Assembly (NCBI GenBank): GCA_015178975.1
Contig: WHVD01000025.1
Span: forward strand, 744,001-808,000
Direction: 5' to 3'
Source of the DNA: Hysterangium stoloniferum
Lineage: Eukaryota > Basidiomycota > Agaricomycetes > Hysterangiales > Hysterangiaceae
DNA length: 64,000 bases
Shown here: positions 1 to 64,000 of the stretch, piece by piece
Layout: each line of letters begins with the position of its first letter
Numbering within the stretch: the first letter of the stretch is position 1
Notes under the pieces: model-generated
Database searches by the model: none
What the model saw: only the letters and a program-made list of their open reading frames with translations
Told to the model about the DNA's origin: nothing
Translations under genes and position numbers: made by a program

Positions 1-465
1 CGCCACCGCCAAACCTATGGCATCCCCATCGATAGATACAAGTGCCTCTGGTGGTGAGGGATTGGAGGCCTCGATATGGGCCCCGGGAAACCAACCTGTG
101 GAATGCCCCACTAAAGAGGAACAAGCAGACATCTGGGCTGCATTTCACGCAATGAAGAGGCAGACCAAGGGGGAGCTTGTTGCCACCGCCAAACCGATGG
201 CATCCACATCCACAGATACAGCTGCCTCTGACGGTGAGGGATTGGAGGCCTCGATATGGGCCCCAGGAAACCAACCTGTGGAATGCCCCACTAAAGAGGA
301 ACAAGCCGACATCTGGGGTGCATTTCACGCAATGAAGAGGCAGACCAAGGGGGAGCTTGCCGCCATCGCCAAACCGATGGCATCCACATCCATAGATACA
401 GCTGCCTCTGATGGTGATGGATTGGAGGCCTCGATATGGGCCCCGGGAAACCAACCTGTGGAGGA
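1..465 (+). repeat. 180-bp in-frame tandem repeat, about 2.6 units
   Basis: The same 180-bp unit restarts near 1, 181 and 361, each marked by a GCCAAACC(T/G)ATGGCATCC block. Units 1 and 2 are full length. Unit 3 agrees to about 460 and then diverges. The period is a multiple of three, so copy-number change would not break the reading frame. Confidence 0.9.
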
Positions 466-538
466 ACAAGCCGACCTGCCCGCATCGCATTCAACGAAGA
501 GGCGGAAAGGTGGGAGGCGGAGGCGTGTGCAGAGCTAA
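2..538 (+). CDS. 3' part of a repeat-built protein (partial, 5' end outside window)
   Basis: One frame is open from the left edge to a stop at 536-538, so the start lies outside the window. The protein is almost wholly three copies of a 60-residue unit. Each unit reads roughly AKPMAS, a Ser/Thr/Asp-rich patch, GLEASIWAPGNQPVE, CPTKEEQADIW, FHAMKRQTKGEL. The third unit is shortened and runs into a basic tail (KRRKGGRRRRVQS) that could serve as a nuclear localisation or nucleic-acid-binding signal. No catalytic motif, signal peptide or membrane segment is visible. I do not recognise the family. Differences between units are mostly single substitutions that keep the frame, which favours a real protein over a chance ORF. 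A T-rich tract follows the stop and may be the 3' UTR. Confidence 0.6.
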   Translation, partial: ATAKPMASPSIDTSASGGEGLEASIWAPGNQPVECPTKEEQADIWAAFHAMKRQTKGELVATAKPMASTSTDTAASDGEGLEASIWAPGNQPVECPTKEEQADIWGAFHAMKRQTKGELAAIAKPMASTSIDTAASDGDGLEASIWAPGNQPVEEQADLPASHSTKRRKGGRRRRVQS

Positions 539-957
539 CTCAAGCAGAGGTCAAACTAGCCCAGTAGTGGGTAGTTTTCTTTTTCGTTTTTCATTTTTGT
601 TTTTTGTTTTCATTTTCACTTTCGTTTTCGTTTTCCTTCCCTTTTTCTTCTATTATTTCTGCCCTCCTATTTACTTTCTTGGGTGATCGGCTCGGCTGGT
701 TCTGGCTCTTGTCTTTAAGAACAAGGTGCGCCGTTGTTCACCTTCCTGCCTCAGTTTACCTATTCGCTGTCATGTAGCTGTGTCTGTTTCGTGAGTATTG
801 TGTCTTCAGAGTCTCCTAGGCCACGGGCTTGCTGTGCAAGCCTGTGGGACATTGCTATGAGGACGTGCTGCACGCTGGATGACTAAACGTACGTCCTTTG
901 TCTTAAGATAGCGGAGTCTACTCTAACAAATGTGTTCTTTCTTTCTTCGTCTTTCAG

Positions 958-1278
958 CGGCTTGGGTGCAATGGGGCATCCGTGCAAGGGATTACTGCTA
1001 ATTCCCGACTGGTTGGGTATGCATGATTCTCACATTTCTTTTCATTTATTTTAACACATTTTTTTTTCCAGTCCCATAACCAGGGTAGGACACTTTCGGC
1101 ATCCACCTTTGGCAAATATTGGCGTTCTACCGAGCGGACTCGAGGCTGGATGGAGCACCTGCAGAAAGCATTCAAACGATACCCGGTGGGTTTTATTGTC
1201 CTATGTATTGCATAATTTGGGTACTGATCCCATTCTACTCTCACACCTTTGACGCAGGACGTCAAGACTGGCTACTGA
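958..1278 (+). pseudogene. three small exon-like blocks ending in a stop (unidentified gene remnant)
   Basis: Three blocks, 958-1011, 1072-1185 and 1258-1278, are each preceded by AG, and the first two are followed by GT. All three join in phase 0 to give about 62 open codons and a stop (…FKRYP then DVKTGY). The implied introns are 60 and 72 bp, which suits a basidiomycete. The middle block has coding-like composition (FGKYWRSTERTRGWMEHLQ). The first donor (GTTGGG) is weak, no start codon could be joined upstream, and I do not recognise the product. It may be the last exons of a decayed gene, or chance. Confidence 0.25.
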
Positions 1279-4200
1279 CTTGATTTTTAGAGTCTTCTCT
1301 TGGCACCGACTTCGGCAAATTGTCTAGGCTTTGACTTTTTATTCATTTATCGACCTCTGTATGTCCAAATATTGGCTCGTATGCTTATCTTCTGAAAATT
1401 TGACGGATTTCTTTATTAATTTGTTAGCATCCTACCTTGGAGCGTATCAGCTAGTACGGGTCAATCCGGCAAAGGGCGACCCTGCATCGATGTAACTGTG
1501 AGTTTCTCTCACTCCAGTACAATTATGCTCTCATACTCACCTCATCATATCTTAAGCGGCCCCAAGGAACGGTTTTGTTGTCTGGCGGAAGCACTCCTCT
1601 AGTCGTCCCATATGGTCTTGAGAAGTTGGACTCGTACAAGGCCTCTCATCGCACTCTGTCTCTTTAAGAGTGTAGCCTGCCTACGAGTCCGACTGAGATT
1701 TCGGTGAGTTTCCATTCATGGTAAAATTATTTTAGTCTGACCTCTCGTTTAGACGACACGAAACTACTAACAGACAGACTTTCAAATCCAGCGACGTTCT
1801 TGAAGTTCACGAGATGAACCAACCGAGCCACAAGGTTTCTTTGTGTTATTGACTTTAATTTCTTGTTGAATTTTCCGAGATCAATTTTATTGTTTTGTTT
1901 TGTAGTCTGTTTTGTTTCTTCTCGTTTTGTTCTGGTTGTTTTGTTCTGTGTTTCGCTATGCCGCAACTTTGCTCTGCTGTTAATTGCTCTGGTATCAAGG
2001 TCACTGCTCATAAAATAAAATTTCTATCAATTATTGGCGAAAACGCAATCAACCTGCTGCGAAACTGTTTTATAGGAAGAATTCTATCGTTCTAGTGAAA
2101 TAAAATAGAAATTGTAGCATATTGGTTGTGCATTAGTCACGTCGGAAGTTGGTTGACAGATGTTTGGAATCTTGCCAACGCTATTGCATTAGAGCTCTTT
2201 GCATGCCCACGCTCTGGAGGGCGTGCGGTCCGCGCGAGGAGTACGGAACTTTTGCCGTTTTAGTCATCGATACGTTGTCGTTTTCCAGTTCTGGAAGCTG
2301 GTTGGCTAGAATCGGGGACAAACCTAGTCTGGCAACAGAGTAGCATTGGCTGACACCAAAATTCCGGTATTTAATTTCACTCACTCCTGTGAATAGGATG
2401 AAGATAGTAATATTTATGCTCTTGACTTCACATCAGCACGTGGAACGCTATGGTACCTTTAGTGACACCAGTTTGTCCAACGTTAATGGGTTAATTCTTC
2501 GTTTCTTGTGTTTGCAGTGTGTGTTATTCGTAACATACAAGCATATTGGGATGATGATTTCCTTCCTGGTATACATACGATACCGAGGCGAGTTCCTGTT
2601 GAAATAGGATCTAGCGCACTACTCTACGTCAAGCTTACATGACCATACTAAGCAGTACCGTATTATTCCACGTCCAAGCCATGCCGTACCTTAAACACGT
2701 ATACCATTGTTTCACTCTCATACTAGCCAAAGCCTATTTAGCTATCATAGTTGCAGCCTAATCCAGCTTCGTCTACTTCTGTAATGCGCTGTGTGATGAG
2801 CTGCATGGTTGGGTAGGGGGAGAGTGATTAGCTCTCCGCATATGCATGGGAAGACTCGCCGCTCGGGAGGGTGGGTCTCCTCATGCGTTACAGCTCTCAC
2901 TTTAATAAATTCCCAATTATGATTTGTTCTAATAATCCGAAACAAAGCTGAGATTCAACAAAAATGTCCTCCGCTTACAGGGAAGGGAGGGTGGGTAAAC
3001 TAAATCAGAATGATTAAAGGAACGATACTGTGTTAACGAGTGTAAAAATATTCGGATAGCGAAGATAGTGTCGTCGCAGTAAAAAACGAAAAGGCGTGGG
3101 AGTCCTCAGTACCCTCGGCTGGATGTTGAGTGCCACACTACTCCCGGCATGCCAGGGATCGTACAGCACTCAATACTATACCTCAGTCGAACCTCTCTTT
3201 TGTGTCGACTGAGGTATGTTATTACTTTCATACTTTCAGTCACGCTAGCTTACTAAGATGTATCATAGTGTATTTGTTACAGTTCCGGGGCTTGGGAGAA
3301 TTCAACCCCGATCGCCCGATGGTGGTATTCAAATAGCGAACTGTCCTATACAGGGACTCAACTTCATAGTAAAAATAAGGAATAAATAAAATTATCTACA
3401 CAAGGATAAAACATTTCATAAGTCTTGCAAAATACGATTGTCAGCTGGACTAAGGAAAGTGGTACCCTCAAGTTGGATTGTTCGGCAGGTGGGATCGAAA
3501 TTAGTAAATTACCCGCTCGTTGAAACCTCAGGAAATGGGCACTGGCTTGTATTAGATAATGTGATGTGATGTGTAATTATTACCTGTTTGTTTGGCAACT
3601 TACAAGGCTGTGACCTGTGGAGGGCAAGCCCTCACCATGCTACCACCCCACAACTTTACTCGGTCACTTCGTGACCTGGTGGATCAATAATAATGTCTTT
3701 AAACACTACATCAGCAGTCATATCTTATTTTGATTCAGAGACTTATTTTAAAGTGATTAAACTTTACATTATTCAGAATTATATACATTATAATACTTTT
3801 GTAAATTCACTGAATCTAAAAAAAAACATAAGTCAGTTTCCTTTTGGAACCTTGTTGAATACTTACTCATGGATCAATAATAACATCCTTAAACACTACA
3901 TATTTGGCTTGGAATAGTATTTTCATTCTTCCTCAAATTGTTTCTCTTAAGTGTCAGGTGTTTTGTTCCACATTGGACTTCTAACTTCCCATATGGCTGT
4001 GATTGCCCTTCTCATGTCATATTGGGGACTTCTGGAGATTCTAGCTCCCCATTTATTCTCTTTCATACTCATATCCCACTTTCCTTCCATTCCACTTCTA
4101 TCTGTGATTGAATCTTTTAGTATACATTATTGTCTTGTATTCTACTAATCTCCAGTTCAAAATTGATTTAGAATCTTTCTGTTAAGAACCACATTGTTCA
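1279..4200. other. intergenic, no supportable gene
   Basis: ORFs here are short and lack coding character. A roughly 30-bp string around GATCAATAATAA…TTAAACACTACAT occurs at 3682-3711 and again at 3872-3901, a small diverged direct repeat. A hairpin at 3178-3217 is listed separately. I see nothing else of note. Confidence 0.5.
3178..3217. repeat. 13-bp perfect inverted repeat (hairpin)
   Basis: ATACCTCAGTCGA at 3178-3190 pairs with TCGACTGAGGTAT at 3205-3217 across a 14-nt loop. A looser hairpin with the same CTCAGTC/GACTGAG core lies near 60013-60050. Function unknown. Confidence 0.7.
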
Positions 4201-4269
4201 GGCCCCTATGTATATTTTCAACCTACATATGTATACTGTCCTCTGGCATTGTGATACCCAACATCAACC

Positions 4270-5162
4270 ATGGCATCAAAAATTGTCACCCTGTTTGCTG
4301 GCCCTCTCATGCCAACTGCTATTGAAGCTTGGCTTGGCCAGTGTGAGGATGGGTTTGCTATATATGCCTCTACAAAAACTGATAAGGCCCAGACCTGTCC
4401 ATTGAGACCAAGATCCGACTTGCAGGTACCAACATGCAGGAGTCGACAATGGCTGCCTGGTGGAATGCTGGCTGCACAGAGTATTTGAGGTTGACATCAT
4501 GGGAGAGCTTTGAGAAGCAGATTCGCAACTGCTTCATGCCCAAGGGCTACAAGATGGTTGCCCTCCGCACATTTTTTTTGTGCACTCAAAATCAGCAGCC
4601 ATTTTTGGATTATGCACCCAGTCTTGCAGATGCTCGCACTGCATTAGGACCCACTATTATCACCAGCAACATCTACAAGTACCAACTTCTTTTCCATTCC
4701 CATCCCATGCTCCTCCTTTGTATCATGGCCATCCCTGAATTCGACCTCGAGGACATCACCTTTGACAATCTTGTTGCCCTCATGTCCATGCAGTGGGAGA
4801 GCCTAATCATGGAGATCCCTGCTGCTACTCGTTCGACCCTTAGACCCAACCCCGCTCACGCTTCATCAACCACCACCAGCATTACACCCCCTCATCGCAG
4901 TCCACTTAGTATTACTGAGTGTGAACGTCTTTCGACAGCTGGAGGGTGCTGGAGATGCCAGAAGGTCCCCACCGATGTGGGTTGGACCACGCATGTCAGT
5001 CGCACTTGCCCCGGAGATCCCACCCAGGGTGTATCCCCTGGCCCTGATTTTGTTGCCCCTGGAACACCTATTGTCAAGACAGAACACATGGGCACTGTTT
5101 TACTGGATGCTGATGACTCCTCTCCCACATACCGGGACGATGACACAGATTCAGATGCCTAG
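4270..5162 (+). pseudogene. Gag-like protein fossil of an LTR retrotransposon
   Basis: The translation has the look of a fungal retroelement Gag: aromatic and helical blocks (AAWWNAG, WESFEKQIRNCF, YKMVALRTFF), then a Pro/Ser/Thr-rich stretch, then a CWRC…H…C cluster resembling a variant zinc knuckle (C-x2-C-x11-H-x4-C), then an acidic tail. Gag packages the element's RNA into virus-like particles. The region appears broken at least once. Identity rests on resemblance, not on a search. Confidence 0.55.
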
Positions 5163-5564
5163 TGCCAATGTGACCACAAATCGGTTTTGTTTTTTATGTT
5201 AGCTCACCTTTAATTGCTGTGTCAAATTTCCGTCATCATCGCTACCCAGCCCTGACTATGCTTCATGAACTGTAAGTGTGATTCTGATCTGCTTTGTTTC
5301 ATGAAAAGTAAACAAATACGAATGCAATTCAAGGATGGGTTTTGACTGGGGCTTACCTGTCATGCCATTTTTCTGGACCGGGTTCACGGACTCTGCCACC
5401 TGAAGTTCCATACTTGTGAAGGAGGTCCACCAGGGTTGAATTTAAGGTAGTGGGTTGGCTTTTGTGTGGGGAGGGTCGTGAGTGTGAAAATCCAGCCTTG
5501 CATGCATGAACTCTTTAAGTTTTAGTTATTTGGAGTAGTTGGTTTGTTTTTGTTTGAGGAGGGG

Positions 5565-5818
5565 TGTAAGCCTGGCACCCCAGTCTTACACATTCTCCTT
5601 TTGTTTCACTCTTTTGTGCCACTCTTTTGTGCCACTCTTTTGTTCCACCCCTTTTGTTCTAGCATGTGATCACAGCACATATAAGCCTAGGTAATTTTCC
5701 TTTCTCTTACCTTACCATATGCTGCATCTGCCTGTATCCTGTTCTTGTTCTGGACAATACACTGTGGTCCTGTCAACTCATGTGACCGCCAGTGATCCCA
5801 ATTGATGACGAAATTACA
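5565..5818 (+). repeat. LTR, TGTAAGCC…ATTACA family (copy 1)
   Basis: This 254-bp block starts TGTAAGCCTGGCACCCCAGT and ends in ATTACA. It is clearly homologous to 48932-49173. A purine tract abuts its left edge, marking it as the 3' LTR of the element to its left. Confidence 0.8.
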
Positions 5819-8800
5819 TCATACCTGTTACTTCCGCCATGTCCTGGCCCTCGATGAGCTCTGAGTTAAATTCCTTCCTGAGTACGTGTGTGGCGGAGTC
5901 TTTGTTAATGATGAAAGTATGTAGTTGCATAATAATATAGATTTGTTGTAACTACTTTTCACAGATTTATCTGACAAGCCACAGAAATGTCCTCCGCATG
6001 ACCCTTCCAAGCCCTCACCTTCAAGTGAAGATTTCGCTTTGCCGAAAAAGAGACAGCAACACAGCAAGTTCCACCCACTAAGGAAGTGTGGTTTCCTGGA
6101 ACCCATTCAGACATGCCAGTATATTGATTCCATCTCCTCCATATACTCTGCACTAACTCACCATGATGTGTGAAGTTGGAGATAACATTGTCAACGGCGA
6201 CTTAGACTGCAGACACCCTGCCTTCTTGGATGTCCTAAGAAGCTGGATGTGAAGGGCTGAAGCTCCACCGTTCCAGTGTAACGTGGAAACGGGATAAGCT
6301 TGGTTTGAAGTGTGAATCCCTCATGCTCGCCTGGATATTTTTAGAATATCTACCTATGAAACAATCATTCTATTGATCGGCTGATAGTATCACTTGGTGG
6401 TACATCCATGCCGTAATATGATGTGAATGTACCAATGTTGTAAAACACAAGGTCCCATTGGAATAGTATATATACTAGACAGCTAGATAGCAGAAAGCAA
6501 TATCAGTGTTTGCACACAGTAGCAGGGCTAAACAGCTGAGGTGCACTAGCTATAGTTCATAAGCTTTTAAGGTATCAGTGTTCTATCTATGATTGTATGT
6601 TGCGAAAACTACAGAGAGTCAGACAGGAAGTAACTAAATGGAAAGGCGTATATATTACTGTATATCATGTGTACCTGCCTAGCTTGGTACCTTAAGTTAG
6701 GCTCCAAATATAGCAGGCATGAGACTATATCGTGCTTGCTAATCCAACAGGCCCCATTGTGGCCGAGGACGTAAAATCCAGCCTGGACAGAGGGTTGCAC
6801 GTGTCTATGACATATTGTAAATGGCCATATTTGCCAGGCCATGGGAAAGTGCCGCAGGTGTCACGACTGCCGTGAACATCTCAAGATACCCTCAAATATG
6901 CACTTAACTAGTATAAAATAGATATAGTTTATATATTCTTCATAATATATCAATCTGCCTACTGAGGCTCTGCTAATTTACTTTAAGACTGGGTTTTAAT
7001 GTTTAAAATTGTGAATTAGCTCCTTTTTTAAGAGACTATATCATTTAAAGTGGTATTTTGAGTATTACCATTCAAAATATAACTATGTTTTAGTTTGAAG
7101 CCAAAATGTATATTCACAGCAATTGTCCACTTTTCATGGCACCTCTCACAGCAGTGCATGGCACCCACAGAGTGGAATTCAATGTTGGAGTTTGAAAATT
7201 GTTCAATCCTCATTAGTCAACCTCTGCAATTCCTGAGCCAAACCACACTATATTTTTTGGTGACACTCTGATCAGCTTCTCTATTCATCCAGTGTTATTA
7301 AGGATTGTTTCTTTCCGGTTATTCCACACTTTTGGTAAGAGTTTTGGAAATCTCTTACTTTGGAAAGGTACCATCCTTTCTCTTAGATAGCTGTCTCTTT
7401 TTCTTCCTTTTTATAGCTTGCTCTTTGATTAAGTTGAGAGTACCTGGCTGATAGATCAAGACTATTAAGTCAGAACTACACCTGTAAGATTCTAGTTTGC
7501 TGTAGCCTTGTACCTCTTTCACTTATAAAGCAGTTTATGTGATCCAGTAAGCCAAGAGTTCCAAATTACACATCCACAGGGATCCAAAGTATTCACAGAT
7601 GGTACTTCTGATATGAGATTTTACCAGCAGGGAATTCACCACAAGAGAGTATAAGGCTTTAAAGCTTATATATGTATATCTCTGGGGCTGGTATTAAAAT
7701 GTAAAAGGCAGATAATCACTAAACCTACATCTTAGAGTCTAGACTCTAAGCCACCCACACTGACTGGACTTTGTGAAATTTATTTAGTTATTCCTCTTAT
7801 TTTGGAATTATCTGTCTTATTTATCTAATGGTATATTATCATAATATTTGAACTGATTCTGATATACTATTTATATAGTTTCTATTCCATCATTTTCACA
7901 AATTATTTGGATTTCATTCCAGGCCTGATATTGTCAATACTAAAGACTATGAACCAACAATATCTATTCCTGGAAAAGGAATATTTTCCCTCTAAATAGA
8001 CCAAAACCCCAACCAGCTCAGAAGAGCAAAGCAGAGGATGTGTGAGATAGTTTTGTTTGAGAAGCAGTCTGAAATAATACTCATAAAACAACTCAGATTG
8101 AATTATAAAGAGACTTAAAGGTATAAAATATTTTAATGCAAATAAACAAAGCTTCTGTATATATAATTTGCATTTTTAAGAGCATATAACACCATATAGA
8201 GCATTTCACACATAGTATTTGATATTTTTTAGAGCCTCTGTCATCCATATGTAAGTAAAGTTGTTATTCAATGTGCCAAAATAGAAAGGGAATGGTGGTT
8301 TTTCTGTAGAGAGAAGTAAGTTTAAATGCAATGTGATGTAACACCATATTCAGATTGGATTGCAAATACTATTTCTACATGTATATATAGATAGAGGAGT
8401 TATTTTAATATGTAAGAGGTTATCCAAATATCAAAACAAGTTCACATACAGTTCTGATTGAGGTCACAATGACAGTTAAATCTGAATCATATCACATTCA
8501 TCACAAATGAATGGATTATTTCCAAGGTTACTAACCCTTCCTTCATCTTGACAACCAATATAGACCAATTATGATATTGATCATACTGAATGTAGTCATT
8601 GGTAAACCCCTGAGCTGCCTCCTCATTGCCATCACCAGTGTGTCCACAGTGACATGAGATTGGAAATAGTAGTCCATATTCTTTTATTCCTTACTCTTGG
8701 AATGAATGTGATATTTCTGAACCAGAAGAGACTGAATATCAAGTATTTCACTATCAATTTCAAAATCTGATGCTCATACTTTCATGTAATATGGGTTTAA

Positions 8801-9113
8801 TGAATGCAGTGAACCAGACACTCAAGAATCTCACACTTGCCTCTAAATAGACCAAAATTCTGATTAGCTCAGAAGTACAAAGCAGAGTGAATGGGTGAGG
8901 AAGCTATGTTTCAGAGGCAGCCTAAAAGAATACTCAGAAAATGACTCAGGGTGAATTATGAAAAGAGGTATGGTAAATCCTAACCCTAACCCCTAATAAC
9001 AAAGTTTTTTGTATATAAAATTCACTTTTAAGAGCATATAGCACAATATAGAGTATTTCTCATAGTATTTGACATTTTTTAGAGCCTCTCATCCACAAGT
9101 ACAGTTGTTTCAG
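5819..9113. other. AT-rich intergenic sequence, one possible exon
   Basis: Most of this stretch has no coding signal. One exception is a frame open from about 5965 (after a TTTTCACAG acceptor) to a stop near 6174, with Lys/Pro/Ser-rich coding-like content (…SEDFALPKKRQQHSKFH…). I could not join it to other exons or name it. A diverged direct repeat occupies 7991-8272 and 8842-9108. Three TAACCC-like units lie at 8979-8996. Confidence 0.4.
7991..9108 (+). repeat. diverged direct repeat pair (about 275 bp each)
   Basis: The block starting TCTAAATAGACCAAAA at 7991 and running to about 8272 recurs at 8842-9108 with the same landmarks in order: GCTCAGAAG, ACTCAGA/GGGTGAATTATAA, TTTTTAAGAGCATATA and TTTTTTAGAGCCTCT. 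The offset is about 850 bp. It could be a pair of old LTRs or a plain tandem duplication; no target-site duplication is visible. Confidence 0.6.
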
Positions 9114-9402
9114 TGTCGCGGCAGTTACCTTCCTAATTAGGAAGTGCCGCGACATGCAAGTTTCTTTTGTAAACCTAGAACCCATGTCATTTAGAAGTTA
9201 CATTTTACTATTGTGCCAATTAAAGTGGTGCACAAGGTATATTTCACTAGGAAAATGTACACTAGATGTAACAGTTCTCGTGTTTTGATGATAGAATGTC
9301 AAATATAATTTTATTTTGGTAATTTTCAATACAAAATTGATGAAGTATCTACGGATTTTGGAAAAAGAAACATGTCGCGGCACTTGCGCGGCAGCGCGAC
9401 AA
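9114..9402. mobile_element. MITE-like element with complex inverted ends
   Basis: The left end reads TGTCGCGGCAG…AAGTGCCGCGACATG…TTTCTTTT and the right end is its approximate reverse complement (AAAAAGAAAC ATGTCGCGGCACTT…GCGCGACA). Each end also folds on itself: GTCGCGGCA with TGCCGCGAC on the left, TGTCGCG with CGCGACA on the right. The interior is about 220 bp, AT-rich and non-coding. This fits a non-autonomous DNA transposon. No clear target-site duplication was found, so the superfamily is unknown. Confidence 0.55.
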
Positions 9403-9502
9403 CCCTGCACGGCACTTTCCTGCCCATATTTGCCGAAGGCCGCACTTCCTATGGGTACAGAATTATCATGGCCTGATTTCGTCGGCATGGGTAACCTACA
9501 GA

Positions 9503-9981
9503 TCCGAGTATGGTCTGCAATCGAGACGCAGTGATTTCGACAGTGAACATCTATTCGAACTCGATGTAGCTGATGCTTATGCCTCGGAGCACGCTGTCAA
9601 AATGTTTAAAGGCGCAACGGAGGGGCTGCACCGTCTGCCAAGTATGCTCAAGTCATGCTACTAGATTCACCTATTTATATCTTCCTAATGTGTACTAAAT
9701 ATTAGTTATCTTGTACATGAGGGAAGGAAGGCTTTGTACTCTGTGGGCAACGATCGTCTGGCGGCACTCATGCCACAGTTTCGATTACAGCTTACATCGT
9801 CTATAATCCATCATCTTTCATATCATTCCCATGACGTCAATCCATCCAGATCCTGGAAATATCATCCCTTAGCAGATGGTGATCCTCACCCATCCAGAAA
9901 GTGGTGAAGGTTCTGAACACGGATGACGAAGCAAGTCTTCAGGCACTCCTAGCAGAATGTGTCTTAATCAAAACCGAATAA
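9503..9981 (+). pseudogene. unidentified coding remnants
   Basis: Two short frames look coding-like: 9503-9664 (…SEHLFELDVADAYASEHAVKMFKG…) and 9901-9981 (VVKVLNTDDEASLQALLAEC…, preceded by a CCAG acceptor about 5 bp earlier). Between them lies about 235 bp with no frame I could bridge. They may be remains of one gene. I do not recognise the product. The rest of 9403-10604 shows no gene. Confidence 0.25.
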
Positions 9982-10604
9982 GATCCACCCGATTACACTG
10001 AAGCCAAGTTTCAAGAGGCCTGGGATACTAGAGGGGGGGAGGGAAAAATCTGAGATCTTGATCGGGCCGGTGAAGGTATCAGTGGTGAGGTCGCGTATGT
10101 GTCTAGGGATTACGTCGAATGTACAGTCGCAGTGGTAAGCGTTAGGAGTACATGCCTTTGAGAGAGCCTGCTAATGACCACATATAACAATACAATGCAG
10201 AACTAAGATGTTCACTCATTACCGTGGACATTGGTAAATTATGTCTGGGTCAGAGATCACCTGCCCTACTGAAAAAATAAGATGTGCTGGGAAGTTTACT
10301 GACAACTCAACTGGATTGCCGCTGAAAACCACATCGACCGTAAATCACGAGCAACCCAAAAAATAGACGATGTAGTGAATATGCCATATCGCCAGCGATG
10401 CGGTGGGGGGGGAGAATAAAGATCAGCGGGGGAATGATGCAGACTCCTAGTACCTGCACTGTATATTCTTTTCGTACTGAGAAACGATTTGTTGTCACTT
10501 CGATTTAATATTTCACTGGAAGCTGCTAAATCTGACTTTATACCCATCGTTGGAGAGTGGCTGTACGCCGCTTTACATGATAATCTAGGAGTCTACTTAA
10601 CGGG

Positions 10605-17290
<6,686 letters not shown>

Positions 17291-17372
17291 ATGGAAGTGG
17301 TGCTGTCAATCATGTCTATTGAACAAGTGACAGCGAAGTGCCGCTTCATGGAGATTTGTCACGTGACATCGC

Positions 17373-17391
17373 TTTTTTTTTTTTTTTTTTT
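17373..17391 (-). promoter_or_regulatory. poly(dA:dT) tract upstream of the ABC transporter
   Basis: A run of 19 T on the plus strand (A on the coding strand) lies about 83 bp upstream of the transporter start at 17290. Such tracts commonly keep fungal promoters free of nucleosomes. Its role here is inferred from position only. Confidence 0.4.
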
Positions 17392-18637
17392 AATACATTT
17401 ATATACCGCGTCGCATAACTAAGATACATAGCGGTTGGGAGAAAAGTACCCTAATGGTAGGTGGGGGCGGCAAGATGTGTATGTAGCTGGTTGGTATGGG
17501 CGAGAGGGTCGAATGAAGGGCGTGAGCCTCAATAACTATTCCCAATTTGCCAAAGTGCTAAACTATCAGCTTGAGAACAATTTCAATGCGCATGGGCTAT
17601 ATCAGCTTTACCTCACATCAAGTTGCAGTGGAAGAACCTGGGCGTGTGTATTGGAAATTGTCGAGTTGGAAACGTCTTAACAGAGAACTAATGCGCGGTC
17701 ACGAAACGTCTTTACGGAGGACCAATAAGCAATGGTAATGGTGTCTAAAAGCGGATTTCCTTTTACAAATACTAGGATTTTGGACTTAATACCGAGATCT
17801 CCGAAATCTGAACAACGTTGAAATATTTACATTTTTGAACATACTCCCAGTCCAAGGCATCATGATAGCGTGAGTGAAGTTCAGCGGCGATGCGCCTGCG
17901 ACCACGAAGTAGCTACAAGCCTGACTGGACTTCAACCCCGTTGCAGCTGGAATATTTATCCGACTCGCCTTAAACAAATACATCACTACCGACATCATTG
18001 GTATCTTAACAGTGCAGGACATCGCTGACTCAATTCAACATGAATTTGTCGAATCAACAAAGATACAAATTGGTTATAACCGACATGGCAGATCGTAGTT
18101 GAAGAACACCCGACGGTGGTCACTGACAAATAAACCAAGTTGAGAGTTAGTAACAGACCGGCCACTTATGGACAATGGGGATGAGAGCGGGCAACAGACC
18201 TGCCATATCACCCTCGCTCACCAGCTAGCACAACCGCATTTGCGCCTTTAAAATACCACAACGAGATCGGCAAGGGAAATTCTTCTCTATTTCTCTATCA
18301 TCTCCCGGACATTTTTCGTCCACCTCTCCAACTGCCTTTCCATTAAATCTCAACGGCGGTATTAAGTCAACTTGATGAGTAGAAGTGGCCGGTAGACTCG
18401 CAGAGCGGTTGTCGCTTGACAGAGCATGCTAGTACAGGACCAGACCTTAACAATTGGTCCGGGCAGTTATCTCCACGTCTTTCCGCCCTAGTTCCCAAAT
18501 CCAGTGACTGGTGGCTCTGCCTAAAAGAATCATATTCCCAGCATAGCTGCCTTTCGAACCTTTTCTTCCTGACCTGAGGTAGCTAGTACCAATTCCCCCT
18601 GGCCTTTTCTAATTGACCCTTCGTTGCTGTTCCATAT
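17392..18637. other. intergenic between transporter and LTR nest
   Basis: A 78-codon minus-strand frame at 17786-18022 (MSCTVKIPMMSVVMYLFKAS…) has no recognisable motif. The rest shows no coding signal. The CT-rich stretch at about 18285-18360 resembles a fungal core promoter, but the sequence downstream is the LTR at 18638, so any gene it served may have been displaced. Confidence 0.35.
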
Positions 18638-18802
18638 TGTTAGATATTTTAGGAGTCTTAATGTACAATAAGGGCAAAGCACATTGTTGTATAACACTCA
18701 CTACATGACCTTTATATACCTAAATACCTAATTCAATCTCAGAATCAAACATCTGAGACAACACCAGAGTCTCGCAGCTTCTATGGCTCATAGACTCCAA
18801 CA
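18638..18802 (-). repeat. 3' LTR of copia element C
   Basis: A 165-bp block that reads TGTTGGAGTC…AATATCTAACA on the minus strand. Its plus-strand start matches 37418-37496 closely. The adjoining 18803-18815 is a polypurine tract on the minus strand (GCTCAAGGGGGAG), which fixes the orientation. Confidence 0.8.
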
Positions 18803-20714
18803 CTCCCCCTTGAGCCTTAGAAGCTCATACTACTATTTGACCATACAGAGGTCAACCAATGTCATTCCAAACGACTGGGGAGTTATCTGAATGGTATAAG
18901 GTCACATTTAGTGAGTCCTGCTCTCATGAACCTGCCCAGGTCCTCCTCACCCCTGAACACTCTTCCATAATGCACTACAGCTCCCTAAGTGTGAAGAGTG
19001 GTGGAAGTTCTGACCATTCTATATACGAAGAAATGAGTAGAATGGGAAGAAGGATGATTCAAGTGGAGGCCTCGACTGCTATAGTTCAAGGCCAGAAGTG
19101 TTCGCTAGCTCAGATAATGCTACCTATGTGGTAGCTGACACGTTACCCTGATCACCGCTCGCTGTAGACCTAGTTTGTGTCTTACGAGTGGTGGTGCTTG
19201 GGTAAAAGTGTGTCTGAGTTTCATTTGGTGCCGAGTGCACCCACAAGTATACACAAAGCTTTGAACTAATGAAATAGCGCAATATTCAAAGAATATAAAG
19301 GATAGAAAAAAATGAATAGAATGTGTAAAATATAAATAAAATAAAAGGAGTGTTTTACCACAAAACTGTGGTAAAAGCATACTCCTCACAGTGCCCCCCA
19401 GTTCGAAGGGATGTGCTATATGAAGTTCTGGAAAGTTTCGGGGATGCCCCCCAGGTGTCTTGTGTGGAGCCCCCCAAAATGCAAGGTGCCAAGACCCCAG
19501 TATTCGAAGAGAGGTTGGTGAGTTTAGGGGCGGTGAGGGGAGATATTGATGTGGAAAGGGGGGGGGAAATGGATCCATTCTTTTCCTGCCAGGACCTAGT
19601 TGAGCACTCCTCCAGTCCTCGAATAGCAAATGGACTAACTTGATAGCCTTCTAGACACTGCCACATTGTCTCCTTCCAGGACATGAGGTATTCCTCATAG
19701 TAGATGTCCTGTAGGTGGACAGACTGTCATGTAACTCGTTGAGCAGTGCATCTTGGGGTTAGGAAGGTAAGCTATCATTAGAGTCCATCGGAATCACCTC
19801 CTTCTTAAATGGGTGCTGGAGGAGGTTCATGATGCTTCACTGTGGCCAGATAGTGTAAGACTCGGAATTAGGATCTTCCCATGCTGCTAGTCTATGGGAC
19901 CTAGCAGCATACACGATGCTGTGAGCCTTCCTGGCCAGGATGTATACTCTATACCCCCTATACCCCCTATACTGTCCCCCCATTTGTGATATTGTTGTTC
20001 CACAGCAATCTCGCAAATTAACCATTGTCATGCACAGTTAGGTTGCAGTCTGTGTTCCTGAAAGCTCTAGCCATGGCAGGTCTAGAAAGTGTCCAGTAAT
20101 GCTTCAAGTAGGTGGGCGAGTCTGGAGGAAAAAGAAAAAATCACAAAATTGACTGAGTTCAGTACAATTGTGATGATGAACCCAAATATGGCACTGAGGT
20201 TGGGTCACATAGTTCTGTCCAGACATATCTGATCTAGGTGTTGCCCTGCGAGTTATTGAACCTTTTGCAGCTAGTCAATCACCGACAAAAGTAAAGTGGA
20301 GGGGTGGAGGGGAAAGGGTCCATATGTGTTGGCAAGAAGTTGTCAGGGCACAGTGTTGCAAGGCATTGCACACTGAACCTGAATCTGTGAGTGCCTCATC
20401 AGAAAGCGTTGCACGCTGAGCCTGAAAGTTGTGAAGGTCAAGAAAGGCAAAGCTCTGACTATTTCAGTGCGAGGCTTTAACCATGAGGAAGGACCTTGTT
20501 GAACAGTGTATGCTGAATCTGTAAGTTGCAAAGGTTAGAAGAGCAAAGCTTTGACTATTTCAGTGCGAAGCTTTAGCAGAGGGGAAGGCTAAGAGTAGAT
20601 GACGTTGAAAATTAAGACGGTGTGATTGTTTCATCGTGGGGTGACACACCCCTACACCCACATGTGTCCACAGGTTTTGGAGGTCAGTCCCTTAGTCTGT
20701 TTCATGCTCGTCTG

Positions 20715-21110
20715 TCATCCTGACATCCTCATCGTTTGGAAGGACTGGGTAAGGTATGTATGTGACCACTTTGGGATCAACTTTGTTACCTCATCAAGAG
20801 TTCCAGGCCAAGTGAATAAATCATGTGCTGATATGATGCCATGATACCGACCTAGCCAAGCTGCTACTGCTGCAGGCACGGATGGGTATCTAGTCTTGTA
20901 ATCCTTCGTGGCAGCGATGACCTTATCTCTCGAAACTCGAGGAGCATAGTAAGAGCCCCACTTCACGTTGACAGGCTCTGAATAAAGAAGTTGGCCATGA
21001 TGCTTGAGCATAACTTGTCTCGGCAGGAAAACCAGAGTATCCTTCATGAAGATGCAAGCATTTTGTCTTTCCAAGGGACTCAACTGCTCGAAGTTCAAGT
21101 TACCTTCCAT
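20715..21110 (-). CDS. single ORF of LTR element H, unidentified
   Basis: A 131-residue frame starts (MEGNLNFEQLSPLERQ…) 58 bp inside the 5' LTR of element H, the place where Gag normally begins. The N-terminal half contains a basic, aromatic segment and a WPGTLDEVTKLIPKW block near the C terminus. There is no zinc knuckle, protease or RT motif. It may be a reduced Gag or an unrelated captured frame. Whether it is expressed is unknown. Confidence 0.4.
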   Translation of the reverse strand: MEGNLNFEQLSPLERQNACIFMKDTLVFLPRQVMLKHHGQLLYSEPVNVKWGSYYAPRVSRDKVIAATKDYKTRYPSVPAAVAAWLGRYHGIISAHDLFTWPGTLDEVTKLIPKWSHTYLTQSFQTMRMSG

Positions 21111-21189
21111 TTAACACGATTTGCGATGCTCAGCGTGTGAGGAGTACAGTCCAGCCCAGATCACCACTGTGAAGAGTGGTGGAAGTTCT

Positions 21190-21620
21190 TGTTGAGTAGT
21201 AGACAAGATTTCGAAAGGATTGAGTCTGTTTGTGAAGCTCAGTGAGTGAGTGAGTAAACTTCACTATATATTATAGTACCTGTTTGCGAAGCTACAAGAT
21301 ATTTTTAATGAGTAATAGAATAATAATGAATGATTGCGCATATACCTCTGTGAGTGAGTGAGTAAACTTCACTGAGGTATATGGCGAAATATTGTGACTT
21401 TTTATCTAATTTCTAATTATTTTAGGAGAGTTATTAGGGGAGTAAATAGGGGAAATTTAGATATTCGAAGTTTCTAGTCCATTGCATCATTAAGGAGAAA
21501 TTCGTAATTAGGAGTTATTCCCCCCCTAACGGCACCTCAATATATGTGCATATATGTGCATATACTCGTCATCGGATCCATATTTCAGTTACATTTTACG
21601 CGAAGACTTGATTACTAACA
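21190..21620. mobile_element. solo LTR I nested in the LTR of element H, TSD GTTCT
   Basis: A 431-bp block with ends TGTTGAG…CTAACA interrupts the right LTR of element H. The duplication GTTCT stands at 21185-21189 and 21621-21625. It contains two copies of a GTGAGTGAGTGAGTAAACTT block about 110 bp apart. The orientation is not fixed because only the LTR remains. Confidence 0.88.
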
Positions 21621-22012
21621 GTTCTGACCATTCTATATATGAAGAAATGAGTAGAATGGGAAGAAGGATGATTTGAGTGGAGGCCTCGACTGCTATAGTT
21701 CGAGGCCAGAAGTGTTCACTAGCTCAGATAATGCTACCTATTTGGTAGCTGACACGTTACCCTGATCACCACTCACTGTAGACCTAGTTTGTGTCTTACG
21801 AGTGGTGGTGCTTGAGTAAAAGTGTGTCTGAGTTTCATTTGGTGCCAAGTGCACCCACAAGTATACACAAAGCTTTGAACTAATGAAATAGTGCAATATT
21901 CAAAGAATATAAAGGATAGAAAAATATGAATAGAATGTGTAAAATATAAATAAAATAAAAGGAGTGTTTTACCACAATAAAACTGTGGTAAAAGCATACT
22001 CCTCACACTAAG

Positions 22013-23162
22013 ACTCTAATAGTCATAGCATTTCCTCTGGCAGAGATTTCCTATCCCTCTGGCTCACAATACCTGTCAGGCTGCCATCCTCAGGCTTGAT
22101 GGGTCTGGAACATACATATCTTCGACACCTCAGTCAGTGTAAGGTATCCAGCTATTTACTCTCTCAAATAGTTAACAAATGTTGACACGGCAAGGGATTC
22201 AAGAAATAAACAAATAAAGGTCCAGTAATTTAAATACTGATAGATTAATTGGCTGTGCTATTAAGCTTAAACAACTAAAGTCAATATTTGTTTGGTCTCT
22301 TGACAAATTCAGATGAACTTATAGTGACATGCTCTATGAAAGTTAAGTTCTTCTTGAGAATAAAGGTTCAGGAGCTGAATGTACATATGTGCAATAAGTC
22401 GGCAGAAACTTGTCATAAGCCTTCGCTTGCTTGTAGTCTTTTAGTTTACTATTTATAAAGATTTAACAAGCTGTTAAATAACTTATAAATAGAGAGATTG
22501 TCCAAAAGTCGAATATCCAAGCATTTGTTTAAAGATTGATTAACTGTGCTGTTAATATGGGCTCTTGAATAACCTAAATGGGCAGGGATTTCAGTAATAA
22601 GGATTTAGATTTACTTAAGTGATTAGTAAGCCTAAAGGTTTCTAGGAAGCTGAGGGAACTTAGATGAATTAGCTAAGTTCAAAAGTTGCTGACAAAGAGT
22701 TCAAGATTCTGCAAGTGTAGGTGCTTGCAGTTAGATATTAGACTAAGGCTATTATTGTCCTTAGGATGATTAGATAACCTTCTGAGCTGGTGCTGTTGAT
22801 AGTAGTAAAGTAGATTGATTTATTCAGTGATTTAGGCCTCTTTTTATACATGTAGAGAGTTCTGCTTAATAATATCTAAATAACTAAATAGGAAATTATT
22901 AGAAGGTTCTGTTGAAATATATAGTCCCTAAGAAGAGCTCAGTCTCATATAAGTATAACGGACTAATATAATGTGTACCTAAGAAGAGCTATTGTATACA
23001 GTAAGTGCATATACTAAGAGAGAAAGGATCATTCTGTGCTCACCTCAGTCTCATATAAAGTATAATGGACTGAGGTTAAGCTATATAGGTTATCCCTTTA
23101 TATATTCTACATAAACAAAAGGACCATGTGCTCATATGTGAGACGTGTGGATGAGTGGAGCC
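22013..23162 (-). repeat. decayed copia C interior with a D-family LTR-like segment
   Basis: 22013-22179 continues the sequence interrupted by H. From 22180 (TGTTGACACGG) to about 23112 the minus strand looks like an LTR, with a TATAAAAAGAGGC block near 22840. Its 22384-22680 part is homologous, inverted, to 39245-39535, including the shared TTATTTAACA…TTGTTAAAT palindrome. A CTCAGTCTCATATAA block is repeated at about 22943 and 23046. Exact ends are uncertain. Confidence 0.5.
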
Positions 23163-24949
23163 TGTTCCGACCGTGTCGTAACCCATGTCGCAACCCGATG
23201 GTCCCTGAGAATACTGCAGTCTTTCGATGTTCCAAGTTATTAATCAAGTCATCATTTCGGCAACCTTCAGAACACTGACACTGACGTATACCTTCACGGC
23301 GATCAAACCTCGTTTACACCCCTGTCAAAATATACTCTACCATCTGGTTATGCTTTGATACGTCCCCTTTCATTATGATGATCTGTTTTACTCTATGTTT
23401 CACATATGCCCGTATATACTTGTAGCCCGTGGACTATTCCCTTTTCTCGTAATCCCGCTCTCGGCTAAATCTCGGCTTCCGATCTTATCGTAACCTTCCG
23501 GTTCCTAGTCAAGCTTATTTGTCAATGCCGTTTTCCGCTCTTCCCTTAGTTAGTAGTTTCTAGATGGCGATAACTCGTATATAAGACCCACTGTAATGTA
23601 ACTACTAGACAATCAGAATATCGACTTAGAATATCGACTTAGAATATCGACTTAGAATATCGACTTAGATCAACTTAGATACCCCTCTAATTTCCGACTC
23701 CATTATCTATTCACGACCACCACATTCGGACTCCCTCCGATTTACGATTCGACCTACATTTACGACTTCAACCTCTAATCTCCGAGTCTCAGTCTCCGAG
23801 TCTCAGTCTCCGAGTCTCAGTCTCTGAGTCTCAGTCTCCGAGTCTCAGTCTCCGAGTCTCAGTCTCCGAGTCTCAGTCTCCGAGTCTCAGTCTCCGAGTC
23901 TCAGTCTCCGAGTCTCAGTCTCTGAGTCTCAGTCTCCGACTCACAGTCCCCGACTCTCTCAGTCCCCGACTCTCTCAGTCCCCGACTCTCTCAGTCCCCG
24001 ACTCTCTCAGTCCCCGACTCTCTCAGTCCCCGACTCTCTCAGTCCCCGACTCTCTCAGTCCCCGACTCTCTCAGTCCCCGACTCTCTCAGTCCCCGACTC
24101 TCTCAGTCCCCGACTCTCTCAGTCCCCGACTCTCTCAGTCCCCGACTCTCTCAGTCCCCGACTCTCTCAGTCCCCGACTCTCTCAGTCCCCGACTCTCTC
24201 AGTCCCCGACTCTCTCAGTCCCCGACTCTCTCAGTCCCCGACTCTCTCAGTCCCCGACTCTCTCAGTCCCCGACTCTCTCAGTCCCCGACTCTCTCAGTC
24301 CCCGACTCTCTCAGTCCCCGACTCTCTCAGTCCCCGACTCTCTCAGTCCCCGACTCTCTCAGTCCCCGACTCTCTCAGTCCCCGACTCTCTCAGTCCCCG
24401 ACTCTCTCAGTCCCCGACTCTCTCAGTCCCCGACTCTCTCAGTCCCCGACTCTCTCAGTCCCCGACTCTCTCAGTCCCGACTCTCAGTCCGACTCTCTCA
24501 GTCCCCGACTCTCTCAGTCTCCGACTCTCTCAGTCTCCGACTCTCTCAGTCTCCGACTCTCTCAGTCTCCGACTCTCTCAGTCTCCGACTCTCTCAGTCT
24601 CCGACTCTCTCAGTCTCCGACACTCTCAGTCTCCGACACTCTCAGTCTCCGACACTCTCAGTCTCTGACACTCTCAGTCTCCGACACTCTCAGTCTCCGA
24701 CTCTGTCAGTCCCCGACACTCTCAGTCTCCGACTCTTGGTCTCCAACCCCTCAGCCCACCCTGGACTTATCCTTCGGTTTCCGATCGGTAGTTTACCGAG
24801 AGGTTTACTTGACAGGACTAGTTTTCGCCCGCCCGAAATTTAAGGACACCTGACGGTAACTTGCGAGGGTGCAGCACATAAGCTGAAGCCAAGTCCTTCC
24901 ATTCGGTCCCTGTCGGCCAGCCGACATCTGTCAGTTTCTGCTCTTAACA
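23163..24949 (+). repeat. 5' LTR of element B (1.79 kb, swollen by a minisatellite)
   Basis: Ends TGTTCCGACC…CTCTTAACA. A TATATAA box at 23578-23584 precedes the likely transcript start AATCAGAATAT (23611-23621) by about 33 bp. The shared LTR box lies at 24865-24896, 53 bp from the LTR end. Confidence 0.88.
23777..24737 (+). repeat. pyrimidine-rich minisatellite inside LTR B
   Basis: A 14-bp unit (TCTCCGAGTCTCAG) is repeated about 11 times. It is followed by a 16-bp unit (TCCCCGACTCTCTCAG) repeated about 33 times almost perfectly from 23947 to 24474. Variant 16-bp units (TCTCCGAC(T/A)CTCTCAG) run to about 24737. The equivalent tract in the other LTR of the same element (36131-36378) is only about 250 bp. 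A short 13-bp repeat (AATATCGACTTAG, four units) lies just upstream at 23616-23669. Confidence 0.95.
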
Positions 24950-24989
24950 GTATATTCTGATTTCTACTCACAAACCCGTCCTTATATCT

Positions 24990-25711
24990 TGTTACGACCG
25001 TGTTGCAACCCTATCGGTCCCGAGGTTATCGCCACTTGTCAACGTTTCAAGTCATCCTCTCGGAACCCATCGGCCCCGAAGCTGACGAATGTTTTCGCGA
25101 AGATCAAACTCCGTTTATGCCCACGTCAAAACAACTCGTATTGTCTGGTCAAACTTTGATACGTCCCCTTTATTATGTTGATCCGTTCAATCTTATGTTT
25201 CACATATGTCTATCTATATTTGTAGTCCTTGAACTATTTCCTTTTATCGTAATCCCGCTCTCGGTTATCATCGGCCTCCGAACTAATCATAAACTTCCCG
25301 TTCCTAGTCAAGCTTATTGTTAATACCGTGTTCCGCCCTTCTCCCCATTAGTATTTTCCAGACGCCTGTTACTTGTATATGAACCCACTGTAGTTGTAGT
25401 TACTAGGCAATCAGAATATCGACTCAGAATACCCTCATATGCCTGTATCAGTCTCATACTAAGAATCCCCCCATCCGCCTTCGCGTGCGCTCGCCCACTC
25501 CCGGCCCCGACCCCTTGGCCCGACGCTCGACTTGTCCTTCGATTCCGATGGGTATCACGCCGAAAGGTACTCACTAGGATTAGTCTTTGCCTGCCCGAAA
25601 TTTAAGGACATCCTACGGATATTTGCGAGGGCGCAGCACATAAGCTGAAGCCAAGTCCTTCCAATCGGTCCCTGTCGGCCACCGACATTAGTCAGTTTTC
25701 AGTTCTTAACA
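24990..25711 (+). repeat. 5' LTR of element A
   Basis: Ends TGTTACGACC…GTTCTTAACA. A TATAT box at about 25375-25380 precedes the likely transcript start at 25409 by about 34 bp. The shared LTR box lies at 25627-25658, 53 bp from the LTR end. Confidence 0.92.
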
Positions 25712-25724
25712 GTATATTCTGATT
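25409..25724 (+). promoter_or_regulatory. self-priming pair: transcript start AATCAGAATAT and PBS ATATTCTGATT
   Basis: The 11 nt at 25409-25419, placed about 34 bp after a TATA box, are the exact reverse complement of 25714-25724, which lies two bases after the 5' LTR. In Tf1-group elements the 5' end of the mRNA folds back to prime reverse transcription on exactly such a PBS, in place of a tRNA. Element B has the same pair (23611-23621 and 24952-24962). Confidence 0.8.
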
Positions 25725-25748
25725 TCACACTCGCATTTTCCGTTAATC

Positions 25749-27390
25749 ATGCCTCCGAGAAGAAATGCCAAGCCTAGCGGCGAAGCAGAATCTTCCACTC
25801 TCAAGTCTCCTTTTCTGTATACAGCCCGAGCTACTCAGAGAACTCTGCTACCAGAAACCTCCAAAGAATCTCGCTTTGTGGAGATTACCGGCGATGCTGA
25901 AGAAGTAACTGAAGCAACCGATCCCGAAGCAACTGAGGAGATTAACAATCAACCAGTTTCGGAACACGAACCCGAGGATGGCGACCAACCTCAGGCTAGT
26001 GGCTCCAAGAAGTCCGCAAAGAAGAAACCAGCTCTCGACCCTGAAGAAACATGGGAATTGTTTTCAGGTACTCTAGGATCCCTTAACAAATTCCTTAAAA
26101 GCAATATCAAGGAAAAGGAACCTGGGCAAACCCGAGTCAACAAACCCGAGCCATTCACTGGCTCAAACCCGAAGAAATTGCCGACATTTCTTATGCAATG
26201 TCGATTCAACTTTCGGGACTGCCCGGCTGCATTCGCAACGGATGACTGAAAGGTAAACTTCGCACTCTCATACCTTAAGGATTCCGCAGCAGCCTGGTTT
26301 GAACCCGCATTCTCTGGCCTCACCTCTGAAGACCCCGATTGGCTTCACGATTGGGATGCCTTTGTCGAGGAACTCGAAACTAACTTCGGTCCCTACGACC
26401 AAACCGGCGATGCCAAAACCGCGCTTTCTAATCTCAAAATGAAAGACACTCAGCACATCACCGATTACATCATCCAGTTCAACAACCTCGCCGCACATTG
26501 CGACTGGGGCGATTCGGCCCTCCGCTACCAGTTTTACTCCGGCCTTCCGTCTCGCCTCAAAGATGAAGTCTCCAAAGGAGAGACTGGCAAGCCGAAGACC
26601 CTCTCTCTCATGCGTCTGAAAGCCCAAAACGCAGATGCCTGATACTGGGAACGACGTTTGGAAATGAGTCGCAAAAACCCCTCAGACAAAAAATCATCGG
26701 ACAATAAGAACGCCAACAAGTCTGGTAATCAAAACACCAACAACAATGGCAACTCGACCTCTGATAAGAAGTCCGAAAACAAAGGGCTACCGACAAAAAA
26801 GGCAAGGGAAAACAGTCGAATAAGTCTCAAGACAAAGACAAACCCGACTTAACTGGCAAACTCGGCTCCGATGGCAAGCTCCTACCACAGGAAAAGCAAC
26901 GCCGAATGGACAACAACCTTTGTTTGTTGTGCGCAGATCCCGGACACCGAGTCGCTGCTTGCCCAAAAGCCACAAAAGCCCGATCGGCTAATACGGCCAC
27001 GGCCTCACAACCGGCCAAGCCGGCTATCGAGTCGAAAAAAGATTAAGCAACTCTCTGGATTCCGTGCGTTTGGAGAGTTGCGTTGAATCTCCTCACACAC
27101 CAGAAAATTGTCACCTTAACACATCCGCCTTGTATGATCCTAATTCCTTGTTCATAAATCTTACCTCGGAACCTCTCGGGACCCTCACATTTCGAGCTCT
27201 CATAGATTCAGGTTCAACCCATTGTTTTATAGATACAAGTTTTTCCAGAAAAAATCAGTTAAAAACCTACGCAATAGATCCAATTCTGCTCTGACTCTTT
27301 GATGGTACCTCAAACTCCGTAATCTCGCAAGCCTGTGAACTCTGACTTCGGTTCCCGTGTGGAACCTTTCAGACAGTTACGTTTTTTGTA
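25749..27390 (+). pseudogene. gag and protease region of element A (fossil)
   Basis: Starts MPPRRNAKPSGEAES… 38 bp after the LTR. A Gag matrix/capsid part (FTGSNPKKLPTFLMQC…) is followed by a CLLCADPGHRVAAC zinc knuckle near 26.93 kb and an aspartic protease motif (LIDSGSTHCF) near 27.2 kb. Order and content match chromovirus Gag-PR. The region has a handful of breaks and is treated as a fossil. Confidence 0.8.
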
Positions 27391-27396
27391 ACACAG

Positions 27397-30300
27397 TTGG
27401 ACCCGAGCTGCTCCGGCTCCCGAGCATTTACAGTCAATCTTAAAATTGACGAAGTCACCGGTCGCTTTGCATCCCCGGTGACCGAACCAATCGCAGATTT
27501 AGAAGGTGTTCCCGAAAAATACCATGAATTTGCAGATGTCTTCAGTAAACAAAAAGCCGATCGACTCGCCCCTCACAGGCCTTACGATTTGAAAATTGAT
27601 ATTGAAGATGGTTCACATCCGCCCCTAGGCCCGGTTTATCCTCTCTCGCAGTCTGAATTATCGGCTATCCGAGATTTCTTGGACGAACATTTGGCTATAG
27701 GTTTTATCCGACCCTCAAAGTCTCCTTATGGAGCCCCTGTCCTATTCGTTCGGAAAAAAGATGGTTCCCTTCGACTTTGCGTTGATTTTCGAGGACTAAA
27801 TGTGATCACTCGAAAAGACAAGTACCCATTACCATTAATCTCTGATTTACTTGATGCCCCTCGGAAGGCCCGAATCTATACAAAGATAGATCTCAAGCAT
27901 CCCTATCATTTGGTTCGGATCGCCGAAGGCGACGAATGGAAAACGGCTTTTCGCACTCGCTATGGCTCCTTTGAATGGTTAGTAATGCCTTTCGGCCTCA
28001 CCAACGCTCCGTCGGTCTTTCAACGTTTTATCAACGACGTCTTTTCCGACCTCCTCAACGTCTTTTCCGACCTCCTCGACGTCTTTTCCGACCTCCTCGA
28101 CGTCTTTTCCGACCTCCTCGACGTCTTTTCCGACCTCCTCGACGTCTTTTCCGACCTCCTCGACGTCTTTTCCGACCTCCTCGACGTCTTTTCCGACCTC
28201 CTCGACGTCTTTTCCGACCTCCTCGACGTCTTTGTCATTGTGTATTTAGACGACATCCTCATATTCTCCGAAGATCCTACACCTCATGACGGACATGTTC
28301 GTGAAGTTCTCCGAAGACTCCGAAAACATGGTCTTTTTGCGAATGGTAAAAAATGTTCTTTTGATGTCGACACAGTTGAATATTTAGGGTTTATGATGGG
28401 ACCTGACGGTCTCCACATGGACGACTCTAAAATTCAAGTCATTCAAGATTGGCCGGAACCCCAGAAGGTTAAGGATATTCAATCCTTTCTAGGCTTCGCC
28501 AATTTTTATCGTCGTTTCATTCACAACTACTCAAAAATTACCGTTCCACTCACCCGTCTTACTCGTAAAGACGCCCCGTGGAATTTCTCCGAAGAATGCC
28601 GATCGGCATTCCAGGAATTGAAAAGTGCGTTTACATCCGCCCCTATTTTGTCGCACTGGAAGCCTGACGTTCAACTCATCGTGGAAACTGATGCTTTGGA
28701 CTATGCGCTTGCCGTGATATTGTCCATTCTGGACACCGATGGTGAAGTACACCCAGTAGCTTTTCTGTCTCGCACATTTTCGGCGCCCGAACTCAACTAT
28801 GACGTTCACGATAAGGAATTACTCGCAATATTTGAAGCTTTCAAGACATGGCGACATTATTTGGAAGGCTCGGCCCACCCGGTAGATGTTATTACAGACC
28901 ACAAAAATTTAGTTTACTTTTCAACCACAAAACTTCTCACCCGTCGACAAGCTCGATGGTCCGAATACCTCTCTGCTTTCAACATGGTAATTCGTTTCCG
29001 CCCCAGCCACCTTGGTGGAAAACCCGACGCTATGACTAGACGATGGGACATCTATCCTAAAGAGGGGAGTAGCGACTACGCCACAGTTAACCCGCATAAT
29101 TTCAAACCTATGTTTTCATCAGAACAACTGTCCGCGTCTATCCGAGCCACTTACCTCATTCATCCAGTCTTGCGAAGTGTTATCCTTATGGATACCGAAA
29201 AGTTACATCAAGATATACTATCGGCAATTCCATTAGACCCAGTCACCAAAGCACACTTCGATAACCCGTCCGACCCCAATCAACCCCGATGGTCATTAGA
29301 CTCACAAGGTTTCATTAGACTTGACAATCGCATTTATATACCGGACTCCGACACCCTTCGGCTGCGAATCCTACAACATAAGCACGACCACCCAATCTCG
29401 GGACATTTCGGCCTCAATAAGACCCTCTCACTCATTAGAAGAGAATATACATGGCCCGGCATCCGAGATTTTGTTAAGCACTATTGTAAATCCTGTACTA
29501 CGTGTTTACGCTCTAAATCACAGCGACACAAACCATATGGCCTACTCAAACAATTACCGATACCGGAAAAACCTTGGAACTCGATTTCTATGGATTTTAT
29601 CGAGCACCTACCGGCATCCGAAGGTCACACAGCAATCCTAGTTGTTGTGGATCGGCTCTCAAAGCAAAGTATTTTCATTCCAACATATGACACGATAACA
29701 TCTGTACAGTTAGCTGAATTATTCGTCACCCACGTATTCTCCAAGCATGGCGTTCCATCGCATGTCACATCCGATCGTGGATCCGAGTTTGTTTCTCACT
29801 TCTTTAGGTCACTCGGAAAAGCACTAGACATGAAGCTACATTTCACTTCAGGCTATCACCCGGAAGGTGATGGACAAACCGAACGCATGAATCAAACCTT
29901 GGAACAATACATCCGTGTCTATTGCAACTATCAACAAGACAATTGGAAATCACTACTACCGCTAGCTGAATTCGCATATAACAACGCACCAAATGCCACT
30001 ACCGGCATTTCGCCTTTCTTCGCAAATAAAGGCTACAACCCCAACATCGCAATCCACCCGGAACGCGATCTCGCATCCGCCCGTGCTCAAGACTTCGTTA
30101 CCAACCTTGACGAGCTACATCAAGAACTTCGTAAAACTATCGCAATGGCCCAAGAACGATACCAACAGTCTGCGGATAAAAACCGACTTCCGCCTCCTGA
30201 TTTCAAGATCGGAGACCGAGTATTCATTAAAGCCAAGTTTTTTCGAACTACTAGACCTTCTAAGAAGCTCTCTGAAAAATATTTAGGTCCTTTTGAAGTT

Positions 30301-30672
30301 ATAGCACAAGCCGGCACGCTTTCATGGATGCTTCGGCTCCCCGACAACATGCATGCAGTGCACCCGGTATTTCATGTATCTATGTTAGAACCTTGTGTTC
30401 CTAACAGTATACCGGATCGCATACAACCACCACCTCCACCTGTGATTATTGATGGGGAACCCGAATTCGAGATATCAGAAATCCTAGACTCAAAAATCGA
30501 CAATCGCCGACGCTCATGCAAATTACTTTATTTGGTCAAATGGGCTGGCTATGAAGGTACAGATGAAGAAACTTCATGGATCCTAGCTACAGAGCTCGGT
30601 AATGCCTCGGAAATCGTTTTAGGGTTTCACCAAGCTTATCCGAACAAACCCGGTCCTCTCAATTCTTCATAA
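27397..30672 (+). CDS. pol of chromovirus A: RT, RNase H, integrase, chromodomain
   Basis: A single frame of 1,091 codons. RT spans about residues 70-350 (KKDGSLRLCVDFRGLN, PFGLTNAP, then YLDD at about 283-286). RNase H follows (VETDALDYALAVI … YDVHDKELLAI). The integrase zinc finger (HDHPISGHFG … CKSCTTC) precedes the catalytic core (SMDFIEHLP, SDRGSEF, YHPEGDGQTER). The C terminus is a chromodomain (EISEILDSK … YLVKWAGYEGTDEETSW), which in chromoviruses steers integration towards modified histones. A nine-unit 21-bp repeat lies inside the RT coding sequence. The enzymes copy element RNA into DNA and insert it; they act in virus-like particles and in the nucleus. Confidence 0.92.
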   Translation: MDPSCSGSRAFTVNLKIDEVTGRFASPVTEPIADLEGVPEKYHEFADVFSKQKADRLAPHRPYDLKIDIEDGSHPPLGPVYPLSQSELSAIRDFLDEHLAIGFIRPSKSPYGAPVLFVRKKDGSLRLCVDFRGLNVITRKDKYPLPLISDLLDAPRKARIYTKIDLKHPYHLVRIAEGDEWKTAFRTRYGSFEWLVMPFGLTNAPSVFQRFINDVFSDLLNVFSDLLDVFSDLLDVFSDLLDVFSDLLDVFSDLLDVFSDLLDVFSDLLDVFSDLLDVFVIVYLDDILIFSEDPTPHDGHVREVLRRLRKHGLFANGKKCSFDVDTVEYLGFMMGPDGLHMDDSKIQVIQDWPEPQKVKDIQSFLGFANFYRRFIHNYSKITVPLTRLTRKDAPWNFSEECRSAFQELKSAFTSAPILSHWKPDVQLIVETDALDYALAVILSILDTDGEVHPVAFLSRTFSAPELNYDVHDKELLAIFEAFKTWRHYLEGSAHPVDVITDHKNLVYFSTTKLLTRRQARWSEYLSAFNMVIRFRPSHLGGKPDAMTRRWDIYPKEGSSDYATVNPHNFKPMFSSEQLSASIRATYLIHPVLRSVILMDTEKLHQDILSAIPLDPVTKAHFDNPSDPNQPRWSLDSQGFIRLDNRIYIPDSDTLRLRILQHKHDHPISGHFGLNKTLSLIRREYTWPGIRDFVKHYCKSCTTCLRSKSQRHKPYGLLKQLPIPEKPWNSISMDFIEHLPASEGHTAILVVVDRLSKQSIFIPTYDTITSVQLAELFVTHVFSKHGVPSHVTSDRGSEFVSHFFRSLGKALDMKLHFTSGYHPEGDGQTERMNQTLEQYIRVYCNYQQDNWKSLLPLAEFAYNNAPNATTGISPFFANKGYNPNIAIHPERDLASARAQDFVTNLDELHQELRKTIAMAQERYQQSADKNRLPPPDFKIGDRVFIKAKFFRTTRPSKKLSEKYLGPFEVIAQAGTLSWMLRLPDNMHAVHPVFHVSMLEPCVPNSIPDRIQPPPPPVIIDGEPEFEISEILDSKIDNRRRSCKLLYLVKWAGYEGTDEETSWILATELGNASEIVLGFHQAYPNKPGPLNSS
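28036..28227 (+). repeat. 21-bp tandem repeat inside the RT coding region
   Basis: Nine units of GACGTCTTTTCCGACCTCCT plus C, nearly perfect, encode a repeated DVFSDLL. They stay in frame and end about 15 bp before the YLDD codons. Such uniform units point to recent slippage or unequal exchange. Confidence 0.95.
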
Positions 30673-30768
30673 GTCTATCACGCGGTACCTGACCTTTTTC
30701 CGACTATGCCTTATGTTTTCATGCTATGATTTGTTTGTTTTAAAGAAAAACCAATATAATTTCACTAT

Positions 30769-31668
30769 CTAAGTTTCTCCCTCTACAACTTCTCCCTCCT
30801 CTCCGGCCTCCGAACCCTCCTCCGCACCGACAGCCACCGATACCACACCACCGACCTTCTCCGAAACCCCAATTTCATGCCCATTGCAACTCGAGACTTC
30901 CAAATACTGCTCAAGTTGACCACCAAGAGACTCGATAACACTGGTCTGTTTCTCCAGCCCGACGCCCAAGAGTCGCAATTGCTCAGTTATGAGCCCTTGT
31001 TGTCGCAACGTCTCATATCGGTACCGACTCATCTCCGAGAAGTAGGTCCGCATGAGGCGGTTTTGCTCTTCTAGAGCATCGGCCTGTCGCTCCTGGAATG
31101 AACCATCGGCCCCCGGGAAAACACACCCAAGCTTCTGATCAGCGCACTCTTGACAAGTGCGGCCCCAACCATTGGTCCGGGGATGACAGGTTCGACCCCG
31201 TTTCGTGCACCGATTGCACTTGGGGTCATTTTCGGGCCCCGCCTTGGGGGCCTGCTTTTGTTTCTATAGGAAAAATTATTTAGGAAGTCTTATTTAAGGA
31301 AATCAAACCCACCCTGGGGCTCGACGGCCCCGGTGCATCCTCCTCGTCCTCCTCTCCCTCTTCGTCATCAGACTCCGAAGGCATTGCAGCCTTGCGCTAA
31401 CAAATATTGTCAGTAAGGTTCTCAAAAGACACCAGAGCTGACTTACTTTTCCCTCCCGCGCCCGATCGGCCTCCTGCTGCTTGTTCTTTGCAAGCACTGC
31501 TTCCCAGTGCTTGCACGCGGCCTCTTCTGCCGCCTGTTTCTTCTCCTCGGCCTCGATGGCCGCCAACTCCTCCTTCTCCTTCCCTTCCTCCTCTTCACGT
31601 GCCTTTTTCTTCTGCTCGAGTATACACCGACGCTCCTTCGCGTTCGCCGTACCACTTGGCACCGACAT
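30769..31668 (-). CDS. antisense Zn(II)2Cys6-type accessory gene inside element A
   Basis: Lies between pol and the 3' LTR on the opposite strand to the element. Three exons: 31668-31447 (74 codons), 31396-31313 (28 codons) and 31263-30769 (164 codons and stop). They are separated by 50- and 49-bp GT-AG introns (donors GTAAGT and GTGGGT), and every junction is phase 0. Exon 1 is a Lys/Glu-rich likely coiled coil and exon 2 is acidic. Exon 3 begins with six cysteines in the spacing C-x2-C-x6-C-x10-C-x2-C-x6-C (residues about 118-149), with Lys/Arg between Cys2 and Cys3 and a Pro in the middle loop. That is the Gal4-type binuclear zinc-cluster pattern of fungal transcription factors. A second probable coiled coil (about 160-225) and an acidic Gly/Val/Glu tail follow. 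Likely a nuclear DNA-binding protein (inference). An upstream in-frame ATG at 31722 is possible; the chosen ATG follows a possible acceptor. Confidence 0.72.
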
Positions 31669-31895
31669 TGGCGCAACTGTTAACCTAACCGGGAAGGGTT
31701 TTGACCCCGAGCCTATGGTCATGGTGGTTAAAGGAAGGGAAGTAAAATTTCAAGCGCCAGGAACCCTCAAACTTTTATATGCAAATTTTTGCCGAGTCAC
31801 ATGATGTTTTGACACACCCAGCCGTACCCGACAAGTTTTACGTACGGGATCTAGATTTTCAGCCTCCTTGGGATTTCGGCCAAAAGGGGAGATAC

Positions 31896-32617
31896 TGTTA
31901 CGACCGTGTCGCAACCCTATCGGTCCCGAGGTTATCGCCACTTGTCAACGTTTCAAGTCATCCTCTCGGAAACCATCGGCCCCGAAGCTGACAAATGTTT
32001 TCGTGAAGATCAAACTCCGTTTACGCCCACGTCAAAACAACTCGTATTGTCTGGTCAAACTTTGATACGTCCCCTTTATTATGTTGATCCGTTCAATCTT
32101 ATGTTTCGCATATGTCTATCTATATTTGTAGTCCTTGAACTATTTCCTTTTATCGTAATCCCGCTCTCGGTTATCATCGGCCTCCGAACTAATCATAAAC
32201 TTCCCGTTCCTAGTCAAGCTTATTGTTAATACCGTGTTCCGCCCTTCTCCCCATTAGTATTTTCCAGATGCCTGTTACTTGTATATGAACCCACTGTAGT
32301 TGTAGTTACTAGGCAATCAGAATATTGACTCAGAATACCCTCATACGCCTGTATCAGTCTCATACTAAGAATCCCCCCATCCGCCTTCGCGTGCGCTCGC
32401 CCACTCCCGGCCCCGACCCCTTGGCCCGACGCTCGACTTGTCCTTCGATTCCGATGGGTATCACGCCGAAAGGTACTCACTAGGATTAGTCTTCGCCCAC
32501 CCAAAATTTAAGGACATCCTACGGATATTTGCGAGGGCGCAGCACATAAGCTGAAGCCAAGTCCTTCCGATCGGTCCCTGTCGGCCACTGACATTAGTCA
32601 GTTTTCAGTTCTTAACA
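31896..32617 (+). repeat. 3' LTR of element A
   Basis: 722 bp with the same ends as the 5' LTR. It is preceded by the polypurine tract and followed by the TSD TATCT. The shared LTR box is at 32533-32564. Confidence 0.92.
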
Positions 32618-34740
32618 TATCTATTCATTTGTTCATCACTCCACATCGGCATCGCATTACTTATCTTTTACAGAACCCTTTTGTGTTTTCAGACATCACT
32701 CTGATTTCCAGATGCAAAGATAAGTTAATGGCCAAAGCTGATCCTGTTTTACTCAGATTCCACTCATTTTGCCCTGCTCCGATCCTTGTTTTGTCCTGCC
32801 CTTGGTTTGCTCGGCTCCCGATTATTTCCGGATATTCCGAATGGACTAATTTACCACTAGTCACCATACTCTCGGAATCCATCGGCTTCCGGAAATTCGC
32901 TATGTCTGCCATTTACCTTGATGGTATATTATGGATTCAAGTTCGCAATGTGTTGACCACCTAGTGCTTGGTTTTATTTACAGATATACCTTCCTAAACC
33001 ATTGCTCATAACTCCAAATTGACATCGCCTTGCTTACCCTTGGTCTTTGCCTCACCTTCGGACCTTTTTCGGGTCCCGACCTCTTTTCCGAACTTTTGTT
33101 TGGACCCTTTTCCGACCTACCCTTTGGTCCATGCTGTCCCATGCATGTTCCTTGCCTTGTCACTACCTTCCGACCCATTCTCCGACTATTCTCTGACTAT
33201 TAGGATTCCTCTCAACCTCTGCATTGATTCCTACAATGACTCTCCAGACTTTCCGGTTTTTTCGGCAGGTCAAACTCCGAGTCAGGAAGATTTTATGCAG
33301 TACGCATCTCTCATCAGCTTTGGCAACCTGGATACATTCCAAACTGCAATAGGCTCTCCGGTTCCCTTCTGGGACATTTTCTGGCTCTTTTCAGTTTCTC
33401 TGAGGAGCATTTATTTGTTTCCCTTGTGGAACAAATCTGGACGTCACCCCTTTGACTAGCAGTATGAGTTGCTTGATTATTTCTAGGATACCACTGTCTC
33501 ACCCACTATAATCCATTGATTTCCGGGTATTGAGCAGTAAATTTTCCAAAACTTCCGATGCCTCTCATTTGACTGTATTGGTCTGCTCTGAATATTTTCA
33601 GACATCTCTGGCCTTCGGGCAACCCTTTGCCTTTCTGGGCATTTCTGGCCTTTTGGTACCTCTGGTCCCTTTTGGCGTGTTCTACTCTTTCAGTCAACTT
33701 TGGATTCTTTGGATTCCTTGGATTTCCGGATTTTCTGGAATCTTCGGACCCTTTGGATTTCAATTACCTGTTGAGTATATGCTCGTGAAGATCAGTTTAA
33801 TCTGGCTTTTCAGGCATCTCTGGCCTTCGGGCACCCATGGCCCTTCTGGGCCTGGCCTTTTCAGCATCTCTGGTCTTTTGGCTTACCACTCTCTCACTTA
33901 AACTCGGATTCCATGGTTTCTTCCGAACTTTCTGGAACCCTCGGAACTTTTGGATTCTTCGGACTTCCGGACATTCCGGAATTTCCAGACCCTTTGGATC
34001 CTACATATTTGTTGAGTGATTGTTTGCTGAGATCAGTTAATCCGGCCTTTCAGGCACTTTTGGCCTTCGGGCAACCCTCAGCCCCTTTTTCGGGCACCCC
34101 TGGCCTCTTTTGGCACTCTTGGCCTTCGGGCAACCCTCGGCCCTTTTGGGCACCTCAAGCCTTTTGGCATATTCGGCCTTTTAGGCATTTATGGCTGTTT
34201 TCAGCATGTTCAACACTTTCACTTAACTTCGGATTCCTCAGATTTCCGGACTTTCCGGAATCCTCAGACCTTTCCGTTCCCAATTATCTGTTGAGTGTTT
34301 GCTTGCCAAAAATCAGTTTAATCCAGCCTTTCAGGCAAACTTTGGCCTTCGGGCAATCCTAGCCTTTTGGATCCCTGGCCTCTCTTCCGACCTTTTCAGC
34401 CCTTTTGTCCAACTTCAAATTCTGTGAATTTTCAGACCTTCCGGAATCCTCGGACTTTCGAGAACTTTTGGATTTTCGGGATTTCTTGGCCTTTCCGAAA
34501 TCCGCAAATTTTGTGGAACCCCCAGACTTTCCGGAAACCTCAGACTGTCCGAATTTTAACTCCTTGTTGAGTTTTCCCTTCTTGCCATGATTGTTTTTAT
34601 CTTGGTTTTTTAGCATATATGGCCTTTTGCGCCATTCCAACCATTTTAGCATACTTGGTCTTTTGGCACCAATGTTTCAACTCAATTTCAGATTTCCGGA
34701 TTTTCCGATCTCTCCAAACTTTTGGAAACTTCAGATTCCA
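32618..34740 (+). repeat. interior of element B: non-coding, partly tandem spacer
   Basis: From about 33530 to 34700 units of roughly 240-280 bp repeat imperfectly. They are marked by TGTTGAGT…ATCAGTTTAATC near 33770, 34010 and 34289 (a weaker one near 34563), each followed by GGCCTTCGGGCA-like and TTTCCGGAATC-like blocks. Frames across it are Phe/Pro/Gly/Leu-rich by composition only. I see no gene. Confidence 0.6.
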
Positions 34741-34744
34741 AAAA

Positions 34745-35047
34745 TGCCATCACCCGGCCCTTCTCCAAATACCTTTCTGCCTTCAATATGGTCATTCCGC
34801 TTCCGTCCTGGCCGCCTTGGTGGAAAACCCGATATTATGACTAGATGATAGGACATCTATCTTAAAGAGGGGAGTAGCGACTACGCCACAGTTAATCTGC
34901 ATAATTTCAAGCCTATGTTTTCATCGGAACAACTGTCCGAGTTAATCCAAGCTACTTACCATATACATCCAGTCATGCACAGTGTTATCCTTATGGACAC
35001 CAAAAATTACATCAAGATATACTATCGGCAATTCCATTAGACCCAGT
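34745..35047 (+). pseudogene. pol remnant homologous to element A
   Basis: Matches element A pol around 28955-29255 (the end of RNase H and the start of the integrase region; shared GGAGTAGCGACTACGCCACA). It ends abruptly at the LTR beginning 35048. A broken fossil fragment; it may belong to B or to a separate lost copy. Confidence 0.8.
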
Positions 35048-35769
35048 TGTTAAGAACTGAAAACTGACTAAATGTCGGTGGCCAACAGGGACCGATCGGA
35101 AGGACTTGGCTTCAGCTTATGTGCTGCACCCTCGCAAATATCCGTAGGGGGCCCTTAAATTTCAGGCGGGCGAAGACTAATCCTAAAGAGCTCCTCTCGG
35201 CAAGATACCGATCGGAACCGAAGGACAAGTCGAGCGTCGGGCCAAGGGGTCGGGGCCGGGAGTGGGTGAGCACACGCAAAGGCGGATGGGGGATTCTTAG
35301 TATGAGACTGTTACAGACGTATGAGGGTATTCTGAGTCGATATTCTGATTGCCTAGTAACTACAACTACAGTGGGTTCATATACAAGTAACAGGCATCTA
35401 GAAAATACTAATGGAGAGAAGGGCGGAAAACGGTATTAACAATAAGCTTGACTAGGAACGGGAAGTTTATGATTAGTTCGGAGGCCGATGATAACCGAGA
35501 GCGGGATTACGATAAAAGGAAATAGTTCAAGGACTACAAATATAGATAGACATATGCGAAACATAAGATTGAATGGATCAACATAATAAAAGGGGACGTA
35601 TCAAAGTTTGACCAGACAATACGAGTTATTTTGACATGGGCGTAAACGGAGTTTGATCTTCGCAAAAACATACATCAGCTTCGGGGCCGATGGTTTCCGA
35701 GATGGTGACTTGGACATTGATAGGTGGCGATAACCTTGGGACCAATAGGGTTGCGACACGGTCGTAACA
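35048..35769 (-). repeat. A-family LTR, minus orientation, flanks unmatched
   Basis: 722 bp, reverse complement of the element A LTR (TGTTAAGAAC…GGTCGTAACA on the plus strand). The flanking pentamers CCAGT and ATATG do not match. The left neighbour is pol-like sequence and the right neighbour is the middle of LTR B. The shared box is at 35102-35133. Confidence 0.9.
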
Positions 35770-36585
35770 ATATGCCCGTATATACTTGTAGCCTGTGGAC
35801 TATTCCCTTTTCTCGTAATCCCACTCTCGGCTAAATCTCGGCTTCCAATCTTATCGTAACCTTCCGGTTCCTAGTCAAGCTTATTTGTCAATGCCGTTTT
35901 CCGCTCTTCCCTTAGTTAGTAGTTTCTAGATGCCGATAACTCGTATATAAGACCCACTGTAATGTAACTACTAGACAATCAGAATATCAACTTAGAATAT
36001 CAACTTAGAATATCAACTTAGATCAACTTAGATACCCCTCTAATTTCCGACTCCATTATCTATTCATGACCACCACATTTGGACTCCCTCCGATTTACGA
36101 TTTGACCTACATTTACGACTTCAACCTCTAATCTCCGACTCTCAGTCTCCGACTCTCAGTCTCTGACACTCTCAGTCTCTGACACTCTCAGTCTCCGACT
36201 CTCAGTCCCCGACTCTCAGTCCCCGACTCTCTCAGTCTCCGACTCTCTCAGTCTCCGACTCTCTCAGTCTCCGACTCTCTCAGTCTCCGACTCTCTCAGT
36301 CTCCGACTCTCTCAGTCTCCAACACTCTCAGTCTCCGACTCTCAGTCCCCGACACTCTCAGTCTCCGACTCTTGGTCTCCAACCCCTCAGCCCACCCTCA
36401 ACTTATCCTTCGGTTTCTGATCGGTAGTTTACCGAGAGGTTTACTTGACAGGACTAGTTTTCGCCTGCCCGAAATTTAAGGACACCTGACGGTAACTTGT
36501 GAGGGCGCAGCACATAAGCTGAAGCCAAGTCCTTCCATTCGGTCCCTGTCGGCCAGCCGACATCTGTCAGTTTGTGCTCTTAACA
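35770..36585 (+). repeat. 3' LTR of element B (partial)
   Basis: Homologous to LTR B from about 23407 to 24949, with a far shorter minisatellite (36131-36378). Ends TTAACA, followed by the TSD GAGCC. The shared box is at 36501-36532. Confidence 0.9.
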
Positions 36586-37417
36586 GAGCCCAATCGTGAT
36601 GACCGATCATGTTGTTACCACACCGGTATCACCATTATTCAGACAGTCCCCAAATATGTTGACCCTGCCACATATATGTGGTGCCTTTTGTCTTCAACAA
36701 CTTCTACAGGTTTCCATAATTCCACTATGATATCATAGCTATCACCTGACTTGAAGATCTGAGCTGGTTGAGTCAGAAAATAGGCCCGAGATGGCCAAGG
36801 GTGGAAGCAGAATAGCTTCCAGGGCCAAATTTGGATGAAACCAGCTGCTTGGCTGTGGAAACAGCACATGTCAACTTGTAGACACATCGTCAAGTTGATT
36901 ATTACGTAATATCATGTGATAGAGCTGAAAAAGTGTGCATATATGCAGTGATTATGAGAAAAGGGGCCAAATCACTAAAGATAGATAAATTGGCTTATTA
37001 ATCTTAACTTTGGGCTGCTCTAGGCTTCAATTATGTAATGTGACATCATTTGAAGCTTTGAGTATGCAAAGTTAAAAGGAAATAGCCATATTCTTGGAAT
37101 AATAAATAAAATAAAATAAAATAAAGAGAAATAAATCCCAGAAAATCAAGGGTAAATTCATGAAGATATACTAGATACATCATAGTCAGCCAGGTCATTG
37201 CAGCATTATCTGGAGCATATTCGTATGTGCAGGGGATTGCGTCAAATGATGTGAGAGGTGAGGACAATTGACTTGAAAACTGCTGATCTTATGCGACTTC
37301 ATGCAATGGCATCAGGGGGCGATTCTGACAAAACACTGTCTAGCCAGGGTAACCAGTGGCTCCCTGGGATGTGCTCCCATTAAGACTCCACTGCCTTTGC
37401 AGATGGGGCCCATAACC
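36586..37417 (-). other. remaining interior of copia C next to its 5' LTR
   Basis: Holds one minus-strand frame at 36639-36893 (…FIQIWPWKLFCFHPWPSRAYF…), which sits where copia Gag would start but shows no motif I can name. The last 14 bp, GGGGCCCATAACC read on plus, form the PBS. Confidence 0.4.
37404..37417 (-). promoter_or_regulatory. copia primer-binding site (half-tRNA initiator Met type)
   Basis: On the minus strand GGTTATGGGCCC directly follows the LTR end (TAACA). It is the complement of the anticodon-loop stretch GGGCCCATAACC of initiator tRNA-Met, the known half-tRNA primer of copia elements. Confidence 0.7.
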
Positions 37418-37496
37418 TGTTAGATATTTTGGGAGTCTTAATGTATCAGGGCAAAGCACACTGTTGTATAATCCTTACTACATGATCTTTATATAC
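37418..37496 (-). repeat. 5' LTR of copia C (partial)
   Basis: Aligned with 18638-18718 (TGTTAGATATTTT…GGAGTCTTAATGTA). It stops at 37496, where the E-family LTR begins after the pentamer TATAC. Confidence 0.75.
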
Positions 37497-38280
37497 TGTT
37501 ATGACCAGAATTCCCACTGGACTCCTGGCACTAACTTATACACACCCACACCCTATATGCACCAATTGTCAGTTTACCGGAATTCCTGCCGGACTCCGTA
37601 CATCAGACTTGTCCATGTTCGACTTCATTATGTCATGTATCAGTCACCAGAATACCCACTGGACTCCATCCCTGTCTATGTCCGACCTCGTCCCACGCAT
37701 CAGTCACTGGACCCCACTCGGAAAACCTGTCATCCCTCTAACTGAGCCCCATTCCCATTTTAGTCAAATGACCTGTCACAATTCAGACTCCCCTCCCGCT
37801 CCATTTCCTGTTATGGTTTATGATTTGTCACTATTTGGAATCCGCTCCATTCTGTCCTGTTCCTAACACCAAATTGGTGTTTACTATTCCCGTTTTATGT
37901 TTTGCTCGTTTCATTTCATCATTACTGGATTTGGTATGACATTCACTCCACGGTCTATTTAAACTGGCAGATGTTGTACATACAATCCAGTCAGAAAATC
38001 AGCTTAGATTCCCCCCCAGTAATCTAATACATTTTCCACTCTAAATCCTACTTGAATTACACCGCTTACACTAGTCGGAGCCCACAGGCTCCGGCACATC
38101 TATCTCTCTCACCAATCTCAACTCACAACCCACGACCTCCGACCTACAACCCCTCGACCCCTCAACCCCAGCCCGGACTCCCCGGGATTCCCATCCACCT
38201 GTCTGAAATTGGACAACACGATCTAGCGAGGGCACAGCCTATAAGCTGAAGCCAAGTCCTACCAGATATTCCATGGGTTT
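37497..38280 (+). repeat. E-family LTR (3' end cut by the F-family LTR)
   Basis: Starts TGTTATGACC. A likely core promoter (TCTATTTAAAC) is followed by AATCCAGTCAGAAAATCAGC, and the shared box is at 38228-38259. An inverted relative is at 39600-40246. About 37497-38043 aligns with 39712-40246 reversed. Confidence 0.75.
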
Positions 38281-39237
38281 TGTTAAGTTCCAGATCTCAG
38301 GGCAGAATTTCCGATGGATATTCCGGATACTTCCCAGAAATATGTCCTCGGAGTTTCGGAGAATTAGTCCGGGAGTTTCCGGGGATTAGTAATGGGAGTA
38401 TCGGAATAATACCAGAGTACAGATGGACTTGGCTTCAGCTTATGTGCTGCGCCCTCGTGCACTCACTCGGGTGTCCATATTTCAGAGGATGAATATATGT
38501 CGGAATGTTTACAGATACTCGGAAGTTCTGGGAGTTCCGGATATCCGGAGTCCAGAGAGTTCCGAAGATTGAGCGTACAGAAAGACAGAAGAGATACAAA
38601 CTAATTCGAGATTAAAACTAAAGAGTAAGTACATGGCTATGGAAGACTATATAGATGTTCCAGTAATTGTACTACAAATCTAGAAGTATAATAAGACAGA
38701 TTAGGATGAAGATTCCGAAACGGGAATACAACAAGAACAATAAACAAGTGAATGAATAACTGTTAACCTGTCAGTTACTAAATACGGAACAAGGATGAGG
38801 TTCGGAAATATGGAAACTATAAATGTTCCATAGTTGGAAGTCAGGTCGGATTTTGAGGTGGATGTCAGAAAGTCGGATTGGAGACTTGGGGTGGAAAGTC
38901 AGATCAGAGATGGGAGTCTGACCAGGAGTCTGACCGGGAGTCTGACTGGATGTCTGACCGGGAGTCTGACTGGATGTCTGACCGGGAGTCTGACTGGATG
39001 TCTGACCGGGAGTCTGACTGGATGTCTGACCGGGAGTCTGACCGGATGTCTGACCGGATGTCTGACTGGAAGTCACCTTGAAGGGATGAGGTTCAGGTTC
39101 CAGTGGATTCCAGATCTTGATACTGGTCCGGAAGATGGTTCAGACCCAGAGATAATATCTGGGAAATACTCCGAAGAGTTTCCGGGAATGGATCTTTACA
39201 GGTTTCTCTGGAGACCCGCCCTGTACATATCCTAACA
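38281..39237 (-). repeat. F-family LTR
   Basis: Plus-strand ends TGTTAAGTTCC…TCCTAACA (957 bp). The shared box is at 38425-38457. Relatives lie at 55930-56283, at 57034-57327 with 58730-58941, and at 59129-59980. No TSD was found (GGTTT and CTAAT). Confidence 0.75.
38911..39075 (+). repeat. 24-bp minisatellite in the F-family LTR
   Basis: About six to seven units of GGAGTCTGACTGGATGTCTG plus ACCG, with small variants. It lies within the LTR and is absent or much shorter in the other F copies. Confidence 0.9.
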
Positions 39238-39711
39238 CTAATCATCTAAGTTCCCCCAGCCTCACAGCTACCCTTTAGGCTTATTAATTACATAATAAAC
39301 CTAATAAGTATTCTTACTGAAGTCCCTGCCAATACTAGATTATTCAAGGCCCAGCCCTAAGTTTAGTGAATTAATCAGGTACAAGCACTCAAATAATCCA
39401 ACACATATTATTTTCTCTATTAATAAATTATTTAACACCTTGTTAAATAACTATTAATAGTTACAAATAAGCATACAAGAATCCGAAGCTTTATATCGGG
39501 TGACACTCTAGTTCTCACTAGTGTGAATGAGCAGAAACTGGTTGAATGAGAATCATCCTAATTATAGTGTTTTATCCGCCACTATACAGCGGTACAGACT
39601 CCCCACATCCAATCAAAGCAGTTGATGGGCATATCTTTCATTGCCACAGGACAAGGTACAGGTAAATAGTGGTGTGTTTCAAAGAGGAGATTTAGAGCAG
39701 AAAAGGTACTG
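39238..39711 (+). repeat. D-family fragment and unassigned LTR debris
   Basis: 39245-39535 matches the reverse complement of 22384-22680. The remainder to 39711 partly belongs to the inverted E-family LTR on its right. Confidence 0.55.
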
Positions 39712-40246
39712 AGATTACTGGGGGGAATCTAAGCTGATTTTCTGACTGGATTGTATATACAACATCTGCCAGACTATATAGACTGTGGAATGTATAACAT
39801 ACCAAATCCAGTAATAATGAAATCCAAACTAGTAATCATGAAACGAGATAAGTAAACACCAAATTTGGTGTTAGGAATGGAGAGCAGAGTAGAGTCTGAA
39901 ACGTGACAGGTTGTTAGACCATAACGGGAATGGGGCGGGAGTTGAGTCCGAAACATAACAGGTCATTTGACCATAATGGGAATGGGGCTCAGTTAGAGAG
40001 CTGTCGGGTTTTCCGAGAGGAGTCTGGTGACTGGTATGTGGGACAGGGTCCGAGATAGACAGGTGTGGGTCCTGGTGGGTATTCCAGTGATGGATACATG
40101 AAGTACAGTAATGAAGGTTGAGCATGGACAGGTCTGACATCCAGAGTCTGGTGGGTATACCAGTAAACTGATGACTGGTGTATGTAGGGTGTGGGTGCAT
40201 ATAAATTAGTGCCCAGAGTCTGGTGGGTTTCCGGTTGTACATAACA
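39712..40246 (-). repeat. E-family LTR, inverted copy
   Basis: Reverse complement of the 37497-38043 family. It ends on plus at ACATAACA (40246) and includes the CTGATTTTCTGACTGGATTG block that mirrors the transcript-start region. It forms a large inverted pair with 37497-38043. Confidence 0.7.
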
Positions 40247-40314
40247 TACTGTCACATTCACTGTAAAAAATAGGAAAAGGAACCACAATATCACCCTACA
40301 TGACACCTTGTATG

Positions 40315-40901
40315 TGTTAAGATCTAAGCAAGGGGTTGAGAGGTTGTTCTATCTTGGGGGGACAATAGTAGAGATTGTACTAGTCAGGAGGTCTGACTCT
40401 ATAAAACAAGTTGTTAAGTATGGGGCTCACAGGTGGGTCTCCAGGGGAAACCTGTGGATGTTCCAGGGAAGGATGTGGCTTCAGCTTACGTATGTACTAT
40501 GCCCTCACAAGATTACATTGTCCAACTTCAGATGGGTGCAGACAGGAAACCCATGGGTTCTGAGAATATGCAGGGGCAAATTACTAGAGAGGTACTTAGT
40601 TGATTTTCTGATCGGATTGTATGTACAGATAGCTAATTGACTATATAGACTTATAGACTATTGTACTACTAATGCAGAGATACAAAAAGATATAACAGAC
40701 ATACAATAAAACAATAAACCAGATATCAAACATATTGGGAACAAGGGGTAGATTGAACCAGATGTTAAATGGGCAAGTATGAGTTGGGAACAAGGGGGTC
40801 TGGAATGTCCAGTTGGAGTCTGGTGACTGGTTCATATGATATAGAGCATCAAGTGTATATAGGATGGGTTCCAGGTCCCAGCAGGTTTCCCAGTCCTAAC
40901 A
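40315..40901 (-). repeat. G-family LTR (copy 1)
   Basis: Plus-strand ends TGTTAAGATCTAAGC…CAGTCCTAACA. Relatives lie at 46845-47602 and 57328-58724. A degenerate shared box lies at about 40474-40508. Confidence 0.6.
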
Positions 40902-41104
40902 TTGATTTTCTGATTAGATTGTAAATACAAATTAGTCTTGTTTGTATAGACAAGCTGTACTATAATCCTGGTAGAACAGATAAACAAACAGATGGAAAGG
41001 AAAATTGGAAATGAGCAGGGTTGACCAAAGTCCAGGGAAAGTCCAAGATGAAACAGGGATATAGACATGGAACATAATAAGATAACTGACAACCAGGTAC
41101 CAAA

Positions 41105-41658
41105 CACATCAGGAGTTACAACATTGAAGGTGGCACTAAAATATTATCTAAACCTGTTTACAAAACAAAACTTTAAGTCCTAAAATGGATATGAACTCAG
41201 TTATTAGTTCAATTTTAGACATGATCTGAACTTGTTGTTTAGGACACACTTTTACCAGAGTTTTTATTCTAGGTCCAGAAAAATGTTTACCCCTTATAGA
41301 AACCTCAAGTTTGAACATAGGTTTTAAAATAAAATAAAACCCTAAGTTTTGTAATGACCTTAAACTAATTGCCCACTCATCACCTGCCCATGCAGGCAAT
41401 TAGTTTAAGGTCATTACAAAACTTAGGGTTTTACTTTATTTTTAAACCTATGTTCAGACTTGAGGTTTTTATAAGGGGTAAACATTTGTCTGGACTTAGA
41501 ATAAAAACTCTGATAAAAGTGTGTCCTAAACAACAAGTTCAGATCACATCTAAAATTGAAGTAATAACTGAGTTCAAATCCATTTTAGGACTTAAAGTTT
41601 TGTAAACAGGTTTAGATAATATTTTAGTGCCGCCTTAAATGTTGTAACTCCTGATGTG
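41105..41658. mobile_element. 0.55-kb foldback (long inverted-repeat element)
   Basis: Arms 41105-41373 and 41395-41658 are near-perfect reverse complements around a 21-bp loop; the outer ends are CACATCAGGAGTTACAAC and GTTGTAACTCCTGATGTG. Each arm, read outward from the centre, keeps an open frame of about 75-80 codons (AISLRSLQNLGFYF…KVCPKQQVQI). There is no convincing TSD. It could be a foldback DNA element or an inverted duplication. Transcribed, it would make a long hairpin RNA. Confidence 0.85.
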
Positions 41659-42757
41659 AAAGCTGATCAGGGGTGGATATTGCATATGTATATTATGAGA
41701 GCTACATAGGATCTCTGGGCAGGGTCCAGTCACTGACTTGTATGAAAAGGGAGTGATAGAGAAGTGTAAAGATGGTCCTGGGTCCTGGTGGGTTGTCCAG
41801 TCCTAACAAATTGCAGGGAAAGTGGAAGTTGAGTGGATGAGGAAATATGGAACAGCCATCCATTTTAAGGGATTTATGGGTGTAGGAAAACATTCTCTTC
41901 AACTCAACAGGTCTAACTGACACTTCATATACATAGCTTGACTTAATGTTGATCTCTGACCCAAAGGGGTGTACTTGGAGATTGGAAAGTTGGATATTGA
42001 GCTTATCTTCATCTCAGGCATTGCAACACATCTTAAACACATTTAAATGTGACTATGTTGAAGGTATAGAAAAGAATTGACCCAGCCTGGGATTGAGCCA
42101 AGGACACCCACTGTTCTTAACATGTCTTCATGGATGACTTAGGTGGCACTCAATGCCCTTGGAGAAAGTAGATGGTCTATATAATATTGTGGATAGTTGG
42201 CAAATTACCACTTCCAGCTGCCTTCAACACTATAGGTTTGGAGCCATAGAGGAGGCTCACAATCCTCTTTCAGACATCTATGCTGATATATTGTGGCTAT
42301 TAACAGATAATAGTGAACTCTGCCATTGTGTTTGAGGCACTCTGAGGCTATTTGCCATTTTGGATTGGGAAGATTTTGGGAAGAGGGAAGAGACAAAGAT
42401 GTGAGTATTCTAAGTGTGTTTGTCCATGCACCTCAAATTCTGGATTGATGGGAATGTATGTAGCCCAGGCGAAAATCCCAAAGCGAGGGTGGGCGGGGGG
42501 GAAATTTTGGCTCAACTGGCGTAAGGGATTTTCCCATTCAACACCACTATTAATTGATTCCCTCTTCATAAGCACATGGTTGCTGGTCATGAAGGAGTTT
42601 CGGATCTCAATGGCTTGACTTGTGATTTGTGAGTCTCATTGTATGGGTCTTGCTGATGTAATAATGGTTGATGGATCAAAGCAGGCACACGCGCTTAGTG
42701 GAAATGAACTTTATGACATGTGTCCGTTCCTCGTCGCAACTTTCAATTCTGACTGCA
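41659..42757. other. upstream region of the orphan gene; no gene seen
   Basis: Frames here are short and overlap on both strands. A minus-strand frame at about 42348-42590 (…HPRFGIFAWATYI…) has some coding look but no identity. No clear TATA box was found before 42758. Confidence 0.35.
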
Positions 42758-44700
42758 ATGAATTCAAATTCATTGGAACCACCCGCCACACCCATCATGC
42801 TCTACATCGGTGCTGGTTATGATTTATCCCCTTTGCTGACCTTCGCCCCAGGTGGTTCTCCTTATCCCATCGTGCCCCTCGGTCCGGACAGAGCCCGCTC
42901 ATACGCGACGCTACATCCCACAGAGACATATACTTCTTTTGTATTCGTCGATGCCAAGCCTAGACATACCTCAGCGTTCATGGTCCCAGACTTTCACGAG
43001 TGGAAGGGAATTGACGAGCGTGTTAGGTACGTCATTTAGCCAGAGTCGTAACTGACAACTGAACTCTGAAAAGGAACGTATTGCATTATTCCCAAGGCCT
43101 TCTTACGAGATGGAGGACTGTCCCTGGTGCCCCCGATTTAATATGGTTCGAGGGAGGAGGTCATAGAGTACATGACCGCCACTGGCATCACTCCACAACG
43201 ACAACGGCTGCAAAAGTATCCTCACCACGCCCCCTCACAACACTCTTCTATCTCTTCAACACTCTCGACCTCGAAATAACAAAGGCCCCATTAATGGAGA
43301 ATATGTGGCCTCGCGTTCAGGCTCTCTACGTACACGGTTTGCGTATTCATCATAACACTGGCGCAGGCATGTCATTGTTGCCCCAGACCGGCACGTTGGG
43401 AATAGGGCTGAAGAGATGTTATGTTCTTGTTGGCTCGTGGGGTGGCAAGGCCGGTGTCAGGAAGGTTGATTTTGTGAAAGAGGCGCGAAGAAGATGTAGG
43501 ATGTCGCGGTTGGCGTCATTATCGTCTTCTTCTGTGGACCGCCCATCTTCAGCTTCAACGTCATCTTCCTCACCGTTCACATCATCTTCGGCTTCCGTAT
43601 CGTGCCCGACATCATCCATACCATACACTGCATCATCCCACCCTCCGTCATTATCACTTTCACTAGCATCATCCAGCACATCTCTCTCCCTTGTCCACAG
43701 TCTCAAACTCAACCCAAGTCTAACCTCCTCACTCCACTCTTTCGACCCAGGTTCCCTTCCCGACATCGGAACCGACAGCGATACCGACAGCGACAGCGAC
43801 CTTGACCTCAGCAGTCCCATCAGCAATAGTGGCATTGCCATCGACGAACAGGAATGCACCCGCCCACCCTACTCCCCATTCCATACTCCAATCCCTCAGC
43901 TGTCATATTCTCATACCCTACAGCGATACTACGTCGCGCGGACGATACCTGAATGTGTTGCGTTGGTCAAGGCCAAGCGCGGCCGTGGCGGCGATAACGA
44001 TACCTATGGTGCATATGATGATGATAGCGTGGAGAATGATACCACGCAGAGGCAACCACATGGTGGTTGGGAGGAGAGGGAGGGGGAGAGGGGGGAGATT
44101 ATGAAGCCGCTTTGGTTTGGGTGGTTGAGGAGTAGCAGGAAGGAGGCTAGACTGCAGATGACCACTAATGCAAGCACGACCGGCCGACGGAAGCCAGTTG
44201 TGCACTTGGGTATGGACGCAGAGTCCAGCCTACATCGTGCACAGAGTGACACTCCAGGGGATGATCAACGATGTCCTCTGCGTCGTAGGACTACGGGGGT
44301 CCATAAAGTTGTTCGCTGTCACTCGAAAAAAAAGAAGTCCAGCAGGACTGTGGCTATTACACATGAGAACACTGGTTACGGCTGCGTAGAAGCAGGTGCA
44401 GATGCAGATGTGGCCATCGATCCCTTCCCTTACCCTGGGTCAGAACCAGAACCAGACCTCCCCGTGTGGCCCCGCACGAAGAAACGTCTCACACTGCCCA
44501 TGTCGTCCGGAACAGCGTCGTTGTTAGCGTGGGTCAAAGGTGGAGTGAGTGTGGTGAGGGACAGGAGTTGGAGCTGGAGTTGGGTGATTCTTGATGGCGC
44601 GGGTGCGACCGCAACCAGGACGACGGACACAAGGACTGCTATCAAGTCTATGGCTACGAACGTGATCGCGACTGCGACTGCGGGGCACGGTAGGCTATAG
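42758..44700 (+). CDS. two-exon orphan protein, Ser/Asp-rich centre (631 aa)
   Basis: Exon 1 is 42758-43026 and exon 2 is 43074-44700, with a 47-bp intron (GTACGT…AAAG) that keeps frame. The start is the first ATG of the conserved-looking part; longer in-frame starts exist at 42668. The N terminus (MLYIGAGYDLSPLLTF … FVFVDAKPRH) resembles a nucleotide- or SAM-binding fold with a Gly-rich loop followed by an Asp strand end; this is only a hint. The section around residues 100-220 (GLLTRWRTVPGAPDLIWFEGGGHRVHDRHWH, TLFYLFNTLDLE, RCYVLVGSWGG) looks folded. Residues about 235-345 are low-complexity Ser-rich then Asp/Ser repeats, and the rest is basic and disordered. No signal peptide. Function unknown. 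Confidence 0.6.
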
Positions 44701-46314
44701 TCGACGTCTGAAAGGAGGCGCACTCACCTGAATTTGACGTGTGGAGGATGGTGAGAGGGTTGTTACTAAGGTAATTATTGTTTCTATGTTGGCTTGCTAA
44801 TTGATCCAGAGTGTTGTTATTTTATTTTATTTTTATTCTCAGGTTAATTAGAGCTGCTGCTCCTTGATGGAGGGCGTAGATTCCTCAGTTCTTTTTTTTT
44901 TGTTCAGAGCGGTCGGGGACTGGGAGTCGATATGCGATGGACACAGTTCGACTGTGTATTTTTTCATTATTCGTTTTTCTTTTTCTTTTTCACGGTAATA
45001 TTGTCATTGCATGCTTCGACAGTCTTTACTTTCGTGTTAATATGGATTCATGGATAGTCTCAAACTCAGCCTTCACCCATTCATTCGTTAAAGTCATTCT
45101 CTTATTTACTCATGGTTTTATATAATTTATTTGGAGGAGAGTAGCTAATAGATACTCCGCTAATCGATTATAAAAGGATTGTGTCAGTAACGCTTGTATA
45201 ACACTCAAACATGTATGTGCACGGTACCAATACATCTTCTATGCATGGTTGTTCAGGCTATATCCCTAAAGCATTGACAGTGAAAATTGAGAGGTTATAG
45301 TAGGAGAATGAGGACACCGAGCTAGGGAGGGGATGAATGCGAAGCTGTATATTAGTACTCACACTAAAATGATGCCCAAGCAACTTGAAAAGCTATATTT
45401 AAAAAGGCCGCACCCTGACGATATGGGGTTAACATAATACCCTTTAGCATTATTAAACCCTCATTCAGACGACGATAGGCGAAGTGGGGTATCATCACCG
45501 ACCGCAGTCCACATCTTGACATTTAATTCGCGTCAATGGAACCTTCTTACTGTCAGTAATGATCAATCCATTAAAATAATAATAACTGTTACGGATGCCG
45601 ATAACCCCGAAGCATCAAAGCATGCTAAAACAGAATATTCTCCGGGCTTGTCCTGAACCTATTGTTCACATTTCATAACGAATCCTGGGCAGTTCTGGAT
45701 CAATATGGGCGCAGATCTATCTGGCGAATGCACATCTGGCATGTGCAATAAAGCGGGCTTGCGGAATGCGGTGGGACGGTGGGCAAATGGGGTATTATAC
45801 AAGTGAATTTTGCTTTGGGAGCATCAACAAACTGGTTTTGGCGCCCTCGATGCTCTTAGACTCCAAGAGCGCTGGACCCTTAAGAGGAAGTCGGCGCGAT
45901 GGCCATCCACCGCGCTTTGATAAAAATAATTATCATTTCTTACTAGCACTACAATGATGCCGCATTGTTTCACAAAAAGTTGGTGTTTAAGTTTCAAGGG
46001 GGTAATTACATACTGGCATCACGAAAGTGGGAAATGTGTGTCTACCCCTAGCTTGTTTGAATAATAGGCAAAGCCTGGCTGCTATAAACCTTACAGTATT
46101 AAAAAGTGCCAAGGTAGTACTAGTTAGCTCAGACCGTCTGCTAGCTAGCCTGACACACTATGCACTCTAGGTCCACTAGGCAGACATCGTTATTTCTAGT
46201 ATTTCATGTTTCATATTTAATATTTGAATTTAATATAGATACCAAGGCATAAAATATAAAATATATTGAGTTATTTCTGGTTACAAGGGACGGTACATAT
46301 ATGGATGATCAATA
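44701..46314. other. intergenic, no gene seen
   Basis: T-rich tracts follow the orphan gene. Around 45590-45960 the composition is more balanced, with one 63-codon frame at 45766-45957 that has no motif. I see no feature I can support. Confidence 0.4.
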
Positions 46315-46403
46315 GAGAGTATTTGCAACTAATATATGGTTCCTGATATTCATATCAGGAACCAATTCAGTTTGCTAATATTTCATTAGTTGCAAATACT
46401 CTC
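46315..46403. mobile_element. 89-bp MITE-like palindrome
   Basis: Perfect 19-bp terminal inverted repeats (GAGAGTATTTGCAACTAAT at 46315-46333, complement at 46385-46403). A second internal hairpin sits at 46338-46363 (GGTTCCTGATAT/ATATCAGGAACC). No clear TSD. Confidence 0.6.
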
Positions 46404-46844
46404 ATATGGACTAGATAAGGTACATATTTAATGGCGACAGTCATGGAGTGATCAATAAATAATATGCTGTAGATAACTTTAATGCCATACCCAAAGAAAC
46501 AACCAGTATGATTGAATGTTAGGAAGACATGTAGAGTTTGTTGTTATAGCAAATATTGCCCAATGAGAAAGAGCACAGTCATGTGACAAGCAAAAAATAA
46601 AAAGGGAAAACAATAACAGGGTGAACAAGTATAGCATACATGATAGGGTCTTTATATAAAAAGTGTAATGGATGATTGGAAGGCCAATCAAGGAAGTGAG
46701 AAGTTGTGACAAGGTCAAGGGAAGCGGGAAAAGGATCAAGGATCAAACTAAAACAAAATGTGATGAAACCTAAGTATTCTAAAGGTTGTGAGGTGGCAAA
46801 TAAACTATACATGTAGAACAGTTGATGGGAGTGTTGGGATAAAG

Positions 46845-47602
46845 TGTTAAGATCTAAGCCAGGAAGAGGAGTGCTCTAAGTCAGAGGGCCAATGATGGGA
46901 CTTGAGTTACATAATTGGGAGGCTGATGATAGAGATTGTACTAGTCAGGAGGTCCAACTCTATAACATAGTAGAGCTTGCCTTCAACTTATGTATTGTGT
47001 CCTCACACAAACTGTCAGGGTGATCCAGTATTTCAAACAGAGCAGATAGTATGATATAAGTAAAAGTCAACACTTAGCTTAATCGACTGGAGGGCCAAAT
47101 CACTAAGAGTCAAGAGGTAGAGGGTTGTGGCTTGCCAAAGTCCACTCTTAAGAATATAGCAATGAGAGGGGAAGGCAAAAAACTAAGAGGGGCTAATCTA
47201 AGTTGATATTTGAACTGAAAACTGTAGTGTACATGAAAAGGAGCTTTATACTACATCAAGATGGATGAGCAGGAGGAGATGGAGTAGCAGATGGAGTGGA
47301 GATGGAAGGGGTCACTAGTTCATTATGAACAAGTATCAGGGAGCTGCGAGGGGTAATGATGTGGCAGGGGCTCCGATAATGGGATGACAAGGGTTTTCTA
47401 ATGAGAAACAAGTCACAGGGGTTCGAAATGATGGGATCCTAACATGGAGACAGGATGGGATAACCAAACAGGTAGTCTACAGGAAAACAGGTGTTGGGGT
47501 GCTGTAGGCAGTGACACTGTGGTTGGAGATACTGATAGTGGGTGCCAGAGGGTTACAAGGTAAAAACAGGTTGCAGGGGTCTGAATGATAGGGAACCTAA
47601 CA
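46845..47602 (-). repeat. G-family LTR (copy 2)
   Basis: Plus-strand ends TGTTAAGATCTAAGCC…CCTAACA. Its left part matches 40315-40450 and 57328-57700. A degenerate shared box lies at about 46968-47003. The flanking pentamers TAAAG and CTAAG agree only in part. Confidence 0.6.
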
Positions 47603-48931
47603 CTAAGTGTCACAATTATATTCCTATTTACTTCTTGTCTGTTTTGAAATACTGGAGCACCCAATGGTTTGCACAAGGGCACAACACATAAGTTGAAGTT
47701 TCACTTGTCATAGACAACTGAAGTTGCCAGTTGAGTGTGTAACCCTTGATATCTCTTGCTCCTAGTTCTTAACAGCTGGAACCTACTCCAGGCTGATCCA
47801 GACCCTCCCCACAATGTCTAGGAATATCTGGGCACCTCCTGGAGCCATCTGGATCAAAAACCATTTTAATGTAATTGGATGGGAAATATTATTGAAATTG
47901 GAAATATTGTCCAACCATGCCCCCCCAATCCCAATTTTAAACAAAAAGCAACAATCCATGTAGATACAATTGGGATACAGATAATTGAAGAGAATTACAT
48001 AGGAATGTGGAAACATTTTGGACTAATTCATTTTATACCAAGTCTACATACTGAACTGTATTTTAGAGTGGATGTTTTTTTGTCATATTTCATTATAACC
48101 TGGCTAAATTGCCCAACAAGGTTTTCATTAAAAATGCCATCTGACACAGTGGAAAAGGCAAGAACATTGGAGATAAAGTGATGTTTTACAAATAATTATT
48201 CACATTCAGTGATGCTCTTGATGTATTTATCAATGAAGAGGAAGTATGTTTCCAAAGAGATGTTTTCTGTTACAATCTGAATAGAAACACTGTGCTTAAG
48301 TTGTTTGAACATTGTTGCTCAATTGCTTGACAAGGCTTTTCATTAAAATTATAACTGACACAGGCAAGAGGAACAGTCTCAATGGAATCAAACAGGTATT
48401 TGTCCAGATCTAAGTAACAAGCACAAATCTGAGTATACTTTCAAGATCAGAGGTGCAAATTATTCAGTTGTCCAGAATGAATGAATAACTTAGTGTATTC
48501 TTGGGTCTGAAGATGGTCTGACATTGATACTATAATAAGTTGTGAAGGGGTTGTGTCCAGAGTCAGGATGGATCCAAATGGATGTTGGGAAAGTCTGGAG
48601 ATGTGCAGTTTCAAAAAGCTTCAGGAAGAGGAAGGTAAGACTGTGACTCAGGAAACCTGAAGGTAATCCAATAAGCTGAGATTATGTCAAAGTGTGAGGG
48701 ACAAGCAATTCGTACTGAGAGTGCTATCTAAATCAATATTCTGGTTGGCTTGTAAATACAGAACTACCTCGGTTATATATATATATATAGGATTTATTGT
48801 ACTTACCAATTCAGGCATACAACAAAACAAAAAAGGAATACAGCAAAATGATAGTGTGAAATGAAGATCTTGGGTCCCGAGAATACACTTTATGTTTTCA
48901 CATAATGTAAGGTTGTGATTGGGACCAATGT
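47603..48931. other. AT-rich LTR debris, no gene
   Basis: A degenerate shared-box sequence (GGGCACAACACATAAGTTGAAG) near 47676 shows that this too is LTR-derived. A frame at 47879-48181 has no motif. Confidence 0.4.
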
Positions 48932-49173
48932 TGTAAGCCTGGCACCCCAGTCTTACGCATTTTCCTTTTGTTCCATTCTTATTGTTCTGTCCTTATTGTT
49001 CTGTCCTTTTTGTTCGTAGCACATATATATAGTCTAGGTAGTTTTCCATCTCCTTAGATTTACTGTATGCTGCCTGCCATGTATACTGCCCGCTAGTTCA
49101 TCGAGCAATACACCGTGGTCCTATCAACCCATGTGACCCAGACCCAGTGATCCCATTTGACGACGGGATTACA
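48932..49173 (+). mobile_element. solo LTR, TGTAAGCC…GATTACA family, TSD AATGT
   Basis: A 242-bp LTR homologous to 5565-5818. The perfect duplication AATGT lies at 48927-48931 and 49174-49178, so this is a clean solo LTR left by recombination. Confidence 0.92.
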
Positions 49174-50009
49174 AATGTCAGGTATTGAAAATAAGTCTCA
49201 ACATTTAATCAGAAAGCTATACACAGGCCCTAAAAAGGGTCAGGAGTGATATGAACATAGTAAAGGATGAATGAGTTAGGGAGCAATCAGGTTTTAGGTA
49301 TGGGTCCTAACACCTTTTGGCAAATTGTATTGATACTCCTTAGGTCAATGTCAACTATAATGTGGCCTCCTTGGGAAATTGGCCTAATGGGAGGATACTG
49401 TTAGATACTTTGAACTTGACTCTAGACTCCAATCCCTCTTCAATCTGCAATAAAGAAGTTCTAGATTCATCTTTGGAGCTGAAATCACTTCCAATTGGGA
49501 TAACTGACATTTTGTGGCACAACACCTAAGCCAAGTCCCACTCACTATCTAACCCTTGACCCTTGATAAATACATTAATTGAGTAGTAACCCCCTCCTCA
49601 CAGGTATTTCAGACTCAACCCATCCTGGCACCCAACTACACACTTAATATCTGGCCCCCTTCGGTCCATCCCAAGAAGGCCGGTGCCCATTACATAGGTT
49701 TCACCCATGTGTTGGAATTCACTAGTGGAGTTGAGGTGATGTTGCTCAACTTAGTCATCTTCAGACACACTTGAGCCAAAATGGAATCTGGGACGATGTA
49801 TATAAATTTGAGGAGAACTGAAAATGAAAATTTTATTATATAAATACGGGAAATGCATACATAATATATAACAGGAAATCATAAATATTTCATTCATGGG
49901 GCCCTGTAATTATTTTTGAAATCAGGAAGATGAAGATAATAAAGCAGCACTTGGGTTCATATCGTCCTCATGGTAGTTCTAGTTGCAGTCGCACGTGGTG
50001 TTAAGCAAT
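49174..50009. other. AT-rich intergenic, no gene seen
   Basis: Short scattered frames only. Possible degraded LTR-box fragment (GCACAACACCTAAGCCAAGT) near 49517. Confidence 0.35.
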
Positions 50010-50420
50010 ATGTACAGAATGCGCAGAACAAATGTTGAAGTGCTTTGTGTAGTGTCTAGTAAATAATATCAGTGAGTGAAGACCATCACTATATATTATT
50101 GATATGTAGGTTATCTACAGGTAGAATATGTGAAAAGAAGGAATATAGCTAACATATTGCGGACTTCTCAGTAAATGAAAACCTTCATTGAGAGGTTACG
50201 CTCGCAATCTCATAGTTCTATGGTTACATGAGCGACCCCGAACCACAAAGACGAATATAAATAAACAGTGTTCCACTTATGCCGCCACAGCTAAATGTAG
50301 GACTCGTATTTCGATAGTTGTCGGGATTCTGGGATCAAATTGTTTCGTTGGGGATGGGATTGGGTATACTTTCGAACACGGATTCGAATACCTCAGAGAT
50401 GGCATGTATTTTTGATTTTA
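50010..50420 (-). pseudogene. 3'-end remnant of an adenylation gene (third copy)
   Basis: Minus-strand sequence at 50270-50405 matches the last codons of the neighbouring gene (EVFESVFESIPNPIPNET), with a premature stop and loss of frame after it. Its 3' flank, 50010-50270, matches 50620-50870 and 63485-63740. It is in tandem with the full minus-strand copy, so the locus once held at least two copies in a row. Confidence 0.8.
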
Positions 50421-50872
50421 TTTTTCAGGCCTGCAGCGCCTGGTAGCTACCAACAATCCTACGTACGACCTATAACCAGTGCAATGTACTGCAGTCACAG
50501 ATGCTGACCCTGAACTGACCTTCTGTTCTCTTTGATTATTTTCTCCTTTCACCAGCATTTTATAGCCTCTATCCTTGATACATTGGGGGTCGGGCTCGCT
50601 TACTTCAAGCGGTGTTAAACAATTTGCTAAAGTGCTTTGTACAGGGTCAGGTAAATAATATCAGGGGGTGAAGACTTTCACTATATGCATTGGTGTAGTT
50701 AGGATCTCTACTATATAGAATACAGGAAACATTCAAGAAAGAGTATAGCGAACATATGGCGCACTTGTCAGTGAATAGAAACCTTCAAGGAGATTACTCT
50801 CGCGATCGCATAGCTCTATGCGGTCACATAAACAACCACAAAGCTATACAGATATGACTGGAGTGTTCCGGC

Positions 50873-53127
50873 TTATGCCGTCGCAGCCAATATAACACTC
50901 GCATCTCGATAGGTGTCAGGGGTGTCGCGTGTTTCGTTGGGGATGGGATTGGGTGTACTTTCAAAGACGGATCCGAATACCTCATTGACAGAGATGGCGT
51001 TATACATCGCCTCAAGGTCGGCAGCGAATTCTTGTTCAACGCGGCGACGACTATGGGAGGGGTGTGCGCGGTTAGTTAATGTGTGATGTGGATAGCGAGG
51101 GCTTTGGTGAGTGTGATGACTGGACGGTGTGCGCTTACCTGATGTTTCCTTTCGCAGCGGTACGAGGAAGGGATTTTGCGAGAACAATTTTGATCATTCG
51201 GGGGTCTTGGATACGTTCATGTAGATATCTATATAATAAACAACATTCAGCCGGACGGGCCGATGTTCAGGAGTGGAAACTAAAAGGACACGTACAATAA
51301 CGAGTGGAACTCCGAAATGCGACTAAGAATTTCACGCTTTAGCTTTTCATGCTCCATTTCGGGCGTGGGGACACTCGGCTCGACGAAAAGCGCAACAAAG
51401 GGACGACCATTACCTACAACAACGCAGTTACTGACGATGTCCGAGCAGGTGGTGTAGACGTTGTCTTCGATGCCCCTGTACATCACCACATTCCACATAA
51501 AACAAAGCCAATACAGTGCGACAAAAAATCACAATGTACCTCGTGTCAATCTTGTCACTCCAAAAGCTCTTAATCCAATCCTCATCCCTCCCACGGAAGA
51601 TATACTTCCCGGGCTCCATCTCCTCAAACAGATCGCCGCTCCGCCATCCACCATCAGGCGTTCGGAGATCAGCGACAGGGAGATCAGGGGAGTCGGGGAG
51701 AATCCAGAATTCGAGAAGACGGGCATAGTCTGCACCATCGATTGATGTTGGACCGACAGGGACGAATTTATAGGAGATGTTCGGAAGGACCTGGAGATGA
51801 CGGTCGCCGATGACGGAAGTGAACAGCTGGCCTGCGGGCATTGGATCAATGATTGAACACGCCTAAGAGGATGTGGTAGGTAGATAGAAGCTTACCACAT
51901 TCTGTAGAGCCAAAGTTATTCTACAGGAACAGGTGGCAAGTTGAGATAGAGTCTAAATACGATGACCAAGGACGCGATGCATACAGTAATTGGAATTCCT
52001 TGACCAACAGCCCAATCTTCCCACTGAGTCGCAAGGGGCATGCCTGCATACGTAATTTGCCTCATCTGTTTAAAGAGTTGCAATAAGGATGGGTCGCGCT
52101 GAGCGGCCTCAAGGTGCGAGCGAAGGATGGGAGTGAACTGGATAATGCGGTTGGCGCCGGCGATATTGATCAAATCGGCCAGCTCATCCAAATTGAAGTC
52201 GATACGGTTGGGTTGGATGAGACAACCGGCGCGGTGGAACATGAGTTGTAGGACTGGATGGCGGTGATAAATGCATGGTAAACTGTGAGGATATTGGGTT
52301 AAAGAGAATGCACACGCACTACAGATCTGCATGGAGTGTGAAACTGATTCTCTATATGTGAATTAGAAGAGAAATTCTAGAGATAATGCATCGGGACCTA
52401 CGTCCAAATATACACGTCTTGAGTGTCATAATCACCAATAGCGAAGGCAGGCGCAGATTTATGTTGAATAGTCGAGAGCCATCTGTTCGTCAACGGGACG
52501 ACTTTTGGGATACCAGACACAGATCCGCTGGAGAGATAAATGAAAATGAAATCATCGGGATCAGCAGAAGGAAATTTGGGCAGGTCGATGTGGGCGACGT
52601 CGGCGTCGGAAATCGTGGAGTAGGTGATGGCAGTATGACAAGGAATATTTGTGTCAGAGTCACGTAAAAGCTCTGTCTTGGCGGGGTCATGGATCATTGC
52701 TTTTCCTTCGTACCTCGACAGGAGTTGGAGAATGAGGGGAACGTTGGGGAGTTCAAAACCAAACATTTGAGGGATGAATCCTGCTCGGCTGAGGGAGTAG
52801 ATGGTAACTGCATCTGCGTATGTGAATCCACGTAGCCTTCACAACGATATAGCCGGTATGTCTAAGAAATTATTAAGTGTTTGCAACGCACCAGATACCC
52901 ACAACTGAACGTGCTGGGATATTATGTGGGAGTTGGCCAAGCCAGTACCGCGCTGTACGCTCAATGTCCGCCTGAAACTGGCTGTAGGATACATCTGCCC
53001 ATTCCTTTCCTAGTGAGCCTTCTTTAGGAAGCTTGAAAACGGGTGTATCAGGGTGGGACGCGACTCGTTCACGAAGAGTCTGAAAGAGAATATGGCCAGA
53101 AGCCGATATTGACGTCGGTGCTGACAT
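50873..53127 (-). CDS. stand-alone AMP-binding adenylation enzyme (NRPS-like A domain), copy 1
   Basis: Multi-exon gene of roughly 550 residues starting MSAPTSISASGH…; 53127 is the first ATG. Motifs in order: FIFIYLSSGSVSGIPKVVPLTNRW (core A3, phosphate loop), QITYAGMPL, NNFGSTECG (A5, on a 25-nt exon at 51896-51920), WRSGDLFEEMEPGKYIFRGRDEDWIK (A7/A8, ATP-binding Asp and hinge), SLPRTAAKGNIR (A10 Lys). ANL enzymes make acyl- or aminoacyl-AMP. No carrier, reductase or thioesterase domain follows before the stop at 50873, so it is an A domain alone, as in acetyl-CoA-synthetase-like fungal proteins. The substrate is unknown. A TATAAAA box is at 53189-53195. The exon structure at 52240-52340 is ambiguous. 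It is an inverted near-copy of 61226-63484. Confidence 0.82.
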
Positions 53128-54170
53128 AGCTGGAAACGAAGAAAGGGGATAAGATATAATTCGAGGATACCATGTTATTACCTGTACATTTTATAAGAGA
53201 GAGAGAATGAATGGGCTGAGGTGGAAAAGACGTTTACTGCATTGGTATATTAAGTGCATATAGTCGAACTCCTTAGATACGCCTCGGGGTGGTTGTTTCA
53301 ATAGACCGAGAGGTTCGAAATGGCTACAAACCAGGTTGTGGTTCTTGAACGCGTCATACATCAGGAAAACGGAGATAGATGGGCGCTAATATGCACATCC
53401 ACACCGCCAAGGTCTTGTACAGACGGTACAGACAATCGACGTCGTACGCGAACATCTCACATTCCAACATCCTGGCCACTCCAGAACGGCGAACTTGGCC
53501 TGGTGTTTCTCTTATGTAGAATAATATGTGTGTATTAATAATATGTAGTGTATTATTGCTACAGATGTGTGATCCTGTCGGACCTCAAGTATGCAAGATC
53601 TGAGAGGTATAGAGGCTCCAGGACCGTACACACCTTTTTTTCGACTTTCCTATGGAGAGTGGTCGCGATCGGTTCTGATGAGCGATTTATTGCTATTCCA
53701 GGAATGATGACGGATTTTGAAGATCTTTCGGGTGTTGTGTTTAATGCAAAACAATACCAACTACAATATACTAATGATACTAGTACATGTTCAGACATTG
53801 ATGATTTCTCTCCCCGATGACATGTATCATTAGTAAACTGATAGAGAATTGCTACCCCAAGCACCCCTAGGCGGAATCTTATGAAACTTCTCTCTTCAAA
53901 TCCATCACAATTTTCTGAAATAGCAATAATATCCGAGCACATTTTCAAATAGTAGGTGTATCTCCTATGAACATCAGGAACATCATTCGACCTGCCAATG
54001 TATTACGCTCAGCCTCCACAAAGGATCCAAAACTTTTGCGCTTCTGTGATACAACGGAACGCCGTAATAGCCTTTTCGACTGTGTACACATTCTAACCTT
54101 GTCTAGTCATCGTGGGCAGCCGCTGGTTTTCCAATGCAGTTTCGGGCGTCTGGCATAACCAAATTCTCAC
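53128..54170. other. promoter side of copy 1 and inner part of the inverted duplication
   Basis: The first roughly 170 bp match the promoter of the other copy. 53930-54110 matches 60840-61020 reversed (shared GTACACAGTCGAAAAGGCT and GCTCGGATATTA). The extra sequence between, about 53300-53900, is not matched on the other side. No gene is supported. Confidence 0.55.
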
Positions 54171-55765
54171 AGAACGGCACTCAACGTCCAGTCGAGGGAC
54201 AGGATGTTGGATTTCAAGCATCATCCAAGCTCATGTTATTGAAAATAGTATGAGTTGACTCTATTGCAATACACAATCTACAAGGGTTTAATAAGCTTGT
54301 AATGAAAGTACTTGTGTCTCAATATCTTGTGTCAGTTAGTGTAGCACCTCCTGACAATATAGGTTTGGTGCTCTGGGAGGTGTATAGTGGTTCTGACACA
54401 CATTAACCTCCAAATGCATGGTCCACAATTAGCATCTTCATATGAAAAGTTGCAATAATTGGTGGACTCCCCCTATAAAGAGGTGTGTTTCATCATCAAA
54501 TTTAACACATGTTCCCTTGTTCCCTTCCCCTATTGTTCCATTATTCCCCCTTTTGTTACATTCCCATTGTCTTCCCCATATAGTATCCTATTGTTATTAG
54601 GGTTTACATATGTAGCTACTGTACATGAGAATATAGCTTCCTGCACAATTGTGAGGGTCTTCTGCTACCCGAGTACGTGATAAAGACATGTGTATTTTAA
54701 CACAGGATTTGACAAAAACTGTACAAGGGTGAGTAATGCCTGAACCACATACATTACTATACAGCATCGACAAAAACAATGCAAGGTTTAATAACTCACC
54801 CCAGTTGTCGCTTGGAAGGGCAAGAAATAATTGTGGAGCTAAAGGATGAGCTCACCCTTAAGTAATGGGTAAAAGCTGTGTTCATACCACAAGGTGGCAC
54901 AAGGACAAAGGTGGGGGACACAGCAACACAAGGGCTGAGTGCTGGTCCGTGACTCTCCAGCTTGATGCATTTGCCTTAGGAGCATTTTAGGGGCAAGGGC
55001 CCTATTGTGTCAGATTGAACCTAAAGTATTTTCTCTGATACACAACTACCACTAGCCATCAGACTATCATTTACCTTTTTTTCATATCTTATCATCATCA
55101 TCAACTAATACTTTGGACCACCCACCCTCAGGACATTTATTTTAAGAAGGAAACCTATTAACAGACCCAGAGGCAGTGGAGACTGCCAGAATCACAGCAT
55201 CAGTAGTGGAGAGTCAAGTAGAGGCGTTGGGGTTACCAACTCCTGAGATTATTCCCAGCTTTGACAGTAAACTTTAGATTTCATGTGTACCTTCTCTTAT
55301 TTCCCACAGACAGACAGTACAGACATCATGTACATGCTTGTGTCCTTACTGAGTCACATTATCACCATATTTAAAGTCTCCCTTAACAGTTTATCATATA
55401 TTTCATATCTGCCTATCCAGCCAGGAGTCACACTGAGCTCACCCATTTATTATTTCTCTTCTCCTTTGTCAGTCATACCACATAAAGTGGAGGAAGCATT
55501 CAAGAACACTCATTACATGTCATACACAGCCTTAATAACAGAAGTGTGTTGAAAGACTGAGAAAGGCAACAAAGAATTCACCTTCTCCCTGATTTGGAAG
55601 CATTGTTGCCAAAGGTCTGGACAGGGAGAATGAAACATCCATTACCATTGTAGACTGGGTAGCTGTGTCAGAAATGATGATGAAACACCCTTCTCCTAAG
55701 GGGGGTTCACCTATTCCTTCAACTTTTTATATGAAAATGCAAATTGTGTTCCATGTTTTTGGAGG
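54171..55765. other. AT-rich intergenic, no gene seen
   Basis: Only short frames on both strands. I see no motif or repeat I can place. Confidence 0.35.
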
Positions 55766-57033
55766 CTAATGCATCATTTTACCCAGTCCCAGTCCTTGTT
55801 CCATACACATTCTTGATCCTTGAAACAATATCATAATGATCTCCAGCAACACCACTGCCACTTCTGACATGTACAAATTACAGAACCACAAAGGAGACCA
55901 GTCAGGCTGAGCAACAATGCCTCCTGACAGGCTGCTGTAAATAATTGTGTGAAGATCCATTCCCAGAGACTCCATGGAGTATTTTCTGGATATCATATCA
56001 GGTTCCAAACTATCTTCCAGACTAGTATCAAGATCCAGAATCCACCAGAACCTGACCCTCATCCCTCAAGTACCCTTCACCTCAAATCCTGTTCTGGTAT
56101 TCTGCCCTTGACTAGACACCTCTGTTACAGTATGACCTGGAACCCATTGGACTCACCCTTTCCTAGCTAGCATCTCTGAGTGTCCTTAGTCATTTCCTGA
56201 CCCAGACTCCCCACATTTGTTCTATATATATCTTTAATCCATGACCCAACCTTCAACCAATTATCCCTGTCAACCCTTGTCACTTCTCTATGGAGGGTGT
56301 TTATAATTACTATAATCTCAAATATTTACTAATAAAAGTCTTATTTTTACAAAACTCCATCTTTAAATAGTGATATCTATTCTGAAACAATTATATCATC
56401 AAAAAACAACCATCAGAAATAGTTCTCCATATTACATCTTATACAATCCATAGTTATTTAACAAATTCCATTGTATATAATTTCCTTCCTTTTACAGATG
56501 CCTACTAATACTTTTATTAGTACTTTGTTTTTTAAAAGCTGTAATGTAGTTATTTCCATGTAAAATATGTAAAATATTATTGGAAATTTTTTATACCACA
56601 GCTGTCTTTATTAAGTAAAACCCCCTATATATTCTGGGATGCTGAATCAAGTAGAAATCTGTTCAGATTGACAGATCCATTCTGAAGTAATACATATGTA
56701 TTTAGAGGTGCCAATGATATACATATGCATGGAATGGACTATCTAAAGGTATCTATTTTTTAAAAGTATTAGTGTTTCAAACTACTAATTTTTTTTATTG
56801 TCTACTCGTGTCCAGAAAGATTCTTTGGTTTGTAATGTACAAGAGAGTTTAAAACTTTCAAAAAGTTTTAAAAACCAAATTATGTTTAAATCATATCCCA
56901 GATGTTTAAATGACCTTTAGAGTATATTAGAATTTGGTATACTTAATAGTTTTCAGATACCCTCCTATGCCACTGTTCTGACCTGCCCAGAACCTGTGGT
57001 TTTCCTCGAAATATGCACACTTAGTCATTATAG
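55766..57033 (+). repeat. F-family LTR fragment and AT-rich spacer
   Basis: 55930-56283 matches the F-family LTR in plus orientation (GAAGATCCATTCCCAGA…, TATCAAGATCCAGAATCCAC). 56284-57033 is AT-rich with no feature. Confidence 0.55.
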
Positions 57034-58941
57034 TGTTAGGATCCATTTATGGATAGTATTGGATATCCATGGATATCTGGGCTCACTTCCTTTGTTCTAC
57101 ATTTGGTCACTGACTGGTTGACAAATATTCATTTGTCTGTTTATTGTTCTTGCTCTTATTCCCTGATCTGTCCCCATCCTTGTCATCTATATAGTCTTCC
57201 ATAGTCATGTACTTACTCCTCAGTTTTAATCTCAACTTAGTTTCTTATCCCTTCTGTCTTTCTGTATGCTTAATATCTGGAACCCTCTGGACTCCAGATA
57301 TCCAGAACTCTCTGGACTCCGAGTATCTGTTAATATCTAAGCAAGGGGGGAAAAAGGGGATGATTTGAGAGGTCCAAAAATGGTGAATTGTACTAATCGG
57401 GGGGTCTGATTCTATAAGGAAAAGTGGAGCTTGGCTTCAATGTATATGTTGTGTCCTTGCATGAACTGTTAGGGTGCTCTGGTATTTCAAACAGAGGGGA
57501 TAGTACAATAAAAGCTAAAGATACCACTTAGCTCAATTGACCAGAGGGCCAAAAATAGAGTTGTAGAGTGAAGAGTATTAAGAAGAATGTAAGAGGACTT
57601 AAACAAGAGGGGGGTAATCTCAGTCGAGTTTCAAACTAAGGAACTGTAGCATACATGAGAAAGAACTTATACAAAGGTATAATGGAGAGTTGGAGGTCCA
57701 ATTAAGGAAGCAGAAGTAGTGGGTCAAAAAGAAGCAGGGGGAGGAATGGAGATCCAAATGAGACTAAATACAACATAGGAAAAGTATTCTAAAAAGGTGT
57801 GAGGTGGCAAATAATGTTTACACATAAAGTGGATGAAGGGAGAGCATTGGAATGGAGATGGAATGGAATGCCTAAAGGGGTATTTTACAATGAAACAGGT
57901 TTTGGGATGCTGAGGTGGTGGTACTGTGTTCCAGGGGCTCCAATGTCAGGGTGCCAGAGGGTTACAAGGGTAAGAACAAGTTGTGGGGGGGGGGGGTGAA
58001 AGACAGGGATGTCAACATAAACTACATGTCAGGGTCCTGAGGTGGTGGCTCTGGATCTGAAGGCACTGATGTCAGGGTCCTGGAAAGGAGGATAACCCAA
58101 AACTTTAAAAATTATTTATCCACTAAAGTATATATATTTATATTGTTTGTTGTAAAATTAATATTTAATCAAATTCAGTTGATTAGGTATCACTCTGAAG
58201 AATGCAAAAATATTAATATTTATCCTATATCTGACAAAATTTAGTCAAACAATTGTCTGTAGATTATTCTTTTGGAATAAATTGCACAATGGGGATTGGT
58301 ACCCCAGATAGTTCTGGTTAACTCTCTAAACCAACTAAATTTAAATTATATGAAATATATTTGAAAGTTTGCTTGTATACAACAGAATACATTATAACCC
58401 AAAGATTAAGTCATAACCCAAATAATCTTGTTTAACCCAAATGATCTAGGTTAACCCAAATAATCTAGGTTGACCCAAATAATCTTGTGTAACTATATCA
58501 TTTGTGTGTATTTTAAAAGGACATGCATATTTTAAAGATGAAATTTCAGGTAATTAAATATAAACTCATAGAATAAGTTGTCATGGCAAGAAGGAATAGA
58601 CTCAGTTAGAAAATATGAGGATTATTCAGGAAAATTTTGTATATTCAATAAAGTGTGACCATCCTCCAAAGGTTATCAAGGTAAGACCAAGGTGTGGGGG
58701 CCTGAAAGGGTGAGGATCCTAACAGTATCCATAAACACTCTGGCATATATCTGCCCTCTGAAATATGGACACCTGAGTGAGTGCATGAGGGTGCAACACA
58801 TAAGCTGAAGCCAAGTCCAACCTGTACTCTGGTAATATTCCAATACTCCCCAGACTAATCCTCAGGAACTCTGTGGACATGTTCCAGGAAGTGTCCAGAA
58901 TATCCCACCAGAAATTCTGCCCCAAGATCTGCAACTTAACA
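57034..58941 (+). repeat. F-family LTR split by G-family solo LTR
   Basis: The F parts are 57034-57327 (TGTTAGGATCC…) and 58730-58941 (…AACTTAACA). Placed side by side they follow the order of 38281-39237 reversed. The shared box is at 58786-58818. The G-family insert lies between them. Confidence 0.8.
57328..58724 (-). mobile_element. G-family solo LTR (copy 3), TSD GTATC
   Basis: Plus-strand ends TGTTAATATCTAAGC…GATCCTAACA. GTATC is repeated at 57323-57327 and 58725-58729. At 1.4 kb it is longer than copies 1 and 2 and may hold further insertions. A degenerate shared box lies at about 57429-57462. Confidence 0.85.
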
Positions 58942-59128
58942 AATTGTCACTATACCCATCCCTCTGACCAATGACTCACACACCCTATATATATGGCTGT
59001 GATGTATTAGTCTTATTTTAATATTATCTTCTATAAAAAGCAAGCAGGGTCTCACAATAATGGTTCCTAACAAACAGGGCCTGTGGAAAGCATAATTGTG
59101 CCCAAAAGGGTTGCAGCTATGCAACCAT

Positions 59129-59980
59129 GATTGGGAGTATCAGAATATTACCAGAGTATGAGATGGACTTGGCTTCAGCTTATGTACTGCACCCTCATGC
59201 ACTCAGGTGTCCATATTTCAGATGGCTGATATATGCCAGAGAGTTTACAGATACTTAGAGTTCCAGAGCATTCTGGATATTAAGTGTACAGAAAGACAGA
59301 AGGGATAAGAAACGAAGTCAAGATTAAAACTAAAGAGTAAGTACATGACTATGGAAGACTATATATGTAGATGTTCCAATAATTGTACTACAAATCTAGA
59401 AGTATAATCAGACCTATTTGGAAATGTTTCCAAACTCAGCATACAATAACAAGTCAGATAAATGGGGAAACAAGGATGGGGAGAGATCAGGGAATAAGTA
59501 CAAGAACATAAACAAGAAAATGAACAATTGTTAACCTGTCAGTTACCAAATACAGAAAAAGGATGAGGTTCAGAAGTCCAGGAACTAGAAATGTTCCATG
59601 GACAGAAGTCAGGTTAGAAAGTTATGGAGGATCAAAGTATCCAGGAATTGGTCATAACAGAAGGTTGGGCCATGGACCAAAGTATCTAGAACAAACACTG
59701 GGAGTCTGACTGGAAGTCTGGGCCAGAAAATGACTAGGGACATGTGGAGAACTCAACTGTCAAAGGGCAGAGTCCAATGGGTTCCGAGTCATAACAGGAG
59801 GTGTCTAGTTGAGGGCAGAATACCAGAATGGGATTTGGATTGAAGGGTACTTGAGGGATGAAGGTCAGGTTCTCGTGGATTCCAGATCTTGATACTGGTC
59901 TGGAAGATGGTTCAGAAGTTGATATGATATCCAGGAAATATTCTGTGGAGTCTCTGGGAACAGATCTTCACAAGCAACTA
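59129..59980 (-). repeat. F-family LTR fragment, minus orientation
   Basis: Follows 38395-39200 closely but AT-shifted. The shared box is at about 59165-59196. The left end is cut (at about 59128) beside unrelated sequence. 58942-59128 and 59981-60820 hold nothing I can name. Confidence 0.65.
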
Positions 59981-61160
59981 GAGTTGGAGCCCATAACCTA
60001 TTACAGATTTGCTCAGTCAACATGAAAAGATAGTAAATTGACTGAGGTACTGTGTATCATCTTGTAGATATTTATGGGGAAAGAAAATATGAGTATGAAA
60101 CATCATTATTGTGAAATAGATTGTGTAGAAACAAGATTGGGGATCATATGGATATTTTAGGTTGTTGAAACACCCTGATTGTAGTTAGCCCCCCAAATAT
60201 TGAGCACACATGGGCCCTTAATTTCAACATGACAAGACCTTGGTTCAATGGGCAGAATATCTGTTGAAGTACTACAAGCACTAGAAGCTCAGTCAGCTGG
60301 TTTATGGGATATATGTATTAGTTGAGTCACTGTAACTAGTTTTCCTTATGCATTTGACAGAGCTCAGACAAACATGAATATCACACATTGTTAACTGTCC
60401 AGGCCGCTCCGGAAACTTAACAATATCATGGTGCAATGGCCTTGCCATACTCTTCTACAGATCTGTGTAACCAGTCCCAACCTTATCCTCACCTCGATTT
60501 ACCCAAGGACTACAACCACAACGCATTTAATTATGGACGGTGGACACGGGCGGGAGGCATATTAATGTCTGTTTCCTACAATCGCACCTTAATCGTGACG
60601 TAGATTGTTGATAGAGATCGATATTATTATACATGTCTTTAATCATACTATCGATCAATGTTAGTTTTCCATTTAGATCCCGAAAGGAGCCATGGCCGAC
60701 TGTGCCGATTGTGGCTGGTCGGAGTCCAAAAATATGCCGTGATACTATGACTGGCCGTGATAATATTTAAAGGAACAACGTCATCAACTAGGGGACTGCT
60801 TGCGTAACTGTGTTGAACAAGGCAGCCGGCCTAGGCAATTTCCAAGAAGGTTCTTGGTTAGAATAAGTACACAGTCGAAAAGGCTGTTACGGCGTTCAAT
60901 TTGTATGCAAAAGGTAAGTTGTAATGAATTATTGGCGGGGCTGAATGATATTCCCGATGTCCATAAAGGCACACAATACAGCGATCTGATTATTCTTATT
61001 TCCAAATGCGCTCGGATATTAAATCACACATCATAATAGAACGCAACTAGCGCTTTACCTTCGGGACCACTCTGCCGGCGAACAGCTGTCCACTCAATGT
61101 ACCAGTGCAGTTTGCGCCTTTCCACTTCATCCCCCATTATTTTCGGCAAAGTCTCCCTGA

Positions 61161-61167
61161 TATAAAA
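61161..61167 (+). promoter_or_regulatory. TATA box of adenylation gene copy 2
   Basis: TATAAAA lies 59 bp before the ATG at 61226. The other copy has TATAAAA at 53189-53195 (minus) at a matching distance, inside a homologous promoter block. Confidence 0.5.
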
Positions 61168-61225
61168 CGTACAGGTAATAAGTATGGTGTCATCAACTTC
61201 TCTACCATATCCCTTTCATTGAGCT

Positions 61226-63484
61226 ATGTCAACGCCAACATCAGCTCCCCATATTCACTTTCAGGCTCTTCGTGAACGAGTCGCGTCCCACCCTAATACA
61301 CCTATTTTCAAGCTTCCGAAAGAAGGCACACTAGGAAAGGAATGGGTTCATGTGTCTTACAGCCAGTTTCAGGCAGACATTGAGCGTACAGCGCGGTACT
61401 GGCTTGGCCAACTCCCCCCACAAAAAATCCCAGCACGTTCAGTCGTAGGCATCTGGTGCGTTGCAAATACCTATTAATTTCTCAGAAATACTGACTTGAT
61501 CACTGAAGGCTACGTGGATTCACATACGCAGATGCAGTCACCATCTACTCCCTCAGCCGAGCAGGATTCATCCCTCAAATGTTTGGTTTTGAACTCCCCA
61601 ACGTTCCCCTCATTCTCCAACTCCTGTCGAGGTACGAAGGAAAAGCCATGGTCCACGACCCCGCCAAGACAGAGCTTTTACGTGACTCCGGCACAAATGT
61701 TTCTTGTTATACTGCCGTCAACTACTCCACGATTTCCGACGCCGATGTCGCCCACATCGACCTGCCCGAACTTCCTGCTGCTGACCCCGACGATTTCATT
61801 TTTATTTATCTCACCAGCGGGTCCGTGTCTGGTATCCCAAAAGTCGTCCCGTTGACGAACAGATGGCTCTCGACTATTCAACATAAATCTGCGGCTGCCT
61901 TCGCTATTGGTGACTATAACACTCAAGACGTGTATATTTGGACGTAGGTCCCGTTGCATTATCTCTGGAACTTTTCCCTAATCTAAATTCTATGTAGTGG
62001 ATCGGTTTCACACTCCATGCAGATCTGTCGTGCGTGCTCACTCTCTTTAACTTAATCCCCTCATAGTTCACGATGCCTTTATCACCATCATCCAGTCTTG
62101 CAACTCATGTTCCACCGTGCTGGTTGTCTCATCCAACCCAACCGTATCGACTTCAATTCGGAGGAGCTCGCCGATTTGATCAAAATTGCTGGCGCCAATC
62201 GCATTATCCAGTTCACCCCCATCCTTCGCACCCACCTCGAGGACGCTCAGCGCGACCCATCCTTACTGCAGCTCTTCAAGCAAATGAGGCAGATCACTTA
62301 CGCAGGCATGCCGCTTGCGACTCAGTTGGAAGACTGGGCTGTTGATCAAGGAATCCCTATTACCGTATGTATTCCTTTCCTTTTTATACTATATATCTCA
62401 ACTTGTCCCCCTTTCTTATAGAATAACTTGGGTTGTACAGAATGTGGTAAGCTTCTATCTACCTACCACATCTTAGGCTTGTTCAACCATTGATTCAATG
62501 CCCACAGGCCAGCTGTTCACTTCCGTCATCGGCGACCGTCATCTCCAGGTCCTTCCGAACATCTCCTATAAATTCGTCCCTGTCGGTCCAACATCAATCG
62601 ATGGTGCAGACTATGCCCGTCTTCTCGAATTCTGGATTCTCCCTGATTCCCCTGATCTCCCTGTCGCTGATCTCCGAACGCCTGATGGTGGATGGCGGAG
62701 CGGCGATCTGTTTGAGGAGATGGAGCCCGGGAAGTATATCTTCCGTGGGAGGGATGAAGATTGGATTAAGAGCTTTTGGAGTGACAAGATTGACACGAGG
62801 TACATTGTGATTTTTTGTCGCGCTGTATTGGCTTTGGTGCTTACGTGGAATGTGGTGTTGTACAGGGGCATCGAAGACAACGTCTACACCACCTGCTCGG
62901 ACATCGTTAGTAACTGCGTTGTTGTAGGCAATGGTCGTCCCTTTGTTGCGCTTTTCGTCGAGCCGAGCGTCCCCACGCCCGAAGTGGAGCATGAAAAGCT
63001 GAAGCGTGAAATTCTTAGTCGCATTTCGGAGTTCCACTCGTTATTGTACGTGTCCTTTTAGTTTCCACTCCTGAACATCCCCTTACACACGCACATACTT
63101 TCTCGTTCGGCTGAATGCTTATTATTATATAGATATCTACACGAACGTATTCAAGACCCCCGAATGATCAAAATTGTCCCTGCAAAATCCCTTCCTCGTA
63201 CCGCTGCGAAAGGAAACATCAGGTAAGCGCACACCGTCCAGCCATCACACTCACCAAAGCCACATCACACATTAACTAACCGTGCACATCTCTCCCATAG
63301 TCGTCGCCGCGTTGAACAAGAATTCGCCGCCGACCTCGAGGCGATGTATAACGCCATCTCTGTCGATGAGGTATTCGGATCCGTATTTGAAAGTACACCC
63401 AATCCCATCTCCAACGAAACAGCTTCACACGACGCCCCTGACACCTATCGAGATGCGAGTGTTATATTGGCTGCGACGGCATAA
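61226..63484 (+). CDS. stand-alone AMP-binding adenylation enzyme (NRPS-like A domain), copy 2
   Basis: Starts MSTPTSAPHIHFQALRERV…. Exons that could be fixed: 61226-61455, 61509-61943, 61998 onward, a 25-nt exon at 62422-62446, then exons to the stop at 63484; introns are about 50-70 bp. Motifs: FIFIYLTSGSVSGIPKVV (A3), QITYAGMPL, NNLGCTECG (A5; copy 1 has NNFGSTECG), WRSGDLF and FRGRDEDWIK (A7/A8), SLPRTAAKGNIS (A10). The Ser-to-Cys and Phe-to-Leu changes in A5 could affect substrate or AMP binding. As in copy 1, no extra domain follows. Near 61998-62110 two overlapping frames compete (one joins FHDAFITIIQ, the other VLQLMFHRAG), so one splice site there is unresolved or the gene is slightly damaged. 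Divergently oriented to copy 1 across about 8 kb of LTR debris. Confidence 0.78.
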
Positions 63485-64000
63485 GCCGGAACACTCCAGT
63501 TATATTCCTCTGTATAGCTTTGTGGTTGTTTGGGTGACCGCATAGAGTTATGCGGTCGCGAGCGTAACCTCCTTGAAGGTTTCTTTTCACTGACAAGCGC
63601 GCCCCATGTTAGCTATACACTTTCTTGAATGTTTCCCATATTCTATCTATACTATATATCCTAGCTACACCAATGCATATAGTGAAAGCCTTTCACCCCC
63701 TGATATTATTTATCTGATCCTGTACAAAGCACTTCAGCAAATTGTTTCACACTGCTTGAAGTAAGCGAGCCTGAGCTCGAATGTATCAAGGATAGAGGCC
63801 ATAAAATGCTGGCGAAAGGAGAAAATAATCAAAAAGAACAGAAGTTTAGTTCAGGGCCAGCATCTGTGACTGCATTACATCTCACTTGTAGTTAGAGGTC
63901 GTACGTAGTAGCTACCAATAAAATAAAAAATAGAAATAAATAATACATAAAAACTCTTTTCTTTAAATGAACCAAAGAGGGATCTGGAGACTTTTCGGAC
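63485..64000 (+). other. 3' flank of copy 2, end of the inverted duplication
   Basis: 63485 to about 63910 matches 50872-50450 reversed, through the CTTTCGCCAGCATTTTATGG and CATCTGTGACTGCA landmarks. After about 63910 the match fades. No further gene is seen to the window end. Confidence 0.6.

Follow-up and report, generated by a model that had tools for sequence, protein, structure and literature searches.

Does a retrotransposon of Hysterangium stoloniferum carry, on its antisense strand, a spliced gene for a zinc-cluster-like protein, and what would such a protein do for the element? This question is raised by an open frame on the minus strand of the analyzed window, the whole stretch of 64,000 nucleotides from positions 744,001 to 808,000 of contig WHVD01000025.1. 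All coordinates given here are those of the window. The first-pass annotation described the frame as an antisense, intron-bearing zinc-cluster gene carried by a chromovirus. We analyzed the carrier element, the copies of the gene in the host genome and the encoded protein.

Antisense gene and its carrier element

The features of the locus are as follows.

24985-24989 and 32618-32622: target-site duplication (TSD) TATCT, 5 bp, on both sides of the element
24990-25711, plus strand: 5' LTR (TGTTACG..CTTAACA), 722 bp, identical to the aligned 3' LTR at 707 of 722 positions
25749-26642, plus strand: sense-frame gag portion, interrupted by TGA codons at 26247 and 26640
27346-30672, plus strand: pol open frame with RT, RNase H, integrase, Tf2-1-type SH3 and chromodomain (Pfam matches)
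30769-31263, minus strand: exon 3, with the six-cysteine motif, a long helix, an acidic tail and the stop TAG at 30771-30769
30886-31104, minus strand: predicted continuous helix (dimer-type) after the cysteine motif (AlphaFold)
31123-31218, minus strand: C-x2-C-x6-C-x10-C-x2-C-x6-C motif in exon 3
31264-31312, minus strand: intron 2, 49 nt, GTGGGT..ATAG, phase 0
31313-31396, minus strand: exon 2, 84 nt, acidic, with Ser, Asp and Glu
31397-31446, minus strand: intron 1, 50 nt, GTAAGT..TTAG, phase 0
31447-31722, minus strand: exon 1, 276 nt in the window copy, charged, rich in Glu, Lys and Ala, with ATG at 31722
31775-31781, minus strand: CATATAA, a TATA-like box located 59 nt ahead of the ATG of the antisense gene
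31796-31816, minus strand: conserved upstream motif with an E-box-like palindromic core (TCACATGA)
31849-31882, strand unassigned: conserved block of 34 nt adjoining the polypurine tract
31882-31895, plus strand: AAAAGGGGAGATAC, which we take by its position to be the polypurine tract, adjoining the start of the 3' LTR
31896-32617, plus strand: 3' LTR, 722 bp, from the alignment with the 5' LTR

Based on the RT-RH-INT order, the C-terminal chromodomain, the LTRs and the TSD, the carrier is a Ty3/gypsy chromovirus. The Pfam search detected Retrotrans_gag on 26250-26642 (E 1.7e-14), and the chromodomain of pol was matched at E 3.2e-5 with 24.2 bits, slightly below the Pfam cut-off of 25.1. The sense frame of the window copy is broken by the two TGA codons in gag, by TAA at 26850 and by further stops, whereas its antisense frame is unbroken. 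An in-frame 21-nt tandem repeat (FSDLLDV repeated) was found in the RT region (28014-28275), just ahead of YLDD, and possibly disables this copy. The surroundings of the element are also repetitive: a long 16-nt minisatellite at 23764-24850 is open in three frames with PDSLSPRLSQSPTLSV-type translations, further partial LTR-like copies, inverted and direct, lie at 35061-36586, and a 12-nt tandem repeat of the GGGAGTCTGACC type lies at 38888-39103.

When the minus strand was read and spliced, the three open blocks were present with the splice points given by the first-pass annotation. The exons 31722-31447, 31396-31313 and 31263-30769 encode 284 residues, and their lengths (276, 84 and 495 nt, stop included) are each divisible by three. 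The claimed introns of 50 and 49 nt, with canonical ends and all in phase 0, were borne out by the sequence. The gene sits between pol and the polypurine tract. Its start is turned toward the polypurine tract and the 3' LTR, and its stop (30769) converges with the pol stop (30672), with 96 nt between them. The pol domains, the LTRs, the TSD and the comparison of copies support an antisense, intron-bearing gene carried by a chromovirus.

One boundary was revised. The gene had been ended at 31668, which is an inner ATG. The ATG at 31722 is most likely the start, judging from its presence in 83 of 90 aligned copies. The PVRLTV stretch upstream of 31668 also occurs in a diverged sister subfamily, where the inner Met is absent.

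Conservation among copies and in a sister subfamily

The host genome (111 Mb in 554 contigs) was searched with exon 3, and the best 150 of 594 candidates were scored. From these 150, 90 copies were aligned, namely the 30 best-ranked and a further 60 taken from the 90 matches at ranks 61-150, with ranks 31-60 skipped. Since the copies were drawn from the best 150 by similarity, the sample is biased to well-kept ones. A stop codon, TAG or TAA, ended the frame in 84 of the 90. The GT and the AG of intron 1 were each kept in 89 copies, and those of intron 2 in 88 and 85 copies, respectively. Each intron was 40-65 nt long in 88 of 90 copies, and the copies outside this range seem to reflect deletions or the end of a contig. 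The gene was flanked by at least 50 nt of pol in 87 of 90 copies, and the LTR was reached in 85.

Exon 1 was 300 nt long in 67 of 90 copies, and the window copy is short by 24 nt. Exon 2 was 84 nt in 76 copies, and exon 3 was mostly 495, 501 or 506 nt (37, 14 and 14 copies, respectively). Of the 30 closest copies, 28 had all three exon lengths divisible by three, as did 24 of the next 32 and 3 of the 28 most diverged. Among the last group, 14 copies share the 506-nt exon 3 with a frame open to the last codons (VVEET.. or similar), and the rest are mixed. Since the 506-nt copies stay in frame to the last codons, the loss of threes is partly another ending, not decay. A strict whole-frame test, which scores these altered endings as failures, was passed by 25 of 90 copies.

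Among the 90 copies, the mean pairwise p-distance was 0.219 and 0.234 for the introns, 0.192, 0.120 and 0.153 for exons 1, 2 and 3, 0.188 for the upstream region and 0.137 for the pol end. In-register premature stops numbered 111, of which 65 were TGA at positions with CGA as the commonest codon, and another 22 were TGA at positions where CGG or CGT is commonest. The arginines of the cysteine domain were often read as Trp, Gln, His or Cys. These Arg changes and TGA stops fit CpG decay, a pattern as in methylated repeats, and such decay would also account for most of the in-register premature stops.

Selection was assessed with pairwise Nei-Gojobori dN/dS. The pairs are non-independent and large dS values are saturated, and thus the ratios are descriptive values, not tests. 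With rising dS, the ratio for exon 3 was 0.445 (dS <0.1), 0.305, 0.187 and 0.128 (dS 0.5-1.5, 1956 pairs). Such a drop would be expected from a blend of dead copies that decayed recently and active lineages that evolved over longer times. At dS 0.5-1.5, the ratio was 0.192 for exon 1 and 0.156 for all exons. When exon 3 was read in four unrelated frames (two shifted on the same strand and two in sense), dN/dS was 0.98-1.43. The sense frame that has the same third positions as exon 3 gave 0.25-0.56, and in the window copy it contains no open frame of 60 residues. The upstream region treated as codons gave 0.67-0.95. For the pol end in its own frame, the ratio was 0.31, 0.20 and 0.15 in the lower dS bands and 0.49 at 0.5-1.5 (383 pairs), the last value being taken to come from misaligned ends. 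Differences within exon 3 were richest at the third codon position (0.092, 0.103 and 0.263 for the three positions). The pN/pS within exon 3 (1800 pairs) was 0.19 for the first 13 residues, 0.18 for the cysteine domain, 0.16 for the helix and 0.34 for the acidic tail.

A conserved antisense frame with low dN/dS, which the first-pass annotation had named as a check, was thus found in related copies (0.13-0.19 versus 0.98-1.43 in unrelated frames). Judging from these sequence comparisons, the antisense gene is real and its protein frame is maintained by purifying selection.

A search with the pol end, in which pol ends were picked by eye, gave 20 without an exon-3 neighbor among the matches listed. 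Four of them (L101-L104) were fetched, and all four bear the antisense gene, although in L102 and L104 its exon 3 is broken. L102, which has a deletion in exon 3, is a close copy of the window element. The other three form a sister subfamily, the pol-end protein of which is 94-95% identical to that of the window copy. The antisense exon 3 of L101 is about 64% identical to the window copy by one measure; by tblastn, L101 and L103 are 56-58% identical over residues 92-265, and L104 is 69% identical over a shorter stretch. Exon 1 is 62-64% identical, and the exon/intron layout is the same. The exon-3 frame stays open in L101 and L103 but carries a shift in L104, and L103 has a shift in exon 1. 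In L101, TTG occupies the aligned start position, and an ATG follows two codons later. All six cysteines are present in L101 and L103.

Between the sister and window exon 3, dN was 0.26-0.32 and pS about 0.72, with a ratio of 0.105-0.13. The nucleotide identity was 67-74% in the exons, 43-54% in the introns and 53% in the spacer after the stop. In the same pairs of elements, dS in pol was about 0.5 versus a saturated synonymous divergence in the antisense exon 3. This gap suggests either an exchange of the 3' module with pol or a different constraint. Over 170 residues, the exon-3 proteins of eight sister copies, L101 among them, show 100% identity, suggesting that these copies moved recently with an unbroken exon 3.

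The region upstream of the antisense start was compared as well. At least 76 of 90 copies retain CATATAA, which is also present in the sister subfamily. The 21-nt motif at 31796-31816 is identical at 19 of 21 positions in L101 and 20 of 21 in L103, and the leader at 31723-31774 is 44% identical in the same comparison. We infer that the TATA-like box and the upstream motif would act as promoter elements. The antisense promoter thus placed is probably in the internal region of the element, outside the LTR. The block at 31849-31882 shows an identity of 94% in L101 and 97% in L103. It is longer than the polypurine tract alone would seem to require. Two CGGCC are present in this block in 4 of 11 sequences compared and are altered in the other 7.

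Six-cysteine module and the helix after it

The spacing C-x2-C-x6-C-x10-C-x2-C-x6-C in exon 3 is exactly as claimed by the first-pass annotation, and every one of its six cysteines is retained in 89-90 of 90 copies. Zn(II)2Cys6 proteins have the spacing C-x2-C-x6-C-x5-12-C-x2-C-x6-8-C, and the spacing of the module falls within this consensus. Basic residues were also expected, and the stretch between Cys2 and Cys3 reads T-K-R-G-R-T. The Lys is present in 89 of 90 copies, and the two Arg in 50 and 62 of 90, being otherwise mostly Trp or Gln. The claim of a Pro in the expected place did not hold. The residue directly before Cys4 is Thr in 90 of 90 copies, and in host zinc clusters Pro occupies this place in 5 of 7 aligned domains. 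Directly after Cys3 come a His, present in 90 of 90 copies, and a Pro, present in 88.

The module was compared with profiles. For a 51-residue domain of the window copy, Zn_clus was the only Pfam family at E<=1, with 13.5 bits against a gathering cut-off of 21. With a 39-residue version, Zn_clus was the best of three weak matches (12.1 bits, below the cut-off). The domain of L101 scored 11.9 bits, below the cut-off, versus 44.6 bits for a host zinc-cluster control. Among 15 domain rows, 10 matched Zn_clus (best E 0.015) and one matched EGF_laminin at 0.0062. Among 21 rows of whole exon 3, Calici_MSP matched 9 (best 0.011) and Zn_clus matched 7 (best E 0.0021). Whole exon 3 of the window copy gave chance-level Pfam matches alone, and Zn_clus was not among them. 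Thus, in the profile search of exon 3 against the Zn(II)2Cys6 family, the whole exon of the window copy was unmatched and the isolated domain was matched, below the cut-off.

An hhalign comparison of the profile with seven host domains gave a score of 22.1 (P 3.3e-4, probability 16.6%), and 2 of 60 permutations that keep the cysteines scored as high. A modest resemblance to host zinc clusters beyond the cysteine spacing is suggested by these values. The sequence search of PDB gave two chance matches (E 1.2 and 1.4), and the profile search of PDB gave none. Two AlphaFold models had pLDDT <60 throughout the cysteine module, with no confident fold. Foldseek with the exon-3 model gave 0 matches, and an alignment scan of 97 stretches from IMG/VR detected no relative. 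PF00172 has 42 matches in the host genome, and tblastn of the element proteins against 10 of the 42 loci gave no match. The basidiomycete marker PF08015 had no match in the genome, a negative that carries no information; the zinc-cluster matches, the short introns and the type of element mark the host as fungal. Clustered Zn_clus matches were observed at the host loci G000:C115:74483-75050, G000:C56:27459-28077 and G000:C56:39173-39800.

The helix after the module corresponds to exon-3 residues 54-126 in the AlphaFold model, with pLDDT 92-98 over residues 61-120. Its hydrophobic period is 3.55, which was matched by 0.45% of shuffles. Coiled coils had been proposed on both sides of the module. 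The C-terminal one is supported by the helix model and the shuffles. The N-terminal one, in exon 1, was rejected, since its periodicity was attained by 75% of shuffles.

The module resembles Zn_clus (PF00172) regulators in its spacing, in the basic residues between Cys2 and Cys3 and in the helix that follows. It differs from them in its sub-threshold score, in the absence of Pro before Cys4 and in the His and Pro directly after Cys3. The assignment to the zinc-cluster family is therefore partly supported: the spacing, the basic residues and the best Pfam match of the window domain speak for it, whereas the score below the cut-off, the missing Pro and the lack of a confident fold speak against it. 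We describe the module as apparently zinc-cluster-like and do not assign it as a Zn_clus member.

Known antisense genes and the proposed function

An antisense gene in a fungal retrotransposon is already known, namely brtn of Boty in Botrytis cinerea (PMC7264820, PMC8365987); brtn is described as the antisense gene of Boty-like elements (also PMC4227169, PMC5987419). By these descriptions, Boty is a fungal element with a chromodomain in gag-pol and an extra antisense gene, counted among those between pol and the 3' LTR, as is the case here; the likeness is one of descriptions. Plant aORF-3R genes, such as the TRP28 gene of Retand and gene23 of Grande, also lie antisense between pol and the 3' LTR and are kept in most copies. 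The position, the orientation, the many copies and the conservation that define aORF-3R were all found here. In Retand, 97% of clusters are reported to bear an antisense TRP28 domain with predicted DNA binding (PMC11963269), and gene23 of Grande is described as nuclear with its own promoter (PMC7264820). Retand belongs to a plant lineage and has the TRP28 domain instead of a six-cysteine module (PMC11963269). The words intron and zinc are absent from the main texts of PMC11963269 (Retand) and PMC7264820 (Grande).

According to PMC6950816, HBZ of HTLV-1 is the product of a spliced antisense gene, a regulator with a dimer helix that acts in the nucleus and dampens transcription of the sense strand. 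HBZ is a bZIP protein with a TATA-less promoter inside the 3' LTR, whereas the probable promoter here is of the TATA type and outside the LTR. Pfam gave no bZIP match in the antisense protein, and the likeness to HBZ is one of layout and proposed role only. The function of antisense accessory genes of LTR elements is described as unknown in PMC7264820. We found no fungal retrotransposon antisense gene with a zinc-cluster-like module in the open-access library searched. The antisense layout is shared with known elements, and the spliced, zinc-cluster-like fungal version was not encountered in that library.

Our preferred reading is that the gene encodes a spliced antisense DNA-binding factor, dimeric, which would regulate the transcription of the element; we put its probability at about 0.55. 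Host RNA polymerase II would transcribe the gene from the upstream motif and TATA toward pol, and the two introns would be spliced out of the antisense transcript. The predicted protein has, in order, a charged N-terminus, an acidic middle, the six-cysteine module, a long helix that may form dimers and an acidic tail. It would enter the nucleus, bind DNA as a dimer and regulate transcription at the LTR and/or at its own promoter. In the simplest mode, sense transcription would be damped as copies accumulate. The gene would be copied via the sense genomic RNA, and the antisense introns would not be removed in transposition.

Antisense introns are not spliced in the sense RNA of a moving element. 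The introns, within 40-65 nt in nearly all copies, would survive because the element moves through sense RNA. We searched the 3' LTR for pairs of CGG/CCG in three arrangements with spacings of 0-20, using dinucleotide shuffles as the control. The most frequent, with three occurrences each, were CGG-N2-CCG and CGG-N7-CGG (both strands). Since 23% of shuffles attain three in some pattern, the pairs are not significant over all patterns, and no DNA target is indicated there.

The absence of a significant LTR operator also fits an unlikely, though serious, alternative, in which the protein acts on the nucleic acid or particles of the element, in RNA packaging, nuclear import or target-site choice. 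The selection on the protein agrees with such a role, and the cysteine module and long helix fit nucleic-acid binding and oligomerization. However, the separate probable promoter and the spliced layout would be more fitting for a nuclear regulator acting in trans than for a particle protein, and the acidic exon 2 and tail also speak against it. Ty1 p22 is a restriction factor that interferes with retrotransposition. A similar post-transcriptional limit on copy number here seems distinctly improbable. The gene is kept in a multicopy family with at least 150 scored matches, as such a factor might be, but the protein has no Pfam gag match and the module resembles DNA binding more. Transcripts of the two strands would have 30.8-31.7 kb in common, and the antisense RNA (dsRNA or small RNA) might be what matters, with the open frame incidental. 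This has little chance of being right, because it does not predict the low dN/dS of 0.13-0.19, the length changes of the closer copies mostly by threes or the near-complete retention of the cysteines.

The presence of introns points to descent from a spliced gene, and some retroelements bear host fragments. A captured host gene that hitch-hikes without benefit to the element is nevertheless disfavored and very unlikely, since two subfamilies whose synonymous divergence is saturated both carry the gene under constraint, no clearly unlinked copy was found among the 90, and tblastn against the 10 host zinc-cluster loci gave no match. Finally, inspection of a single copy alone would be unable to exclude that the open frame and the cysteine spacing arose by chance. 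The conservation in 90 copies, the dN/dS, the cysteines and the sister subfamily rule this out for practical purposes.

Starting again from the DNA-binding regulator, a broader reading can be stated, which we hold only tentatively: a fungal LTR retrotransposon may have taken up a zinc-cluster module as a spliced antisense self-regulator with its own TATA promoter, which would be a third independent antisense-encoded DNA-binding switch after HBZ and Retand TRP28. Antisense accessory genes of LTR elements have been described from plants and from a single fungal family. This case combines clear selection on the protein, introns kept at two sites, a probable promoter that is conserved, a module resembling a DNA-binding one and numerous copies within a single genome, which makes the idea of an element-encoded regulator directly testable.
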